A stretch of 64,000 bases of DNA from Niastella koreensis GR20-10. Lineage in GTDB: Bacteria; Bacteroidota; Bacteroidia; Chitinophagales; Chitinophagaceae. Of this stretch, positions 1 to 64,000 are shown one piece after another. Below the pieces are notes generated by a model, which ran no database searches, was not told the DNA's origin, and saw only the letters and a list, made by a program, of their open reading frames with translations. The position numbers and the translations under genes are program-made. The stretch covers positions 5,096,744 to 5,160,743 of the forward strand of contig NC_016609.1 in assembly GCF_000246855.1 (NCBI RefSeq). The letters are read 5' to 3'. Numbering within the stretch: position 1 is the stretch's first letter; every line of letters starts with the position of its first letter.

Positions 1-2
1 TG

Positions 3-1736
3 GATGCGCCTGAAGAGATCATGCTCGACCAGAATCAACTCGCAGAAGGTTTTAAATACTACGCCATCGGTGGCACTGCCGTGAGTGATAATAACGAACT
101 GCTGGCTTTTACCGTAGATTCTGTAAGCAGAAGGATCTATGGGCTGAAAGTCAAAAACCTGGTAACCGGCATTATCTACCCCGAAACAATTCCCAATATT
201 GAAGACGATGTTTGCTGGGCGGCCGATAATAAAACCATCTTCTACGTGAAGAAAGACCTCACTACCCTGCTCGGCTACCAGATCTGGAGGCATGAGCTGG
301 GCACCGACCCGGCCAAAGACGTAATGGTATACGAGGAAAAAGACAATCGCTTTTATATTGGCGTGTACCGAACCAAATCTAAAAAGTACGTAGGCATTTA
401 TTCCAACATGAACCAGGTATCTACCGAGTACCGGCTGCTGGATGCCGCCCACCCTGCCGGCGAATTCAAGATCTTTGAACCCCGCCGGGAAAACCTGCAA
501 TACAGTATTGAACACTTTAACGATAAGTTTTATGTACTTACCGACTGGGATGCCCCCAACTTCCGCCTGATGGAAACCCCGGAGACAAAAACGACAAAAG
601 AACACTGGAAGGAAGTGATCCCGCACCGGAAAGATGTATACATCTCCAATATGGTGGTGTTTAAAAATCACCTGGTGCTGGGTGAAGTGAAAGATGCGTT
701 GAACCAGTTGCGCGTTATCAATCAAACCGATCACAAAGACTATTACATCACCTTTCCTGAAGCTGTATACGCGGCCTTTTCATTTGTTAACCCCGACTAC
801 AACACCAACATCCTGCGACTCTCCTATACGTCAATGACCACGCCGCGTTCTATCTATGATTTTAACATGGATACGCAACAACGTGAGTTAAAAAAACAAA
901 CAGAAGTGCTGGGCGGTTTTAAACAGGAAGACTATGCAGCCGAACGCCAATGGGCCACTGCCCGGGATGGCGCCAAAGTGCCAATCTCGATAGTATATAA
1001 AAAGGGCATGAAGAAAGAAGGCCAGAACCCATTATTACTATATGCCTATGGCTCTTATGGCTACAGCATGCCACCTGCATTTAACAGCAACATCATCAGT
1101 TTGCTCGACCGTGGTTTTGTGTATGCCATTGCGCATGTACGGGGCGGACAGGAAATGGGCCGCACCTGGTACGACCAGGGCCACCTGTTTAACAAAAAGA
1201 ATACTTTTTACGATTTTATCGACTGCGGTGAATTCCTCATCAAGGAAAACTATACTTCACCGGCACATCTGTACGCCAATGGCGGCAGCGCCGGCGGTTT
1301 GCTCATGGGAGGCATTGTCAACCTCCGCCCCGACCTCTGGCATGGTGTAGTGGCCGATGTGCCCTTTGTAGATGTGATAACTACTATGTCCGACCCAAGC
1401 ATTCCACTCACTACCGGCGAGTACAAGGAATGGGGCAACCCGGCAGACAGTGCCGAATATTTTTACATGAAATCTTATTCGCCGTATGATAATGTTGAAA
1501 AGAAGGCATACCCCAATATGTTAATAACAACCGGTCTGCACGATTCGCAGGTGCAGTATTTTGAACCCGCCAAATGGGTGGCTAAAATGCGGGAACTGCA
1601 CACCGGCAACAACAAGATCCTTTTCAAATGTAATATGGATGTAGGCCATGGCGGCGCGTCGGGCCGTTTCGATTACCTGAAGGACAAAGCATGGCAATAT
1701 GCTTTCTTCCTGGCGCTGGAGAATAAGCTGGAATGA
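3..1736 (+). CDS. ptrB: Oligopeptidase B-like S9 peptidase, 5' end outside the window
   Basis: Serine peptidase of the prolyl oligopeptidase family (S9A), closest in style to oligopeptidase B, which cleaves short peptides after basic residues. The frame is open from base 3, so the start lies outside the window; the first internal ATG (base 21) is not the true start. The visible part holds most of the beta-propeller and then the alpha/beta-hydrolase domain. The nucleophile Ser is in GGSAGG (codon at 1287), the Asp in GLHDSQ (codon at 1542) and the His in VGHGGASG (codon at 1647), so the catalytic triad is complete. The propeller segment with EEIMLDQNQLAEG followed by FKYYAIGG is typical of PtrB. 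The stop is TGA at 1734. No terminator hairpin follows. The family call is firm; the exact substrate preference is inferred. Confidence 0.9.
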   Translation, partial: DAPEEIMLDQNQLAEGFKYYAIGGTAVSDNNELLAFTVDSVSRRIYGLKVKNLVTGIIYPETIPNIEDDVCWAADNKTIFYVKKDLTTLLGYQIWRHELGTDPAKDVMVYEEKDNRFYIGVYRTKSKKYVGIYSNMNQVSTEYRLLDAAHPAGEFKIFEPRRENLQYSIEHFNDKFYVLTDWDAPNFRLMETPETKTTKEHWKEVIPHRKDVYISNMVVFKNHLVLGEVKDALNQLRVINQTDHKDYYITFPEAVYAAFSFVNPDYNTNILRLSYTSMTTPRSIYDFNMDTQQRELKKQTEVLGGFKQEDYAAERQWATARDGAKVPISIVYKKGMKKEGQNPLLLYAYGSYGYSMPPAFNSNIISLLDRGFVYAIAHVRGGQEMGRTWYDQGHLFNKKNTFYDFIDCGEFLIKENYTSPAHLYANGGSAGGLLMGGIVNLRPDLWHGVVADVPFVDVITTMSDPSIPLTTGEYKEWGNPADSAEYFYMKSYSPYDNVEKKAYPNMLITTGLHDSQVQYFEPAKWVAKMRELHTGNNKILFKCNMDVGHGGASGRFDYLKDKAWQYAFFLALENKLE

Positions 1737-1740
1737 GTCG

Positions 1741-1948
1741 TTAACTTTTTCCGGCCGCCCTTTTCTCGGCTGTCAGAATTCTCTCGGCCCAGGAGATCCT
1801 TTCACCCAGCGGCTCCCGGGCGTATTGGTAGAAGGCAGTGGTTAGTAAGCGGGCTGCCCGCCATAGAAGAATTACCAGGATATCTTGAAAATACCTCGTA
1901 TAATTTGTCAACAGCGTTTTTCAGTTCAGGGGTAATAGAAAGCAGCAT
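1741..1948 (-). pseudogene. Small gene broken by a +1 frameshift
   Basis: Reading the minus strand from the ATG at 1948 gives a protein-like stretch containing ITPELKNAVDKLYEVFSRYP and MAGSPLT. It then loses sense unless one base is skipped near 1836-1842. After the skip the frame reads TAFYQYAREPLGERISWAER and continues to a TAA at 1741. The total of 208 nt is one base more than a 68-codon ORF. Both halves have coding-like composition, so I infer a frameshifted small gene, or a single sequencing error. I do not recognise the family with certainty. It ends 5 bases past the stop of the oligopeptidase gene, which runs the other way. Confidence 0.45.
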
Positions 1949-1966
1949 AGTGCATCCAAAATAGCA

Positions 1967-2004
1967 CAAAAAAAAGCTGTCCCAAAATTATAGTTGGGAC
2001 AGCT
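1967..2004 (-). terminator. Rho-independent terminator of the S33 hydrolase gene
   Basis: A perfect 11-bp stem (AGCTGTCCCAA at 1975-1985 pairing with TTGGGACAGCT at 1994-2004) has an 8-nt loop. On the minus strand it is followed by eight Ts (1968-1975 on the plus strand are As). It lies 30 bases beyond the stop codon of the minus-strand hydrolase gene. Confidence 0.9.
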
Positions 2005-2033
2005 CCTGTAATTACGTTATTACCAGATCTCAC

Positions 2034-3056
2034 TTACTTTCCGGCATCAACATCTTTGATAAATTTGATCAACCCCGTCATATAGGTTTGCTGATCGTCG
2101 GCCATGCTCATGTGGCTTCCATTGGGACAATACAGGTAAGTACCTTTTTGTACCTGGGTACTCATCCACTTCATATGCTCCGGGTCCATGGTATCAAACT
2201 GACCACCGATTGTTAAGGTAGGCACCTTGATCTTTGGCAGATCGGCCTTGCGGTCCCATTTGGCGAGACGGCCGCTGATGCCAAATTCTGAAGGGCCCTG
2301 CATCATGGTGTAAATGGTCTCGTTAAGGTGTTTGAAAGAACGGTTCAAGGGCTCTGGCCACTCAGCCAGGCGGCAGATGTGTTTGTTATAATAATTTGTC
2401 CCAAGCAATTCCATGTACTTGGGATCGTTGGTTTTCTTACTCGCTTCCAGCTTATGAATAGTATCCAGCACTTTGGGGTCCATTTGTTTGGCCAGTACGC
2501 TGTCGGCATATTTACCATAGTCAGGAGCGCTCGACATCATGTTACTGATGATAAGTCCTTTCAGGTTATCCTGGTATTTCAATGCATACTCAAGGGCCAG
2601 AATGCCACCCCAGGAATGGCCTAACAGATAGAAATTGCTTTTATCGAGGTTCAATGCTTTCCGTACCTGCTCAACCTCTTCTACAAAGCGCTCCGTTGTC
2701 CATAAGCTGCTGTCAGTTGGCTGATCGGAATAGTAAGAACCCAGTTGATCGTATTCATAAAATTCAAAGCCCTGCTCCGGAAAAAAGCTTTCAAAGCATT
2801 CCATGTATTCATGCGTTGCTGCTGGTCCGCCATGTAACAGCAATACCTTAATGGTAGGATTGTTTCCAAAACGTTTTGTCCACACTTTGAAAGTACCCAC
2901 AGGTGTTTGCACGGGGATCATTTTTATGCCGCCCATTTGCACGCCGGTATCGCCCGTATTGAAATAACTGGTAGCAGCAAGCGGTTGCTTTTCAGCAGGC
3001 GCCTGACAAGAATAAAGTACAATTGTAAACAGTAAAAAGAAAACAAAAATTCTCAT
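2034..3056 (-). CDS. Proline iminopeptidase-like alpha/beta-hydrolase lipoprotein (S33)
   Basis: The frame is open further upstream to 3137, but the ATG at 3056 gives a clean lipoprotein signal peptide ending in the lipobox LYSC (Cys17), so I chose it (340 aa). Mature-protein motifs are those of the S33 family: HGGP oxyanion region (about residues 75-78), GHSWGG nucleophile elbow (Ser148), an Asp in QFDTMDPEH and a His in NGSHMSMAD near the C terminus. S33 members remove N-terminal proline or act on related small substrates. Here the product is predicted to be anchored to a membrane facing the periplasm or surface. It is a single gene with its own terminator. The substrate is unknown; the hydrolase fold and triad are well supported. 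Confidence 0.85.
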   Translation of the reverse strand: MRIFVFFLLFTIVLYSCQAPAEKQPLAATSYFNTGDTGVQMGGIKMIPVQTPVGTFKVWTKRFGNNPTIKVLLLHGGPAATHEYMECFESFFPEQGFEFYEYDQLGSYYSDQPTDSSLWTTERFVEEVEQVRKALNLDKSNFYLLGHSWGGILALEYALKYQDNLKGLIISNMMSSAPDYGKYADSVLAKQMDPKVLDTIHKLEASKKTNDPKYMELLGTNYYNKHICRLAEWPEPLNRSFKHLNETIYTMMQGPSEFGISGRLAKWDRKADLPKIKVPTLTIGGQFDTMDPEHMKWMSTQVQKGTYLYCPNGSHMSMADDQQTYMTGLIKFIKDVDAGK

Positions 3057-3167
3057 GATTGGTAGTTTAAAGGAAAGATCGCCCAATTTACAAAGAGCAT
3101 TGAATATTGCCGGGAAAATACCCAAGCACCACTTCATATTTTAAATGGATCGCATACCTCCAGGCCC

Positions 3168-3175
3168 TACATTTG
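3168..3175 (+). promoter_or_regulatory. Candidate Bacteroidota -7 promoter element
   Basis: TACATTTG fits the Bacteroidota -7 consensus TAnnTTTG and lies 26 bases before the start codon at 3201. I see no convincing -33 TTG partner, so this is a match to a short consensus only. Confidence 0.35.
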
Positions 3176-3200
3176 CAGTATTATATAAAACTGAAATATC

Positions 3201-3413
3201 ATGAGCGAATTAATCAATCAAATAGTTGAAAAAACAGGCGTTCCTGCAGACAAAGCGCAAATGGTTGTAGATGTGATCTCCAATTTTGTTAAACAGAAAT
3301 TTCCCCAGTTCGGCGGCCAGATCGATTCGTTATTAGGCACCAGCGGCGGCGATTCAGGCAATGCCGGCGGAAGCAATCTCCTGGGTGACCTGGGTAGTAA
3401 GTTAGGCTTCTAA
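3201..3413 (+). CDS. Small helical protein with Gly/Ser-rich tail, unknown function
   Basis: A 70-aa protein. Residues 1-45 look like a helical bundle, with an amphipathic helix containing AQMVVDVISNFVKQKFP. The tail is rich in Gly, Ser and Asn and ends in LLGDLGSKLGF. It has no signal peptide, Cys or metal motif. The composition and layout resemble small DUF-type proteins of the DUF937/YidB kind, but I cannot assign a family. The gene is monocistronic: a promoter-like TACATTTG lies upstream and a strong hairpin terminator 17 bases downstream, which supports real expression. Start chosen at the only sensible ATG. Confidence 0.7.
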   Translation: MSELINQIVEKTGVPADKAQMVVDVISNFVKQKFPQFGGQIDSLLGTSGGDSGNAGGSNLLGDLGSKLGF

Positions 3414-3422
3414 AAACATAAT

Positions 3423-3460
3423 AAAAAAAGGTGTCCGCCAACTGGTGGACACCCTTTTTT
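3423..3460. terminator. Bidirectional terminator between convergent genes
   Basis: A stem of 11 pairs with one G-T wobble (3430-3440 with 3443-3453) and a 2-nt loop is flanked by an A run (3423-3429) and a T run (3455-3460). It can serve both the small plus-strand gene ending at 3413 and the minus-strand gene ending at 3477. Confidence 0.9.
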
Positions 3461-3476
3461 ATTTATATAACTGTTA

Positions 3477-4298
3477 TTACAAACCTGCTATTGTAACATT
3501 TGAGATCAGCATATGTGTTGGGCTATAAAAATCCCCGCCGAATTTAAAAGTGCTGTACGTTCTGTTGCTTTCAAAGGCATGATTGATATCGTAAGTCTTT
3601 TCCTGGTTGATGTATACGCGTAATCGCTCACCTTCCTTTTTAAACGCCATGTGATTTATTTTAGCGCCTGCATTATAGGCGCTGCTGCTAACATGAGTAT
3701 CCAGCTCTTTTGCTTTGTTTGTTACGTAGGCATTGCCGTCTGAGTAGATCCTGAATCCCAGGTAAGGATTAGATGGGTAACGGTCGAAATTGTGATCCAG
3801 CGCATCTTCAAAATCAACATACAGCGTATTGCCACCGCTACCGTCAATGATAAGGTCAAACTCTACGGTAAAATCTTTGGGAAGACCGCCTTTTATTTTG
3901 GGAATATAAAAACCATTGCTGGTAATGGAAAACCAGTTGCCCGGATACTGCTGCAGGGTAACCACTTCACCACTCGCATTGGTGAGCCATTTAATTGGGA
4001 AATTACCTTTTTTAGTAGAGTCAAAATGATCTATAAACAAAAGATTGTTCCCCGGTACAAAATCATACACGGTATTAATAGTAACGCTGTTACCGGTAGT
4101 GGTGGGCTTGGCAGCATCGCTGTCAGTTGACTTATTCCTGTTTTTCTTTTTAAATAGTCCACCCACTTTATCGATGGTGTTGTTCACCCTGTCGGCGGTG
4201 TTGCCTACCTGGTCAACGGTAGACTGTGCATGGCTGTAGAAAGGAGTGGCAGTTAATAATAAAGCCGGTAACGCAAAAACGATGTGCAATTTGAGCAT
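3477..4298 (-). CDS. Secreted protein with predicted jelly-roll fold, unknown function
   Basis: 273 aa with a signal peptide (hydrophobic residues about 5-20, cleavage likely after SHAQS). A short charged linker rich in Lys, Asn and Asp (about 45-70) follows, then a beta-rich domain of about 190 residues. Phrases such as TVEFDLIIDG and LRVYINQEK are typical of concanavalin-like (LamG/DUF1080-type) jelly rolls that bind or cleave glycans. Similar domains occur next to OmpA modules in Bacteroidota surface proteins, but no OmpA part is present here. No catalytic residues can be named. The gene shares the hairpin terminator at 3423-3460 with its convergent neighbour. Start chosen for the signal peptide. 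Confidence 0.7.
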   Translation of the reverse strand: MLKLHIVFALPALLLTATPFYSHAQSTVDQVGNTADRVNNTIDKVGGLFKKKNRNKSTDSDAAKPTTTGNSVTINTVYDFVPGNNLLFIDHFDSTKKGNFPIKWLTNASGEVVTLQQYPGNWFSITSNGFYIPKIKGGLPKDFTVEFDLIIDGSGGNTLYVDFEDALDHNFDRYPSNPYLGFRIYSDGNAYVTNKAKELDTHVSSSAYNAGAKINHMAFKKEGERLRVYINQEKTYDINHAFESNRTYSTFKFGGDFYSPTHMLISNVTIAGL

Positions 4299-4422
4299 AG
4301 GTTTTGTTTTAATGGAAAAAATAAATCTGCTTTATTAGGGTCCATTAGGAGGTTGCACAATCAGTCGATGCGCAGGATGATATGTTACACAGGCAAGTGG
4401 GTATTTTCATTGTTAACAAAAT

Positions 4423-4466
4423 AAAAAAAGCAGCCTCACCTATTTGCAAACAGGGAAGCTGCCTTT
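4423..4466. terminator. Terminator-like hairpin upstream of the ABC gene
   Basis: GCAGC (4430-4434) pairs with GCTGC (4458-4462), extended on the minus strand by three more pairs including one wobble. An A run at 4423-4429 gives seven Ts on the minus strand; on the plus strand the stem is followed by CTTTT. No gene ends directly before it in either direction, so its client is unclear. It might stop antisense reading from the minus-strand permease gene at 6311-8707, or be a relic. The rest of 4299-4546 shows nothing else. Confidence 0.4.
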
Positions 4467-4546
4467 TAACCCGGGATTTTTTTATCCTGCTGTAACATTT
4501 CCGGGGAAAGCGCTACTAATAAGCCGAATGAGCTAAAACAGCGCCC

Positions 4547-5179
4547 ATGATCCATCTACAACAGGTTCAAAAACTGTACGACAGGAAGTTAATTCTGAAC
4601 ATTCCTGAATTCACCCTCGACAACGGCATTTACTGGATCTATGGACTGAATGGGACCGGTAAAACCACCTTCCTGAAAATCATGGCCGGCATGATCCCTT
4701 TTGAGGGTGATACCCATATCAATAAAGTAAGTTTAAAAAAGAATGGAGTCAGCTATCGGAAGCAGGTCAGTTATGCAGAAGCTGAACCGGTGTATCCCTC
4801 CTACATCGCCGGCCGCGACCTGGTTTCGTTTTACCAGCACAACAGAAAAGCCCCGCAGCAACAAATAAACAGGCTCATTGATTTTTCAGGCCTGGGAATC
4901 AATCTCAACAATCCAATTGGCACCTATTCAAGCGGCATGGTAAAACGGCTGTCATTGCTGCTGGCGTTTATTGGTCCTGTAGCATTGATCCTGCTGGATG
5001 AACCCCTGGCCACGCTCGATACGGACGCTGTTCATGCACTGCCGGATCTGATCAATGAATACCGGCAACAATTTGGCACCAGCTTTATTTTCAGTTCGCA
5101 CCAACCCTTCTTATCGGAGTCGCTGGCTGTTGATAGAAATTTCTCCATTACTGATCATACAATCCAGCCCCTCGCATGA
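4547..5179 (+). CDS. ABC transporter ATP-binding protein
   Basis: A 210-aa stand-alone nucleotide-binding domain. Walker A is GLNGTGKTT (residues 33-41). The signature region is TYSSGMVKR (126-134), which departs from the usual LSGGQ. Walker B with the catalytic Glu is ALILLDEP (about 146-153), and a switch His lies in FSSHQPF near 185. It powers a membrane partner from the cytoplasmic face. Its stop overlaps the start of the next gene by four bases (ATGA), so the two are translationally coupled and probably form one transporter. The substrate cannot be read from the sequence; CcmA-like or bacteriocin-export-type systems are possible. Confidence 0.9.
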   Translation: MIHLQQVQKLYDRKLILNIPEFTLDNGIYWIYGLNGTGKTTFLKIMAGMIPFEGDTHINKVSLKKNGVSYRKQVSYAEAEPVYPSYIAGRDLVSFYQHNRKAPQQQINRLIDFSGLGINLNNPIGTYSSGMVKRLSLLLAFIGPVALILLDEPLATLDTDAVHALPDLINEYRQQFGTSFIFSSHQPFLSESLAVDRNFSITDHTIQPLA

Positions 5180-6309
5180 GCATCCAACGGTCATTGTTAT
5201 TTAAATCACTGGTGGCGCCGTTTTACCGGCAGAACGCGGCGTTGTTATGTTTCGTGTATTATATAATGACCCTGGGCGTAGGCAGAGCCAACGGAGTTGG
5301 GATGCTGGAATATCATTACGCGTTGATCAGGGGAATGCTTACTGCCCCTTCTTTTTTAATAACGGTATTGGCCTTGTGGCTGGCCTATGCCATCAAGTGC
5401 GCCCAGTTTATTGCCAGCAGCCTGCACAAGCCGGCGTTCTCTTTCCTATATCAGTTATTATTAGTAGAACCAAAGAAGGTATACCGCCTGCTGCTGCAGG
5501 TACAGCTGATGTTGTTGTTGCCGGTTTTGTCGTACCTCATCTTCGTAATGGGTATTGGTTTTCACCAACACTGGTACCTGCCTGCTACTCTGGCATTGCT
5601 GTTCAATATAATCCTTTGTGTGAGCGGCGCGGGTTGGTACCTGTACCTTTTACAAAGACCCGGCGCTGTTCCTCTCCAGGTAAAATGGAAATGGCCATCC
5701 ATCCTGAAGCGCAAATACTACGTTAGCTTTCTGCTGCGCTATGTGCTGGAGAAAGGCAAGATGTTGTTTCTTGTCACTAAATTATATAACTGTGCTGCAT
5801 TGTATTTAATGCTGGCCGGTCGCGACCCATCCCGTCATTCCGATATTCGCATGATGGCCCTTTTCTTCAGCGCCGGTATGCTGGGCCATGGCATCCTGGT
5901 TCACCGGTTAAAGGAGTTAGAAAACAAGGGCATGTCATTTTATCGCGGACTACCGGTTTCAATAAGCCGCCGGTTTGCCCAGTATTGTTTATTTTATTGC
6001 TGTTTGTTTCTTCCCGAGGTCATCACCATTGCAGCCCGCACTCCCTCCTGTTTACTGTATGAGGAAGCGGGGTTCTTTATCTTCTTTGGCTTTGGCATTC
6101 TGTTATTGCTCAACAGTCTTCAGTTGTACAATTATCCCAACCTGAAGAGCTACCTGGTAAATGTAACCCAGCTGTTCTTTGCCGTTATCATAGCCATGGT
6201 ATGCCGGCAACTGTATGCCCTTTCCATCATTTTCTTTGCGTTGGCGATCATCCTGTTCTTCTACCGGTATTACCGGTTCGAACCGCAGCAAAACCCGGAT
6301 CTATTATAA
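5176..6309 (+). CDS. Polytopic membrane protein, probable permease partner of the ABC ATPase
   Basis: 377 aa with roughly eight or more hydrophobic segments (for example about residues 19-34, 50-68, 105-130, 134-155 and several in the last 130 residues). No recognisable domain motif is present. The start overlaps the ATPase stop by four bases, the standard signature of an ABC ATPase-permease pair. I infer that it forms the membrane channel of that transporter. The C terminus is short and charged. It ends one base before the stop of the convergent permease gene on the minus strand, with no room for a terminator. No family name can be given with confidence. Confidence 0.75.
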   Translation: MSIQRSLLFKSLVAPFYRQNAALLCFVYYIMTLGVGRANGVGMLEYHYALIRGMLTAPSFLITVLALWLAYAIKCAQFIASSLHKPAFSFLYQLLLVEPKKVYRLLLQVQLMLLLPVLSYLIFVMGIGFHQHWYLPATLALLFNIILCVSGAGWYLYLLQRPGAVPLQVKWKWPSILKRKYYVSFLLRYVLEKGKMLFLVTKLYNCAALYLMLAGRDPSRHSDIRMMALFFSAGMLGHGILVHRLKELENKGMSFYRGLPVSISRRFAQYCLFYCCLFLPEVITIAARTPSCLLYEEAGFFIFFGFGILLLLNSLQLYNYPNLKSYLVNVTQLFFAVIIAMVCRQLYALSIIFFALAIILFFYRYYRFEPQQNPDLL

Positions 6310-6310
6310 T

Positions 6311-8707
6311 CTATTCGGCTCTTAAACTCTTAACCGGATTGGCCACGGCGGTTTTGGCGCAATGCACGCTGATAAGGCTAAAGGCCAAAGCCGCTACTGC
6401 TGCCAGCACCAGTAAATAAGGAACGATACTTTGTTGTATACGGTAGGCAAAATTCTGTAAAAGATGCTCAGTGGCTATATATGCCAGCGGCCAGGCAATT
6501 ACATTGGCAATGACAATAAGCCAGGCATATTCTTTCAAAAACAACATTATAATACTAATTGAATTGGCGCCTAACACCTTGCGCACTGCCACTTCTTTCA
6601 TTCGTTTATTGAGCGTAAACGCCACCACACCCAATATGCCCAGCAATACTATTATCAGATTTAATACCGTGGCCACATCGGCGGCTGTTTTCAATTGCAG
6701 TTCCGATCTGTAAATGGCTTCAAACTTTTCATCCATGAAGCTATAGTCAAAAGGTGCATTGGGCGACATTTTTCGCCAGTGCGCCTTTACATCATCGAGG
6801 GTTTTGGCAAGATTAGTGGTGTTTAATTTTACCGCCAGGTAGCGGTAATTCTTCGTTATTTTAGGATGTGCAAAACCTACCGGCCCTATCTTGTCCTGCA
6901 TGGAAGAAAAATTATAATCCCCTACAACGCCACCGATCGTTATAGGCCCAACAGGGCTTTCAATTTTTTGCCCCACTGCATTTTCACTCGTCAATCCCAA
7001 CTCTTTTACAGCCGTCTCATTCAGTACTATGTCACCATTGGCAGGCGACAGGAACGTACCGGCCTTCATATGCATGCCAAACGTTTTTGCATAATCTTCG
7101 TCTGCCGTTGTAATGGGTAAATTCACCTGTTTGGTTTTATCGGTCCTTCCTGGCGGATAGAGGATGATCCTCCCAAACGGTGTTTTTTCCGGCACATCAA
7201 AAGTCAGGGTAACATGTTGAACCTGCGGCACCTGCAGCAGCTCCTGTTTAATAGCCTCCATCTTTAACACGCCTGCGGTGTCCCATTGTTTGGGAAAAGC
7301 CGTAATAACCAGCACCTGTTCTTTATTATATCCTAGGTCTTTGTTGAAAATATAGCGTACCTGTTTACTCAGGTTCAGCGCACAAATAAAGACCAGGATA
7401 GCCAATGAAAACTGCACCAGTAACAGCACGCGTTTTAACCCCAGTCCGCCTTTTGCTGCATCAATTTTTCCTTTTACTGCCTGTATCAGATTGGTGCTGC
7501 TTAGCACGAACGCAGGATATATCCCCGCCAGCAAACCGATCAGGAGCACCAGACCTGCTATCTGAAGGTATTCTTTGATCCCAAACATCCAAACGGGTTT
7601 CAGGGTAGCGTTCAGTACTTTTGAAAATACCGGGATAAGTAATTGATAAAAGAACAACGACACGATCGCTGCTATACTTGTAAGGATCATCGCCTCTAAC
7701 AGGAATTGCAGTACTACCTGCTTCTTTACACTGCCAAAAGTTTTACGAAGTCCTATTTCTTTTAAGCGATAAGTAGAGGTGCCTATATTGATATTTACAT
7801 AATTGATGATAACCATCAACAAAATAAACAGGGCTATGGTAGACAAAAGCGTCACCATCTTGTTAACAGCGCCATTGTTGTCTTTGAGATAATAATTTTT
7901 AACCGGTACCACATTGGCGTGAATGTTCTTCCAGATAAAATCCGACGAGTACTTTTTCATCAGCCTGTCCAACGCTGCATTCACCGCCTTCACCGTTACG
8001 TCCGGTTTCAACTCAATAAAGCTTACTTCGTTTACATTATCCCAACCTACGGCAGGATCGCCCATGCTGTAATACCGGTTACCGGTAGTGGGCACATAAA
8101 CGCCATACACATCATTTATTAACTGGGTAACTGTATTGTAAGGTATATCTTTTAATACGGCACTCACTACATACTCCTGGGTAACCCCGGCTACCGTTGT
8201 TTGAATGCTAAGCGGTTTACCAATGGCATCGGGTGTACCAAACAACTTGCGGGCAAACTTTTCCGTGATCACCGCTGAATTATTACTGGTAAAAGCATGG
8301 CCTTTATCGCCATACAACAGGGGGAAACCATACATCGATACCAGTGTGGTATCACAGATGGCAATGTCTTCTTTAAAATGTTTATCGCCTGCCGACACCA
8401 CATTGGTCACCGGGTTGAACCGGTAATAATTGGCCACCAGGTCGGGATATTCTTCTTTTATCGCTTTTGCCCAGGGCGAAAGCGCCACGATCTCCGATCC
8501 CATGTCCTTTTCCTTCCAGGCGGTTTTAATATAATACTGCCGGTCTGCATGGCGAAGGTTACTATTCACCCCTTCCTGACCCAGTACATAAATTCCAATG
8601 ATCAGGGAAAAAGTGATCCCTATGGAAAGGCACAGGATATTGATGGCAGAAAACAGCTTGTGCTTTGTAAAATGGCGAAAAGCTATAACAAAATAGTTTC
8701 TGAGCAT
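6311..8707 (-). CDS. MacB/FtsX-family ABC transporter permease
   Basis: The frame is open to 8755, but the ATG at 8707 gives the standard family start MLRNYFVIAFRHFTKHK, so I chose it (798 aa). The layout is N-terminal TM helix, long periplasmic MacB-type core, three TM helices, a second periplasmic core and three final TM helices with an FtsX motif (EVAVRKVLGAN). The equivalent EIGLRKTFGS occurs after the first half, so there are two FtsX repeats. Such Bacteroidota proteins work with a separate ATPase and use mechanotransmission to move peptides, lipoproteins or antimicrobials rather than forming a channel. No cognate ATPase is adjacent on the same strand; the ABC ATPase at 4547 is convergent. 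Partner and cargo are unknown. Confidence 0.85.
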   Translation of the reverse strand: MLRNYFVIAFRHFTKHKLFSAINILCLSIGITFSLIIGIYVLGQEGVNSNLRHADRQYYIKTAWKEKDMGSEIVALSPWAKAIKEEYPDLVANYYRFNPVTNVVSAGDKHFKEDIAICDTTLVSMYGFPLLYGDKGHAFTSNNSAVITEKFARKLFGTPDAIGKPLSIQTTVAGVTQEYVVSAVLKDIPYNTVTQLINDVYGVYVPTTGNRYYSMGDPAVGWDNVNEVSFIELKPDVTVKAVNAALDRLMKKYSSDFIWKNIHANVVPVKNYYLKDNNGAVNKMVTLLSTIALFILLMVIINYVNINIGTSTYRLKEIGLRKTFGSVKKQVVLQFLLEAMILTSIAAIVSLFFYQLLIPVFSKVLNATLKPVWMFGIKEYLQIAGLVLLIGLLAGIYPAFVLSSTNLIQAVKGKIDAAKGGLGLKRVLLLVQFSLAILVFICALNLSKQVRYIFNKDLGYNKEQVLVITAFPKQWDTAGVLKMEAIKQELLQVPQVQHVTLTFDVPEKTPFGRIILYPPGRTDKTKQVNLPITTADEDYAKTFGMHMKAGTFLSPANGDIVLNETAVKELGLTSENAVGQKIESPVGPITIGGVVGDYNFSSMQDKIGPVGFAHPKITKNYRYLAVKLNTTNLAKTLDDVKAHWRKMSPNAPFDYSFMDEKFEAIYRSELQLKTAADVATVLNLIIVLLGILGVVAFTLNKRMKEVAVRKVLGANSISIIMLFLKEYAWLIVIANVIAWPLAYIATEHLLQNFAYRIQQSIVPYLLVLAAVAALAFSLISVHCAKTAVANPVKSLRAE

Positions 8708-8856
8708 AGCGCTATTTGTATATATGAAGAATGCAGGCCTTCCTGCCAGCCTCAAGCCCTATGCCAGACTGCAACTGTTTACCGGTAAGCATTTGAAGGC
8801 GAAGATCATAGCGGCAGGTGTACGAAAACGAACAGTCATTGTCCGAAGCCGAACGC

Positions 8857-8884
8857 AAAAAAGCCCCGACATTGCTGCCGGGGC
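8857..8884 (-). terminator. Terminator at the end of nutrient-uptake locus 1
   Basis: GCCCCG (8863-8868) pairs with CGGGGC (8879-8884), and six As at 8857-8862 become a T run on the minus strand. It lies 43 bases beyond the metalloprotease stop codon and closes the minus-strand operon that starts near 22 kb. Confidence 0.88.
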
Positions 8885-8926
8885 CCTTGTAGTTCTGGCT
8901 ATACTTTATTTATTGTGACTAGAACT

Positions 8927-11467
8927 CTATTTGGGCATCTCCACTCCTTCTTTAAATACCCGGTCAATCCGGGCTACAATATCTTCCAGATGCGCTTTCG
9001 CAAGTCCGGTTTGAAAAGGGATCGCCTTTTTGATGTCGTTGCGCAATTCATGCAAATGCGCACGAACTACCCCAGACACATCATTCCTGGTTGGATCGGG
9101 ATTTACATAATACTGGGTGCCGTTACCATTGTTGCGGCCTACAATTTCATTCACCGCCCTGAAGGCGTTGAAGGAAAGATCAACATACGAACGCTGCAGG
9201 TTACGGCGATTGATGTCGATCGGCTTGTTAGTATATAGTTCGTTCCAAACGCTTTTCTTCAGGTCGTTCAGGAACTCGCTAACGGTATACACTTTCTCGT
9301 TCTTGTAATCCACTTCGTTTTTCACCAGTCCATTCAAAATGCCTGAACCCAGCAAACGCGAGAGCGCGCTGTATTGCGCGGTACCAAAATAGATCTCCGC
9401 ACTGTAACCGGTGAGTTTGAAAGTGGTATCGTTGGCCAGCCAGTCGGGCACATGAAACAGCCAGGTGTCCAGGAACTTCATGGCCGCTTTCTGTTTGCTA
9501 TAGGGCACGAGCTCAAAAACGGGCCCGCTTTGCTCCACACTCTTCGGTGTGGTATAACGTCCGCCAATGCTTTTTAATACATGCATCATGTAAACATTAT
9601 ATTGACGGAAAAGCGCGTCGTTCACTGCCTGCAGTGCTTCGTAGCCTTCATTGGGTTTACGCGCCCAGGTGCTGAGCTTGGGCAGAATACGTTGCAGGTT
9701 CTTTAACCCGTAGGTACTGGCCGCAATGGCATCATCACCCAGGTCTTCACTTTGCGCACGCGGATCATTGGCATTGATCTCATAGCCAAAGAACAATTGT
9801 TTGTTGTGGTTCAGGCTGTCGATCACCAGTTTGTTCAGGTACGGCGTTTCCGCTTCGGCATTGTCAAATTGTGGTAACCAGCGGTAGCCCCATTGAATGG
9901 CCCATTTATCATACGCGCCAATGCGGGGGAAAATGCCTTTTTCTGTAATGCTGTCTTCTGGCTGCGCTACATAGTTAAAGCGGGCATAGTCCATAATGGA
10001 AGGCGTATGGCCGTTTGCTTCCACCCATTTTTTATCGCGCAGTTTTTCAACGGGAACAGTTGAGCTGGAACCAAAGTTGTGCATGAGCCCTAAGGTATGT
10101 CCTACTTCGTGGCTCGATACAAAACGGATCAGTTGCCCCATCAACTCGTCGTCAAATTTCATTTTGCGTGCTTTGGGGTCAATAGCGCCGGCCTGGATCA
10201 TATACCAGTCGTGCACCAGCGACATAATGTTATGGTACCAGTTGATGTGCGTTTCGATGATCTCACCACTGCGGGGATCGTGCACATGCGGACCGCTCGC
10301 ATTGGCGATTGACGATGGTTTGTACACGATCACATTGTGACGGGCATCGTCAATACTCCAGGTGCTGTCATCTTCCGGCGCGGGCAATGCCCTGATGGCG
10401 TTTTTAAAACCGGCCTGCTCAAATGCTTTTTGCCAGTCGTTCACGCCCGCTATCAAATAAGGCACCCATTTCTTTGGCGTGGCGGGATCTATATAATAAA
10501 CGATGGGATTAGCTGGTTCTACCAGTTCACCATGTAAATATTTCTCGCGGTCTTCGGGTTTGGGTTCCAGGCGCCAGCGGGTAACATAGTACCGGTTGGC
10601 TACGCGTTGCGGTTCGGCATCGAAATCAATAACACCGCGTGCAAAGAAACCTACGCGTGCATCGTAATAACGGGGCTTCATGGGCACTTTGGGCAACAAC
10701 ACCAGCGAGCTGTTGATCTCGTAGGTAGTAGGCAGTGTACTGCCCGGCGCCGCCGGCAGGTACGTGCGCACCATCTTTACTTCCACGTTGATGGGAAATG
10801 CATTCAAACCCGATACATACGATTTATCGGTTTGTACGCCGCCTAACTTTAGCCCCGTTCTTGCGTCGGGACCAAAATGCACGATCTCATTTTCTGTTTG
10901 CAGAAAAGACGTTACATCCAGCACATAGGTTTTTCCGGCGCCTTTGTCGCCCCCAAATGCTTTTACGGGGAAAGTAGCCACAATGGGTTGCAGGCTTGAG
11001 TTCACTACTGCACGGTACATGCCATTCTCGGTGCTATCGTCGCTCTTGTCGCGAAACACCATCCGTTTCATAAAAATGCGGTTGAAGGGGCCCAACTCAA
11101 AACGGATCACATTCTCGTTGATCTCGTCACCGGCAAAGATCTGCGTATAGGGCCTTAAACCGGCCGGCGCTTTCGACACACGGTTCACCACCAGGATGTC
11201 GCGGTTCAACAGGCTGTCGGGTATTTCAAAGAAATACGTTTCGTCTATCTGGTGTACGCGGAATAACCCGTTTTTGGTGATCGCTTTTTTAGTGATCACC
11301 TCTTCGTAACGCTTCGGCGCTCCGGGCGTGGTATTCTTTGCAGAATCTACTTTTGGAATGCTGTCTTTCGCAGCTGCCGGCGGCGGTACAGCACCTTTCT
11401 TTTGCGCCAGTGAGAACAGGGGCACGCCCATCAACAAAGCGATGGGAATAAATTTCAGTTTATACAT
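8927..11467 (-). CDS. Large zinc-dependent metalloprotease (DUF5117/DUF5118 type)
   Basis: 846 aa with a signal peptide (hydrophobic residues about 5-20, ending SLAQ) and a Pro/Ala-rich linker. The extended zinc motif HEVGHTLGLMH lies at about residues 452-462 (bases near 10078-10113) and fits HExxHxxGxxH of metzincin-like enzymes. N- and C-terminal regions match the Bacteroidota zinc-dependent metalloprotease family annotated with DUF5117, DUF5118 and DUF4953. It should act in the periplasm or outside the cell on proteins or peptides. It is the last gene of locus 1, eight bases after the thioredoxin-like gene, and is followed by a terminator. The syntenic locus at 52-63 kb lacks this gene, so it is the main difference between the two. 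Confidence 0.9.
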   Translation of the reverse strand: MYKLKFIPIALLMGVPLFSLAQKKGAVPPPAAAKDSIPKVDSAKNTTPGAPKRYEEVITKKAITKNGLFRVHQIDETYFFEIPDSLLNRDILVVNRVSKAPAGLRPYTQIFAGDEINENVIRFELGPFNRIFMKRMVFRDKSDDSTENGMYRAVVNSSLQPIVATFPVKAFGGDKGAGKTYVLDVTSFLQTENEIVHFGPDARTGLKLGGVQTDKSYVSGLNAFPINVEVKMVRTYLPAAPGSTLPTTYEINSSLVLLPKVPMKPRYYDARVGFFARGVIDFDAEPQRVANRYYVTRWRLEPKPEDREKYLHGELVEPANPIVYYIDPATPKKWVPYLIAGVNDWQKAFEQAGFKNAIRALPAPEDDSTWSIDDARHNVIVYKPSSIANASGPHVHDPRSGEIIETHINWYHNIMSLVHDWYMIQAGAIDPKARKMKFDDELMGQLIRFVSSHEVGHTLGLMHNFGSSSTVPVEKLRDKKWVEANGHTPSIMDYARFNYVAQPEDSITEKGIFPRIGAYDKWAIQWGYRWLPQFDNAEAETPYLNKLVIDSLNHNKQLFFGYEINANDPRAQSEDLGDDAIAASTYGLKNLQRILPKLSTWARKPNEGYEALQAVNDALFRQYNVYMMHVLKSIGGRYTTPKSVEQSGPVFELVPYSKQKAAMKFLDTWLFHVPDWLANDTTFKLTGYSAEIYFGTAQYSALSRLLGSGILNGLVKNEVDYKNEKVYTVSEFLNDLKKSVWNELYTNKPIDINRRNLQRSYVDLSFNAFRAVNEIVGRNNGNGTQYYVNPDPTRNDVSGVVRAHLHELRNDIKKAIPFQTGLAKAHLEDIVARIDRVFKEGVEMPK

Positions 11468-11475
11468 ATCTGTTA

Positions 11476-12333
11476 TTAATGAAGGATCAGTTCCTGTAAT
11501 TTTTTAATCAATTCTTCCCCTCGCAGGTTAGCGGCTACGATGGTGCCACCGGGATCTATCAAAAAGTTCTGAGGCACCGACCGGATGGCATACAATTTTG
11601 CCACGGCATTGTCCCAGTACTTCAGGTCACTCACGTGATTCCAGGTGAGGCTATCATCGTTGATGGCTTTTATCCAGGCGTCTTTTTTATCGGCTTTATC
11701 AAGCGATACGCTCAGCACGGTAAAATTCTTATCCCTGAACTGCTGATACGCTTTTACCACATTCGGGTTTTCTTCCCGGCAGGGGCCGCACCAGCTGGCC
11801 CAAAAATCGAGCAGTACATATTTTCCACGAAAGTCTTTCAGATTAATGGCATGCCCTGCAGTATCGGGCTGCGTAAACAACGGTGCAGCTGCACCAATGC
11901 GTACCAGCATAAATGCATCGATGGTCTTCTTTACAGAAATACCCTCTTTACTTTTTTGTACGGCTTTACTTAGTCCTTTGAATACCCTATCATAAATGCT
12001 GATATCATCGGGCAAATAACCCACTGCGTCTTTCAATGCGTCTGCACTTGCGATGTAATCAGGATGCGCTTTGATAAAAGCGATCTCCTGCCGCCGCCGG
12101 TCGTCCTTCAGCAATTTCATTTCATACCGCCATTGGGCAAGCCCGATGGTATCATATTTTACTTTTTTCGCCTGCGCATCATAGTACAGCTTCGCCCTGT
12201 CTTCCAGTTTCTTATCAACACCGGCCAGCGCGGCTTTCAACACGCCCTGCTGTTTGGCCAGCAGCGCAGTGTCCTGGGCTGAAAGATTCCCTGTATATGC
12301 AATACAGGCTATTACAACAAAGAAGAATTTCAT
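11476..12333 (-). CDS. TlpA-like periplasmic thioredoxin-family protein
   Basis: 285 aa. It has a signal peptide (first 20 residues, ending LSAQ), a helical N-terminal region of about 125 residues without a clear domain match, and a C-terminal AhpC/TSA-thioredoxin domain with the redox motif WCGPC at 181-185. The cis-Pro segment is SVPQNF. TlpA-like proteins reduce disulphides or donate electrons in the periplasm. In this operon, between a PKD-like lipoprotein and a metalloprotease, it may keep imported or protease substrates reduced (inference). The paralogue at 52270-53403 has a longer N-terminal region of DUF4369 type, so the N-terminal parts differ while the redox domain is shared. Confidence 0.9.
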   Translation of the reverse strand: MKFFFVVIACIAYTGNLSAQDTALLAKQQGVLKAALAGVDKKLEDRAKLYYDAQAKKVKYDTIGLAQWRYEMKLLKDDRRRQEIAFIKAHPDYIASADALKDAVGYLPDDISIYDRVFKGLSKAVQKSKEGISVKKTIDAFMLVRIGAAAPLFTQPDTAGHAINLKDFRGKYVLLDFWASWCGPCREENPNVVKAYQQFRDKNFTVLSVSLDKADKKDAWIKAINDDSLTWNHVSDLKYWDNAVAKLYAIRSVPQNFLIDPGGTIVAANLRGEELIKKLQELILH

Positions 12334-12374
12334 ATAGTTTTTGCTTGTTTTGTGACCGGTATCTGGTAACAGTT

Positions 12375-13883
12375 TTAAAACTCCCGCGTACCGGCGCCTT
12401 TTTCCATATAGATCATGGTCTTAATGCTGCCGTCGCCAGTGAAAGCAGGTTGCGCCGGTAAGGAAAGGGTACCGGTGCCGCTGATAGGACACAGATACAC
12501 TTTATAATGCCCGGTGTTATAGGTAGCAATGGCCACGTAGCTCAACGTTGAAACGGGAACCGGGGTACCAACGGGATCAGGAAATTTAACGTGTTGCATG
12601 GCTGTTACCGTTTCACCCGCAGGCAGGTCGAACAGATAAGTTTCAGAGGCGCTGGCCACATCCATCATATACACTTTGCCATTGGTTACATAGTAAATAA
12701 GATCAACATCATAATTACCACAAATATTAGTGGCATTCATTAACCCGTGTTGTGGTTTCAGAGTATCGGCATTCATGATCACGGTGCCGCTGCCTAGTGC
12801 TATAGGTCCATACGTTCCGTTTAACTTATAAAAATAACCGGTGTCCTGCGGGTTGCGGAACAATACCATGGCCACACTGCGGCTGCCGGTATAACCAGCC
12901 ATCCATTGCAGCTGGCCGTTCACGTTCTTCAGTTTATTAACACCATTGGTGGAATTAACTATCAGTTCCTGAAAAGTGGAAGTGCTATACCCGAACATAG
13001 ATTTACGTGTAGGGTCCCAACCCAGATCAAGTGCAACATTGGCCGTAAGAGGCGACAGGTTGGTATACGAAATGCCATTCAGGGTTTGAGGGGCATTGGC
13101 GAACAAGGCGCCTTTTGTGAGGGAATAATATTTATTGTCATTGATGAAACCCAGGTATTGGGTACTGATGGGCTGAAACACCGCCTGTGGGTTTTTCACC
13201 GTTGGTTTTGAAAAGAACATGTTGCTGTCAAAACTCATTGCCTTCGACCCATTGTCTACCCGGTATATAACTGCATCATTCTTCGACAATACTATGATGG
13301 CGGAATACGTATTTTGCGTGGTCAACGATGTTTTGAACTGAGGCACAAATACAGCCTGTACTGCTGCGCCAGCCTGGCTTTGACCACCATTGTAGAAGGC
13401 GATAAAGTTGTTGATGCGGCCGCCGTTATAAATAAAATCCATATCGGTTGTACCACCGTTGTCTTTCACCAGGTACCAGCCATTGAGGGTAAGCGTAGTG
13501 AAGTTTGCTACCATATTCACCTGCCGTACTATACCGGTAGCTTTATCTCTTGCATTGAACACGAGAATATAAGCGCCGGGATCTTTCAGCACCTGGTAAT
13601 TCAGGTCTTTTGTTTTGGCAATCGTATCGGGCTTTATGATGCCCAGGTTATTCACTGCCGCAAAGTTGGTGGAGAACAGTGTCCAGTAAAAATCATAACT
13701 GCCTTCATTTTCCACTACGGGTGAAACCTTTAAAAAATCCTGGTGGGTATATAAATTAAAGGTGTCCTTTAAACCCGTCACTTTTAATGTAACCATCGGT
13801 CCGGCCGCAGTGCTATCGTCTTTGTTACAAGCGGCCGCCAGCAAAGCCAGCAAACCGGCAGCCAGTATAAATAATTTATTCAT
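12375..13883 (-). CDS. PKD-like family lipoprotein of the SusCD locus
   Basis: 502 aa. The lipoprotein signal peptide has its acceptor Cys in LAAACNKDD (about residue 19). A beta-rich N-terminal Ig/PKD-like domain follows, then a long region with repeated beta blades typical of the Bacteroidota 'PKD-like family' lipoproteins encoded after SusD. It probably sits on the cell surface beside the SusCD complex and helps capture substrate; no enzymatic motif is visible. It lies 20 bases after the DUF4843 gene and 41 before the thioredoxin-like gene. Its counterpart in locus 2 is 53428-54849. Family assignment comes from overall layout and context rather than a short motif. Confidence 0.78.
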   Translation of the reverse strand: MNKLFILAAGLLALLAAACNKDDSTAAGPMVTLKVTGLKDTFNLYTHQDFLKVSPVVENEGSYDFYWTLFSTNFAAVNNLGIIKPDTIAKTKDLNYQVLKDPGAYILVFNARDKATGIVRQVNMVANFTTLTLNGWYLVKDNGGTTDMDFIYNGGRINNFIAFYNGGQSQAGAAVQAVFVPQFKTSLTTQNTYSAIIVLSKNDAVIYRVDNGSKAMSFDSNMFFSKPTVKNPQAVFQPISTQYLGFINDNKYYSLTKGALFANAPQTLNGISYTNLSPLTANVALDLGWDPTRKSMFGYSTSTFQELIVNSTNGVNKLKNVNGQLQWMAGYTGSRSVAMVLFRNPQDTGYFYKLNGTYGPIALGSGTVIMNADTLKPQHGLMNATNICGNYDVDLIYYVTNGKVYMMDVASASETYLFDLPAGETVTAMQHVKFPDPVGTPVPVSTLSYVAIATYNTGHYKVYLCPISGTGTLSLPAQPAFTGDGSIKTMIYMEKGAGTREF

Positions 13884-13903
13884 TGTTGTAATGGAGTTGA
13901 TGA

Positions 13904-14731
13904 TTAATTAGGAAAGGAAATGGCCAGACTGTTTGGATCGCTCGTTTCGCGTACCGGCGCCTTCCCGGAAGCCAGGTTGGCCGGATCGGAATTGAACGCA
14001 GTCAATGCATCGCGCAACAGGTTCTTATAATGCTGCTGTGCCTGTGCGGCTGCAACAGCCTGGTACCAGGTTTCATCGATCCTCACTTTCAGTACATCTA
14101 TCATGAACTGGTGTTTACCCGTACTGTATTTTCCAAATGAACCATATGCAGGCGATGAATAATCATCCGTCTTCCACGAAGCAAATCTTTCCAGCTTGTC
14201 GGAGAAAATAATGGTCCTTTCGATGGCATACTTTTCCCCGATCGCAAACTCATCATTGGCAGTTAGCCTTATACGTAAACGATAAGAATTTTTTTTCAGA
14301 CTGGTATCCCTGAGCAGGATGATGGGTAATTCACCGGTAGCACTGTCTGCCGTAATAAACATGATTGCTTGCGCGCCCTTATCGGTAAAGGGTACATAAT
14401 GTATACCGGCCACTGCCGTAAAGGGTTTGGGGGTAACTGTAGAATCGATGACTTTATTGGTAGCGGGATCATACTTATAGGTTTTATCATACTCCGGTAT
14501 CTGCTCTACAGTATATGCCCTGTTATGGTCTGCAATACCACCGATCGTTTTCAGATCAACCAGGAAGGTATCCCTGGTAACCGACGCATTTTCATATATG
14601 AAGGTGTAGCTCGTGGCAAGGGTGTCTTTTAACTGTATATGAACACCGCCACTGTACCCCATGTATTCAGCCTTTTTACAACCTGCGGCAATAGCCAGCA
14701 GTATAACCATAATGCAACTATATTTTTTCAT
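13904..14731 (-). CDS. DUF4843 domain lipoprotein
   Basis: 275 aa from the ATG at 14731; a GTG four codons earlier also keeps the frame but is less likely. The lipoprotein signal ends IAAGCKKAE. The sequence then shows the DUF4843 pattern: an opening with GGVHIQLKDT, then beta strands with a DTFLVDLKTIGG segment. DUF4843 proteins are surface or periplasmic lipoproteins found almost only behind SusD in Bacteroidota loci, with no known biochemical role. It starts 11 bases after the SusD stop. The locus 2 counterpart is 54878-55678, with the matching phrase DTVWVPVRISGD. Confidence 0.82.
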   Translation of the reverse strand: MKKYSCIMVILLAIAAGCKKAEYMGYSGGVHIQLKDTLATSYTFIYENASVTRDTFLVDLKTIGGIADHNRAYTVEQIPEYDKTYKYDPATNKVIDSTVTPKPFTAVAGIHYVPFTDKGAQAIMFITADSATGELPIILLRDTSLKKNSYRLRIRLTANDEFAIGEKYAIERTIIFSDKLERFASWKTDDYSSPAYGSFGKYSTGKHQFMIDVLKVRIDETWYQAVAAAQAQQHYKNLLRDALTAFNSDPANLASGKAPVRETSDPNSLAISFPN

Positions 14732-14742
14732 AATAGTAATCA

Positions 14743-16257
14743 CTAGTTGTTATGATAATTAATTTCACGATCAGGTTTAGCCACCACGTACCTGGCCGTT
14801 GTACCCTGGTAATAAGCATAGGTCCAGCTGGCTGGCAGGGTGGTTACATTGTAGCGTTTGTACGTAAAGAAGGTTTGCCCTTCTGCATAAAACTCGCGTA
14901 CATATTCCCTGATCATTTTATTCTTGCGGTCTGTTACCCAGTCAGCGGCACTAAAGCCTGAAGTGAAGGGAATCCCCTTTTTATTGCAATAAGCCAGGTA
15001 AATGCTTTCTGCATCGGCCTTGGTTTGCGCGCACTCGGTCAGTATCAGGTACATTTCGCTGAGGCGAAGCAACGGGAGCTGGTTATTGGGATTCAGCCCT
15101 GCATCTTTCTGGTAAAATTTCTTGTATTTGACATACTGGGTTAACCCACTGGTGGTTTTGTATGACCACTGGCCTACAAACCGCGCATCGGTTGCTCTTT
15201 CAGCTACCGGGAACAGGTTGTTGAGGTAGTAGAATCCATCCTGGATGTTAAAGTCATAACGGGCCAGGTTACCGGCTTCGTCAAAATTGCCTATTACCGT
15301 TGGACCTAAATTATAATAATTCACCGCGCCAATATGCTCACTGGTGAACGAGTAATCGCCGCCCTGCTGATCTTTCAACTCCCCTAATCTGAAAGTAGAC
15401 AACCCTGTATGCGTTTTTGCATTGATAACCATTTGCGCATATTTAACAGCGTTCTGCCGGTTTATATCGCCCCGTGGCGTGAGCCAGTTGTATACCCGGG
15501 CTTTGAGCGCCAGTACCGCATAGTAGTTCATCCGGATCTGACGATACATATAATAATCATCAGACACCGGCGGTACAGCGGCAGAACCCTGGAGCGGGTT
15601 CAATTCAGCCAATGAAAATTGCGTTATGGGATCAACATCTTTCAGCAACGAATCAGCCAGATCGAGATCATTCAGCACCTTCTTCGAAAAATCATCGTAA
15701 TTCAACAACGGCGCTATATCCTTCGTTACTTCCGTAACATACGGTAATACAGGACCGGCTGTTGGCGTAGCCGGCATGGGGCCAAACAGGCGCAGTACAT
15801 CAAAATGGCAAAACGCTCTTAACGCCAGCGCCTCACCTTTGATCAATGCATAGTTATTGTCCTGGAAAATATCCTGTTTACCATCTATCATCTCCAGAAT
15901 GCTGTTCACATCCGCTACTACCTTATATTCTTTTGCATAGATGGCATCAAGCGAAGCTCTGGCGCCAGCGTCGAGATAGTTGGCATTGGACAACGCGGCG
16001 AGGCTGGTTAAATTGATATTGGCCACATCCCAATTGCGCGCCATCAATTCAATGGTGCCATACATCATGTTATTGCCATAGGCATCATTGCTCTTTAGAT
16101 CGAGGTAAGCGCCGGTAAGCGCATCCCGGAAACCTTTCTGACTTTGAAATTGTTCCTCTTTGGTGCTTTGGCCCATTGGTTTTACATCGAGCCATTTTTT
16201 ACAGCCGGTAAAAACCAAAGCGCCGGATATTAATAAAGTGGTGGTGATCTTGTTCAT
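14743..16257 (-). CDS. SusD/RagB-family surface lipoprotein, locus 1
   Basis: 504 aa. The lipobox is in VFTGCKKWLDVKP, the hallmark N terminus of RagB/SusD proteins, followed by helical TPR-like repeats (for example EALALRAFCHFDVLRLFGP) and the C-terminal SusD domain (SEMYLILTECAQ, REYVREFYAEGQTFFTYKR). SusD acts as the substrate-binding lid on its SusC channel at the outer membrane surface. It starts ten bases after the SusC stop, so the pair is co-transcribed. The ligand cannot be read; the neighbouring metalloprotease suggests peptides rather than glycans (inference). Confidence 0.95.
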   Translation of the reverse strand: MNKITTTLLISGALVFTGCKKWLDVKPMGQSTKEEQFQSQKGFRDALTGAYLDLKSNDAYGNNMMYGTIELMARNWDVANINLTSLAALSNANYLDAGARASLDAIYAKEYKVVADVNSILEMIDGKQDIFQDNNYALIKGEALALRAFCHFDVLRLFGPMPATPTAGPVLPYVTEVTKDIAPLLNYDDFSKKVLNDLDLADSLLKDVDPITQFSLAELNPLQGSAAVPPVSDDYYMYRQIRMNYYAVLALKARVYNWLTPRGDINRQNAVKYAQMVINAKTHTGLSTFRLGELKDQQGGDYSFTSEHIGAVNYYNLGPTVIGNFDEAGNLARYDFNIQDGFYYLNNLFPVAERATDARFVGQWSYKTTSGLTQYVKYKKFYQKDAGLNPNNQLPLLRLSEMYLILTECAQTKADAESIYLAYCNKKGIPFTSGFSAADWVTDRKNKMIREYVREFYAEGQTFFTYKRYNVTTLPASWTYAYYQGTTARYVVAKPDREINYHNN

Positions 16258-16267
16258 GTGAATTCAA

Positions 16268-19200
16268 TTAAAAGGTTGCGTACACGAAAAAGCTTATCTG
16301 ACGGGTATATGGATAATCCAGTCCACGCTCCTGGCGAATGGTAGAGAAATACAATGTTTCTCCGGTATTGGCAGACAGCTGCAGGGCCTGCATGTGGATC
16401 CGCCTCAGAAAAGCACGATTGGAAACATCGTAGCTCAGGTTCATATTCTGGCAAATGAAAGTTGATTCATTCTGCACAAAACGTGAGGATGGCATCACCT
16501 GTGAAGTTTCGTTCAGGCCACGGAAGGCTGCATGATCGCCCGGTTTTTGCCAGCGGTCACTGAACACGCGCTGATCAACATTCAACCACCTGTCGGCATT
16601 TTCTACTTTGTCGATCAATGTCTGATTGTAGATCTGGCCGCCAAAACGATAACCGAATGAAGCATTGAAAGTAAAGCCTCTGTAACGAAGCATGGTGCTT
16701 ACGTTTCCGCGGTATTTCGGTTGTGATAATCCTACATTCACCCTGTCTGCCGCATTCCAGGTATAGGTAACTTCGCCTGCTTTGTTTAAATACAATTCCT
16801 TTCCGGTGCTGGGATCAATACCCAGCGAACGCACGGCATAGATCGTATTTTGCGAAGCGCCTTCGCGAATGATCTTATTCGGTAAATTGGTAGTATAATC
16901 AGTTTGCAACGCCAGCTTTTCATTGGCCGCCTTCAATGCATTAGACAGTTTTACGATCTTGTCTTCGTTGTGCGCAATATTTCCCGTCACTGACCATGTT
17001 AAACCGTTTGTACAGTTACAGGTATTATTAAGAATGGTTACGCGGGTGCTCACCTCCCAACCTTTTTGTTGTAACTCACCAATATTTTCCACGTAGCTGG
17101 TAAAGCCGTTTGAATAAGGCAGATCGAGCGAAGACAACAGGTTCGATGTTTTTTCGGTGTAGTAATCGGCAGTAAAAGAAATGCGGTTGTTTAGCAACTG
17201 CGCATCTATACCCACATCCACTTTATCTGTTTGCTGCCATTGCAGGTTAGGGTTGCCCAGGGTTGTTTGCGTAGCGCCGATCCAGTTCTTATACCGGTCG
17301 TTAAGGATATAGGAATAAGTTGACAAGGGTTGATAAGCGCCAAATGCGGCATTACCGGTAACGCCATAGGAACCGCGCAGTTTTAACCGGTCCAGGTAGG
17401 TAAGATCTCTTAAAAATCTTTCCTTGTGCAGGTTCCAGCCGCCACCCAATGCATAAAAGGGCGCAAAGCGTTTGTCGGTACCAAACTGTGAGGAGCCGTC
17501 TACCCGGTAAGTAAGGTCAACAAAATAACGATCGTCATACACATAGTTGGCAGAACTTACAAAACCAACCTGGCGGGTGGTACCTTCCGAACCGGTAGGT
17601 GCGCCACCTTGCGCATATTGAAGGGCACGGCCTAAGAAGTCAACTGTTTCATCGGGGAAACCTTCTGCGGCGATATTATAAGAGGTGGTCTTTGATTCAT
17701 TGATCTCACCGCTCACCCCAATTGTAAGTCCATGCACACCTCGCCACAGGTTATTGTAAATAGCCTGGGCCCGGCCGTTCAATTGGTAATCTTTACTGGT
17801 GCTATAGTTATACGATCCTTTACGGAAAACGTCAGCGGCTACATACTGCGAAAAAGCAGAGTGTGACGCAGGCTTAAAATCATCGCCGCTTCCCTGTGTA
17901 GTGCTGATGCTGATACCACCGTTCACCGTAAGGTGGTTCACCGGCCGGTAATCTACCTGGAAGTTTTCGTTGATATTGGTATAGGCCGTTTTGTCGAATG
18001 TATTCAGTGTAGCATCGTACAGCGGGTTGGCGTAGGGGTTGCTGCCTTTGTTAGCCTGTACCCAGTAAGGCAGGTTAAAGGGCTGAAAGCTTTGCACCAC
18101 ATTTCCTTTGGCATCGTACGGGCTCCAGTAAGGGTTCAGCCTGGCATAATCGCCAAAGGCGCCATACGGGCTATTGTTGCTTTTGTTACTACCAATACGG
18201 AGACTGTTGGAGAAATTCAGTTTATTCAACCGGTAAGAAAGACTGATGGTTCCGTTTATAGTTTCGCGGCTGGAACCTTTCATTACCCCGTTAATGCGGT
18301 TGTATTGTCCTTCCATGGCATAGCGGAAAGAATTATCGCCGCCTTCCAGCCGGAGGGCATGGTTCTGATCGGCCTGCGTGTGTAACGGAATGGCCAGCCA
18401 GTCGGTATTCTGACCTGCATCTACCAGGCCCAGGATCTGATTGTAGTATGCTTCCATCGACAGGTTATCTGCCGGCGTTTTGGTGGGGTTGGAATAGAAA
18501 CCCGATGCCTTTTCCAGGGCCAGTTTGTCGCGGGCATTCAACAGGTGATAGCTGCTGAGATCGGGCAGGTTCAGGGTGGTGCTTCCTCTATAGGTAGCTT
18601 TGAGCTTGCCGGCCATCGGTTGTTTGGTGGTGATCACAATTACGCCATTGGCGCCTTTTGACCCATATAACGCGGTGGCAGAACCGTCTTTCAGCAGGGT
18701 AACGCTCTGTATTTCATTCACGTTAACATCCATCATCCTTTGCAGGGTAATGGGGAAACCATCCATAATGATCAGCGGTGCATTCAATGCAGCAGCCTGG
18801 TACTGATACTGCTGGTCGGTAATGGTTTGCGTACCGGCGCCTCCACCCTGAAACTGGTCAAGGTTGGGCAGGTTACGGGTACCACGCAATTGTATTTCGG
18901 GTACTTTGTTAGGGTCGGAACCAATTGTATTATTGGTAACTACATTAAAAGAGGGATCTATATTGCCCAGGGTAACAAAGATGTTACGGCCCTGGAATTG
19001 TTTGATCTCTTTCTCCGAAATAACCCGGCTGGCGCCGGTGTAGCTTTCTTTGGGTTTGTTGAAGATGCCGGTTATCACTAATTCATCCTGAACCGCTACG
19101 GCAGGCGACAGTTCAATATGCACCGATGGGGTTCCTTTCCCCACCTTCAGGTAGGAGGTGGCGTACCCAACATAACTCACTATCAACACATCGCCAGGTT

Positions 19201-19777
19201 CTGCGGACACTTTGAATCGGCCCTGGTTGTCGGTTGTAGCCACACCGGCTCTTCCTTTAATACTAACGGTTGCGCCAGCCAGCGGTTTACCCAACGTGTC
19301 AGCAACCGTTCCCTCTATTACTATCCTGCTCTCTACACAAGCAGGCATTTCTTTCACATTCTCAAGTGGGGTTATTGTTAAGAACTTTAATTTCTGGAAA
19401 ACCATAATGGTTTTACCCGAGATCCTGAACGACAGGTCCTGGTCTTTCAGCACCGTGTTCAGAAACTCGTTCAGGGGCATATTCTGTGCGCTAAAGGTTA
19501 CCGGCTTTGCATTTTCCAGGATCCCTTTCTTGCTGAACACAACATAGCCCGTTTGTTTTTCAATAGCCGCAAAAACCTGTTTAAGGCTTTGGGTCTTACC
19601 GGTGAGTGTAACACTTTGGGCCAGACCGGTAGCATGCACCTGAACCAAAGCAGCAGTTAATAAAAGAACGGTCAATCTCATAACCAGCTTAATTTTGGCG
19701 AGGTTGTGGCGCCTCTCCTCCGGCTCGCGGTTGCGTGCAGGCGGACAGGACCGGCCACAATCAGCAGTTTTTTGCAT
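16268..19777 (-). CDS. SusC/RagA TonB-dependent transporter with STN signalling domain, locus 1
   Basis: Outer-membrane transporter that imports substrate with TonB energy. Order: signal sequence, STN domain (about residues 55-130), carboxypeptidase-regulatory-like domain (about 150-235, with GTVADTLGKPLAGATV), plug, and a beta barrel ending in Phe (FFVYATF). The STN domain relays occupancy to the FecR encoded upstream. The ATG at 19777 gives a 32-residue basic extension (MQKTADCGRS...) of a kind often seen in this family. The ATG at 19681 gives the bare signal peptide MRLTVLLLTAAL, and either may be used (1169 or 1137 aa). One barrel loop carries an unusual CNC motif (ILNNTCNCTNG) lacking in the locus 2 paralogue. 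Confidence 0.95.
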   Translation of the reverse strand: MQKTADCGRSCPPARNREPEERRHNLAKIKLVMRLTVLLLTAALVQVHATGLAQSVTLTGKTQSLKQVFAAIEKQTGYVVFSKKGILENAKPVTFSAQNMPLNEFLNTVLKDQDLSFRISGKTIMVFQKLKFLTITPLENVKEMPACVESRIVIEGTVADTLGKPLAGATVSIKGRAGVATTDNQGRFKVSAEPGDVLIVSYVGYATSYLKVGKGTPSVHIELSPAVAVQDELVITGIFNKPKESYTGASRVISEKEIKQFQGRNIFVTLGNIDPSFNVVTNNTIGSDPNKVPEIQLRGTRNLPNLDQFQGGGAGTQTITDQQYQYQAAALNAPLIIMDGFPITLQRMMDVNVNEIQSVTLLKDGSATALYGSKGANGVIVITTKQPMAGKLKATYRGSTTLNLPDLSSYHLLNARDKLALEKASGFYSNPTKTPADNLSMEAYYNQILGLVDAGQNTDWLAIPLHTQADQNHALRLEGGDNSFRYAMEGQYNRINGVMKGSSRETINGTISLSYRLNKLNFSNSLRIGSNKSNNSPYGAFGDYARLNPYWSPYDAKGNVVQSFQPFNLPYWVQANKGSNPYANPLYDATLNTFDKTAYTNINENFQVDYRPVNHLTVNGGISISTTQGSGDDFKPASHSAFSQYVAADVFRKGSYNYSTSKDYQLNGRAQAIYNNLWRGVHGLTIGVSGEINESKTTSYNIAAEGFPDETVDFLGRALQYAQGGAPTGSEGTTRQVGFVSSANYVYDDRYFVDLTYRVDGSSQFGTDKRFAPFYALGGGWNLHKERFLRDLTYLDRLKLRGSYGVTGNAAFGAYQPLSTYSYILNDRYKNWIGATQTTLGNPNLQWQQTDKVDVGIDAQLLNNRISFTADYYTEKTSNLLSSLDLPYSNGFTSYVENIGELQQKGWEVSTRVTILNNTCNCTNGLTWSVTGNIAHNEDKIVKLSNALKAANEKLALQTDYTTNLPNKIIREGASQNTIYAVRSLGIDPSTGKELYLNKAGEVTYTWNAADRVNVGLSQPKYRGNVSTMLRYRGFTFNASFGYRFGGQIYNQTLIDKVENADRWLNVDQRVFSDRWQKPGDHAAFRGLNETSQVMPSSRFVQNESTFICQNMNLSYDVSNRAFLRRIHMQALQLSANTGETLYFSTIRQERGLDYPYTRQISFFVYATF

Positions 19778-19844
19778 AAATTGTGAACAGTTTAGGTTGT
19801 TTAAAAATGATGGTAACTACACATTGGATGCAACCTCAACATTG

Positions 19845-19942
19845 TCCGCCTGTGCTAAGGCTACGGCGGACGACACTCTCCTTCTCCGCCAGCTGGCGGA
19901 TTCGGCGAGTGAAACCGGGAGTGCAGCGAACACTTCCGGTTT
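19845..19942. repeat. Palindrome cluster in the fecR-susC spacer
   Basis: The 343-base spacer between fecR and susC of locus 1 holds three inverted structures in a row. A 26-nt element at 19845-19870 has TCCGCC and GGCGGA ends. The 16-bp perfect palindrome TCCGCCAGCTGGCGGA lies at 19885-19900. A 12-pair hairpin with one wobble (19912-19923 with 19931-19942) is followed on the plus strand by six Ts. The first two belong to families repeated elsewhere in the window (near 50.6 kb; 49.6 and 62.1 kb). The rest of the spacer (19778-19844 and 19943-20120) shows no gene. Confidence 0.75.
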
Positions 19943-20120
19943 GTTTTTTCAGGGCTGTATCCATTTATTTCGGCAGGCCCATAAGGAGGCGCCTGTTTTA
20001 TCAGGGGCAATAGCATCCCGTTTGGCACAACGCAGTATTCTGCGGGCCATCACAGCATTCAATCAATAATGATAAGGAGGTTAGGTATAAATGTGGATAA
20101 GGGAACGGTTTGGTTTAACT

Positions 20121-21380
20121 TCAGGGCAGTACTATGAGCTTCCTGCCTTCTATTTTAAAATGTATATCTGATTTTTCCAACATGGTTAACAAATCGCTCA
20201 AAGGAACATCGCGCGTCATCTTGCCTTCAAACTCAACGTCCGGAATACCTTTCTCATAACTTACTTCTATATCATACCATCTTTCCAACTGCCGCATGAT
20301 CTCACTCAGCGAAGCGCCCTCGAAATTGAAGAGGCCATTCTTCCACGCTATCACCTCATCTGTCTGAACCGGGATTGGATGGGATAGCTGAGATGACTGG
20401 GAAAGGGATACCTGTTCACCAGGCTTTAGCATTACTGATTGTTCTCCTTTTGCCTCTTCCCCACTGCCTACTGCCCACTGCCTACTGCTTATTCTCACAC
20501 TCCCCTGCAACAACGTAGTATGAATCGCCTTCTCATTCTCATAAGCATTTATATTAAAATGCGTGCCCAGCACTGTCACCTCCTCTTTATCAATCACATT
20601 CACCACAAATGGCATCCGCGCATTGTGCGCTACTTCAAAATAAGCTTCGCCGGTTACCGTTACCTTCCGTTCGGTTCCGGTAAATGCGGTAGGATAACGC
20701 AAGGAGCTGGCGGCGTTCAACCATACTTTGGTGCCATCGGGCAGGGTAACCTGGAACTGGCGGCCCTTGGGAGTGCTCATGGTGTTGTAGGCCACTTCGC
20801 CATTGGTAGAGCCATTGGGATCATACGCTAGTGATCCGCCTTTCAAAACCACCTGCGCGCCGTTTTGTGAGGCAACCACTCCGTTGCCCAGGCTGTCTAA
20901 TACCACCTTCGATCCATCGGCCAGTGTAAGCACTGCGCCGTTTTTTCCGGGTGCTATGTCGGCAGCCTGTACAACATTGGCAGGTGGCAGCGTTCGCTTT
21001 GTATTTGTTGTAAGGAGGTAAACGCCAAGGCTCAATGCAAGGATAATGGATGCGGCTGCCCAACCCCATTTACGTAAAAAGTGTACGCGATGGACTGGCC
21101 GGACAAGCTCAGAAATTTCTACAACAGGCGTGTCGTTTGAGTCAATAGCGACACCGGTAATCTGTTGAGCCCCTCCTTTCAACCGGTTTTTCCAGAAAGC
21201 AATGTCTTCTGCATTATTGGGTTCAAACGTCGTTAGCTGATTTTCGATAAATGAAACAACCGTTTCATCGTGGTCTTCGGTGCGCAACAGCGTAAGCAGC
21301 TGGTCCACCTCATTGGAGGTTGCCTGTCCACTGGAATACCTGCCTAATAAATAAATGATATGCTGACTATCTGTTGCCAT
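20121..21380 (-). CDS. FecR-family anti-sigma factor, locus 1
   Basis: 419 aa inner-membrane regulator. It has an N-terminal cytoplasmic sigma-binding part (residues 1-100), one TM helix (about 104-124, AAASIILALSLGVYLL), a FecR domain (about 140-290, with PDGTKVWLNAASSLRYP and GEAYFEV) and a C-terminal DUF4974 domain (about 345-419). By analogy with FecR it holds the upstream-encoded sigma factor and passes the signal from the SusC STN domain. Compared with the locus 2 paralogue it carries an extra segment at about residues 299-315 (SSRQWAVGSGEEAKGEQ) encoded by a repetitive DNA stretch; see findings. It is 88 bases after the sigma gene. Confidence 0.93.
   Translation of the reverse strand: MATDSQHIIYLLGRYSSGQATSNEVDQLLTLLRTEDHDETVVSFIENQLTTFEPNNAEDIAFWKNRLKGGAQQITGVAIDSNDTPVVEISELVRPVHRVHFLRKWGWAAASIILALSLGVYLLTTNTKRTLPPANVVQAADIAPGKNGAVLTLADGSKVVLDSLGNGVVASQNGAQVVLKGGSLAYDPNGSTNGEVAYNTMSTPKGRQFQVTLPDGTKVWLNAASSLRYPTAFTGTERKVTVTGEAYFEVAHNARMPFVVNVIDKEEVTVLGTHFNINAYENEKAIHTTLLQGSVRISSRQWAVGSGEEAKGEQSVMLKPGEQVSLSQSSQLSHPIPVQTDEVIAWKNGLFNFEGASLSEIMRQLERWYDIEVSYEKGIPDVEFEGKMTRDVPLSDLLTMLEKSDIHFKIEGRKLIVLP
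20436..20486. repeat. Dispersed GCAGTAGGCAGTGG-type repeat inside fecR
   Basis: On the minus strand this stretch holds GCAGTAGGCAGTGG and GGCAGT units followed by a purine-rich part (GGAAGAGGCAAAAGGAG). A spacer repeat near 50668-50700 has the same GCAGTAGGCAGTGG core followed by GGGAAAGGCCAAAGG. Here the repeat lies in the coding frame and adds about a dozen residues relative to the paralogous FecR. Confidence 0.6.
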
Positions 21381-21468
21381 AATAAAAAATGATTGTCCCT
21401 ACAACCACCGACTATAATGACGATTGACTGGTAAGGAAGTACCAAATGATTTAATAATTATTTAAAAA

Positions 21469-22059
21469 TTATTTTAAAAAGAAGATAAGTGCCACAGCGC
21501 CAGTGATATCACCATGCTGCAGCAGGTAGTTGCGGATGTCTTTCAGCGCCAGGTTCAACAGGTTGCGAACCGTGTGGCGGCTGAGCTCCAGCTCCCGGGC
21601 AATTTCATCATAACTCATTCCCTCCTCGTGACGCATCTTATATACAAGGGCCCGTTGCGCCGGCAATTGCTGAACGGCCTGGCGATACAATTTTTCACCA
21701 ATCTGATAATCCAGCAGGTCCTGGGTGGTATTGGCATGTTGTAAATAGCGAACCAGGTGTTGCTGCAGTTTCACTTCGTGTTCCTGGTGTTTCAGGTGGT
21801 CTTTCACCCGGTTGGCGATCATGCGGTAAACAAAGGCGGCCGGGTTTTCAACGGTGGTCAACGTTTCGCGGATGGACCATAATTTCAGAAAGGTATCGTG
21901 CACAATTTCTTCCGCCCAGAGTTCCGAACCCAGAAAGCGGGATACATACAGGGCCAGCTTTACCGCATAAGCGTCGTAAAACGTTGCAAATGCCTGCGCA
22001 TCGCCCTGGGCTATGCGTTGAAAAAGATCTCTCTCATTATATAAAGCGCTACTCTCCAA
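21469..22059 (-). CDS. ECF sigma factor (FecI-like), locus 1
   Basis: 196 aa. Region 2 contains FLGSELWAEEIVHDTFLKLW (about residues 42-61). Region 4 has the helix-turn-helix MSYDEIARELELSRHTVRN (about 145-165). No region 3 or 1.1, as expected for extracytoplasmic-function sigma factors. It should direct polymerase to the promoter of locus 1 when FecR releases it. It lies 43 bases after the adaptor gene of the efflux operon on the same strand, with no terminator between them, so read-through from the efflux operon is possible. The C terminus is hydrophobic (AVALIFFLK), seen also in the locus 2 sigma factor (LAMLILATYVFK). Confidence 0.93.
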   Translation of the reverse strand: MESSALYNERDLFQRIAQGDAQAFATFYDAYAVKLALYVSRFLGSELWAEEIVHDTFLKLWSIRETLTTVENPAAFVYRMIANRVKDHLKHQEHEVKLQQHLVRYLQHANTTQDLLDYQIGEKLYRQAVQQLPAQRALVYKMRHEEGMSYDEIARELELSRHTVRNLLNLALKDIRNYLLQHGDITGAVALIFFLK

Positions 22060-22102
22060 CTATATACTATGTGACAATTTGTTCTGGTGTAGAACAAAAA
22101 TA

Positions 22103-23188
22103 TCAAAAATGCCCCACTTTCCACCACGCCATACTTCCTGGTTTTCTTTCATCGGTAGCTCTTACCATTAATGTATCGCCATTATTCAAATCCCCAAACA
22201 CCTCTAATCCTTTGTCGGTCGACATACCCTGCCGCACATCCACCCAGGCGGCTTTGCCGTCTTTTACTTTTATCACAAACCTGCGCTCCTGGTTGGTAAC
22301 AACGGCAGTGGGTGGCAGAATAAAGGAATTTCCCGTTCGTTGCAAGCCTAGTTTTACATAGGCGAAAGAACCGGTTTTGAGTTCGCGGCTGCTGTTGTCG
22401 AAAACATATTCCCATAACTCCGTTCTGGTTTGCGGGTCTATGCTTTCGCTCTTGCGGGTGAGGGTGGCCTGGAATAATTTATTGGGAAATGCATCTACTC
22501 TGAAATTGGCCGTCTTCGACACAGCGCCCGATGCCACATACAACTCAGGCACTGCTACCCGCAGGCGCAATTTATTATTTCGTTGTACGGTTAAGATCGC
22601 CTGGTTATTGCCAACCAGGGCGCCGCGGTCTGCATTCCTTGCGGTCACTACGCCATCGAAGGGCGCGGTAAGCACCAGGTACCCGGCCACTTCTTTATAG
22701 GAACGGGCCAGTTGCCGAGATGCTTCGTAACTGGCGCTGTCTGCGAGGTATTGATTGCGGCTGCGTTCCAGGTCAACAGGCGCTACAATGCCCGGTGTTT
22801 TTGCCTGCGATGCTTTTGACAACCGTTGGTATACATCGGCGCTGCTCATGTATTTTGCTTTCGCCGCCTGTAACGATGCCTGAAACTCCGCATACTTCGT
22901 TTGCAGTTCAGGCGCCTCAATAATGGCCAGTGTTTGTCCCTGGCGCACTTTATCGCCCATATCAACTTTCAGGTCTTTTACATAACCGGGCACCCGGGCA
23001 AACAACGCTGCCTGTTCATACGGCAGCAATTCCGCAGGCAGTTCAATATTCTTGGTCACATTGGTATCGTGCAGTACAAAAACGGGAACGGTATCGAGGG
23101 CGTTGGCGGGGGCAGCAACAGGCAATGGGGCTTTGCTTTCACAAGCGGTCAATACAACTATTCCTGCTACTGCAATAAAATATTTCAT
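22103..23188 (-). CDS. RND efflux periplasmic adaptor lipoprotein (HlyD/AcrA type)
   Basis: 361 aa. The lipoprotein signal has its Cys in VVLTACESK (about residue 16). A biotinyl-lipoyl-like half motif (VPGYVKDLKVDMGDKVRQGQ) is followed by an alpha hairpin (about 95-150), the returning lipoyl half (APFDGVVTARNADRGALVG) and a beta-barrel domain. It bridges the inner-membrane pump and outer-membrane channel. It is last in a tolC-RND-adaptor operon, 15 bases after the pump gene. The substrate is unknown; the AraC-type regulator upstream and the hemerythrin/VOC operon under the same motif suggest a chemical-stress response (inference). Confidence 0.92.
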   Translation of the reverse strand: MKYFIAVAGIVVLTACESKAPLPVAAPANALDTVPVFVLHDTNVTKNIELPAELLPYEQAALFARVPGYVKDLKVDMGDKVRQGQTLAIIEAPELQTKYAEFQASLQAAKAKYMSSADVYQRLSKASQAKTPGIVAPVDLERSRNQYLADSASYEASRQLARSYKEVAGYLVLTAPFDGVVTARNADRGALVGNNQAILTVQRNNKLRLRVAVPELYVASGAVSKTANFRVDAFPNKLFQATLTRKSESIDPQTRTELWEYVFDNSSRELKTGSFAYVKLGLQRTGNSFILPPTAVVTNQERRFVIKVKDGKAAWVDVRQGMSTDKGLEVFGDLNNGDTLMVRATDERKPGSMAWWKVGHF

Positions 23189-23203
23189 AAGCGGCGATTG
23201 CTT

Positions 23204-26200
23204 TTATTGTTCATTAAAATTTTTGCTGTTCGCATCATCGGGGTCGAGCGATGCAGACACATAATTTCTTTTTCCAACCGCGTAATGATATACCTGTGGC
23301 AAAAAGAATAATACACTCAGCGTTGAACACACCAATCCGCCAATAACGGCAATCCCTAACGGCGCCAGCTGATCGCCACTGCCGCCCAGCCCAATTGCCA
23401 TGGGCAGCATACCGGCGATCATGGCGAGGCTTGTCATCAGAATGGGCCGCAACCTGCTTTCCGAGGCAACCAGGTAAGCGGTGCGAACATCGCCTGCTTT
23501 TCTTTGCACTTCAGCTGCCGTTATAAACAATACCGCATTGGCAATGGCAACTCCTATTGCCATAATACAACCCATGTACGATTGAATGTTCAGGGTTTTG
23601 CCGGTAAGCAACAGGAACAGCAGGGAACCTGCTATTACCGCCGGGATCACCGACAGAATGCTAACAGCAATGCGGAAAGACTGAAAAAATACCGTCATTA
23701 ATAAAAAGATCACTACCACCGCTACCAGCAATCCAAACTGTAAACTGCTCAGCGTATCCTTTAATAATTCCGGCTGGCCACGCAATATTATTTTAGCGCC
23801 TTTGGGAACCGGCGCATGGCTAATTATCGTGTTTACTTTTTTAAACGCACCGCCCAGGTCGCGACCCTGCACATTGGCCGTAATAGTAATATACCGCTGC
23901 TGGTTCAGGCGATCGTACTCACCCGGCATGGTGGTGCGTTTCCAGCTGGCCACTTCATTCAGTAAATGCAGGTTGCCGTTATCGGCAGCCACCGGGATCA
24001 TTTCCAACTGGGTGGTATTGTTCATCCGGTATTCAGGATATTGCACCTGTATGATATATGCGGTGCCCGTTGTTTTATCGAGCCAGTAGGCGGGTGAGGT
24101 AAAGCGGCTTGATGAAGTGGCTTCAGCAGTTGACCTGGTTATTTGATCGGTAGTGAGATTTAATTGTGCGGCTTTTACCCTGTCAACATCTATCTTGATG
24201 GCCGGATAATTAAGCGGTGTGGCAATCTGCACATCTTTCAGGTATGGCACCGCCGATAACTGTTCATACAACCAGCTGGCCGTTTTCTTACCTTCTTCCA
24301 GGTTTTTATTTACTACGGCAATCTCGATGGGATTGGTAGAACCGAGGTTCAACACCTGCTCGGAAAGATCTCCCGGTTCAAATGAAATTTTCGCCGCGGG
24401 AATTGCTTTGGCAACTGCGGCCCGTAATTGATCTTTGAATGCATTTAACCCGATAGCACCTGGTTTCAATTTGATCTTTGTAACGGATTCATGCGGTCCG
24501 CCCGTCCACAAGTGAATAAGGTTAACCGGGAAACTCGAAGGCTGGGTTCCCACAAAGGCAGAAGAGATCAGCACGTTCTCTTTACCGGCAATTTTATTTA
24601 TTGCTCCCAAGAGGGTACGGGTAGCATCCTCCGTTCTTTCCATCCTTGTTCCGGCAGGCAACCGCAAACGAACCTGCGCTTGCCCGGTATCGCTGGCCGG
24701 GAATAGTTCTGTACCTGTTGCAGTAAATAATCCCACAACAGCTGCAATAGACAATACTACAAACAACACAGTCAATACACCTCCACTGCCCTGCAGGCGG
24801 CGGCCATTTTGCGCATACTTATTTTTAAACCGGTCAAAGGCGCCGGATGTTTTTTCCTTGTTATTCAAATGATGCTTCATCAGCCAGTTTCCCATAACCG
24901 GTACAAATGTTTGTGATAACAGGAAAGAAGCGATCATGGCAAAACCTACCGCCAGCGACAGGGGCAGGAACATAGCCCGCGGCACCCCGTTCATAAACAA
25001 CGCCGGAACAAAAACCGCCAGGATGCTTAACAGGATAAGCAATTTGGGACCGGCAATTTCTTTCGTGGCATCAGCAATGGCCCTGGCCTTGCTTTTTCCC
25101 ATTTCCATATGACGGTGGATATTCTCAATGGTCACCGTTGCTTCATCAACCAGGATGCCAACCGATAAAGCCAGTCCGCCCAGCGTCATGATGTTAATGG
25201 TTTGCCCGGTGAGGTATAACAAAGTGGCCGAGGTAAGCAAGGCCAGCGGAATGGTAAGCACAACAATGAGCGCCCCTCTCCTGTCGCCCAGGAACAACAA
25301 CACCATCAAACCGGTGAGCAAAGCGCCTAAACCTCCTTCGAACAATAAACTTTTCAGCGCGCTGATCACATAACCCGATTGGTCAAATTCGTACGACACT
25401 TTGATATCATCGGGAATGGCCGCCTGCATTTCGGGCAACGCTGCTTTAACCCGCTGCACTACGTCCCAGGTACTGGCGTCTGCCCGTTTGGTAACCGGAA
25501 TATATACCGAACGTTTGCCGTTCACCAGGGCATAACTGGTGGTTACATCACTCCCCAGCGACACATTGCCAATATCCTTTACATACACCGCAGGGCCGCT
25601 GCCCAGCTGCAGGGGCATGTTCTGCAGGTCCTGCAGGCTTTCTATTACACTGTTTTGCGGAGTTATATAAGTACTATCGCCTATGCGTATGTTACCGGCC
25701 GGACTGATCGTATTTGTTTTTACCAATGCCTGCACTACCTGGTCGGGCGTTAAATGATAATTCCTGATCTTATCGGGATCAACGGTTACCAGCACCGTTT
25801 TCTGGTTACCGCCAAATGGCGGCGGCGCCGAAACCCCGGGCAGCGTAGAGAACATGGGACGCACCTTAAATAAAGCCAGATCGGAGATCTCACCCAGTGA
25901 CCGGGTTTCGCTGCTGAACACCAGTTGCCCCACAGGCACACTGCCTGCATCGAAACGGGTGATGAATGGCGGCACAGTACCCGGTGGCATAAAAGCCCGG
26001 GAACGATTTACATAGCCCACTACCTCAGCCATCGCCTGGCTCATATCTGTACCTTCATTAAATTCTATCTTAATAAGGGCCGCCCCCTGCACCGATCTGG
26101 AATCAACATACTTCACGCCGGTGATGTATAGAAAGTGATATTCATAATAAGAGGTGATAAACCCTTCCATCTGTTCGGGCGATAACCCGCCATACGGCTG

Positions 26201-26344
26201 GGCTACATATACTGTTGGCAAACCCAGCTTCGGGAAGATGTCTACCTTTGTATTGCGCACCGCCAGCCAGGAAAAGAACAGGATGGCGAAGATCGCTACC
26301 AGGATGGTGATGGGATGCCTTAATGCTGCTATAATGAGTTTCAT
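23204..26344 (-). CDS. RND efflux pump permease (AcrB/HAE1 type)
   Basis: 1046 aa, the usual length for the AcrB/MdtB/CusA superfamily. The first TM helix is near residues 10-28, followed by a large periplasmic porter region, six TM helices (about 335-530), a second porter region and the last TM block. The helix IV segment contains GGLALSVGILVDEATVTIEN, with an acidic residue in the expected proton-relay position (VDEA). The second half carries IMAIGVAIANAVLF. It lacks the Met/acidic pattern expected for a clear metal exporter, so a drug, solvent or organic substrate is more likely than Cu/Ag. It is preceded by the TolC gene with a gap of eight bases. Confidence 0.93.
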   Translation of the reverse strand: MKLIIAALRHPITILVAIFAILFFSWLAVRNTKVDIFPKLGLPTVYVAQPYGGLSPEQMEGFITSYYEYHFLYITGVKYVDSRSVQGAALIKIEFNEGTDMSQAMAEVVGYVNRSRAFMPPGTVPPFITRFDAGSVPVGQLVFSSETRSLGEISDLALFKVRPMFSTLPGVSAPPPFGGNQKTVLVTVDPDKIRNYHLTPDQVVQALVKTNTISPAGNIRIGDSTYITPQNSVIESLQDLQNMPLQLGSGPAVYVKDIGNVSLGSDVTTSYALVNGKRSVYIPVTKRADASTWDVVQRVKAALPEMQAAIPDDIKVSYEFDQSGYVISALKSLLFEGGLGALLTGLMVLLFLGDRRGALIVVLTIPLALLTSATLLYLTGQTINIMTLGGLALSVGILVDEATVTIENIHRHMEMGKSKARAIADATKEIAGPKLLILLSILAVFVPALFMNGVPRAMFLPLSLAVGFAMIASFLLSQTFVPVMGNWLMKHHLNNKEKTSGAFDRFKNKYAQNGRRLQGSGGVLTVLFVVLSIAAVVGLFTATGTELFPASDTGQAQVRLRLPAGTRMERTEDATRTLLGAINKIAGKENVLISSAFVGTQPSSFPVNLIHLWTGGPHESVTKIKLKPGAIGLNAFKDQLRAAVAKAIPAAKISFEPGDLSEQVLNLGSTNPIEIAVVNKNLEEGKKTASWLYEQLSAVPYLKDVQIATPLNYPAIKIDVDRVKAAQLNLTTDQITRSTAEATSSSRFTSPAYWLDKTTGTAYIIQVQYPEYRMNNTTQLEMIPVAADNGNLHLLNEVASWKRTTMPGEYDRLNQQRYITITANVQGRDLGGAFKKVNTIISHAPVPKGAKIILRGQPELLKDTLSSLQFGLLVAVVVIFLLMTVFFQSFRIAVSILSVIPAVIAGSLLFLLLTGKTLNIQSYMGCIMAIGVAIANAVLFITAAEVQRKAGDVRTAYLVASESRLRPILMTSLAMIAGMLPMAIGLGGSGDQLAPLGIAVIGGLVCSTLSVLFFLPQVYHYAVGKRNYVSASLDPDDANSKNFNEQ

Positions 26345-26352
26345 ATAATCAG

Positions 26353-27744
26353 TTACAATTGGTCAGTGAACAGGGCCAGGTTTCCTTTGGCAATGGCAAT
26401 AGACAATAACGACCGCCATAATTGCAATTTCGCCGTGGCATTGCTCAATTCGGCCTTTGTTAATTCATATTGCGACTGGTACAGGCGGGTATAATCGATC
26501 AGGCCCGCTTCATAACTCAGCTTCAACCCTTCGTATACATCGGTGGCGATTTGCAGCTGCACCGGCGTTTTTGCCGCAATTTTCGCATCCTGCCGGTATT
26601 GCAGGGTGGCGTTTTCTATTTGTTTGGAAATATCCAGCCGGGCCTGGGCCAGCCGCGCTTCATCTGATCGCAATAGTGACTGGTATTGTTTTTTCTTTAT
26701 GCTGAACCGGCTGAACTGTAACACCGGGAAACTCAGTTGCAATCCGATGCCGGCATTGGTTCTTGACAAGCCCCAGCCATCACTTTTATTCACTACCCCA
26801 CTGGCATTAACACCCGAGCCCCGGGCATACAGATTACCCCACACATCCAACTGCGGCACCCAGCCACGTTGTATTTCGCGTAAACCAGCTTCCGTTGTAT
26901 GCTTTTGAGCTTCCAGGTTTAATAAATACGGGTGATTGCTGATGGCGGAAGAATCTTCAATACTTAATGAAGGTTTGAGTATGGAATCTGTGAGCACCAT
27001 TTTCTCTGCTGTTACCTCCATACCTGTTAAGCGGGTCAGTTCCTCCAGTTTTTGCAGGTATGTTTTCTCCGTTTGCAGGTAATCTATTTCGGTTTGAATG
27101 ATCACCGACTGAAACTGCGCCGTATCAATGCCGGGTTTTAACCCGTTCTTTGCCAATACCAGCGATTGTTCAAGACTTACTTTGTACCTGCCCGAAACGG
27201 CTTCAGAAATGCGAAGCACCTGTTTCAAATAAAGTGCTTCCAGGTATACATTAACAGCTGCGTATTGGTATTGAAATAATTGTTCATTATAAGCGGCATT
27301 TGCCTGTTTGTACTGAGCAGCCGCCTTTTCAATAGCAGCATTGCGCTGCCCAAAGGTGATCGGGTTCCATTTTACCAGGGCGCCCAGGGCAGTACCGGGA
27401 ATAAAGTTCAGATCATTGGTTGCCGAAGGCGGACCGCTGATGGGCAGTAAAAACCCCGGGTAACTCATGCCGGTGATGTTGTTAAAAGTGGCTACGTTCA
27501 CCTGGTAACCTGCAGTAAGGTCAGGCACCAGGCTGTTTTTGGCCAGGGAAATGTTTTCCTTAGCCGCTTCGGTCTGTTGACGGTAAGCCTCCAGTTGCGG
27601 CAGGTTATGCGCTACCTTTTCCAGCGTTTCCTTAATGGAAAGGGTTACCGGTTGCGTCATACCACGAAAAACGGGTAAGCAAAAAACAGCAAAGAAGATA
27701 ACAGCAAAATTAATTCGTATCCTTACTGGTTCTGGTATAAACAT
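26353..27744 (-). CDS. TolC-family outer-membrane efflux channel
   Basis: 463 aa with an N-terminal signal sequence (hydrophobic residues about 12-26). Two OEP repeats each begin with long coiled-coil helices (for example TLEKVAHNLPQLEAYRQQTE and the second helix LYQSQYELTKAELSNATAKL). The conserved motif NSLVPDLTAGYQ is followed by the beta strand portion. It forms the trimeric exit duct for the RND pump encoded next. It is the first gene of the efflux operon. A 26-bp motif shared with the VOC operon lies 117 bases upstream of the ATG. Confidence 0.92.
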   Translation of the reverse strand: MFIPEPVRIRINFAVIFFAVFCLPVFRGMTQPVTLSIKETLEKVAHNLPQLEAYRQQTEAAKENISLAKNSLVPDLTAGYQVNVATFNNITGMSYPGFLLPISGPPSATNDLNFIPGTALGALVKWNPITFGQRNAAIEKAAAQYKQANAAYNEQLFQYQYAAVNVYLEALYLKQVLRISEAVSGRYKVSLEQSLVLAKNGLKPGIDTAQFQSVIIQTEIDYLQTEKTYLQKLEELTRLTGMEVTAEKMVLTDSILKPSLSIEDSSAISNHPYLLNLEAQKHTTEAGLREIQRGWVPQLDVWGNLYARGSGVNASGVVNKSDGWGLSRTNAGIGLQLSFPVLQFSRFSIKKKQYQSLLRSDEARLAQARLDISKQIENATLQYRQDAKIAAKTPVQLQIATDVYEGLKLSYEAGLIDYTRLYQSQYELTKAELSNATAKLQLWRSLLSIAIAKGNLALFTDQL

Positions 27745-27861
27745 GCTGGGTTAAGTTTTTGGTTGTCCAGGCACCTGTATAAACAATAATTGCGGACCGG
27801 GCGTTACCGCCTGCATCCGCAATCATTCATAGCCAATGTTCGGAATTAGTCCACCAATTTC

Positions 27862-27887
27862 ATGGTATATTTGAAAATAGTATGGTA
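27862..27887. promoter_or_regulatory. Putative AraC-type operator upstream of the efflux operon
   Basis: ATGGTA-N14-ATGGTA (half-sites at 27862 and 27882, 20 bases apart, same orientation). The full 26 bases match the site at 29385-29410 at 24 positions. Direct half-sites two helical turns apart are the classic layout for AraC-family binding. The AraC-type gene at 29423-30265 is the obvious candidate regulator. Confidence 0.65.
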
Positions 27888-27925
27888 TTAACTATAAATT
27901 AAACCAATACTGCATTTGTCTGCTA

Positions 27926-28141
27926 CTACCCATTTTGCCAGGCCGGTTCACTCTTGCTTTCATAATCACTAAATGCTTTTTCAAGTCCTGTAAGCACTTC
28001 AGCAGATGTTTCAAAAAGCGCTTTTGCCGCCGGGTCATTTACTTTTTTAATATCATCCCGTAAATGATCTATCAATACCCTGAATTCATTTTTTATATTG
28101 GCGGTATGTGCCAATGGATCGTTTGTATTCAAGCTTTTCAT
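27926..28141 (-). CDS. Small acidic helical protein, unknown function
   Basis: 71 aa, predicted all-helical, no signal peptide. Recognisable stretches are LIDHLRDDIKKVNDPAAKAL and ETSAEVLTGLEKAFSDYE. I do not recognise a named family. It is 26 bases after the hemerythrin-domain gene on the same strand and is probably the last gene of the VOC-hemerythrin operon. The regular composition and operon position argue that it is real. Confidence 0.65.
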   Translation of the reverse strand: MKSLNTNDPLAHTANIKNEFRVLIDHLRDDIKKVNDPAAKALFETSAEVLTGLEKAFSDYESKSEPAWQNG

Positions 28142-28167
28142 ATACTGATATTTTGTTATAAAATTTA

Positions 28168-28881
28168 TTAAACAGCCGGGGTAAACTGGGACAGCTCATA
28201 AATGCCCAATTGCTTTTCTATTTCGGCCACTTTACCCACCATCATGGCAAAGCCATCTTCCCCAAATAATTTTTGTTCATTCTTTTCAAATTCTTCGCCC
28301 AGGGAATCATATTCATGGCTGGAAACGATCTTCCTGAACGCGGGGAACAGGACTGTATCTTCCCGGGCTTCATGCGGGCGGTACATTACATTGAACGCGG
28401 TGAGCGCATCGAGTAGTTGTTTGCTATCGTCTTCGGTTATCGGGGAGGTTTTCGACAGGTGCATGATCTTGTCGGTGAGTGTTCTTCCTGCCTGGTGCTG
28501 TTGCAACAGGGTTGTCACCAGGTCGGTCAGCTGGTTGGCTTTTTTAAACCGCGGAAACAGGTAATTCTCTTCCTGTTTCTCATGATAGTCTTCCACGAAT
28601 TGACGAACGATGGCGGCAGAGCTGGCAACAGCTGTTAAGGGAAAAGCAGTTTTATTAACCAACTGCGTACGGCAGTGATCATAGATCAGCAGGATCCGGT
28701 TCAGCAACCCGTGTTCCTGCATCAGGTCTTCGGGCGGTGATACCTCCTGCCCTTCCTCCCCACCCTTTTCACCACAGGAAGGAATTAAATTGATGGCCAG
28801 TGAACCGGCAACGGTTATCAACCCGGTTTTAATAAATTTCTTCCTGTCATAAAGTTCCGCATTGAACTGGGGAGTTTCCAT
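28168..28881 (-). CDS. Hemerythrin-domain protein with N-terminal export/lipoprotein signal
   Basis: 237 aa from the ATG at 28881; a GTG two codons earlier is less likely. Residues about 13-35 form a signal region (RKKFIKTGLITVAGSLAINL) that ends in IPSCGEKGG, so it is probably exported and may be a lipoprotein. The hemerythrin-like helical bundle follows with candidate iron ligands in LMQEHGLLNR, YHEKQEENYLFP, QQHQAGR and MYRPHEAREDTVLFP. Such domains bind a di-iron centre and sense or scavenge O2, NO or peroxide. It lies 28 bases after the VOC gene in the same operon. Exact function is open; the HxxxE/HxxxxD pattern is good evidence for the fold. Confidence 0.85.
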   Translation of the reverse strand: METPQFNAELYDRKKFIKTGLITVAGSLAINLIPSCGEKGGEEGQEVSPPEDLMQEHGLLNRILLIYDHCRTQLVNKTAFPLTAVASSAAIVRQFVEDYHEKQEENYLFPRFKKANQLTDLVTTLLQQHQAGRTLTDKIMHLSKTSPITEDDSKQLLDALTAFNVMYRPHEAREDTVLFPAFRKIVSSHEYDSLGEEFEKNEQKLFGEDGFAMMVGKVAEIEKQLGIYELSQFTPAV

Positions 28882-28909
28882 TTTCACAGTATTTAAAATG
28901 AGTAATCAA

Positions 28910-29314
28910 TTATTGTTGAGCAGGCTCAAACAACTCAATCAGGTTGCCCGAGGGATCGATAAGCAGCACCTGTTTACCGCCTACGCCCATTACGATCTCG
29001 TTGCGGAAGGCGGCGCCTGAGCTTTTTAATCTGTCATATACATGCTCCAGGTTACTCACCTGGATCTGAAAGCGATTCCAGCCTCCCGGGGTTGGAACAG
29101 TTCCATCGGGCATCGATTGCCCTGCCCCGCCGGCGCCGGGCTGGTTAATAAATAATTGCAGATCCCCCAGCGTTAAATGGGCAAAAGCACCTTTTACCTG
29201 TAATCTTACTTCAAAACCAAGCAGGCGGGTATAAAAAGCAACAGAGGAGTCTATATCCTTAACAATATAACGGACCGCTACCACTTGTTTATGAGTTGCA
29301 GATTGTGGTTCCAT
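28910..29314 (-). CDS. VOC-superfamily (glyoxalase/dioxygenase-like) protein
   Basis: 134 aa cytoplasmic protein with the two beta-alpha-beta-beta-beta modules of the vicinal oxygen chelate fold: residues about 10-55 (VVAVRYIVKDIDSSVAFYTR) and about 80-130 ending in the conserved DPSGNLIELFEP, whose Glu is a typical metal ligand. It may be a glyoxalase, bleomycin-resistance-like or ring-cleavage protein; the ligand set is too generic to decide. It is first in a three-gene operon with a hemerythrin protein. The AraC-type motif lies 70 bases upstream and the regulator gene just beyond it. Confidence 0.88.
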   Translation of the reverse strand: MEPQSATHKQVVAVRYIVKDIDSSVAFYTRLLGFEVRLQVKGAFAHLTLGDLQLFINQPGAGGAGQSMPDGTVPTPGGWNRFQIQVSNLEHVYDRLKSSGAAFRNEIVMGVGGKQVLLIDPSGNLIELFEPAQQ

Positions 29315-29384
29315 ACCTGTTAAATTTTATGTGGGTATGAGGTGGTAGCTTCCCGTAAAGTTACTGCAATTTAACAGTCGTGGT

Positions 29385-29410
29385 ATGGTATATATGAAAA
29401 TAGCATGGTA
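29385..29410. promoter_or_regulatory. Putative AraC-type operator upstream of the VOC-hemerythrin operon
   Basis: ATGGTA-N14-ATGGTA (half-sites at 29385 and 29405), 24 of 26 bases identical to 27862-27887. It sits between the AraC-type regulator gene and the VOC gene, 12 bases beyond the regulator stop. Confidence 0.65.
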
Positions 29411-29422
29411 CAGTTAACTTCA

Positions 29423-30265
29423 TTATTTTTCATTTTTCATTTCCACCTGCCGTCTGAAAGCCTGGGGTGTTTGCCCGATAATGCGTTTGAAGTATTTTAT
29501 AAAATGCGATGCATCTATAAAATCCAGGGTGCCTGCAATTTGTGAAACGGTATTGTTGGTATACAACAGCAGGCGTTTGGCTTCACCCGTAATAAACTCT
29601 GCCAGCACTTCTGCGGAAGCCTGGTCAACAGCCCTGCGGCAGGCCGCATTCAGGTTTTGCGGCGTGGTGTTCAATTGCTCGGCATAAAACTGTACAGAAT
29701 TTTTTACCACCGAACCGGCCTGTAATAATTCAAGGAAGGACTGATACAGGTCTGACCGCAACTCCGATGAGCGGATCATTGGTTTGGCAATCTCAAGCAC
29801 CTTGGCCAGCAAGGCTTTTAACAAACCTTCAATAATGTGAAAACTCTGCTCACTGTTTACAGCATATTCTTTTGCCAGCAATTGAAACAGCAGATCGATG
29901 GTTTGGTTATCGCCAATACTTAAACAATGCTGACTGCTTAGTTTCGTAAGCAGCGTTTTCAACTCATTGTCGAGGCTGTTTTGGATAAAGTCCTTTTTAA
30001 TAATGGCCACAAAACCGTCTGGTTCACCCGACAAATCGAAATGATGAGTTTGCTCCTGTCGAACAAAAAAGATAACCGGTGGCGTTACTTCAAATTTGCG
30101 GGAATCGATAAAATGAAAGCCGCTTCCACCGGAGAGATAGATTATTTCAAAATAATTATTATGCTTATGCGGCGTGGTCTTCCTTACCTCTTTGCGAAAA
30201 AGCGAGATCTTGAATGACTCTGCGGGTTGCGTTTTATCTTTTATGTCGATACTGGAAGCGTTCAT
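29423..30265 (-). CDS. AraC-family transcriptional regulator
   Basis: 280 aa. The N-terminal cupin-like sensor domain (about residues 20-110) has HKHNNYFEIIYLSGGSGFHF and EQTHHFDL. The C-terminal AraC DNA-binding domain has two helix-turn-helices: the first around VQFYAEQLNTTPQNLNAACR, the second around SQIAGTLDFIDASHFIKYFK with the signature end GQTPQAFRRQ. It is followed on the same strand by two operons carrying identical direct-repeat motifs in front of them. It is therefore the likely regulator of both the VOC-hemerythrin genes and the RND efflux pump (inference). The inducer is unknown. Confidence 0.92.
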   Translation of the reverse strand: MNASSIDIKDKTQPAESFKISLFRKEVRKTTPHKHNNYFEIIYLSGGSGFHFIDSRKFEVTPPVIFFVRQEQTHHFDLSGEPDGFVAIIKKDFIQNSLDNELKTLLTKLSSQHCLSIGDNQTIDLLFQLLAKEYAVNSEQSFHIIEGLLKALLAKVLEIAKPMIRSSELRSDLYQSFLELLQAGSVVKNSVQFYAEQLNTTPQNLNAACRRAVDQASAEVLAEFITGEAKRLLLYTNNTVSQIAGTLDFIDASHFIKYFKRIIGQTPQAFRRQVEMKNEK

Positions 30266-30314
30266 TGAAATATTAATGATAAGTATCGCAATTTAACGAT
30301 AAAAGCAATTGAAC

Positions 30315-30623
30315 CTATCTGAGACTGCCATGCCCCGCCGTCTGTTTCGACCGGGCAAGCGCCAGCCAGCCAAAAGCAGCGCCAATAAAACCCAATACCA
30401 TTGCCACGATAGCCCCTGCACGGCCGGAACCGGTGCCAAAACCACCCGACGAAATGGCCAGATGCAACCCGCTGGCTACAATGCCGGTTAGCCCCAACAA
30501 AAGCGCGGCAATGGCCTTCGGCCGTGCCGAACCAATACGGCGATTGGTACGAACCAGCGCCTGCCTGCCCATAATAACACCAATAAGCCCCACCAGGGTA
30601 ATAACAATAGACACAGCCGCCGC
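30315..30623 (-). pseudogene. 5'-truncated DUF6223-like membrane protein gene
   Basis: The readable frame runs from about 30623 (first in-frame GTG at 30614) to a stop at 30315, about 100 residues. It has three hydrophobic segments with the repeating pattern (A/V)xLLGLTGI and MVLGFIGAAFGWLALARS, which I associate with DUF6223 proteins. Members normally start with a signal or longer N-terminal part, but here a stop codon (TGA at 30632-30630) lies just upstream and no ATG start exists. The 5' end coincides with the truncated start of the divergent LytTR gene. I infer loss of the 5' part. It could still be expressed from the GTG. Confidence 0.5.
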
Positions 30624-31111
30624 TGGTGATCATTGTATCAGCCTATGAAAAATATGCAGTGGAGGGGTTCAACCTGCAGGTAGCAGACTATATCTTAAAA
30701 CCATTCTCGTTCGACCGCTTTCTAAAAGCGTGTAACCGGGCAGCAGAATTATTCCGGGTGCGGCAGCCGGCCGCAGTCTCAGAATCAGTAAAGAACAATG
30801 ATCTTTTCGTTCACATAGATTATTCACTTGTGAGGGTTGTTGTTGCTGACATCAACTATATCCAAAGCCTGAAAGACTATATTAAAATATACCTGTCCTC
30901 CACAACAATACCTGTTGTAACCCGCATGCCGTTAAAGACTATTGAAGCAAAGCTGCCTGCCGGCGCTTTTATCCGCACGCACAAATCCTTCCTGGTGGCC
31001 ATTTCAAGCATCACCACCATCAAACGTGAAGTGGTTTGTATTGGCACTACAGAGATCCCCATAAGCGAAACGTTCAGGGAAAACATTAACAGGATGCTGA
31101 GATCTCATTAA
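30611..31111 (+). pseudogene. 5'-truncated LytTR-type response regulator
   Basis: The frame opens right after a TAG at 30608 and has no ATG; a GTG at 30626 could start a 161-aa product. Residues 1-40 match only the last third of a receiver domain (PPLVIIVSAYEKYAVEGF then DYILKPFSFDRFLKA, with the conserved Lys). The rest is a full LytTR DNA-binding domain (IQSLKDYIKIYLS, MPLKTIEAKLP, FIRTHKSFLVAI). The phospho-acceptor Asp and about 85 N-terminal residues are missing, so phospho-control is lost. No sensor histidine kinase gene is nearby. I infer a remnant created by the same event that cut the DUF6223-like gene. The DNA-binding part could still be functional. Confidence 0.75.
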
Positions 31112-31140
31112 ATAAAAAAAAAATTTCCAATTCCAAATTA

Positions 31141-31156
31141 ATCGTAATATTGCGAT
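31141..31156. promoter_or_regulatory. ArsR operator in front of arsR
   Basis: ATCGTAATATTGCGAT is a palindrome with one mismatch, five bases before the arsR start codon. It is nearly identical to the perfect palindrome at 31509-31524. Autoregulation by ArsR through such sites is standard. Confidence 0.8.
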
Positions 31157-31160
31157 AGAT

Positions 31161-31490
31161 ATGGGACTTACCAAGGCAGAAATATTCACCGATAAGCAGA
31201 ACAAGCTGGCGCAAATGATGAAGGCCCTGGCGCATCCGGCCCGCATAGCCATCATCCAGTACCTGATAAGATCACAGGCCTGTGTATGTGGCGACCTGGT
31301 TGATGAATTAGGCCTGGCCCAGGCAACCATTTCGCAACATTTAAAAGAGCTGAAAAACGCCGGGTTGATCCAGGGCACCATCGAAGGCACCAGCGTTTGT
31401 TATTGCATCGATCCCAAAGTGTGGAAACAATATAAAGAATCCTTCGATTCGTTCTTTGTGGCCTATAAGAACAAGGATTCCTGCTGTTAA
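31161..31490 (+). CDS. arsR: ArsR-family arsenic-responsive repressor
   Basis: 109-aa winged-helix repressor. The recognition helix lies around [20 protein letters not shown] (residues 50-69), and the N-terminal dimer helix contains [15 protein letters not shown]. Candidate metalloid ligands are Cys41 and Cys43 (ACVCGDLV, in the helix where classical ArsR has ELCVCDL). Further Cys80 and Cys82 (SVCYC) and a C-terminal CysCys (DSCC) could also bind As(III). Binding should release the DNA. It is followed by arsM and flanked by two copies of the presumed operator. Confidence 0.93.
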
Positions 31491-31508
31491 ATTTTTTTGG
31501 CTTCATTC

Positions 31509-31524
31509 ATCGCAATATTGCGAT
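31509..31524. promoter_or_regulatory. ArsR operator in front of arsM
   Basis: ATCGCAATATTGCGAT is a perfect 16-bp palindrome 21 bases before the arsM start. It differs from the arsR-proximal site at one base. It implies that arsM and the following genes have their own ArsR-controlled promoter. Confidence 0.85.
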
Positions 31525-31545
31525 ATAACAATAAAAGAAAACAAC

Positions 31546-32382
31546 ATGGAAACTCAGGACCAAATAAAGGAAATGGTAAAGCAAAAGTATGCGGAGATCG
31601 CTTTACAGGATAAAGAGCAAAACCAAAGCTCCTGCTGCGGTTCCGGCTGCTGCAGCACCGAAGTGTATAATATCATGAGCGACGATTATACCCAGCTGGA
31701 AGGGTACAACGCCGATGCCGATCTGGGCCTGGGCTGCGGCTTACCCACGCAGTTTGCACAAATCAAAAAAGGCGATGTGGTGATTGACCTCGGCAGCGGC
31801 GCTGGTAACGACGCCTTTATTGCCCGTCATGAAACAGGTGAAACCGGCAAAGTGATCGGCATCGATTTTACCCCGGCCATGATAGAACGCGCCCGGCAAA
31901 ACGCAGAAGCAAGAGGTTTCAACAATGTAGAGTTCAGACAGGGCGATATCGAGAAAATGCCCATCACCTCCAATGTGGCCGATGTAATTGTAAGCAATTG
32001 TGTGTTGAACCTGGTGCCCAACAAAGATGGCGTGTTCAAAGAAATTTTCAGGGTATTAAAACCCGGCGGGCATTTTTCCATTTCAGATATTGTGCTGGCA
32101 GGCGAACTGCCAACAGCATTAAAAACAGCCGCTGAAATGTACGCCGGTTGCGTGGCGGGCGCCATTCAAAAAGAAGTGTACCTGGAGTTGATTGAGGTAA
32201 ATGGCTTCAGCAACATCACCATTCAAAAAGAAAAGCCCATCATCATTCCCGATGACATTTTAATGAATTATTTAAACGAAGCGGAATTAGCCAGTTTTAA
32301 AAATGGCCAAACCGGCATCTTCAGTATAACTGTTTATGGAGAAAAATCAGCTTCCTGCTGCGGGCCTGATTGCTGCTCCTGA
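31546..32382 (+). CDS. arsM: Arsenite S-adenosylmethionine methyltransferase
   Basis: 278 aa from the ATG at 31546; the frame is open upstream but overlaps arsR and the operator. It methylates As(III) with SAM to mono-, di- and trimethyl arsenicals. The SAM-binding motif is VIDLGSGAGNDAF (79-91). Cys64, Cys152 and Cys202 match the conserved arsenite-binding cysteines of ArsM; the 50-residue spacing of the last two is as in characterised enzymes. A Cys-rich N terminus (SSCCGSGCC, 28-36) and C terminus (CCGPDCCS, 271-278) could load metalloid. It sits behind an ArsR palindrome and 33 bases before the aquaporin gene. No arsenite exporter of ArsB/Acr3 type or ArsC is present. Confidence 0.93.
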   Translation: METQDQIKEMVKQKYAEIALQDKEQNQSSCCGSGCCSTEVYNIMSDDYTQLEGYNADADLGLGCGLPTQFAQIKKGDVVIDLGSGAGNDAFIARHETGETGKVIGIDFTPAMIERARQNAEARGFNNVEFRQGDIEKMPITSNVADVIVSNCVLNLVPNKDGVFKEIFRVLKPGGHFSISDIVLAGELPTALKTAAEMYAGCVAGAIQKEVYLELIEVNGFSNITIQKEKPIIIPDDILMNYLNEAELASFKNGQTGIFSITVYGEKSASCCGPDCCS

Positions 32383-32415
32383 TATTCTTTCCCTTTACAC
32401 CTTGAGACAATTTGC

Positions 32416-33075
32416 ATGATAAAAAAATCTGTTTGCGAATTTATAGGAACATTTGCCCTGGTATTTTGCGGTACAGGAGCTGTGATAATTGATAAGGAAA
32501 GTGGCGGCGCCGTTTCTCATGTTGGGGTTGCTATTACGTTTGGATTGATAGTAATGAGCATGATCTATGCATTAGGGGATATTTCGGGCGCCCATCTCAA
32601 TCCGGCTGTTAGCATTGCTTTTGTATTCGCGGGCAGACTGCCAATGAATAACCTGGCCGTTTATATAGTGAGCCAGATAGCCGGCGCTTTTGCCGCAAGC
32701 GGATTATTAAGATTTCTGTTTCCATTCAATGAGTTCCTTGGCGCCACATTACCGGCTGGCACAGCCATGCAATCTTTTGTTCTTGAAATTATACTTACAT
32801 TTCTGTTAATGCTGGTTATTATCAATGTTGCCACCGGCTCCAAAGAACAGGGATTATTTGCAGGCATAGCTATCGGCTCGGTAGTATTGCTGGAAGCCAT
32901 GTTTGCCGGCCCCATCTGTGGCGCATCCATGAACCCTGCCCGGTCACTGGCCCCGGCCATAGTATCCGGCCATACTGAACATCTCTGGGTATACCTGCTG
33001 GCGCCGGTTATTGGCGCAGCATTGGCTATCCCCTTATGGAAATATCTGACTTCTAAAAATTACACCTCAAAATGA
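32416..33075 (+). CDS. MIP-family aquaporin/aquaglyceroporin in the arsenic locus
   Basis: 219 aa, six TM helices. Both NPA boxes are intact (HLNPAVS, 62-64; SMNPARS, 173-175) and the selectivity-filter Arg follows the second (Arg176). In arsenic operons such channels (AqpS-like) move As(III) or methylated arsenicals across the inner membrane, which would complement ArsM in the absence of a dedicated pump. That role is inferred from the neighbourhood; the channel family is certain. Its last codon overlaps the start of the metallophosphoesterase gene by four bases (ATGA), so both are made together. Confidence 0.92.
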   Translation: MIKKSVCEFIGTFALVFCGTGAVIIDKESGGAVSHVGVAITFGLIVMSMIYALGDISGAHLNPAVSIAFVFAGRLPMNNLAVYIVSQIAGAFAASGLLRFLFPFNEFLGATLPAGTAMQSFVLEIILTFLLMLVIINVATGSKEQGLFAGIAIGSVVLLEAMFAGPICGASMNPARSLAPAIVSGHTEHLWVYLLAPVIGAALAIPLWKYLTSKNYTSK

Positions 33076-33845
33076 AAATTGCATTATTCAGCGACATCCA
33101 TGCCAATCTGCCTGCATTAGAAGCGTTCTTTAAAAGTGTAGAAGCCCAAAAACCAGATGCCATTTACTGCCTCGGCGACCTGGTTGGTTATAACATCTGG
33201 CCCAATGAAGTAATAAACGAGATCAGGAAACGCGGCATACCAACCATTGCCGGCAACTATGATTTTGGCATTGGAAGGTCCATTGACGATTGCGGCTGTG
33301 CATACAAAACAGATACGGAAAAAGCCAATGGAGCCGTATCCATTTCATTTACCAATGAAATAGTAAAGGATGAAGAACGAAAGTATTTAAGAACGTTACC
33401 GGCACATATAAAAGTTGAATTTCAACTAAACAACGACAAACTGAACCTGCTGCTGGTACATGGCAGTCCGCGTAAAATAAATGAATACCTGTTTGAGGAC
33501 CGGGAAGAAAAAAGCATGATACGGATTATGCTGGATGCAGATGCCGACATTATGTGTTTTGGCCATACACACAAACCTTATCACCGGGTATTAACTATTG
33601 CTGAAAATGATAAAGAACATTACAGGCATGCCATCAATATTGGTTCTGTTGGCAAACCCAAGGATGGCGACCCACGGGGCGGTTATGTAATACTTCATAT
33701 CAATGACAACAGCAGTATACATGATAAAAACTCCATAAAGGTTGAATTTATCCGGTTTGAATACGATGTTGAAAAAGCAGCCAAAGCTGTCGAAGACAGC
33801 CGCTTACCCAATGCTTATGCTGAAAGTTTACGGAAGGGCGTATAA
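33072..33845 (+). CDS. Calcineurin-like metallophosphoesterase (YfcE/MJ0936-like)
   Basis: 257 aa. The metal-binding motifs of the metallophosphoesterase superfamily are all visible: SDIHAN (residues 7-12), LGDLVGYNIWPNEV (34-47), AGNYD (60-64), LVHGSPR (about 133) and FGHTHKPY (about 163). The YfcE-type subgroup hydrolyses phosphodiesters or small phosphorylated metabolites in the cytoplasm. It carries an unusual CGC (DDCGCAY, about residue 74-76) next to the active-site segment. Translational coupling to the aquaporin gene places it in the arsenic operon. Its role there is unknown. Confidence 0.88.
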   Translation: MKIALFSDIHANLPALEAFFKSVEAQKPDAIYCLGDLVGYNIWPNEVINEIRKRGIPTIAGNYDFGIGRSIDDCGCAYKTDTEKANGAVSISFTNEIVKDEERKYLRTLPAHIKVEFQLNNDKLNLLLVHGSPRKINEYLFEDREEKSMIRIMLDADADIMCFGHTHKPYHRVLTIAENDKEHYRHAINIGSVGKPKDGDPRGGYVILHINDNSSIHDKNSIKVEFIRFEYDVEKAAKAVEDSRLPNAYAESLRKGV

Positions 33846-33856
33846 ATGAATTAATT

Positions 33857-34381
33857 ATGAGTTCCTGCACATCTCAAATATGGGATCAACACCGCGAAAA
33901 ACTGAAAGCCTTTATTTGCAACAAAGTAAATGGCGATGACAGTTGTGAAGACATCCTGCATGATGTATTTGTGAAAATATCAGAGAACGAAGAACGTATT
34001 AAATGGCTTGAAAAGCCGGCTTCGTATGTAATAAAGATGGCGCAAAACGCCGTGATCGATCATTACCGGTTAAAAAAGAAAACACCGCAACTGTCCGAAA
34101 CAGTTTGTACCAGCGAAGAAGAACAGCAATCAGCTATAAGGCTGGCTGATTGCTGCCTTTTATCATTTATAAAAGCGTTACCGCCACTATATAGTGAGGC
34201 CTTAATGCTGGCAGAACTCGAAGGGCTCTCACAAAAACAATTAGCCCAAAAACTGAATATTTCATATACGGGGGCAAAATCAAGGGTCCAGAGAGGTAGA
34301 AAAATGCTAAAGGAGGCCATTCTTGCCTGCTGCCCCTATCAGTTTGATAAATACGGAAATATTATTGGCTGCTGTAAATAA
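33857..34381 (+). CDS. sigZ: SigZ-type ECF sigma factor
   Basis: 174 aa. Region 2 has DDSCEDILHDVFVKISEN and the -10-binding part ASYVIKMAQNAVIDHYR. Region 4 has the helix-turn-helix GLSQKQLAQKLNISYTGAKSRVQRGRKML. The extra C-terminal tail ending in KYGNIIGCCK matches the SigZ group and carries a CysCys. Additional Cys pairs (ADCCLL, ACCPY) could respond to thiol-reactive metalloids (inference). It starts 11 bases after the metallophosphoesterase and no anti-sigma gene is next to it. It may control further arsenic-response genes elsewhere in the genome. Confidence 0.85.
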   Translation: MSSCTSQIWDQHREKLKAFICNKVNGDDSCEDILHDVFVKISENEERIKWLEKPASYVIKMAQNAVIDHYRLKKKTPQLSETVCTSEEEQQSAIRLADCCLLSFIKALPPLYSEALMLAELEGLSQKQLAQKLNISYTGAKSRVQRGRKMLKEAILACCPYQFDKYGNIIGCCK

Positions 34382-34445
34382 TTCCTGCGTCTTTTTTTCG
34401 CCCGCCCCGTTGTAGGTATACTAAACTATTTCATCACTAATTTTT

Positions 34446-35351
34446 ATGACTATGAAAAGTATACGTATACTGATCGCAGCAGCTATTTATTTGATAAGCA
34501 CAGCACCTTCCGGTTTTAGCCAGCCCCTTCATTCACTGGAACCTGTTAGCAGGTATTACAAAACGTATGGCGAATTAAGCGGCCATCCCAACCCCGAAAG
34601 GGCCTGGATGGACACTATCACTTTTCCGTGGTTGGAGTACAGCCCCAATGCCATCACCAATTCCCTGGTGCGCACTGTTTACCTGAAACCGGAAGATGAA
34701 GCAAAATTACCCGGCTTAAGTCATCCGCCGGCCAACAGTTCAGACCAAACCCGTGCCGAACTGGATCATTTACTCTCGCTTCAAAACAGCCGCACAAAGG
34801 AACAGATCGCCAGGGCGGAGTACATTGCCAATATCGGTTCCTGGTTCAATATTTTAAACCCAACCGACCCCGACTATGAGGAGAACAGAAAACAACTCTT
34901 TTACATTGCGGAAAGCGTGGGCGATTGGTACAACTATAAAAATTTCCCTGCCACCACCCAGCTCTTACTTAACTGCATTCAGGATATTCGGGTAACAGAA
35001 TTCCGGTTAAAATGGGTTTTTAAACGGGCCCGGCCTTATCACCTGGAACCGAAATTACAACCACTCACCAGGATCAAATCCCCGTCATTTGCCAGCGGTC
35101 ACAGCTTGTGGTCATTTACCGAAGCATTTTTATTTAGTGAGATCATTCCGGAGAAAAGGGCAGCCTTCATTGAGAAAGCAGATGAGGTAAGATGGTCGCG
35201 GGAACTGTTAGGCATCCACTACCCCAGCGATAATGAAGCCGCGCGGGTAATTGCCTGGCACCTGTTAAAATACTGGATGAACAATCCTCAGTTTGTTACT
35301 GATCTGAAAAAAGCCAAAGCCGAATGGAAAAGTCTGAAGCGGGATTTATGA
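34446..35351 (+). CDS. Secreted PAP2-family acid phosphatase
   Basis: 301 aa with a signal peptide (hydrophobic residues about 6-24, ending GFSQ). The three PAP2/class A acid phosphatase motifs are present: KWVFKRARP (about 193-201), PSFASGHS (about 217-224) and SRELLGIHYPSDNEAAR (about 257-273). It should remove phosphate from monoesters or lipids in the periplasm. It is 64 bases after sigZ on the same strand with no terminator between, so it may belong to the same transcript, though the link to arsenic is only positional. Confidence 0.9.
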   Translation: MTMKSIRILIAAAIYLISTAPSGFSQPLHSLEPVSRYYKTYGELSGHPNPERAWMDTITFPWLEYSPNAITNSLVRTVYLKPEDEAKLPGLSHPPANSSDQTRAELDHLLSLQNSRTKEQIARAEYIANIGSWFNILNPTDPDYEENRKQLFYIAESVGDWYNYKNFPATTQLLLNCIQDIRVTEFRLKWVFKRARPYHLEPKLQPLTRIKSPSFASGHSLWSFTEAFLFSEIIPEKRAAFIEKADEVRWSRELLGIHYPSDNEAARVIAWHLLKYWMNNPQFVTDLKKAKAEWKSLKRDL

Positions 35352-35404
35352 GATTTGTGGGATGTCTGGGATATGGATACGGTGGATGGTGCCAGAACAG
35401 GTGT

Positions 35405-35717
35405 TAGATGGTAGCGGAATGGTACTGGAATAGCCGGGGTATTGCCTGGGAATGGCCTGAGGATTGCCTGGGTATTGCCTGGCGCACTAGTATATCCAGG
35501 CAGTCTGTAGGCAGTCTGCGTACAGTATCCAGAGCATATCCCTACCATTACCCTACCATGTTGCTACCATTCCAATACTGTATGAACCGGGGCTGGCGAG
35601 CCCCTGGCGGAGTTCTCTGGGAGTTCTCTAAGAGTTGTCTGAAACTTCTCTGGGGCCCCTCATAGAGCAGTGGAGTCCCAGAGAATACCCAGAAAATACT
35701 TAGAGAATACCCAGAGC
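35405..35717. repeat. Two adjacent long imperfect inverted repeats of short units
   Basis: The 637-base gap between the PAP2 and VOC genes holds repetitive DNA rather than a gene. About 85-base arms (35405-35488 and 35489-35572) face each other around ACTAGT and are built of units like ATTGCCTGGG and ATGGTAG. A second pair of arms (about 35609-35655 and 35670-35717) is built of TTCTCTGGG/AGTTCTCTAAG units. A perfect small hairpin GGGGCT-GGCG-AGCCCC lies at 35589-35604. Every ORF here is composed of these units and is not a credible protein. The remaining 35718-35988 shows nothing recognisable. Confidence 0.7.
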
Positions 35718-35988
35718 ATATCACTACCTGTTTGCCAGCATTTCAGCACAATTGCGTCACCGTTACACCATTCTTATCCTATAAATCTCATGAATTTTAC
35801 AAATCCCAGTTCAGACAGCTATGCCGTTATAGAAAACTTTAGCAAGTGAATTTGAAGGAAACCACTGAGGAAGGGAATTTAGACAATTTATGAGGAGACT
35901 ATATCGATATAGATTTTTGTCTACATGTACGGGTTAGCTGTTTCGGGGAAAAACATCTTTTTAGCAGCGGCCAAATAAGGCACTATTA

Positions 35989-36360
35989 TCATTTAGCCTC
36001 CCACAATTCAAGCTTGTTTCCTTCCAGGTCAAGAATATGAACAAACTTGCCATAATCATACGACTCTATATTATCCAACACCGTTACGCCTTCTTCTTTT
36101 AATGCTGCTACCAACGCTTCCAGGTCGTGCACGCGGTAATTGATCATAAAGTCTCTGGTGGAGGGTTCAAAGTATTTGGTCTTGTCGGGGAAAGGGCTCC
36201 ACAGCGTATAGCCTTCTACTGTTGGGTCGTCCTGTTTCCAGCTGAACTGTACGCCGTAGTCGGTTACATCGAAACCGAGGTGGGTCTTATACCATTCTTT
36301 CATTTTTGCGGGGTCCTGGCATTTGAAGAAAATACCGCCGATTCCTGTTACCCTTTTCAT
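35989..36360 (-). CDS. VOC-superfamily (glyoxalase-like) protein
   Basis: 123 aa from the ATG at 36360. The frame is open to 36429 but that extension overlaps the upstream gene's end and has low-quality sequence. It has a VOC fold: a first module beginning VTGIGGIFFKCQDPAKMKEW and a second with the metal-ligand region HILDLEGNKLELWE. It is likely a cytoplasmic glyoxalase or dioxygenase-like protein; substrate unknown. It follows the sigma/STN module on the same strand by 35 bases. No terminator was seen downstream. Confidence 0.88.
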   Translation of the reverse strand: MKRVTGIGGIFFKCQDPAKMKEWYKTHLGFDVTDYGVQFSWKQDDPTVEGYTLWSPFPDKTKYFEPSTRDFMINYRVHDLEALVAALKEEGVTVLDNIESYDYGKFVHILDLEGNKLELWEAK

Positions 36361-36395
36361 AGTTGATTGTTTAAAGCAAGATAACCCTTTTTTGT

Positions 36396-37862
36396 TCACA
36401 ACGGCTCCTCCTCCCGCTTCAGACGCCATCTTATAAAGATCTGATAACTCAACGGCTTCTTTTGATCCCTGCTTTGGCTGGTGAACGCCGGGGTAAGCGG
36501 CAACAACACCGCAGCGCCCAGGTCTACTGATCCTAATTTATAGGCCACTTCAAATTTTGCCAGGATCAAGGATGATTTCAGGTATTTGCTGGTCAATGAA
36601 TCGCCCTTTGCGGTAAACAACGTATCGGGAAAAAACTGGCCATTGACGCCGGTATCATAAATTCGTTTTGTTTGCAGCTGTACCAGCGTTTGCCCCAGCG
36701 TTTGGTACCCGATGCCGGCGTCTATGGTAAAATTTTCATTCAGGTGGTAGTTGTATTGTAAACCTGCATAGATGCCGCCCGATTTTATAAAGCTGGTTGT
36801 TCTTCGTAATGGAATCAACGATGGCAGGGAATCGGTACCATACTTCCTGATACTGGTATCGGCCTTAACCACATTGTTGCCATATACGGTCCACTCGGCG
36901 GGTTTTACCAGCAACAGGAACTCATGTGGATCATGGTGCCAGCTCAGCCAGATGCCGGGAATAAGCGGATTATATAGCTGACTGCTGTTATTGGGACCAG
37001 TGAAATAATAGCTGCTTCCATTGATCGGCAACGCCGCTTTCCAATGCAACCCGAATTGCCAGTTTGAACTACCGCCCGGCTGGCCGTAATTGGCATACCC
37101 TGAATTACGGGAACTCCGGGCAATGGCGCGTTCTTCTTTTTTACTGATGGTTGTGTTGATGGTCTTTGTTTTACCGGGCATGGTATCTTTCACCCACCGG
37201 CGCTCTTTTAAAGAATCTATTGTAACCGGTCCGGTCAATGGCGTCCCCTGTTTTAACTGCCAGTTATCATCCTCCACCGACTTATCATGCCCGTTGCGGG
37301 AACGGGCTTTACGTTCCGTTTCTAAAGCGCCCATACCTAAAGAAAGTCCGATGGTGTCTTTTACCTTGCGGTAAACCGTATCAACAGGCTTAGGGCTATT
37401 AACGACAATAACCCGGTTCAATGAATCCGGGTTTGTATGCGCAGTTATATGTGCTGTATCTGTTGGCTCCGCCCGCCTGACGGGCGTAATGGGCGGCTTG
37501 TTCTTTTTTGCAATGGATTGCGAAATAGCTTTTTGTTTTGGCGGATTATCCTGGAAGATCACATAGCCATTATACCGGAGATAATACAATGAGGTGTTCT
37601 TCCTAATTTCCTTTAACAACAGCCCAATGGTATACTTTCCCTTTTTCAGATTAATCACTTTATCGCCTTTTACCTTAGAGGAGTTAAAGGCAAAACGGAT
37701 GCGGCTGTGACTATGAACATACCGGGTCAACGAATCGAGCGTGATGGGCTTATCAAAATAAAATTGTGCTGCAGCTGCTTTTTGTTGCGCCATGCAATTA
37801 CTGGTCATGGCCAACCCCAACAGTACGAACAACCATAAAATGCTTTTTTTAATTACATCCAT
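36396..37862 (-). CDS. STN-domain protein with C-terminal beta-barrel-like region
   Basis: 488 aa with a signal peptide (about residues 8-25, ending NCMAQ). A STN-like domain (about 32-105) follows: FYFDKPITLDSLTRYVHS then LKKGKYTIGLLLKEIRKNTS. A Pro/Thr-rich and charged linker runs about 110-250. The C-terminal ~230 residues have alternating amphipathic strands (for example GGIYAGLQYNYHLNENFTID, AKFEVAYKLGSVDLGAAVLL, YQIFIRWRLK) that look like a small outer-membrane barrel. There is no TonB plug. It overlaps the anti-sigma-like gene by 14 bases, so sigma, anti-sigma and this protein form one unit. I infer an outer-membrane signal receptor; no family name is known to me. A CGCCCG/CGGGCG hairpin (37470-37486) lies inside the linker code. 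Confidence 0.7.
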   Translation of the reverse strand: MDVIKKSILWLFVLLGLAMTSNCMAQQKAAAAQFYFDKPITLDSLTRYVHSHSRIRFAFNSSKVKGDKVINLKKGKYTIGLLLKEIRKNTSLYYLRYNGYVIFQDNPPKQKAISQSIAKKNKPPITPVRRAEPTDTAHITAHTNPDSLNRVIVVNSPKPVDTVYRKVKDTIGLSLGMGALETERKARSRNGHDKSVEDDNWQLKQGTPLTGPVTIDSLKERRWVKDTMPGKTKTINTTISKKEERAIARSSRNSGYANYGQPGGSSNWQFGLHWKAALPINGSSYYFTGPNNSSQLYNPLIPGIWLSWHHDPHEFLLLVKPAEWTVYGNNVVKADTSIRKYGTDSLPSLIPLRRTTSFIKSGGIYAGLQYNYHLNENFTIDAGIGYQTLGQTLVQLQTKRIYDTGVNGQFFPDTLFTAKGDSLTSKYLKSSLILAKFEVAYKLGSVDLGAAVLLPLTPAFTSQSRDQKKPLSYQIFIRWRLKREEEPL

Positions 37863-38424
37863 TTCCAGTTATTGTGACTTGCTTATTCACCTTATCTATT
37901 TTATACCTGAAAGAAAATGTATAGGTTATTACAGTCAGCATTTCTTTCAGTGAATTGTTATCAAACCGGGTGGTGAATGTACAGTCACCAATATTTCCCT
38001 TCAAAATAACCTTTACATCAAATGCTTTCCCTATTGAATCGGCTACCTGTTTGAAAGGCGTTTTACGAAATTCGATAGACGCCCGTTCTTCTTTTGCAAC
38101 ACGGATAAGTGTATCCCGGGCAATTACTGGTTGGCTGGCCACCATGCTATCGCTGTAATGGGTTACGGGGGTTACCGCTTTTTGTTCATTCTTTTTTAAT
38201 GCCATCACCGTTATTACGGAAACCATTACTACCACGCCTGCACCTATCATCATCTTCCCCATCCCTTTGCCCAGCCATTTTTTTAAACCGGATGCGCGTG
38301 CCGGCACAGCAGGCGCCTGCAACAGCAGCTGTTGCATATTGTCCCAGGCCGCCTGCACCGGTACGTCCGGCTCGGGATAGCTATTGCTGCCAGCCTCATT
38401 GATATGTAGCTTTTTCTTATCCAA
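37849..38424 (-). CDS. Short FecR/DUF4974-like membrane anti-sigma protein
   Basis: The frame reaches 38454, but the TTG at 38424 gives the natural start MDKKKLHINEAG (191 aa) and an 8-base overlap with the sigma gene. The N-terminal cytoplasmic part (about 1-55) is followed by one TM helix (MMIGAGVVVMVSVITVMAL, about 61-80). The periplasmic C terminus resembles DUF4974/STN: SIEFRKTPFKQVADSIGKAF and SLKEMLTVITYTFSFRY. Compared with true FecR proteins (390-419 aa in this window) the central FecR domain is missing. I infer a minimal anti-sigma factor for the adjacent sigma gene. The unusual start codon is a weak point. Confidence 0.7.
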   Translation of the reverse strand: MDKKKLHINEAGSNSYPEPDVPVQAAWDNMQQLLLQAPAVPARASGLKKWLGKGMGKMMIGAGVVVMVSVITVMALKKNEQKAVTPVTHYSDSMVASQPVIARDTLIRVAKEERASIEFRKTPFKQVADSIGKAFDVKVILKGNIGDCTFTTRFDNNSLKEMLTVITYTFSFRYKIDKVNKQVTITGNGCN

Positions 38425-38959
38425 TGTTTTTGTTTCTAATAGTGTAACGGTCAAAAATTTCTTTCAGCCTGGTGCGGCATTCGTTCAGTTGCCATTTAAC
38501 AGTTCCCTCCTTCATGTCTATCAGGTCAGCTATTTCTTTTATTGAAAAGCCTTCCAGATAATACAGGCTGCACACATACCTGGTATTGGTGGGCAACTGA
38601 TCGAGGTAGAAATAAATATCTTTCCATTCCAGTTGCTTAAAGGGGTTATTCACCGCCGCATCACTGTTGTTTTCATTCAACTCAAAAGTGAGCTTTGTTT
38701 TTTTATCCCTGATAAGGGTGAGCGCTGCATTGCGAACCGTGGTATAAGCCCAGTTAAACAAGTCGCCCCTGGCCGGATCATATTTATCCATATTCCTGAA
38801 AACTTTCAACATGCCATTATTTACTGCCGTAAGAATATCATGGTTGTCGGAAAAAAAGCATTTACACAAAGCGAACATGGCCGGGTAAAATTGCCTGTAC
38901 AATTTTTCCTGACTTTTGGGGTCATTGTTTCTGCAGCCATCTATAATATTCTTATCCAA
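38417..38959 (-). CDS. ECF-type sigma-70 factor of the STN module
   Basis: 180 aa. Region 2 contains FFSDNHDILTAVNNGMLKVF and FNWAYTTVRNAALTLIRDKK. Region 4 contains YLEGFSIKEIADLIDMKEGT followed by VKWQLNECRTRLKEI, a clear helix-turn-helix. It directs polymerase to target promoters when its partner lets go. It overlaps the anti-sigma-like gene by eight bases, and that gene overlaps the STN-barrel gene, making a tightly coupled three-gene set. Upstream lies a repeat element and a lipoprotein gene on the same strand. Confidence 0.9.
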   Translation of the reverse strand: MDKNIIDGCRNNDPKSQEKLYRQFYPAMFALCKCFFSDNHDILTAVNNGMLKVFRNMDKYDPARGDLFNWAYTTVRNAALTLIRDKKTKLTFELNENNSDAAVNNPFKQLEWKDIYFYLDQLPTNTRYVCSLYYLEGFSIKEIADLIDMKEGTVKWQLNECRTRLKEIFDRYTIRNKNIG

Positions 38960-38981
38960 ATGTTCAAAGGTTTATACGATA

Positions 38982-39107
38982 AGACCTGTGAGGTTCGCCA
39001 TCATGATTTTAATACCAGCTAGGTTAAGCGAACCTGACAGGTCTGGACCTGTCAGGTGCAATTTAACCCACTAAATGTGCAAATTCAAATGATGCACCTT
39101 ACAGGTC
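38982..39107. repeat. Tandem pair of inverted-repeat elements (copy 1 of a dispersed 62-bp element)
   Basis: First hairpin: 38982-38998 pairs with 39028-39044 at 16 of 17 positions. Second: the 62-bp element 39046-39107 has 15-bp ends (GACCTGTCAGGTGCA and TGCACCTTACAGGTC) that pair with one mismatch. The junction CCTGACAGGTC-TG-GACCTGTCAGG is itself a perfect palindrome. The 62-bp part recurs at 50752-50813. It ends five bases past the stop of the minus-strand lipoprotein gene. Confidence 0.85.
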
Positions 39108-39111
39108 GCCC

Positions 39112-39933
39112 CTAATTGATAATAAGGGGAGAAATTGTTACTTTACTGGTATCACTCCAGTTAAAGTTATAATGTGTACCCGCTTTTGTAAAGGAACCTG
39201 TATAAATAACGCCACTCACATTTACTTTAAATGCATGCGTGCCATCCGTTACCGGATACAACACCCTGGTTGAGGTTGCCCGAACCGGTCCGCTGGTACA
39301 ACCGCCCGGCACCAACACTCCCGGGTAGGCTAAATAATAACTGCCATTGGCACTGGAAAAGCCGGTGAGCAGGTTATTGAAACTGCAGGCATAATAATTC
39401 CGCGTAGTTGCCCTGATCGCCAATCCTGAAACACCACCCGTATCAATTCTTATAGGGGTAATGTTAATATGATCGTACGTTAAAGCGAAAGTACTATCGT
39501 GCGGAATGCAATTCTTACAGGTAGTATCCGGACGGGTGGTATCGCCGGGGTTATGCGGGATGGTATCGGTGGGGAAACCACAGATAGAATCTCTGCGCAG
39601 GCTATCACAATAACTGCTGTCTGTTACGCTTACCATGATCCTTTGTACAGAACCGCCCATATCGGCCAACACCGAATAGGAACCTGATTTGCGAAAGTAA
39701 ACGGTGGCTTTATCGCCATTGCTGGTAAGCGTTACATTGGCAGCAGGGCTTACCGACCATTTAGTGGCCAGCCCGGAGATATTTTGTACCGAAAAGTTTA
39801 CCGGCTCGCCTTTTTTGATCCCTTCTGTTTTGGCGGCATTTACCGAAGCAAGATCACTGCTGTTGTTTTTTTGACACGACACGTAACCGATCACAGCGGT
39901 CATAAATAAAAACGGGATTAATAATCGTTTCAT
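39112..39933 (-). CDS. Lipoprotein with PKD-like domain, unknown function
   Basis: 273 aa. The lipoprotein signal ends VIGYVSCQKNN (Cys about residue 20). A beta-rich domain (about 40-105) with GEPVNFSVQNISGLATKWSV and KATVYFRKSGSYSVLADM has the shape of an Ig/PKD domain. A Pro/Thr/Asp/Cys-rich linker holds several Cys (SYCDSLRRDSICGFP, TCKNCIPHD) and is followed by a second beta domain. No catalytic motif is visible. It lies upstream of the sigma module on the same strand but is separated by the inverted-repeat elements, so it is probably a separate transcript. Confidence 0.7.
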   Translation of the reverse strand: MKRLLIPFLFMTAVIGYVSCQKNNSSDLASVNAAKTEGIKKGEPVNFSVQNISGLATKWSVSPAANVTLTSNGDKATVYFRKSGSYSVLADMGGSVQRIMVSVTDSSYCDSLRRDSICGFPTDTIPHNPGDTTRPDTTCKNCIPHDSTFALTYDHINITPIRIDTGGVSGLAIRATTRNYYACSFNNLLTGFSSANGSYYLAYPGVLVPGGCTSGPVRATSTRVLYPVTDGTHAFKVNVSGVIYTGSFTKAGTHYNFNWSDTSKVTISPLIIN

Positions 39934-40120
39934 GAGTCTTTAATTTTTTGGGTATTTGATACAGCGTGATCACTACTGTGCTGATATAAACTACCGCCCG
40001 ATACCAAAAAGTTGGAATAACGCCCGTTTTTTTTTAAAATATGTATCCGCTGCCTTAACTTTTTTTTAATGCAACAGATACCACAGTCAGATTGTCTTGT
40101 TAGCACTTCAACCGTTTATC

Positions 40121-41584
40121 ATGAGAAAGCAACTTATCATCTTTCCACCCAAACTGGCTGTTGCCGCACTCATATTCAGTTTTAGCTTTATAAGCTGCGA
40201 TAAGGATAAAGATTCCACTGATAAAACCGTGCAGGTTGAAGAAACCGCCACTGCCGGCAATGGGGCCCAGCCGGTTATCACCATTGCAGCAAATGCGGTG
40301 GTTCCACCCACAAAAACCCAATTCAATTTTATCTTTGACTGGGAACAGGTCCAATACATGCCGGTAATGCCTGGCCAACCTGCCGTACCCGTTCCCTGGA
40401 GTGACCAAACAACCAGGAATTACGATCCCGGGCTGCGTTATGATTATAAAAAAAGCGATGGCTGGGAGCTGGTATACAACAACTTTTCCGACTCGCAAAA
40501 CATAGATAACCGGATTTTTATCCTGTATAATAAATTCAGGGGTGTACTCAGGTATTACACCTACAATACCACCGCCAGCAACCCTGCTGTAACCAATTAC
40601 CGTTCGCTCATCAACGAACTGTCTATAAGGAGCGCAGGCCCCACATCGAACATCCTTAATTATGCAGATCAGCTGGTTGTTGACATGAACCAAAAATCCA
40701 ATAATGTTTCCCTGGTTGAGCCCTGGCCCATTTCCCAGAACGGCTGGTACATTTCGCAGTTTGAGATGGCATACGATCGTAACCTGATCGATCTTGACTG
40801 GCATACGTTTTCATTGAGCTGGAATCTGGCCTTTGCCTGGGTGATGGAACTCTCGCTCAACAATAAACAGGCGGGCAATAAAATGATCTTTCTGCAAAAA
40901 CCCGGTTTGTCTTTTAACGATAATTCTTCCCGCGGCATAACTATTGGCAGTAACATGCAGGCGCATGTGAAATCGGTTAGCGGGCTCGATGAATTATCAG
41001 GTGTATTCTCCAACTCCGTTATCAGCAACCTGAAGCAAACTATCTTCGACAGCACGGCAGGTAATAAACTGAACGCTACCCTGGTGCCGAAACTGGGTTT
41101 GGCGGACAGCAAAGTTGATGTGCCTGCTTTGATCCGGCTCGATTACAACGTGGTTGGTTATGTGGGCAATCTTTCCCTGTCGGCACCGGGGCTCGATAAC
41201 AGCCGGATCATTGGCTTGGGTCCCGTATTTAATGAACCTATGGGCATTTTTTACCTGGGCGCTCCGCCCATTATACAACACACCAAAGTGGCTGGGTCTT
41301 TACCTGAACAATACACATTAGATGTTGCCTCGCTTGAATATATTATAAATCCCTTCATTCAAAACTACGCCACCGTACGCAATTTCCGCCAGGAGATAGT
41401 AGCTGTGGCCGGTAATGAAACGCTCAACTATACCGAAGCGCGCCTGTACCAGGGCCAGCAGCTGAAAGCGTCTGCCCCCATAACCATATTAGGGGTAAGG
41501 GTTTCCCTTGAAGTGGTACCCAAAAACGGCAGTGCACCTATTAAGATAATTAAAACATTTAAAGCGAACCTGCATAACAGTTAA
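40121..41584 (+). CDS. Large lipoprotein, unknown function
   Basis: 487 aa from the ATG at 40121; a TTG eight codons earlier keeps the frame but gives a poorer signal. The lipoprotein signal ends FSFISCDKDKD. The mature part is about 460 residues with mixed alpha/beta character, several WPISQNGWYISQFEM-like aromatic stretches, and a C-terminal all-beta domain of about 100 residues (NETLNYTEARLYQGQQ, LGVRVSLEVVPKNG). I do not recognise a family. It precedes SusCD locus 3 on the same strand but has its own terminator, so it is not part of that operon. Confidence 0.65.
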   Translation: MRKQLIIFPPKLAVAALIFSFSFISCDKDKDSTDKTVQVEETATAGNGAQPVITIAANAVVPPTKTQFNFIFDWEQVQYMPVMPGQPAVPVPWSDQTTRNYDPGLRYDYKKSDGWELVYNNFSDSQNIDNRIFILYNKFRGVLRYYTYNTTASNPAVTNYRSLINELSIRSAGPTSNILNYADQLVVDMNQKSNNVSLVEPWPISQNGWYISQFEMAYDRNLIDLDWHTFSLSWNLAFAWVMELSLNNKQAGNKMIFLQKPGLSFNDNSSRGITIGSNMQAHVKSVSGLDELSGVFSNSVISNLKQTIFDSTAGNKLNATLVPKLGLADSKVDVPALIRLDYNVVGYVGNLSLSAPGLDNSRIIGLGPVFNEPMGIFYLGAPPIIQHTKVAGSLPEQYTLDVASLEYIINPFIQNYATVRNFRQEIVAVAGNETLNYTEARLYQGQQLKASAPITILGVRVSLEVVPKNGSAPIKIIKTFKANLHNS

Positions 41585-41591
41585 TTTACAG

Positions 41592-41618
41592 ACGGAAAGG
41601 AATAATTTCCGTTTTTTT
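41592..41618 (+). terminator. Terminator after the large lipoprotein gene
   Basis: ACGGAAA (41592-41598) pairs with TTTCCGT (41606-41612), with a 7-nt loop and a run of seven Ts (41612-41618). It starts seven bases past the stop codon at 41584. Confidence 0.85.
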
Positions 41619-41788
41619 GCATCTTTGCCGCAGAACCAGCACTTAACCGCAGCGCACAGCAGTCACGAAAATTTCAGGGCATTTACCACGACCGGGGGAT
41701 GAAGAACACCATTCCCCTGGCCGAAGGCGTATTATGACTTAACGCAATAACATTTGGTAAACCTTAAAAAACCTAACAAGCAAACAGT

Positions 41789-44700
41789 ATGACTATTACT
41801 GCTTATGAGGGGCCCCGTTCCTGGTACGGGCGGCCCCCGGCGAAAGCATTGCTATGGATGACCACTATCTTTTTATTAACAGTCATTGCGACCCTGCCGG
41901 CCATGGCTTACGACAACATTTCAGTAAGCGGAGTAGTAAAAAGCGCTTCCGGCACTCCCCTTTCCGGTGTATCTGTAGTAATTAAAGGCGCCACCAACGG
42001 TACTACCACCAATAACGAAGGCCGGTTTGAACTGAAAGGTGTACCCGAAAAGGCCACCCTGGTATTTAGTATTATAGGTTACACATCGAAGCAGGTAACC
42101 CTGACCGCTGGTACCGCCGTGCTGAACATTGTGCTGCAGGCAACAGACAGCCGGTTGCAGGAAGTAGTGGTAACGGGTTATCAGAATGTAGATAGAAAAC
42201 TGTTTACCGGCGCAGCCGCTAAAGTAAACGGTGCAGCAGCCGAACGCGATGGCATACCCGATGTAAGCCGGATGCTGGAAGGCCAGGTGGCCGGTGTATC
42301 TATCCAGAATGTTACCAACACATTTGGCGCAGCGCCCAAGATACACGTTCGCGGCGCCACGTCACTTTCGGGCGAGAACAAACCGCTTTGGGTAATAGAT
42401 GGCATTATCCTCGAAGATGTGGTAAACATCAGCAACGAGGCGCTTAGCACGGGCGATGCCAGTACCCTCATCGGTTCTGCCGTGGCAGGCATTAACCCCG
42501 ACGATATTGAATCTTTCACCATTTTGAAAGACGCTGCCGCCACCGCCATGTACGGGGCCCGCGCCATGAATGGCGTAATTGTCGTGAACACGAAAAGAGG
42601 TAAGAACACCAACGGAACGCCCCAGATCAATTACAGCGGCGGTTTTACCACCTACAGCAAGCCTTCCTACAATCAATTCGATATTATGAATTCGGCCGAC
42701 CAGCTTTCGGTGCTGCTGGAACTGGAAAACAAAGGCTACTATAACCACAGCTCTATTTCGCGCGCAAAAGACGGTGGCATCTTTTATAAAATGTACAACG
42801 AGATGTACGATTACGATCCCAATACCGATTCTTATGCGCTTAAAAATACCCTGCAGGACAGGCTGAACTTCCTGGAACGGTATGCAAAGGCCAACACCGA
42901 CTGGTTTGATGTGTTGTTTAAAAACTCCCTGTTGCAGGAACATTCCCTGAGTATGACCTCGGGTTCGCCTAATTCGCAAACGTACTTCTCTACCTCCCTG
43001 ATGAAGGACAATGGCTGGACGCGTGGCGACAACGTAAGCCGCTATACTGCCAAGTTCCGCAATAACTTTAAACTGAACGACCGGTTCCGCGGTGAAGTAA
43101 TGGTGAACGGTTCCGTGCGCGACCAACGTACACCAGGTACCCTTAACAGAGACCCTGACCCCGTACATGGCGCCAATACCCGGAGTTTCGATATTAACCC
43201 TTTCAACTATGCGCTGAACACCAGCCGGCTGATGACGCCTTACGATGCCGATGGCAACCGCGAATACTTTGTACGAAACTATGCGCCTTTCAATATTCTG
43301 AACGAACTGGAGACGAACTACCTTCAGTTGAAGGTGCTCGATCTGCAGGCGCAAATAGGACTTAAATACAAGATCATTCCACAACTGGAATATTCTATCG
43401 ACGGGTCGTACCGCCTGGTTAACAATACCCGGCAGCACTATGTAAAAGAAGGCTCCAACATGGTGCAGGCTTTCCAGGCCAATTACGATGCTACCATTGC
43501 GGCCAACAATATCAACCTGTATAAAGATCCCGACAATCCCAACTCGCTGCCACAGGTAGTATTACCCGAAGGAGGGTTCTTCAATACCACGCTCGATAAC
43601 CTGCGGAGTTTATATTTCCGCCAGAACCTGGAATACAACAACACCTTCCGTAATAAACACCTGGTGAACTTTTTTGGTTCCATGGAATTGCGCAGCATTG
43701 ACCGCCAGAACTCCGATTACGAAGGCATCGGTTATCAATATGAGAATGGCGGGCTGGTAAATCCCAATTACCGCTTCTTCAAAAAAATGATCGAAGGTGG
43801 TGATCCTTACTTCTCCATGTCTACAGGCAACGACCGGTTTGCTGCCTTTATGGGCCGGGCCGCTTATTCCTTCGACAACAAATACAGCGTGAACGTAACC
43901 GGCCGCTACGATGGCAGCAACAAAATGGGGAAATCAACTACCGCCCGCTGGCTGCCTACCTGGAACGTCTCCGGCGCCTGGCACCTTGACCAGGAACATT
44001 TCTTTACCGGTAAACTCACCAACATTATTTCCGCCGCTACCCTGCGTGGCACCTATGGCATGACGGCCAGCATTGGCGATGCGCATAATGCAGCTGCCTT
44101 ATACTATAACGGCGTTACCATTCGCCCGGAAGATACCGACAGGGAATCGGGCATTTACATCAACAGCCTCGAGAACCGGGAACTTACCTGGGAGAAAATG
44201 TATGAGCTGAACCTGGGAACCGATCTGTTGCTGTTCAACAAGATCGACCTTACCGTGGACTGGTACCGCCGCCGGTCATTTGATCTGATTGGCCCCATCA
44301 ATACCTCGGGCATTGGCGGACAATATGTAAAAACCGCCAATTATGCCGACATGGCTGCTCATGGTTTTGAATTTACCATTGGGGGCAGTCCAATTAAAAT
44401 GCCTAACAATGGCTTTAGCTGGCGCACGCAACTGAATGTAAGCATTAATAAAAACGAGATCACCAACCTGCGGGTGAACCCCAGCGTTTGGTCGAACGTA
44501 CAACCGGAAGGTGGCATGCGGGTAGGACATGCCCAACGCGGACTGTATTCCGTTCCCTTTGCCGGCCTGAACCACGACTATGGTTACCCCCTGTTTATTG
44601 ACCAGGATGGTAAAACAGGCGCCAGTTACATCCGTTTGCAGGATGAGGACAAGGACTATCTCGTTTATCATGGCCCGGTAGCCCCTACCCTTACCGGCGG

Positions 44701-45223
44701 GTTCTATAATAACTTCTCTTATAAAGGATTTTCAATATCTGCATTGGTTACCTATTCCGCAGGCAACTACGTACGGCCGCAATTGAATTTCGCCGCTTCC
44801 TATTCAGACATTTATACCCTTAGCAACCGGCTGAAAGACAGATGGCTGATGCCGGGTGATGAAACCCGCACCAACATTCCCTCTTTATTAGGGGTATATT
44901 ATGTTAACAATGGTGTGGTGAACAATGATGGTACCGTGATAGACGGACAGTATCCTTACAATGCTTATAACTATAGCACACAAGCGGTGGCCAAAGGGGA
45001 TTTTATCCGCCTGAAAAGAGTGTCGCTTGATTATGAGTTACCTGCCAAATGGCTGAAGCCGGCAAAGATCAGGAATGCGCATTTGTCGCTCGTGGGCAAC
45101 AATATTGCGCTGCTGTATTCTGATAAGAATTTGTTTGGGGCAGATCCGGAGTTTATTAATAGTGGAGGAGTGGCGATGCCTTTGGTTAAACAATATACGT
45201 TGGTAGTGAAGTTAGGCTTTTGA
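41789..45223 (+). CDS. SusC/RagA TonB-dependent transporter without STN domain, locus 3
   Basis: 1144 aa. Signal region (about residues 18-40, LLWMTTIFLLTVIATLPAMA), then directly a carboxypeptidase-regulatory-like domain (about 45-125: SVSGVVKSASGTPLSGVSVV), then the plug with the TonB-box-like LQEVVVTGYQNVDRKLFTGA, and a beta barrel ending in LVVKLGF. Unlike the SusC proteins at 16 and 57 kb there is no STN domain, and no sigma/FecR pair accompanies it, so regulation must differ. It pairs with the SusD at 45389. The following metallohydrolase and DUF4302 genes are typical partners of this subgroup. Confidence 0.95.
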   Translation: MTITAYEGPRSWYGRPPAKALLWMTTIFLLTVIATLPAMAYDNISVSGVVKSASGTPLSGVSVVIKGATNGTTTNNEGRFELKGVPEKATLVFSIIGYTSKQVTLTAGTAVLNIVLQATDSRLQEVVVTGYQNVDRKLFTGAAAKVNGAAAERDGIPDVSRMLEGQVAGVSIQNVTNTFGAAPKIHVRGATSLSGENKPLWVIDGIILEDVVNISNEALSTGDASTLIGSAVAGINPDDIESFTILKDAAATAMYGARAMNGVIVVNTKRGKNTNGTPQINYSGGFTTYSKPSYNQFDIMNSADQLSVLLELENKGYYNHSSISRAKDGGIFYKMYNEMYDYDPNTDSYALKNTLQDRLNFLERYAKANTDWFDVLFKNSLLQEHSLSMTSGSPNSQTYFSTSLMKDNGWTRGDNVSRYTAKFRNNFKLNDRFRGEVMVNGSVRDQRTPGTLNRDPDPVHGANTRSFDINPFNYALNTSRLMTPYDADGNREYFVRNYAPFNILNELETNYLQLKVLDLQAQIGLKYKIIPQLEYSIDGSYRLVNNTRQHYVKEGSNMVQAFQANYDATIAANNINLYKDPDNPNSLPQVVLPEGGFFNTTLDNLRSLYFRQNLEYNNTFRNKHLVNFFGSMELRSIDRQNSDYEGIGYQYENGGLVNPNYRFFKKMIEGGDPYFSMSTGNDRFAAFMGRAAYSFDNKYSVNVTGRYDGSNKMGKSTTARWLPTWNVSGAWHLDQEHFFTGKLTNIISAATLRGTYGMTASIGDAHNAAALYYNGVTIRPEDTDRESGIYINSLENRELTWEKMYELNLGTDLLLFNKIDLTVDWYRRRSFDLIGPINTSGIGGQYVKTANYADMAAHGFEFTIGGSPIKMPNNGFSWRTQLNVSINKNEITNLRVNPSVWSNVQPEGGMRVGHAQRGLYSVPFAGLNHDYGYPLFIDQDGKTGASYIRLQDEDKDYLVYHGPVAPTLTGGFYNNFSYKGFSISALVTYSAGNYVRPQLNFAASYSDIYTLSNRLKDRWLMPGDETRTNIPSLLGVYYVNNGVVNNDGTVIDGQYPYNAYNYSTQAVAKGDFIRLKRVSLDYELPAKWLKPAKIRNAHLSLVGNNIALLYSDKNLFGADPEFINSGGVAMPLVKQYTLVVKLGF

Positions 45224-45237
45224 TTTTTTGAGTAGCG

Positions 45238-45369
45238 AGGCAGACGGCAAACGGCAGATGGCAGAGGGCAGAGATGCTCCTTCGCGGCAAAAGGAAATCC
45301 CGAATATCAAAATATAGGAATTAATTGCTAGGTCCCCCTCCACCGGAGTGGGTTGGGGGGAGGCCCCCG
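45238..45369. repeat. Purine-rich repeat and G/C-rich hairpin between susC and susD of locus 3
   Basis: 45238-45290 consists of GGCAGA/ACGGC units. Its end at 45266-45290 matches 50696-50720 at 22 of 25 positions (core GGGCAGAGATGC...TCGCGGCAA). A second structure at 45331-45369 folds CCCCCTCCAC onto GTGGGTTGGGGGG. Both lie between the SusC stop and SusD start, an unusually long gap (165 bases) for a susCD pair. Confidence 0.6.
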
Positions 45370-45388
45370 AAATATGAACTTAGAACCA

Positions 45389-46849
45389 ATGAAGAAACAA
45401 ATTATATATACATCTCTTTTACTAACCTTAGCCGGTTGTAAGAAGTATTTAAACGAAAACCCTGATAACCGGGCGGAAATAAATACCGTTGACCAGGTAG
45501 CGAAATTGTTGGTGACGGCTTATCCCGACAGGACGTATTTGTTTAATGAAACGGCTTCAGATAATTCGGAGGATAGAACGACTATTGCGTCAAAAGAACG
45601 GCAGCCATTTACGGATCTGTATTTCTGGCGCGATCCGGATGGTACGGGTGATTGCACGCCGGCGGAATACTGGCTCGCCTGTTACCGGGCTATTGCTTCG
45701 GCCAACCATGCGCTGGATGCTATTGACAAAAACAACTTTGGCGATAAGGCGCTTACCTATAAAGGCGAAGCGCTGCTTGCCCGCGCCTATGCGCATCATA
45801 TGCTGGCGATGCATTTCGCAGCCCCTTATGTACCAGGCGGCCCCAATACCGGCATGGGTATCCCCTATGTTGATAAGCCTGAGACCGTAGTATTTCAACA
45901 ATACGACCGGGGCACGGTGCAAAGCGTATATGACAGAATTGAACAGGACCTAACCGATGGACTGAAGCTGTTGAAACCAGGTTCGTGGGACGTACCTAAA
46001 TTTCATTTCAACCCGCAGGCCGCCCATGCATTTGCCGCCCGCTTCTATTTGTTTAAAGGTGATTGGGATAAAGTGATAGAACAGGTAAGCGCTATACTAC
46101 CCGACAATAACTTTTACGATAACCTGCACCAGTATGGTGGCAACCTGTGGTCGCTGAGCTCGGATGAAATTTTAGCCGAGAATACAAAATCTGAACGGCC
46201 CTTCAACCTGTTGCTGGCCAATACGCAGTCTATTTATCAACGTAAGGAAGGTGCCGGCGCTAACCGGTATGGTTACGGTGAGAAAGTAAAAAACGAAAGT
46301 ACCGGCACTACGGTCTTTGGACTTCCCTTTCGCACCAATCTCCGCAATTTTGGCGAACCCAACTATACGCCGGGTAAATACCTGGAATATTTTTACTACA
46401 CCAACGTGGCGCAGGGAACTGGTCTGCCGTATATCATGATGCCGCTGTTCACGGTGGATGAAGCCCTGATGAACCGGGCAGAAGCGCATATTCAAAAAGC
46501 CAATTATCCCCTGGCCATTGCCGATCTGAATGAGCTGGGCCGGGCCAGGATACATGACTATAATTCAGTTAACAATGGGCTCACCATTGCCAAAGCAAAA
46601 ACCTTTACCGGCAAAACGGATGATAAACAGGCCATGCTGGCAGCCCTGCTCGACACCAAAAAACGGGCGTTTGTATTGGAAGGCATCCGCTGGATGGACA
46701 TTCTGCGCAACAACCTACCGGTAAAACACAACCAGATCAACAACAGCGGTACTGAAACCTTTATTGAACTGCCGGCCGGTGACCCGCGAAGGGTGTTTCA
46801 ATTACCCAGGGAAGTTACTACCTCAGACGTTCCCTTAAATCCCAGATAA
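45389..46849 (+). CDS. SusD/RagB-family surface lipoprotein, locus 3
   Basis: 486 aa from the ATG at 45389; the frame is open to 45353 but that part is repeat-derived. The lipobox is in LTLAGCKKYLNENPDNR, the standard SusD N terminus. TPR-like helices include GEALLARAYAHHMLAMHFA, and the C-terminal RagB/SusD domain is shown by VDEALMNRAEAHIQKANYP and FVLEGIRWMDILRNNLPVK. It binds substrate over the SusC channel. The next gene starts two bases after its stop. Confidence 0.93.
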   Translation: MKKQIIYTSLLLTLAGCKKYLNENPDNRAEINTVDQVAKLLVTAYPDRTYLFNETASDNSEDRTTIASKERQPFTDLYFWRDPDGTGDCTPAEYWLACYRAIASANHALDAIDKNNFGDKALTYKGEALLARAYAHHMLAMHFAAPYVPGGPNTGMGIPYVDKPETVVFQQYDRGTVQSVYDRIEQDLTDGLKLLKPGSWDVPKFHFNPQAAHAFAARFYLFKGDWDKVIEQVSAILPDNNFYDNLHQYGGNLWSLSSDEILAENTKSERPFNLLLANTQSIYQRKEGAGANRYGYGEKVKNESTGTTVFGLPFRTNLRNFGEPNYTPGKYLEYFYYTNVAQGTGLPYIMMPLFTVDEALMNRAEAHIQKANYPLAIADLNELGRARIHDYNSVNNGLTIAKAKTFTGKTDDKQAMLAALLDTKKRAFVLEGIRWMDILRNNLPVKHNQINNSGTETFIELPAGDPRRVFQLPREVTTSDVPLNPR

Positions 46850-46851
46850 CA

Positions 46852-48225
46852 ATGACACTAAAAAATATCTTATATACAGGTATGTACGGGCTGCTGCTCA
46901 TGAACGCGGCCAGCTGCAGAAAATCTTCGGCACTGGATGTTGATATGTCGAAATACATAGTAGACAATCCTGCACAAACTGACCTGGACAGCTGGATCAC
47001 CGATAACTTAACCAACCCGTATAACATTCAGCTGCAATACCGCTATGAGCGCGATCTGTTGGGTGATGTGGGGAAAGATGTATCGCCGGTTAAGCTGGAT
47101 AAAGTACAGCCCACCGCCCAGGCCATCATCAACATCTTTTTGAAGACCTACGAAAAGGTAGCGGGTGTGGCATTTATAAAAACCTATACACCCAAACAAT
47201 TTGTGTTGTTTGGTTCACCGGCTTACAACACCGATGGCACCCTTACCCTGGGTTCAGCCGATGGTGGCCGCCGCGTAATCCTGTACGATCTCAATAACCT
47301 CGACTTTAGCGATCCAGCACAGGTAAGCACCAAAATGTTTACCATCCACCACGAGTTCACGCATATTCTTAACCAAACGATCGCCATCCCCCCGGATTTT
47401 TTACAGGTAACAAAAAGCGATTATATGCTTGACTGGACAAACGGCACGAATACCGAAGCTGTTGCCAAAAGCCTGGGATTTGTATCCAGGTATGCGCGAC
47501 AGGATGTGAACGAAGATTTTGCGGAGACCGTAGCCTCGCTGCTTATAAAAGGTCAGTTGTGGTTTGACAGCTATGCAAAGTCTGCCGGCGCCGATGGACA
47601 AACAAAACTGAAACAAAAGGAGGCCCTGGTGGTGGATTACTTCAGACAGTATTTCAATATCAACTTCCGCGAGTTGCAATATGAAGTAGGTAAAGTATTA
47701 CGCGTTACCTATAACGACAAAACCAGGGGCTTTATGTATGCCTGGCAAAACAAACTGCTGGCCAATTCGCTGGTAGTTGATTTCAACCAACCATATTACG
47801 CCCAGTTTGGTCAGTCTGCTAAATTCACCACCATCTACAACCAGGTAAAAGCAGGGTTAGCAACTGTCGGTTATACACCAGTGTCTTTTAACGTGGTATT
47901 TGTATCGCCTACGGTGATCCAGATGCAACATACACTGGCCAACAGCGCCGGCGCCGCAGTGGCCTGGTACGACTATAACATAACCATCAACGCCAATGGC
48001 GAAATAACTTTTACCAAATTTGATAATGGCAGCACTGCCCCGCAGTACGTAGCCGGAAGGACCGCCTTGCCGGCATTTGTTCCGCTGAACAATTACCTGG
48101 CCACCAAACTGTTTAAAGCCGACTGGATGCCGGCTGCAGCAACAGACGGCGGCAGCTATTACCTGAAGTTTGCCGGGTTTTATGTGAGCAATGAGCCGGA
48201 CAATTATTTCTATGGTAAATTCTAA
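46852..48225 (+). CDS. Substrate-import-associated zinc metallohydrolase lipoprotein (Mx1 type)
   Basis: 457 aa lipoprotein (signal ends LMNAASCRKSS). The zinc motif HEFTH is at residues 167-171 (IHHEFTHILNQ), with a downstream Glu-rich helix (DVNEDFAETVASLL) that probably supplies the third ligand. The layout fits the Bacteroidota metallohydrolases encoded beside SusC/SusD (putative peptidase Mx1 family). It probably trims peptides at the cell surface before import. It is two bases after susD and is followed by the DUF4302 gene with no gap, so the four genes form one operon. Confidence 0.9.
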   Translation: MTLKNILYTGMYGLLLMNAASCRKSSALDVDMSKYIVDNPAQTDLDSWITDNLTNPYNIQLQYRYERDLLGDVGKDVSPVKLDKVQPTAQAIINIFLKTYEKVAGVAFIKTYTPKQFVLFGSPAYNTDGTLTLGSADGGRRVILYDLNNLDFSDPAQVSTKMFTIHHEFTHILNQTIAIPPDFLQVTKSDYMLDWTNGTNTEAVAKSLGFVSRYARQDVNEDFAETVASLLIKGQLWFDSYAKSAGADGQTKLKQKEALVVDYFRQYFNINFRELQYEVGKVLRVTYNDKTRGFMYAWQNKLLANSLVVDFNQPYYAQFGQSAKFTTIYNQVKAGLATVGYTPVSFNVVFVSPTVIQMQHTLANSAGAAVAWYDYNITINANGEITFTKFDNGSTAPQYVAGRTALPAFVPLNNYLATKLFKADWMPAAATDGGSYYLKFAGFYVSNEPDNYFYGKF

Positions 48226-49554
48226 ATGAAACCAATCATGAAAAAACTATTATATCTACTTGCTGCCGTTTTGTTTACCACCAGCTGCAAAAAAGACGAC
48301 ACCAAAATTTTCGAGGAAACGCCGGAGGAGAGAATGTCGGCCCGGATAGATACGCTCAACAATGCATTAAACGGTGCACCAAACGGCTGGCACGCGTACC
48401 TCACCACCGGGGTAAAAGGCGGCTATGGATTCTATATGGATTTTAAACCATCACAGTCCATTACAATGGTAGCCGATCTTGACAGCGAATCTGCCACCAA
48501 ACCCAGCACCTCTACCTATCGTATAAAATGGGTGATGAACGCCACCCTCATCTTCGATACCTACAATTACATCTCCAAACTGCAGGACCCCAACCCTGCC
48601 GTTTATGGCGGTATTGCCGGTTCGGGTTTACAAAGCGATGTGGAGTTTGAATACCAGCGCATCAATGGCGACAGCATTATTCTGCGCGGTTTCAAATATA
48701 AGAACGACCTGGTGCTGATAAAAGCAACGGTCGATCAAAAGAACCGCTACCTGAGCGCCGCCTACAAAGCCAACATCGACGCGCTTAATAATTATTTTAA
48801 TGGGAAATCTTACAACTATGTTACCATTCCCGGGCTCAATAACAAGGTGCAGTTCCTGCTTGACAATGCCAATAAAATAATCACCTTACAGTATTCCGAC
48901 AACAACGGCAATGTGGTAAAGGTGACCGGTAAATACAATTATGAAGACCAGGGCCTCAACATCATCGATGGCATAGTGGTAAATGGAGTTACGTTTGTAA
49001 GAGCAGCCATCGAGAACGGCGCGTTTGTTTTATATGCAGCAGATGGCACCCGGTACGTGTTGCAACAAAGCAGCGTACCCATTTTATTAATGCAAAACCT
49101 GTTTGCCTATAACGGGCTGTACAAGGAATTGTATATACCACCCAATCCGCCAACAGGGATTAACTCGGGGTTTAACGCCGTATACCTGGCCTGTCAAACC
49201 AAGTTTGCACAAATGAACCCGCCCCGTTCCATTGTTGATATCCGTTTTTTACTGGCCAGTTCCAATACCGTTCAGTTGATTACCCGCAACGGCCCGGCCA
49301 ATACAGCGCCCTTCACCGCCATTGCCACCTATAATTTCACGTATGCCAATGGCATATTAACGCTGAGCAATCCCAGCTACGATGGCAACTGGACCCAACG
49401 GTCTAACGAGTATGCCGCCTTACAGAATTACTTTGCCACCGATGCTGTTTTTAAAGTAGATTATGTTGTTACCAACATTCCGAATTTGCCGTTGATTGGC
49501 GGATTGTATAAAGTTTCGGATAATACTTCGTTCTTCTACGGGGTGCTGAGATAA
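48226..49554 (+). CDS. DUF4302 domain lipoprotein
   Basis: 442 aa; the ATG follows the previous stop codon directly (TAAATG). An ATG four codons on (48238) is an alternative start. The lipoprotein signal ends FTTSCKKDD. The DUF4302 opening is clear: EETPEERMSARIDTLNNAL followed by GAPNGWHAYLTTG and GGYGFYMDF. The family is known only as part of SusCD-metallohydrolase operons; its function is not established. It is the last gene of locus 3, and a perfect 32-bp palindrome lies ten bases beyond its stop. Confidence 0.88.
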   Translation: MKPIMKKLLYLLAAVLFTTSCKKDDTKIFEETPEERMSARIDTLNNALNGAPNGWHAYLTTGVKGGYGFYMDFKPSQSITMVADLDSESATKPSTSTYRIKWVMNATLIFDTYNYISKLQDPNPAVYGGIAGSGLQSDVEFEYQRINGDSIILRGFKYKNDLVLIKATVDQKNRYLSAAYKANIDALNNYFNGKSYNYVTIPGLNNKVQFLLDNANKIITLQYSDNNGNVVKVTGKYNYEDQGLNIIDGIVVNGVTFVRAAIENGAFVLYAADGTRYVLQQSSVPILLMQNLFAYNGLYKELYIPPNPPTGINSGFNAVYLACQTKFAQMNPPRSIVDIRFLLASSNTVQLITRNGPANTAPFTAIATYNFTYANGILTLSNPSYDGNWTQRSNEYAALQNYFATDAVFKVDYVVTNIPNLPLIGGLYKVSDNTSFFYGVLR

Positions 49555-49563
49555 AAACCTCCC

Positions 49564-49595
49564 AGCTCCTCTCCGCCAGCTGGCGGAGAGGAGCT
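49564..49595. repeat. Perfect 32-bp palindrome after the DUF4302 gene
   Basis: The 32 bases are fully self-complementary without a loop; the central 16 are TCCGCCAGCTGGCGGA. The same 16-mer lies at 19885-19900 and 62138-62153. No T run follows, so it is not a classical terminator, although it may protect the 3' end of the mRNA. Confidence 0.85.
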
Positions 49596-49728
49596 AATAT
49601 CAATGCTTTTAGTATTGTTTTACAGGTTTTCATTACGATGCAGGGGTTTCAGATTGCAGGTTCCCTTTGCCGCGTTGAGGGTTTTCGCGTTCACTGTTAC
49701 GCGTTAAGCCTTCAGCGGCCTTTGCCCT

Positions 49729-50574
49729 CTACTCTTCCACCAGCTTAATACCCGTTTGGGTAAAAATGATCTTTTTGCTTTTGTACAAATTGCCGGTGGT
49801 CATTTTGAAGGTCTTTTTGCTCATTCCGAAAAAGGAATAGATCTCTTCGGGGTCAGATTTATCGTGGTAAGGCAGGTACCCATCGTTCTCCTTCAGTAAC
49901 CGCATTATTTTAGCTGCTTCGTCTTCTACCCGCTGGTAACCCATTTTGCCGGAGCCGACATCTATCAGGTTGTTTTCCCGGATGTTTTTGATATAGCCTT
50001 TTAATTTATCACCTACCTGTATTTCGTGAAAGATATCATTGTGGTGTAATACCCCCGTGTGGAGGTTGTTGATGATCACCACATAGCCGATATCGGTACG
50101 GCGATACACCACCAGGTCAACCGGGTCCTGCTCTTTTACCGTGAGGTTATCATTGCTTAAAAAACGTTCGATCTTTTCGGTGGCGGCTACGCGGCCGGTC
50201 ATTTCATCGAGGTAAATTTTTACGAGGTAATGTCCGCCTACCCGCATGCCCATCAATTGTTGTGATTTGGCCACAAACAGGTCTTTCATCAGCCCCCAGT
50301 CCATAAAAGCACCCAGTTTGGTTACCGATACCACGGGCAGGTTTACTATATCGCCTACCACGCCCAGGGGTTTTTGGGTGGTGGCTATCAGCCGGTCTTC
50401 CGAATCGTGATAAACAAATACCTTCACTTCATCACCTACCTTCAACCCCGGCGGAATAAACCGCTTGGGCAGTAACACCACGTCTTTATCTTCTCCCAGG
50501 TACATACCGAAATCGAATGCCCGGGCGACTTTTAAGGTATTGAACTCTCCTACTTTGATGCTACTGGCTGCCAT
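49729..50574 (-). CDS. S1-domain RNA-binding protein of the CvfB family
   Basis: 281 aa cytoplasmic protein. It has tandem S1-like OB folds (about residues 5-60, 70-130 and 145-215; typical strands GAFMDWGLMKDLFVAKSQQL and YVVIINNLHTGVLHHNDIF). The C-terminal winged-helix ends with PEEIYSFFGMSKKTFKMTTG, the characteristic CvfB end. CvfB/YitL proteins bind RNA and affect expression of virulence or stress genes. It is a single gene between two repeat-rich spacers. The 3' flank (49596-49728) contains GCGTT-rich repetitive sequence and no gene. Confidence 0.92.
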   Translation of the reverse strand: MAASSIKVGEFNTLKVARAFDFGMYLGEDKDVVLLPKRFIPPGLKVGDEVKVFVYHDSEDRLIATTQKPLGVVGDIVNLPVVSVTKLGAFMDWGLMKDLFVAKSQQLMGMRVGGHYLVKIYLDEMTGRVAATEKIERFLSNDNLTVKEQDPVDLVVYRRTDIGYVVIINNLHTGVLHHNDIFHEIQVGDKLKGYIKNIRENNLIDVGSGKMGYQRVEDEAAKIMRLLKENDGYLPYHDKSDPEEIYSFFGMSKKTFKMTTGNLYKSKKIIFTQTGIKLVEE

Positions 50575-50604
50575 TTAGTGTATTTTCTGCAAAGAACGGA
50601 AAAA

Positions 50605-50813
50605 AAAGGCAGACGGCGGAGATGAAACGGCAGACGGCCCGCCTACGCTAAAGCTTCGGCAGACGAGGCAGTAGGCAGTGGTGGGAAAGGCCAAAGGGCA
50701 GAGATGCATCGTCGCGGCAACCGAGCGCATCTGACAGGCATGAACAGTTCAGACCTGTCAGGTGCAATTAAACCTAATACAATTTCAAGCTCAAGTGATG
50801 CACCTTACAGGTC
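50605..50813. repeat. Repeat block with copy 2 of the 62-bp inverted-repeat element
   Basis: From 50605 the spacer holds GGCAGACGGC units. A 26-nt element at 50639-50664 is related to 19845-19870. A GCAGTAGGCAGTGG unit lies near 50668, and a 25-mer at 50696-50720 is shared with 45266-45290. Then comes the 62-bp element 50752-50813 with the same 15-bp inverted ends as 39046-39107. That element ends seven bases beyond the stop of the S41 peptidase gene on the minus strand. Confidence 0.75.
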
Positions 50814-50819
50814 TTGCTA

Positions 50820-51914
50820 CTAAAATTTTATCAGCAATTCATTCAGCCAGGTGTTGGTACCCAGGTCGAGCGGAATATCAGGTTGGATGCCCACGTTATC
50901 AATACCCAGTCCTGCATCGATCCTTCTTGAGCGCGTGGTGGGATAATACAATTCAAAGTTTGGGTTGAAAAAATATTTCGCCACCACATTCGAGTAGTCA
51001 AGCACGCCTCTTGATGGTTTACCGGCCATCACCACTTTTTTACTTTGTTTGGCCTGTAACAGGAACTCTTCCGTTGTACTGGCACAACCTCCATTAATCA
51101 CAATAGCCACTTTCGCCGGCATAGGCCATACTGTTGGCAGGGCACCCGTATAATCTGCCGCAAAATTTACCATGGTGCGCGCCTTTCCTCTTCCCTGATC
51201 GAGCAGTTGCATTAAATGATCGAGTTCATTTTTGGGAATAACAGCCCGGTACTTATTAATGACATTTTCCCAGGCAATGATATTCTCCGGCGTTACCAGC
51301 AGATCAACGCCAATGTTCTTTATTGGATTGGTATAAATGATGGGTTGCAAAAACGACATGGAATGATCGCCTCCACCCCCATTCCATTGCAGATCGATCA
51401 CCAGCCTGGGCATAGACTGAATACTTTTGAGATTAGCCTGGATCACAGAATCTATTCCTTTTGCATAGTTTAGATTAAAGCTTTTAATGCGCAGATAACC
51501 GGTGGAGTCATTCAGCTTTTTATAAAAGGTGTTTACCTGCTGCTCTTCAGCAAATAAAGGGGTAAACGGTTTTGAGATGGGTACGCCCCTTATGGGTGCT
51601 GCCACTGATGTATCAATGGGGTATTTAATATAAACATGCTCGTCTTTAAAAAATTCCAGCCAGTGTTCAATAACATCAAAACAGCGGGCTTTTGTACGGA
51701 CCCGTTTTGCCTGGGCATAGGCCTTGCTGGTATACGTATTGTAAGCGGCCCGGGTAGCAGGTGTTACTTTATCGGTAAACCCAACATAATTTCGCTCGAA
51801 ATAACTTTTTACACTATCCAGTATTTTGACGCCATTCACCGGCTGACAAAAAGCAGTAAGACCGGTGTATAAAAACAAGAACGTGAAAACGGACAGGTTA
51901 ATTATTGGTTTCAT
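50820..51914 (-). CDS. S41-family peptidase (C-terminal-processing-peptidase-like)
   Basis: 364 aa with a signal peptide (hydrophobic residues about 7-22, ending AFCQ). S41 core features: YLRIKSFNLNYAKGIDSVI, LVIDLQWNGGGG and the nucleophile region INGGCASTTEEFLLQAKQSK with Ser in CAS and a nearby Lys. The C-terminal GIDNVGIQPDIPL closes the family pattern. No PDZ domain is evident, so it resembles the short Bacteroidota S41 lipoprotein-like hydrolases. It is separated from locus 2 by a terminator and is probably an independent unit. Substrate unknown. Confidence 0.88.
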   Translation of the reverse strand: MKPIINLSVFTFLFLYTGLTAFCQPVNGVKILDSVKSYFERNYVGFTDKVTPATRAAYNTYTSKAYAQAKRVRTKARCFDVIEHWLEFFKDEHVYIKYPIDTSVAAPIRGVPISKPFTPLFAEEQQVNTFYKKLNDSTGYLRIKSFNLNYAKGIDSVIQANLKSIQSMPRLVIDLQWNGGGGDHSMSFLQPIIYTNPIKNIGVDLLVTPENIIAWENVINKYRAVIPKNELDHLMQLLDQGRGKARTMVNFAADYTGALPTVWPMPAKVAIVINGGCASTTEEFLLQAKQSKKVVMAGKPSRGVLDYSNVVAKYFFNPNFELYYPTTRSRRIDAGLGIDNVGIQPDIPLDLGTNTWLNELLIKF

Positions 51915-51956
51915 CTGGTAATGCTATTGCAGGTTGTTTGCAAATGTACAGGTTGC

Positions 51957-51985
51957 AAAAAAAACGCCCCGAAAAATTCGGGGCG
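51957..51985 (-). terminator. Terminator at the end of nutrient-uptake locus 2
   Basis: CGCCCCGAA (51965-51973) pairs perfectly with TTCGGGGCG (51977-51985) over a 3-nt loop. Eight As at 51957-51964 give the T run on the minus strand. It is 285 bases beyond the thioredoxin-like gene and 43 before the S41 gene start, and separates the two units. Confidence 0.92.
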
Positions 51986-52269
51986 CCCTTGAGCAGATTT
52001 TCAAGTCAGTGAAAAAAGTGAATGGTGGTTTCAAGCATTCATCCATTAATAATAAAAATCAGGCGGTCATGAATTGGACATCGGATGTTTACTCCCACTG
52101 ACTGGCCACCATTCATTATCCTATATGGTTTTTCAATTTTAAGGCTTAAGGCTGAATGCTTAACGCTTGTTCCCGAATTTTCGAGGTCGCCTATTAATTC
52201 AGCAGGCTGCTTTGCGGGGATTTGCGTTCGGCGTTCACCATTCAGCGTTCGGCGTTCTGCATTCGGCGT
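51986..52269. other. Spacer after locus 2 with inverted repeats
   Basis: No gene is visible. GTGAATGGTGG near 52018-52028 and CCACCATTCA near 52107 form a distant inverted pair, with GTCAGTG and CACTGAC next to them. This could be a folded 3' UTR. From 52226 the sequence turns into GCGTTCGGC-type repeats that run into the end of the thioredoxin-like gene. Confidence 0.5.
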
Positions 52270-52288
52270 TTAGCGTTTAGCGTTCTGC
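52226..52288. repeat. GCGTTCGGC/GCGTTTAGC tandem-like repeat overlapping the 3' end of the thioredoxin gene
   Basis: Degenerate units GCGTTCGGC, GCGTTCACC, GCGTTCTGC and GCGTTTAGC follow each other. The stop codon and last six or so codons (EQNAKR) of the thioredoxin-like gene lie in this repeat, as if its tail had been replaced by repeat sequence. Confidence 0.6.
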
Positions 52289-53403
52289 TCGCCAAAAAGC
52301 GATTCCAGCTTCTGGTTAAGCGTTTCACCGCGTAAACCGGTAGCCACTATTTTACCAGAGGGATCAACCAGGAAGCTGGCAGGTACGGCACGGATGCCAT
52401 ACAGTACAGCTACTTCATTGCTCCAGCCCTTGAGGTCAGAAACCTGGGTCCAGGGCAATGCATCATGTTCAACCGCTTTTAACCAGGGGTCTTTATCTTT
52501 ATCGAGCGATACACTAAGGATATCGAATCCTTTGCTGTTGTACATTTTGTATTGTTTCAACAGGTTGGGATTTTCAGCCCGGCAGGGTCCGCACCAGCTG
52601 GCCCAGAATTCGATCAATACGTATTTGCCTTTGTAATCGGCCAGTTTAACCTGTTTGCCATCGGGTGTACTTTGGGTAAACTCCTGGGCAGGTTTTCCTT
52701 CTTCTACCTTGCTTAACAGATCGATGCGGGCAGCGATCTCTTTACCGATATTAGACTCCTTTATAGAAGGGTCCAGTTTATCGTACATTTTAATAGCAGC
52801 GGGCAGGGTGTTGGTGGCCGTATAAGCCAATAATTCTTTGGCGCCGATATAGCTTTTAGGATGTTCGCTCACATAGGCAACACGGGCTTTGAATTCCCAG
52901 TTATACTGGCTGTCGGCTTTTGCCTGCAGTATTTTTGCCGTTACACTGTCACCGGCCTGTTTGGTGTCATATGCCTTTTGAAACAACGCGATGGTCCTTT
53001 TGCGGTTGTCCATCAGTTTTTGACTAAATGCCTCAAACTCCTGCGTAGCGCCTTTGCCGGTTACTTTGGTATTGTACAGGCTGTCCTGGTCGGCTACTAT
53101 GGCGATGGGGATGTTTTCAATAAACAGGTCGATCTTTACTTTAAAGGTCTTTGTAAAAATAAAACCGGGAACGGGCTCCTCTACATGTCCTTTAAAGGAG
53201 AAGCTGCCATTGATGGCTTTTACCGTATCGGTTTTGGAAGAACCCATAGTGCCATAGTTCAGGTACACTATGCTATCGGTCATATGCGCCACTTTAACGG
53301 TAATGGCAAATTGCGGTATTTTCTTTTGTGCTGCAGCAGGGCTGGCTATCAACAGCAGGGCGCCCGCTTTCAACAGTAATGGTCTCAGTAAGTTCTTGTT
53401 CAT
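52270..53403 (-). CDS. TlpA-like thioredoxin with DUF4369-type N-terminal domain
   Basis: 377 aa. Signal peptide (about residues 8-25, ending PAAAQ), then a beta-rich N-terminal domain of DUF4369 type (about 30-135, with SIVYLNYGTMGSSKTDTVKA and GSFSFKGHVEEP), a helical linker, and a C-terminal AhpC/TSA-thioredoxin domain with WCGPC at 270-274 and cis-Pro segment AVPASF. Predicted periplasmic disulphide reductase. It is the last gene of locus 2, 24 bases after the PKD-like gene. The corresponding locus 1 protein is shorter (285 aa) and is followed by a metalloprotease that is absent here. Confidence 0.92.
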   Translation of the reverse strand: MNKNLLRPLLLKAGALLLIASPAAAQKKIPQFAITVKVAHMTDSIVYLNYGTMGSSKTDTVKAINGSFSFKGHVEEPVPGFIFTKTFKVKIDLFIENIPIAIVADQDSLYNTKVTGKGATQEFEAFSQKLMDNRKRTIALFQKAYDTKQAGDSVTAKILQAKADSQYNWEFKARVAYVSEHPKSYIGAKELLAYTATNTLPAAIKMYDKLDPSIKESNIGKEIAARIDLLSKVEEGKPAQEFTQSTPDGKQVKLADYKGKYVLIEFWASWCGPCRAENPNLLKQYKMYNSKGFDILSVSLDKDKDPWLKAVEHDALPWTQVSDLKGWSNEVAVLYGIRAVPASFLVDPSGKIVATGLRGETLNQKLESLFGEQNAKR

Positions 53404-53427
53404 CTATTGTTTTTTATAATTAATTAT

Positions 53428-54849
53428 TTAATCTCTTTCATCTACATCAATGGGCGAACCGGGAATGCCATCGATCTTTTTTATTAAGTTACCCAGGATG
53501 CCATTGGTGATATCATACCAGTATACACTTCCATCAACACCAACAACCAGTGTATTGTCATTATTGATCAATTTGAGCATGGTGATGGTTTTACCACCCA
53601 GGCTCAGGTTGAGTGGAAAGTATTGCTGGTTCGATGGTGTATAACTATAGATCTTATCGCCCGAAGTAAAGTAAATGATATCCCCATTCGTTGTAGTACC
53701 TGCCCATTTGGTGTTGGCTGTTATCAGGGATGGCTGTGGGAAGGGGCGATAGTATAAAGGTGTCATTTGAACAAATCCCATATACATCATCTGCATACCC
53801 AATTCATACAAAGTACCATCGGCAGCTTTGTTAATAGCATAACAGTTAACAGTGCTGGACAGGTTAAGGAACTGAAGATCGAGCGAAATATTCTTGGGGT
53901 CAAAAGCCGTAGTACTGGTTACCTGGTAGTTACTTCCCAAATAAGCAGGGCCGCCAAAGTTAGTAAACGCGGCAAATTGCTTGTGTTGGGTATCATAGCC
54001 CAGCATCAATGGTACATTACCCACTACGCGATCGTACAGGGTGTAGTCGCCATTGGCCGGTGCGCCAAAAAAGCCATAGGTATCCCCGTAATAATAAGTT
54101 TGCCAGGCGCCTTCATACAGCTTTCCATTGATAACACCCCGCAAAACGCCATTTTCGGTACCATCTACATGACCGACCCTGGCCGCTGCCGGCTGATCGA
54201 AAAAGTCAGAACGAAGCGTTTGATATTGTAATAAGGTATTAGTAGACAGGTGCACACCGCCGTCATCGGTACCTTTGCAAATGATCCAGTAGCCTAATGT
54301 TGGCACCGGTGAAACCTGTTGCTTTACCAGGTTTATTACCTGCGTTGGTTTACCTGGCAGATCAACGCCATGTAATGCTTTGTAAATATCCGGCATGATG
54401 GTTTTGTCGGGTTTTACAAAACAAAGCTGTGTTACATTATTTACCAGACTTAATACCACGGTGCCTGCAGTAAATTCGGTAGTACCTCTTACATTGAAGT
54501 CCCGGAAGTATTTCATCCCGTTCGAGCTATCGGTAATTGTCAGGCGTACCGGATAGATGTCGGGGTCAAGATTGAAGACATATTTAAACGTACTCCCGGT
54601 CAATGTGGTATCCCACAATTTTTTCGGGTTCCCGAGCCGCCAGGTATAAGAATAACGGGCTTTAGGATCGGTACTGGTAACTGTAGGTTTTACAACCAGG
54701 GTATCGCCAATAGCTATATTATATAAAGTATCAAGATTAGTAATAGTAGGCGCCACTACCGGGCTGTAATCGTAGTTACCTTTATCTTTATAACAGGCCA
54801 GCTGGAACAATGCAAGCACTGTAAGCATCACCAATAATAATCGCTTCAT
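53428..54849 (-). CDS. PKD-like family lipoprotein, locus 2
   Basis: 473 aa. The lipoprotein signal ends LFQLACYKDKGNYDYSP, a phrase typical of this family's N terminus. PKD/Ig-like beta domains follow (ITNLDTLYNIAIGDTLVVKP; YSYTWRLGN), then a long beta-blade region with GDIIYFTSGDKIYSYTP and LVVGVDGSVYWYDI. It probably sits on the cell surface and assists the SusCD complex. It is 28 bases after the DUF4843-type gene. Equivalent of 12375-13883 in locus 1. Confidence 0.85.
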   Translation of the reverse strand: MKRLLLVMLTVLALFQLACYKDKGNYDYSPVVAPTITNLDTLYNIAIGDTLVVKPTVTSTDPKARYSYTWRLGNPKKLWDTTLTGSTFKYVFNLDPDIYPVRLTITDSSNGMKYFRDFNVRGTTEFTAGTVVLSLVNNVTQLCFVKPDKTIMPDIYKALHGVDLPGKPTQVINLVKQQVSPVPTLGYWIICKGTDDGGVHLSTNTLLQYQTLRSDFFDQPAAARVGHVDGTENGVLRGVINGKLYEGAWQTYYYGDTYGFFGAPANGDYTLYDRVVGNVPLMLGYDTQHKQFAAFTNFGGPAYLGSNYQVTSTTAFDPKNISLDLQFLNLSSTVNCYAINKAADGTLYELGMQMMYMGFVQMTPLYYRPFPQPSLITANTKWAGTTTNGDIIYFTSGDKIYSYTPSNQQYFPLNLSLGGKTITMLKLINNDNTLVVGVDGSVYWYDITNGILGNLIKKIDGIPGSPIDVDERD

Positions 54850-54877
54850 TGAATAATTTTTAAGCAGTTAATCCAAA

Positions 54878-55678
54878 TCACTTTACCTGTTGATTATTCT
54901 CATCCATAAAGTAAAAATTACCTGATGAGTTATCTTTCTTATACAGGAAGGTTTTATCCGGCGATTGTGCCTGATAAAAGTCCTTATTACCATCCGGTCT
55001 GTCTTTTAGCACATACCCTTTGTCAGGGTTGTTCGCTATCCACGTTGCAGGGCTGGTAAGCAAGCTCTGCAGCTTTGCCGTATAATAGATCCAGATAGGC
55101 TGTGAAAATGAGCCTACAGGAACATCTTCGGTAGTAGCAGACAACCTGAACAATTGATACTTCACTATTGAATAGCTGCCACCCGGGCACTTGTCCCACC
55201 AGATGGGTTTTTCGAGCCGGTTCGAGAACACTACTCTTGTGGAGGTTTGTTCGGCAATATCAGCGTTAAAATCTGCCGTAGGAACAATCTGAAGCTTCAG
55301 TACAAATGATTGTTTGAACAGCATGGTATCGTTATTGTACAGGATTACCGGTACAGACCCATACCCATTGTTTGCCGTAAGCGTGTACTGGTCTTTTAAA
55401 GGCTCATAGTGCTTTTTCACCACCGCCGTGGTAGCCGAATCAACCACCTTCACCGAAAATACCCGGTCTTTGTCTACACGGTCACCGGAGATCCTTACAG
55501 GCACCCACACCGTATCCTTTAATCTTTCGGGATGCAGGGCAAATGTGTATAACACGCTGTCGGTGCTATTTACATTAAAATAAATATTGGGGGCGCCATG
55601 AAAGCCGGCTATATCTTTTTTCTGACAGGCTGAGATGAACACAACAGCCGCCAATATAATGATCGTGATCTTCTTCAT
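54878..55678 (-). CDS. DUF4843 domain lipoprotein, locus 2
   Basis: 266 aa. The lipoprotein signal ends VVFISACQKKD. The DUF4843 pattern includes APNIYFNVNSTDSVLYTFAL and LKDTVWVPVRISGD. Function unknown; members are found behind SusD in Bacteroidota. It starts 15 bases after the SusD stop. Equivalent of 13904-14731 in locus 1. Confidence 0.85.
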   Translation of the reverse strand: MKKITIIILAAVVFISACQKKDIAGFHGAPNIYFNVNSTDSVLYTFALHPERLKDTVWVPVRISGDRVDKDRVFSVKVVDSATTAVVKKHYEPLKDQYTLTANNGYGSVPVILYNNDTMLFKQSFVLKLQIVPTADFNADIAEQTSTRVVFSNRLEKPIWWDKCPGGSYSIVKYQLFRLSATTEDVPVGSFSQPIWIYYTAKLQSLLTSPATWIANNPDKGYVLKDRPDGNKDFYQAQSPDKTFLYKKDNSSGNFYFMDENNQQVK

Positions 55679-55693
55679 AAAAATTGCGGTTGT

Positions 55694-57166
55694 TTAGCGG
55701 TTACCAAATTCAATTTCATCATTAGGCAGCGGCATCACAAACAACTTATCCGATGCTGTAATAGCTCCGCCCGTGAGGTTGGGAAAATTTGTGTTCAACC
55801 TTTTATACATATAGAAGATCTGGCCTTCTCCATAGGTTTCCTTCCGCTCTTCTTTTATCAGTTCCTGGATCAACTGGTCTTTACTGTTCACCACCACGTC
55901 CTGCATTCCTCCGCGGTTACGCCGTACTAAATTCAGGTATTCAACAGACTGAGTAGGGTTGACATCATAGGAACTTTCCGAAGCGATATAATACATTTCG
56001 CTTAACCGCATGGCGGGCAGTACCAGGTTGTACAGGTTTGTTTCCGGATCGCGTTTGTATTTTTGCAATTCATACAGCTTTGGGCTATAGGTAGCGCCAC
56101 TTGGCAACAACCAGTTCGTGGGCCGGAAATCACGGGCGCCTGCAGTTGATTTCTCGTAAATGGCGTCCCCGGCATCTACATCAATAACCAGGCTGTTCAC
56201 CCCTGCATTGAACTTGGCAGCCAGTGTATCTTTCATATTCGGAACATACCAGGCAAACAGCAGTTCTTTATACATGATCCGGTCTTTCTTCTTCGTATCT
56301 GTCTGGTTAAAATCACTGTTTACTATCCAGGGGAATTTATTGGAGTTGATCACTTCCAGCGCATTGCCAAGCGCATCACTCATTTTTTCCCGGTACAGGT
56401 TCACCCTGGCCAGTTCGCCGCAAATAGCATAATAATTCATGCGGTGACGCCGGTTCTGCAAAAACAGGTTGGGGTTTTGCTGCTCTGAAGGATGGCCATT
56501 GCTATCGGTTGCATAGCTGGGCACATACGAAGCCGAAAGAATAGGATCAACCGGGCGAATCAGGTCTTTGGCCTGTGAAAGGTCTGTGGCTACGTTGTTA
56601 AGCACCTCTGTTACGGTTGATAAAGCGGTAACCTTATTTGAAAAATCAGTGACATAAGGAATGGCTTTGGCGTTGGGATTGCTTTTGAACGAAGGAGCAA
56701 ATAACCGCAACAGATCAAAGTGCAAATAGCCCCGCATGGCCAGCGCTTCTGCTTTTATCAGCGCATACATATCGCCGGTCAATACACTCTTATTTGTTTC
56801 CACATTCTGAAGTATCAGGTTGCAATTGGCAATGCCATGGTACAACCCCGTCCACACCGTATCTTTCTTTGCCATAAAATACGGGTCCCGGTAATTGTAA
56901 GCGGCCGTTTGCTTGTAATGCAGATAATCTTCAGGTATTATATAATAATTTTGCGCCAGCACTTCGGGCAAACCACAGGTCAATTCATAACCATACAGGT
57001 TCTGGTTGGTACAGCTTGAATAAATGCCGTTCAACGCATCCTGGAATCCATCGGGCGTTTTAAACATTTCGTCTGCCGACACCTGCGATACAGGCTTTAC
57101 ATCCAGCCATTTTTTACACGATGACAATGTAACCAATGTGATCGCGATCAGTATATATTTATTCAT
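55694..57166 (-). CDS. SusD/RagB-family surface lipoprotein, locus 2
   Basis: 490 aa from the ATG at 57166; a TTG three codons upstream is less likely. The lipobox is in VTLSSCKKWLDVKPVSQV, which shares KKWLDVKP with the locus 1 SusD. TPR-like helices include EALAMRGYLHFDLLRLFAP, and the C-terminal SusD domain is MRLSEMYYIASES and LIKEERKETYGEGQIFYMYK. It starts nine bases after the SusC stop. Confidence 0.95.
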   Translation of the reverse strand: MNKYILIAITLVTLSSCKKWLDVKPVSQVSADEMFKTPDGFQDALNGIYSSCTNQNLYGYELTCGLPEVLAQNYYIIPEDYLHYKQTAAYNYRDPYFMAKKDTVWTGLYHGIANCNLILQNVETNKSVLTGDMYALIKAEALAMRGYLHFDLLRLFAPSFKSNPNAKAIPYVTDFSNKVTALSTVTEVLNNVATDLSQAKDLIRPVDPILSASYVPSYATDSNGHPSEQQNPNLFLQNRRHRMNYYAICGELARVNLYREKMSDALGNALEVINSNKFPWIVNSDFNQTDTKKKDRIMYKELLFAWYVPNMKDTLAAKFNAGVNSLVIDVDAGDAIYEKSTAGARDFRPTNWLLPSGATYSPKLYELQKYKRDPETNLYNLVLPAMRLSEMYYIASESSYDVNPTQSVEYLNLVRRNRGGMQDVVVNSKDQLIQELIKEERKETYGEGQIFYMYKRLNTNFPNLTGGAITASDKLFVMPLPNDEIEFGNR

Positions 57167-57175
57167 ATCCCCCAA

Positions 57176-60100
57176 TTAAAAGCTTGTTTGAATAGAAAAT
57201 GTATAACTCCGGGCAAATGGATAGTCGATACCCCGTTCTGCTTTCATGGTGCCCCAGTACCAGGTATCGTTCGTAGTAAACGTAACCCGCAGGTTGCGCA
57301 TACCCAGTCTGCTATAGAGCTTTTTATCAAAATCGTACGACAGGAACAGCGTTGACAGATCCAGCACATTGTCTTTTTGAACAAACCTGTCTGTAGCATT
57401 GGTAGAGTTCAGGTCGGTGATGCTCTTGTACAGAGCTTTATCACCAGGCTTCTTCCACCGCTGTGTAAGCACCCTGCTGTCGACATTGTAATGGGGGTCG
57501 GCATTTTCTACCCTGTCTACCAGCGTTTGATTATACTCCTTACCACCGAAGCGCGTATAAAAGAGCACATTCAACATCCAGTGTTTGTAAGTAACATTCG
57601 TTCCAAAATAGCCGGTGGCCGTTGGGGTATTATCACCTACCGGTACAATGTCTTTTACATCCCAGATATAGGTATAAGTGCCATCTTTTTTAACAAAGAT
57701 CTCCTTTCCGTTTTCCGGATCTATACCTTTGGAACGAACGGCATAGATCGCATTCATCGACTGGCCTTCGTTAAAGCGCAACAGGGGTTCGCCTTTATAC
57801 GTGTCTGATGTTTGCTGCTTATCGGCATTATCGTTGTATGTTTTCAGGGAGTTGGAGATCTTCAGGATCTTGTTTTCGTTGTGCACCAGGTTGGCGGTGA
57901 GGTTTATCGTCCAGTCGCGGTTCTTAAATGCAGTTACCTTCAGGTTCATTTCCATCCCGGTATTTCTTATATCGCCGAGGTTTTCTTTGTAACTGGAAAA
58001 ACCGGTTGAAGGGGGCAGCGAAATATCGGCCAGCATGCCATGGGTGATCTTTTGATAATACCTGGCACTTACATACAGCCTGTCGTGTAAAACACCCAGG
58101 TCTACGCCCACATCATAGTTGTTGGTCTTTTGCCATTTCAACCCCTCGTTGCCGTAAGTTGATACAACTGCCCCAATCCCGGTTGAATACCAGTTGCCGG
58201 TATAGTAATCATAGGTTGTTTTTGATTGATAAGGGGGAAAGTTTACCTGACCGGTTACCCCTGTGCTTACCCGCACCCGCAACGTACTGATGTTGCTGTT
58301 CATTAAGAAATCTTCCTTGTGTACATTCCAGCCAACACCAAACGCCCAGAAAGGCGCTGTTTTATTGTCGTTACCAAATTTTGAAGAGCCATCTATCCTG
58401 CCCGACAGATCGGCCATATATTTATTGCGGTAAGAATAGTTTACCGACAATAATCCACCGATCAGTCTTGTTTGCTCATAGTCGGCACTGGGTGCACTGT
58501 TCAGGGCATAGCTATTGGCAAAGGCGATATTGGTAAACCGGTCGTTGGGAAAACCAACTGCCCTTATGCTCTTCATATCCATGGATGACGTTTGCACATT
58601 GGCGCCGGTAGCCAGGTTAATGTAATGCTCGCCCAGTTGTTTATTATAATTCAGGGTAAAATTTCCATCCAGGATGTTCTCATCATTGGTACTGTAGTCA
58701 TAACTACCCTTCTCTTTTATGCGGCTGGCATCGTAGTAATAAAACTCATTGGCCAGGGGTGATAAAAAGCGGTCTGTATTGTATTTGCGTTTGGTAGCAC
58801 TGATAAGGGCCCGTAACTGTAATGCATTGGTGATGTTCCAGTTGGCTGAAAAGGCATCTATCAGCTCAATATATTTGTTCCTGTCAAAACTATGCAGCGT
58901 GCTGTTGTACATAGGGTTTAATACAGCCGAATTGCTAAACTGAGCCGCACCCTGCTGGTGTGTATCGATGAGCCAGTTATCCACTACCTGAATTATTTTA
59001 CCAGTGGAATCGGTTTTGGGGTAGTAAGGATTCATGCGTACGTAATTGGAAAACGAGCCATAGGGCGATTCCGTACCATTTACCTGGGTTACCATAAGAG
59101 AATTCTTAAAAATAAATTTTTTACTGGGGGCATAAGACAGATCTGAACCCAGGCTGTACCGGTCGCGGCCCGAGCCTTTCATTACACCCGGCTGGGTTTG
59201 GTATCGTAAACTAACTGCATAACGAACGGCTTGTGAACCGCCCTCTACATACAGCGAGTGTTTTTGTGCAAAGGCCGTTGTTACCGGTTGCGACAGCCAA
59301 TAAGTATTTACACCCGCCGCTACGTTGGCATATTTCTTATAGAATATTTCATCCTGCTGGTCCTGCGACAACTGCGCATTGTTATCATATACGCCTGCGA
59401 GTTTTTCATATTTTAGTTTATCGGCTGCATTCAACACATGATAGTCGGTCAAATCGGGAGTTGAAACTGACATGTCACCATTGTATGTAACAATCAGCTT
59501 TCCTTCCTTTGGCGCTTTGGTGGTGATCACCAATACGCCATTGGCGGCCCGGGAACCGTACACCGCTGTTGCTGCCGCATCTTTCAGCAGGGTAACCGAT
59601 TGTACTCGGTTAATATCCAGGTCATACACCTTTTCAACACTTACTTCATATCCATCGAGAATGAAGGTAGGGAGGTTCACGTTCCCCGCCAGGTTATTGC
59701 GCGTAAGCACGCCCTGGGCTCCGGAAGGCAATGAAGCAGCGCCCCGTACATTCACCTGGGGTAGTGAATTGGGATTAGAACCCAACAAATTATTCTGCTG
59801 TACCTGGAAGGAAGGATCGTAAGCCTGGATGCTTTGTAAAATATTTACCGGGTTCACCTTCTTCAGGTCGTCACCCGATACGGTAACCGCATTACCGGTA
59901 AAGCTTTCTTTTTTGATTTGCTGGTAACCGGTGATCACCACATCGCTCATGGGATCTTTATTCGCTTTCAGTTTTATCGACAGCTGGCCTTCTTTTGCCG
60001 GCACTTCCACATTTTCAAAACCCACATAACTGATCGTCAGCATGGTACCGGGTTTTACCCTGATAACGAAATTACCGGAGCCATCGGTTACAGTTCCTAT

Positions 60101-60592
60101 CTTGCTGCCTTTTATCAACACGTTTCCACCCACGATAGGAGTGCCTGACACTCCGTCTATTACCTTACCGCGAAAATCCACGGCAGGCACTGTATCCACC
60201 TGTTTTACGCCGGCAGGCACTGGTACCGGGGCCCTGTCGTTTACCACAATGGTTTTGTTCACAATACTGTAGGTTACAGGTTGCGCTTCAAAAACCAGAT
60301 CAAGCACTTCTTTCAGGCCTTTGTTTTTTACATCTATGCTTACCGGATGTGTTTTCTGCAACAGGCGCAGGTTATAAAAAAACACATAGCCTGTTTGCTT
60401 TTTAATTTCCCGGAAAAGCTTCTGCAGAGGAATGTTCTCTTTAGATACGGTTACCGTTTGTGAAAAACCCGCCGCAGATACCTGTAGGAAGCCCGCCAAT
60501 ATGAAAACAGCGGTTAACTTCATAACCAGAATAGTTTTGGACTTTACCCGCTGTGGTATGCGCACAGCTTGGTAAAGATTAGTAAAAATCAT
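57176..60592 (-). CDS. SusC/RagA TonB-dependent transporter with STN signalling domain, locus 2
   Basis: 1138 aa from the ATG at 60592 (MIFTNLYQAVRIPQ...), a common family start; the frame is open to 60700, and an ATG at 60523 gives the bare signal peptide MKLTAVFILAGFLQ. STN domain (about residues 50-125: LQKLFREIKKQTGYVFFYN), carboxypeptidase-regulatory-like domain (about 145-220: VSGTPIVGGNVLIKG), plug (VVITGYQQIKKESFTGNAV) and barrel ending FSIQTSF. It imports substrate and signals to the FecR encoded upstream. The end region ERGIDYPFARSYTF parallels ERGLDYPYTRQISF of the locus 1 protein, so the two are paralogues. Confidence 0.95.
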   Translation of the reverse strand: MIFTNLYQAVRIPQRVKSKTILVMKLTAVFILAGFLQVSAAGFSQTVTVSKENIPLQKLFREIKKQTGYVFFYNLRLLQKTHPVSIDVKNKGLKEVLDLVFEAQPVTYSIVNKTIVVNDRAPVPVPAGVKQVDTVPAVDFRGKVIDGVSGTPIVGGNVLIKGSKIGTVTDGSGNFVIRVKPGTMLTISYVGFENVEVPAKEGQLSIKLKANKDPMSDVVITGYQQIKKESFTGNAVTVSGDDLKKVNPVNILQSIQAYDPSFQVQQNNLLGSNPNSLPQVNVRGAASLPSGAQGVLTRNNLAGNVNLPTFILDGYEVSVEKVYDLDINRVQSVTLLKDAAATAVYGSRAANGVLVITTKAPKEGKLIVTYNGDMSVSTPDLTDYHVLNAADKLKYEKLAGVYDNNAQLSQDQQDEIFYKKYANVAAGVNTYWLSQPVTTAFAQKHSLYVEGGSQAVRYAVSLRYQTQPGVMKGSGRDRYSLGSDLSYAPSKKFIFKNSLMVTQVNGTESPYGSFSNYVRMNPYYPKTDSTGKIIQVVDNWLIDTHQQGAAQFSNSAVLNPMYNSTLHSFDRNKYIELIDAFSANWNITNALQLRALISATKRKYNTDRFLSPLANEFYYYDASRIKEKGSYDYSTNDENILDGNFTLNYNKQLGEHYINLATGANVQTSSMDMKSIRAVGFPNDRFTNIAFANSYALNSAPSADYEQTRLIGGLLSVNYSYRNKYMADLSGRIDGSSKFGNDNKTAPFWAFGVGWNVHKEDFLMNSNISTLRVRVSTGVTGQVNFPPYQSKTTYDYYTGNWYSTGIGAVVSTYGNEGLKWQKTNNYDVGVDLGVLHDRLYVSARYYQKITHGMLADISLPPSTGFSSYKENLGDIRNTGMEMNLKVTAFKNRDWTINLTANLVHNENKILKISNSLKTYNDNADKQQTSDTYKGEPLLRFNEGQSMNAIYAVRSKGIDPENGKEIFVKKDGTYTYIWDVKDIVPVGDNTPTATGYFGTNVTYKHWMLNVLFYTRFGGKEYNQTLVDRVENADPHYNVDSRVLTQRWKKPGDKALYKSITDLNSTNATDRFVQKDNVLDLSTLFLSYDFDKKLYSRLGMRNLRVTFTTNDTWYWGTMKAERGIDYPFARSYTFSIQTSF

Positions 60593-60826
60593 ACTTTTAA
60601 AATTGGGTAAACAAATAACAGTTTCGACGCTTTTAGAGAGTTTGCCCAAATTCGGCCGGTTGCGTTCCAGCGCTTCCGGCTTCCTTTTTTTGGCAGTCAA
60701 TGAGTCCGGGAAAAATCAGGTCTTTCTCATGTTTGTGACAGTTTTGGTTAAAATGAACAATGGGGTTTAGCAGTTATATAGAATAAGATCCACGGTTCAT
60801 GGCAGTTGTTTAGCGTCTTGCTTTTT

Positions 60827-61999
60827 TCATGGTAATACTGTTATTTTTCTTCCTTCTATTTTACAATGTACGTTACTCAGTTCCAGTATTTTGAATACTT
60901 CCTGGATGTTGCTGCTGCGGAGGATCTCCCCTTCAAACTTTTCGGTGGGCACTTTACCGGCATACACAATTTCCACATCGTACCACCTGGCTATTTCGCG
61001 CATTACGGTTTCCACACTGGCTTCGTTGAATACAAAGCGGCCATCTTTCCAGGCAACGGCCTCTTCTACATCTGCATGTTCATCCAGCGACATTTTCCCA
61101 CTGCTTTTGGTTAACTGCGCCTGCTGGCCCGGTTTCAGAATAAAATGGCTTTCGGTGCTGGTCATATCCACTGATCCTTCGAGCAGGGTTGTTTTTACGA
61201 CCGACTCATCCAGGTAAGCCTTGATGTTGAAATGTGTTCCCAACACTTGTACTTTACCACCACCAGGCCTGCCGTTAACAGAAATGATGTCAACAATGAA
61301 AGGCAGGTTGTTGTGGTTCACTTCAAAATAGGCCTCACCGGTTAAATCAACAGTCCGGTCTTTTCCTGTGAAGCCGGCGGGAAAGCGCAAAGTAGATTCC
61401 GCGTTCAACCATACTTTGGTGCCATCAGGTAAAACCACCTGATACTGGCCGCCACGCGGGGTGCTGATCGTATTCCAGGCAACGGCATCCTGATTACCAT
61501 TGTGCCGGGATTCGTAGACCAACTGACCATCCTGCTTTTTTAGCACGATGGTTTTTCCCTGCTGGCTGAGGGCACCATTGGCAGCACTGTCGAGCACGAT
61601 CACTGAGCCGTCTCCCAAGGTTAAAAGCGCTTTATTCCCGCCTGGCATCACGGGTTGGATTCCGGGTTTAGGGGTATGAACAATTGCGGGTACCGGATTT
61701 TTATGGGTAAACAAAAAATAACCCGCCGTGGTCATCAACATCAAAGTACCTGCTGCCACCCACCACGTGCGTTGTTTTCGCCATATAGGTATCACCCGTT
61801 CAGCGGTTACTGAGGTAAGCACTTCCTGTACGTTGCTGTATATTCTTGCGCCCACCACTTCTTCTTCGACTTCAGTCAACGGGTTGTATATGTCATTGCG
61901 CCGTTCGTTATACCACCCTTCTACCTGTTCTTTTTCTTCTTTAGAACAGGTACCCAGGCGATAGCGTTGTATCAGGTCGCTGAATTGGTTAGCATCCAT
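60827..61999 (-). CDS. FecR-family anti-sigma factor, locus 2
   Basis: 390 aa. Cytoplasmic N terminus (about 1-70), TM helix (about 74-92, WWVAAGTLMLMTTAGYFLF), FecR domain (about 105-275 with LPDGTKVWLNAESTLRFP and GEAYFEVNH), and C-terminal DUF4974 (about 310-390: FEGEILRSSNIQEVFKILEL). It transmits the SusC signal to the sigma factor. It lacks the repeat-encoded insert found in the locus 1 FecR between SVDMTS and ILKPGQQ. It lies 181 bases after the sigma gene; that spacer holds a palindrome. Confidence 0.93.
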   Translation of the reverse strand: MDANQFSDLIQRYRLGTCSKEEKEQVEGWYNERRNDIYNPLTEVEEEVVGARIYSNVQEVLTSVTAERVIPIWRKQRTWWVAAGTLMLMTTAGYFLFTHKNPVPAIVHTPKPGIQPVMPGGNKALLTLGDGSVIVLDSAANGALSQQGKTIVLKKQDGQLVYESRHNGNQDAVAWNTISTPRGGQYQVVLPDGTKVWLNAESTLRFPAGFTGKDRTVDLTGEAYFEVNHNNLPFIVDIISVNGRPGGGKVQVLGTHFNIKAYLDESVVKTTLLEGSVDMTSTESHFILKPGQQAQLTKSSGKMSLDEHADVEEAVAWKDGRFVFNEASVETVMREIARWYDVEIVYAGKVPTEKFEGEILRSSNIQEVFKILELSNVHCKIEGRKITVLP

Positions 62000-62130
62000 A
62001 ATTCATTCAAGGTTTTAGGAAAGGTTGAGTTAATTGGCAGGCAGGTTAGATAGATCTTAGTCGGAAAAGAAGAAAGGAGGTGGTAGAAGAAAGTGAAGTT
62101 TTTTTTAAATAATTATGAAGTTTGTGGGCC

Positions 62131-62167
62131 TCCCGGCTCCGCCAGCTGGCGGAAGGGGGAGGAATGA
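62131..62167. repeat. Palindrome copy between sigma and fecR genes of locus 2
   Basis: The 16-bp perfect palindrome TCCGCCAGCTGGCGGA (62138-62153) is flanked by CCTCCC and GGGAGG arms that extend the pairing with a few mismatches. It is the third copy in the window and lies in a transcribed spacer of the sigma-fecR operon. Confidence 0.8.
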
Positions 62168-62180
62168 AGTGACTTTTTAA

Positions 62181-62780
62181 TCATTTAAATACATAAGTGG
62201 CCAGGATGAGCATGGCCAGGGAAGTATTGCCCAGGTTGGATTTGAGTATTTTGAGGGCGAGATAGATCTGCTTTTTTACCGTTTCTTCAGAGATCTGCAA
62301 ACGTTGGGCTATTTCCCGGTGTGTTAAATGCTCCTGCCGGCTCAGGCGGAACACTTCCCGCATTTTATCGGGCATTTTATCCATTACCTGGTCAATACTG
62401 GCGGCCAGTTCGCGGGCATACAACTCCTCTTCAATAGAAGGCATGGTTTGGTTCGCTTCCATGTAAGTGGTGAAATCTTCGAGGTACCCTCCGTGGATCA
62501 TATTCCGCTCAATACGGTCGATACACTGATAGCGGATGGCAGTTTGTAAATAAGCCCGCAGGGTGGTAATGGCGAGGCTCTGGCGGCGGTTCCATAAAGA
62601 AACAAACAGTTCCTGCACGCAGTCCTCTGCTTCTTTCTGGGAGCGAAGCACGTTCATGGCTTCGCGAAAAAGTATTTTCCAGTAACGTTGGTAAATGGCG
62701 GTAAAGGCAGCCTGATCGTTTTGCGAAAGCTGTTGCAACAGATTCTGGTCAGTATGTAGTTCGTATTCAATTTGCTGCAT
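62181..62780 (-). CDS. ECF sigma factor (FecI-like), locus 2
   Basis: 199 aa. Region 2 has the segment LRSQKEAEDCVQELFVSLWN. The DNA-melting part is ITTLRAYLQTAIRYQCIDRI. Region 4 has HLTHREIAQRLQISEETVKK. It should activate locus 2 once FecR is triggered. First gene of the locus. It ends with a hydrophobic tail (LAMLILATYVFK) like its locus 1 relative. Confidence 0.93.
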   Translation of the reverse strand: MQQIEYELHTDQNLLQQLSQNDQAAFTAIYQRYWKILFREAMNVLRSQKEAEDCVQELFVSLWNRRQSLAITTLRAYLQTAIRYQCIDRIERNMIHGGYLEDFTTYMEANQTMPSIEEELYARELAASIDQVMDKMPDKMREVFRLSRQEHLTHREIAQRLQISEETVKKQIYLALKILKSNLGNTSLAMLILATYVFK

Positions 62781-62865
62781 TCTCCCAATTGCCTTACAGC
62801 GCTGAAATTACAATAAAAATATATAACGTATGTTAGCCTTATACAAACTATTGCTAAACAGTGCT

Positions 62866-62905
62866 AAACGGGGTATGATTTTCCAGATAAGATACCCCCG
62901 TTTTT
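62866..62905. terminator. Terminator-like hairpin upstream of the locus 2 sigma gene
   Basis: AAACGGGGTAT (62866-62876) can pair with ATACCCCCGTTT (62892-62903) with one bulged C, followed by Ts to 62905 on the plus strand. No plus-strand gene ends just before it, so it may be a leader structure of the sigma gene or a relic. Confidence 0.4.
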
Positions 62906-63088
62906 CCCGGTAAATCTGCGAACACACTTATTGCCAAAAACAACGCGGATATTGGCCAAAACAACACGTTTACAAAATAGCCGCTGTAAAAGAAAAAGAG
63001 TCTTTATTTTTGGATAGACATTACAGTTAGAACTTATCCTGTGCAATTAAAGTTTATTCTATATATCCGGTATCCCCTAAGCTATCCT

Positions 63089-63240
63089 ATGAAAAAGCTT
63101 GTTTTATTACTCATTTGCATCAATCAATTCCTTCCTGTATTTGCCGATACATTTATTGTAACCACCAATGCCAACAGTGGCCCGGGGTCCTTACGGGAAG
63201 CCATTATAACCGAATAAAATGCCAATCGCCGTACGTCTCT
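63089..63240 (+). pseudogene. Decayed beta-helix surface-protein gene start
   Basis: The ATG at 63089 opens a 42-codon frame: a good signal peptide (MKKLVLLLICINQFLPVFAD) followed by TFIVTTNANSGPGSLREAI, the typical first strand of large parallel-beta-helix/T9SS-type surface proteins. It stops at TAA 63215. After the stop the same frame reads NANRR, as expected from the continuing family pattern (…ITxANAN…), and then degenerates. I infer a nonsense change and loss of the rest. The region 62781-63088 before it and 63241-63385 after it hold no other gene. Confidence 0.6.
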
Positions 63241-63385
63241 GCTTTGGTGAATTCGTTAATTTTTGAGTATCCGTTGTAAACAGCGTTATACCTGTACAAT
63301 ATAACCATGGCGCCTGGTTGTATGGATACCGCTATGCCGTTTGTTTTTTACATCAATCAATTACCAAATCACTAAAACTTGCCAA

Positions 63386-64000
63386 ATGAATCGATTATCA
63401 TCAACCATTGTATGCGCAATCCTTTTCCCCGCACTTGTTGGCGCCTGTAAAAAGTCAGCAACACAAACTGAAGCAATGCAACAGGAACGACAGGCCAGCA
63501 CCGAAGCCACTCCTACCAGCGGCTGGACGCAAACATCCTATACCTACAGCATTCAAACACCCTGGAACCTGCCTCAATCTGACCGGTATAGTTATTCTTC
63601 CGGCGAACATCATTTCTGGATTTATAATGGAGATGCCTGTCAATTTGAAGGTTGTTCCACCGGGCCCCGTTCAGAATTACGGATGAACAATGATTATACT
63701 TCAGGCAGGCACCAGTTTGAAGGCGATGTATATATAGTTTCAGGCTCAGACGGTACAGACATTATGCAGGTATTTGGCGGCGTTACCAATGCCACCTCCC
63801 TTTTGCTTAAAATTACTGCTGCCAGCAGTGGCACCATTAAACGCTACGACAATGAAACACTTATGACCAGCGCGTACAACAAATGGATCCATGTGAACGT
63901 GCAACACGATGCCGACAATGGCAAAATATATGTGTACCTGAACAACACGTTAAAAGGCACTTTTGCAGACAGGGGCAATGCAAACCATTACTTCAAATGC
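63386..64000 (+). CDS. Polysaccharide-lyase-like jelly-roll lipoprotein, 3' end outside the window
   Basis: 205 codons are visible and the frame runs off the right edge. The lipoprotein signal ends ALVGACKKS (Cys21). The mature part is beta-rich. The motif RSELR at 95-99 (GPRSELRMNNDY) and YFK at 202-204 are signatures of alginate-lyase-like jelly rolls (PL7 and related). The second PL7 motif QIH/QVH appears here as QVF (128-130, DIMQVFGG), so the catalytic His is replaced. It may be a related lyase (PL20-like) or a glycan-binding relative. Anchored at the cell surface or periplasmically. The start is the only ATG that gives a signal peptide. Confidence 0.65.
   Translation, partial: MNRLSSTIVCAILFPALVGACKKSATQTEAMQQERQASTEATPTSGWTQTSYTYSIQTPWNLPQSDRYSYSSGEHHFWIYNGDACQFEGCSTGPRSELRMNNDYTSGRHQFEGDVYIVSGSDGTDIMQVFGGVTNATSLLLKITAASSGTIKRYDNETLMTSAYNKWIHVNVQHDADNGKIYVYLNNTLKGTFADRGNANHYFKC

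Follow-up and report, generated by a model that had tools for sequence, protein, structure and literature searches.

The window, a stretch of 64,000 nucleotides from Niastella koreensis GR20-10, contains two near-identical 26-bp sites that probably serve as operators for the product of the AraC-type gene at 29423-30265, a protein that would locally activate the two operons that the sites precede. Comparison of sequences points to a local AraC-type activator with a broadly conserved operator as the most likely basis of this regulon.

All genes and elements of the locus lie on the minus strand. The araC-type gene (29423-30265) encodes 280 amino acids with a cupin sensor and a double helix-turn-helix (HTH), as assigned by Pfam and a structure model. 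Located 12 nt past its stop codon is operator 2, TACCATGCTATTTTCATATATACCAT (29385-29410; weight-matrix score 39.8), which stands before genes for a VOC/glyoxalase-family protein of 134 amino acids (28910-29314; PF00903, 1e-12), a hemerythrin HHE protein of up to 239 amino acids (28168-28887; PF01814, 1e-17), and a 71-aa protein (27926-28141). The listed start codon of the hemerythrin gene is GTG, with an ATG two codons inward, and a lipobox-like IPSC is visible by eye in the N-terminal region of its product. The 71-aa protein has no match in Pfam or NCBIfam, and homologues occur in six of 294 family genomes, its own included. Operator 1, TACCATACTATTTTCAAATATACCAT (27862-27887; weight-matrix score 45.6), precedes genes for a TolC-type outer membrane protein (OEP) of 463 amino acids (26353-27744; PF02321, 7.6e-37), an RND permease (ACR_tran) of 1046 amino acids (23204-26344; PF00873, 1.4e-195), and a HlyD-type periplasmic adaptor of 361 amino acids (22103-23188; TIGR01730, 183 bits with a cut-off of 94.9). 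The order TolC-RND-adaptor, originally read from the letters of the DNA, agrees with these family matches.

On the opposite strand, adjoining araC, an arsenic-like cluster was recognized by eye at 31161-33845. It comprises an ArsR-type regulator, a Cys-rich methyltransferase resembling ArsM, an aquaglyceroporin-like channel, and a metallophosphoesterase, and it is followed by a sigma-factor-like gene at 33857 (also by eye). ArsR-like and similar methyltransferase frames also lie behind the RND operon of a Chitinophaga locus (L081). The frame at 30626-31111 resembles a LytTR response regulator whose N-terminal half is apparently missing (by eye); a Niastella relative (L221) has a longer LytTR-like frame next to a sensor-kinase-like frame, and the frame in the window is possibly a remnant of a lost two-component system.

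The sequence-only reading described the sites as ATGGTA-N14-ATGGTA, identical at 24 of 26 bases. Both match this formula with no mismatch, and they do indeed differ at two positions. The half-site formula was rejected as evidence in its own right, showing no enrichment in window or genome. With up to two mismatches, it matches nine times in the 64-kb window versus 6.6 expected, a count equalled or beaten in 22 of 100 shuffles. Genome-wide there are five exact copies, two of which are operators 1 and 2, and 90 copies with at most one mismatch. The reversed pattern is void as a control because ATGGTA-N14-ATGGTA is identical when reversed. The formula was therefore replaced by the whole 26-mer as the search pattern. 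When up to three mismatches are allowed, the 26-mer matches the 9.03-Mb genome twice, at its own pair, and the reversed control does not match; no further site was found elsewhere in the genome at this stringency, which makes the whole 26-mer specific. The operator pair is one of five pairs of 26-mers in the window with at least 24 identities. The other four (11774/52577, 16178/57093, 18623/59516, and 20710/61398) are spaced ~41 kb apart with their order kept, and perhaps reflect a duplicated gene cluster.

The gene upstream of operator 2 had been called AraC-like, and its product matches three Pfam profiles, HTH_18 (3.5e-16), HTH_AraC (6.1e-08), and AraC_binding (4e-06), each exceeding its curated cut-off. 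The C-terminal double HTH (residues 194-273) covers the full HTH_18 profile with 59.7 bits (cut-off 33.6), and the N-terminal cupin sensor matches AraC_binding with 27 bits (cut-off 21.1). In a structure model made from an alignment of 64 sequences (pLDDT 85.9), the sensor domain matches that of RhaR (TMt 0.78) and the DNA-binding domain matches AraC-type domains (for example, 3lsg_A, TMt 0.80). Ranked by E-value, the top fold matches are full-length members of this regulator family, with TM-scores of only ~0.3 because the domain angles differ. The protein falls below the cut-off of every NCBIfam equivalog. Its best match there, HpaA, covers the whole protein with 114.2 bits versus a cut-off of 274.65, and identity with this 4-hydroxyphenylacetate regulator was rejected on that score. 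Residues H33, H35, E40, and H74 are invariant in all 64 regulator sequences and could be metal ligands. Because His/Glu arrangements of this kind are common among cupin-type AraC sensors, no metal sensor is claimed.

The sequence-only reading had proposed asking whether the 26-mer accompanies this AraC orthologue in related genomes. A protein search of 294 family genomes, with at most eight candidates scored per genome, identified a regulator orthologue (>200 bits) in 19 of them. The 26-mer, counted at up to three mismatches, is present in 18 of these 19 genomes versus 7 of the 275 without an orthologue (Fisher p 3.6e-22, not corrected for the kinship of the genomes). Every one of the 21 sites in the 18 genomes lies within 1.3 kb of that araC gene. 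Each of the seven orthologue-less genomes has a single match with exactly three mismatches, and the reversed 26-mer matches 5 of the 294 genomes. The exceptional genome, G035, has two weaker sites that flank araC (15.4 and 13.5 bits; locus L094, on the same contig). Comparison in this way, together with a fixed distance to a promoter element described below, argues for the assignment of the sites to this regulator, which had initially been inferred from proximity and spacing.

The association extends across the phylum. Scanning a single genome for each species produced 194 confirmed relatives, the best 80 of which were analyzed; these loci span Chitinophaga, Niastella, Flavobacterium, Chryseobacterium, Sphingobacterium, Pedobacter, Dyadobacter, Runella, Roseivirga, Fulvivirga, Flammeovirga, and others. 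A weight matrix was built on 21 sites, the two weak G035 sites having been dropped from the 23 collected, and was applied with a threshold of 16 bits. Sites above this threshold are present in 76 of the best 80 loci versus 1 of 80 reversed loci. Thirteen of the 80 loci are the same contigs as in the 294-genome test, and some further loci are near-copies of one another; among the 67 loci outside those contigs, 64 have a site, and the three misses are Flammeovirga. In 73 of these best 80 loci, the site shares the strand of araC and falls within a range of -80 to +200 nt relative to the araC stop codon; 59 of the loci have it abutting that codon (-7 to +10 nt). The other seven consist of two with sites 0.9 and 1.2 kb downstream, one (L117) whose sole site is 2.5 kb off, on the opposite strand, and four with no site above 16 bits (L094, with its weak pair, and three Flammeovirga loci). 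Six loci have an additional site upstream of araC, facing away, and the extra upstream site is the same in score and position in L142 and L143. In a negative control using 11 loci of paralogues with 29-34% identity and 1.5-kb flanks, the maximum score was 5.5 bits.

The three Flammeovirga loci (L127, L131, and L140) have regulator orthologues on a long branch, with neither a nearby site nor a same-strand operon behind them; these regulators may have shifted to another operator or to other targets. A contig labelled Beijerinckiaceae (Pseudomonadota; L091) carries the araC gene with its operator and clusters with Bacteroidota rows, and is either mis-binned or the result of transfer. A looser pattern matched 44 of 49 genomes of named relatives, and the reversed pattern also gave 31 matches by our own count. 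Distant extra sites with three mismatches are indistinguishable from background; therefore, a wider regulon is not claimed.

In gene direction, the operator reads TACCAT-nn-TATTTTCAAATA-TACCAT. Conservation over 78 distinct sites is highest at ACC, TTTTCAAAT, and ACC; upstream flanks carry little information, and downstream flanks have a strong TTT block. The sequence-only reading had interpreted half-sites 20 bp apart as the footprint of an AraC-family protein. The repeats are present, but the longest conserved stretch falls inside the presumed 14-bp spacer. Because the central TATTTTCAAATA is conserved as strongly as the ends, the description as a pair of 6-bp half-sites around a spacer does not hold, and the site has three blocks instead. 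The starts of TACC, TTTTC, and TACC follow one another at intervals of 10 bp, equal to one turn of the helix, and we infer that the HTH motifs of a dimer would read three successive grooves. An RNA element or terminator was set aside, given that the site is a direct repeat that recurs before tolC away from araC.

The Bacteroidota -7 box has the consensus TAnnTTTG and is placed at -12 to -5 (PMC9723704). Counted as matching at five or six of its six defined letters, this box starts 21 nt past the operator at 36 sites and 22 nt past it at 31, together 67 of the 78 sites, with any other offset represented by at most 4 of the 78. If the box is taken as -12 to -5, the last base of the operator falls at -33 or -34 and the operator replaces the -33 box, a geometry by which the predicted layout is of the AraC/XylS class II activator type. 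In the window, a -7-like box, TAACTTTA (29356-29363; five of six defined letters), begins 22 nt after operator 2, with a predicted transcription start near 29351. A weak -7-like box, AACATTGG (27833-27840; four of six letters by hand count), begins 22 nt after operator 1, with a predicted start near 27828, and its weakness counts against the activator explanation.

This promoter geometry also bears on whether the same regulator and operator might work by repression, or by a switch between repression and activation, with derepression as the main event. AraC itself switches in this manner, a site overlapping the -33 region could equally block polymerase, and the -7 box is still well conserved in most loci. 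Nevertheless, no second conserved site was seen further upstream or downstream around the 78 sites, and the operator replaces the -33 box, as is the case at activated promoters. Neither observation settles the direction of control, and we regard repression as improbable.

The history of the two-operator arrangement was traced through relatives. The 26-mer of operator 1 is identical in L051, L052, L220, and L221. In the nearest relatives (L051, L220, and L221) it stands before tolC, and L052 has the order araC, chromate transporter, operator, then DoxX and tolC. Between araC and the operator, L053 has VOC and the 71-aa protein, and L054 has hemerythrin; in L052, L053, and L054 alike, the gap directly following araC contains no site. 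A hemerythrin gene lies directly behind the site in the distant locus L148. The proposed coupling of a VOC-hemerythrin operon and an RND pump in one regulon is supported by relatives for the RND operon, which has a site before it, but not for VOC or hemerythrin, which have none in L053 and L054, and for this reason the VOC-hemerythrin half looks lineage-specific. The arrangement of VOC, hemerythrin, and the 71-aa gene between two sites is confined to the window among the loci compared. The window is not alone in having two sites, as L220, from the same genus, likewise has a pair. Its site before tolC is perfect, and the one beside the araC remnant is decayed (25.0). The araC gene of L220 is broken (5962-6335), with only parts that match residues 1-30 and 182-271, out of frame; that both sites persist there counts against the activator explanation.

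These loci raise the alternative that only operator 1 is functional, operator 2 being a leftover of the ancestral position and the VOC-hemerythrin-71aa genes lying outside control. The absence of a site before VOC or hemerythrin in L053 and L054 is consistent with this scenario, as is the combination of decayed and perfect sites in L220. Operator 2 nevertheless scores 39.8, is followed by the better of the two -7 boxes, TAACTTTA, at the offset that other loci share, and occupies the usual position right behind araC, which makes its disuse unlikely. Four of the six genomes with the 71-aa protein have no araC orthologue above 200 bits. A hemerythrin match lies beside the 71-aa protein in two of these four (L222, and L224 in two pieces), a chromate-transporter-like frame is near it in L222 and L225, and a DoxX-like frame in L222 (both by eye). 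Given these neighbours, the hemerythrin segment is linked to the same partner pool as the regulator.

This pool was assembled from the 80 loci by collecting downstream genes on the same strand, the first within 400 nt of the araC stop and the next ones within 160 nt, with names taken from the Pfam result of one representative per family or from similarity to the window's proteins. The most common partners are DoxX (31 of the 80 loci), a CxxCH lipoprotein of ~160 amino acids (27), TolC (22), a chromate transporter (22), RND (21), adaptor (15), a TonB-type receptor (12), TauE (10), and PAP2 (9), followed by metallophosphoesterase-like proteins (5), amino acid permease (4), and multicopper oxidase, hemerythrin, and FMN reductase (2 each). 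Nine loci have no downstream gene under the distance rule, and in at least one of them, L072, a spurious frame masked the tolC-RND operon that is evident in L051 on the same contig. A quick tree of 64 regulators, with SH-aLRT support only and 19 of 61 branches open, requires at least 27 changes of the first downstream gene when the labels "none" and "other" are omitted. One Chryseobacterium row is placed among Sphingobacterium rows in this tree, which suggests transfer. It is very improbable that some other factor binds the 26-mer, or that the 26-mer is itself a promoter element, and that it neighbours araC only because the neighbourhood was inherited: although L220 retains a perfect site before tolC despite its broken araC, the 26-mer is at background level in the 275 family genomes lacking an orthologue, and the site stays with araC through those changes of downstream gene.

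If the AraC-type protein is an activator, its dimer, switched by a ligand in the cupin domain, would bind the operator with the proximal TACCAT lying over the -33 region. The protein would then recruit RNA polymerase by class II activation to the promoters of the VOC-hemerythrin-71aa and tolC-RND-adaptor operons. With two sites only in the genome, the regulon would be local, and it would serve to detoxify and export compounds at the cell envelope upon induction. The recurring partners (chromate transporter, DoxX, CxxCH lipoprotein, TauE, and RND) suggest that the signal may be a toxic oxyanion, a redox-active compound, or some small molecule of comparable kind; the toxic-molecule signal proposed in the sequence-only reading fits the gene content. 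Two specific signals were weighed but not adopted. Chromate was considered on account of ChrA (22 of 80 loci) and FMN reductase, which adjoins ChrA in two loci, but many loci are without both. Nitric oxide was considered from hemerythrin and the CxxCH lipoprotein. The latter has no match in Pfam, its CxxCH is invariant in 21 sequences, and its model (pLDDT 81.8) is helical, the last helix bearing the CxxCH. Cytochrome c' is a four-helix bundle whose CxxCH is likewise in the final helix. Several cytochromes c' are near the top of the lipoprotein's fold search, at E ~0.9 or worse and with unrelated bundles ranked equally high, a match too weak to indicate this signal.

Literature searches of titles and abstract openings produced, among the matches listed, nothing on this regulator, operator, or gene set, and a search with the operator letters gave no matches. 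Our impression is that, in environmental Bacteroidota, few AraC-family proteins have a known operator. A 26-bp site that is recognizable phylum-wide offers a ready regulon prediction for scores of genomes, and is also a candidate inducible promoter for studies of soil Bacteroidota. Shared control would link this RND pump, ChrA, DoxX, and TauE, transporters whose substrates are uncertain, and the search for a common inducer becomes a direct reporter experiment. A more speculative proposal, which we put forward tentatively, is that araC and the promoter-operator abutting its stop form a self-contained, portable control cassette of <1 kb that reached its range in Bacteroidota in part through horizontal transfer and, via its three-block operator, may confer one induction signal on whatever envelope-detoxification genes follow.

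The domain layout of the window's regulator is shared with AraC, RhaR/RhaS, and HpaA, which are local regulators of the AraC/XylS group with cupin sensors. RhaR has a similar sensor fold (TMt 0.78), and HpaA is the best NCBIfam match along the whole protein. In AraC and RhaS, too, the operator is a direct repeat adjoining the -35/-33 region. The operators of these known regulators consist of two 17-bp half-sites, whereas the operator in the window has a period of 20 bp and three conserved blocks, and we know of no other AraC-family protein with a three-block operator. AraC, RhaR, RhaS, and HpaA each serve a sugar or aromatic pathway, unlike the regulator described here, whose predicted targets encode transporters and detoxification-type proteins. 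Control of a TolC-RND pump by a member of the AraC superfamily is found also in enterobacteria, where MarA/SoxS/Rob-type proteins control RND pumps. MarA and SoxS have no sensor domain and many scattered sites, whereas the regulator in the window bears a cupin domain and has two local sites.
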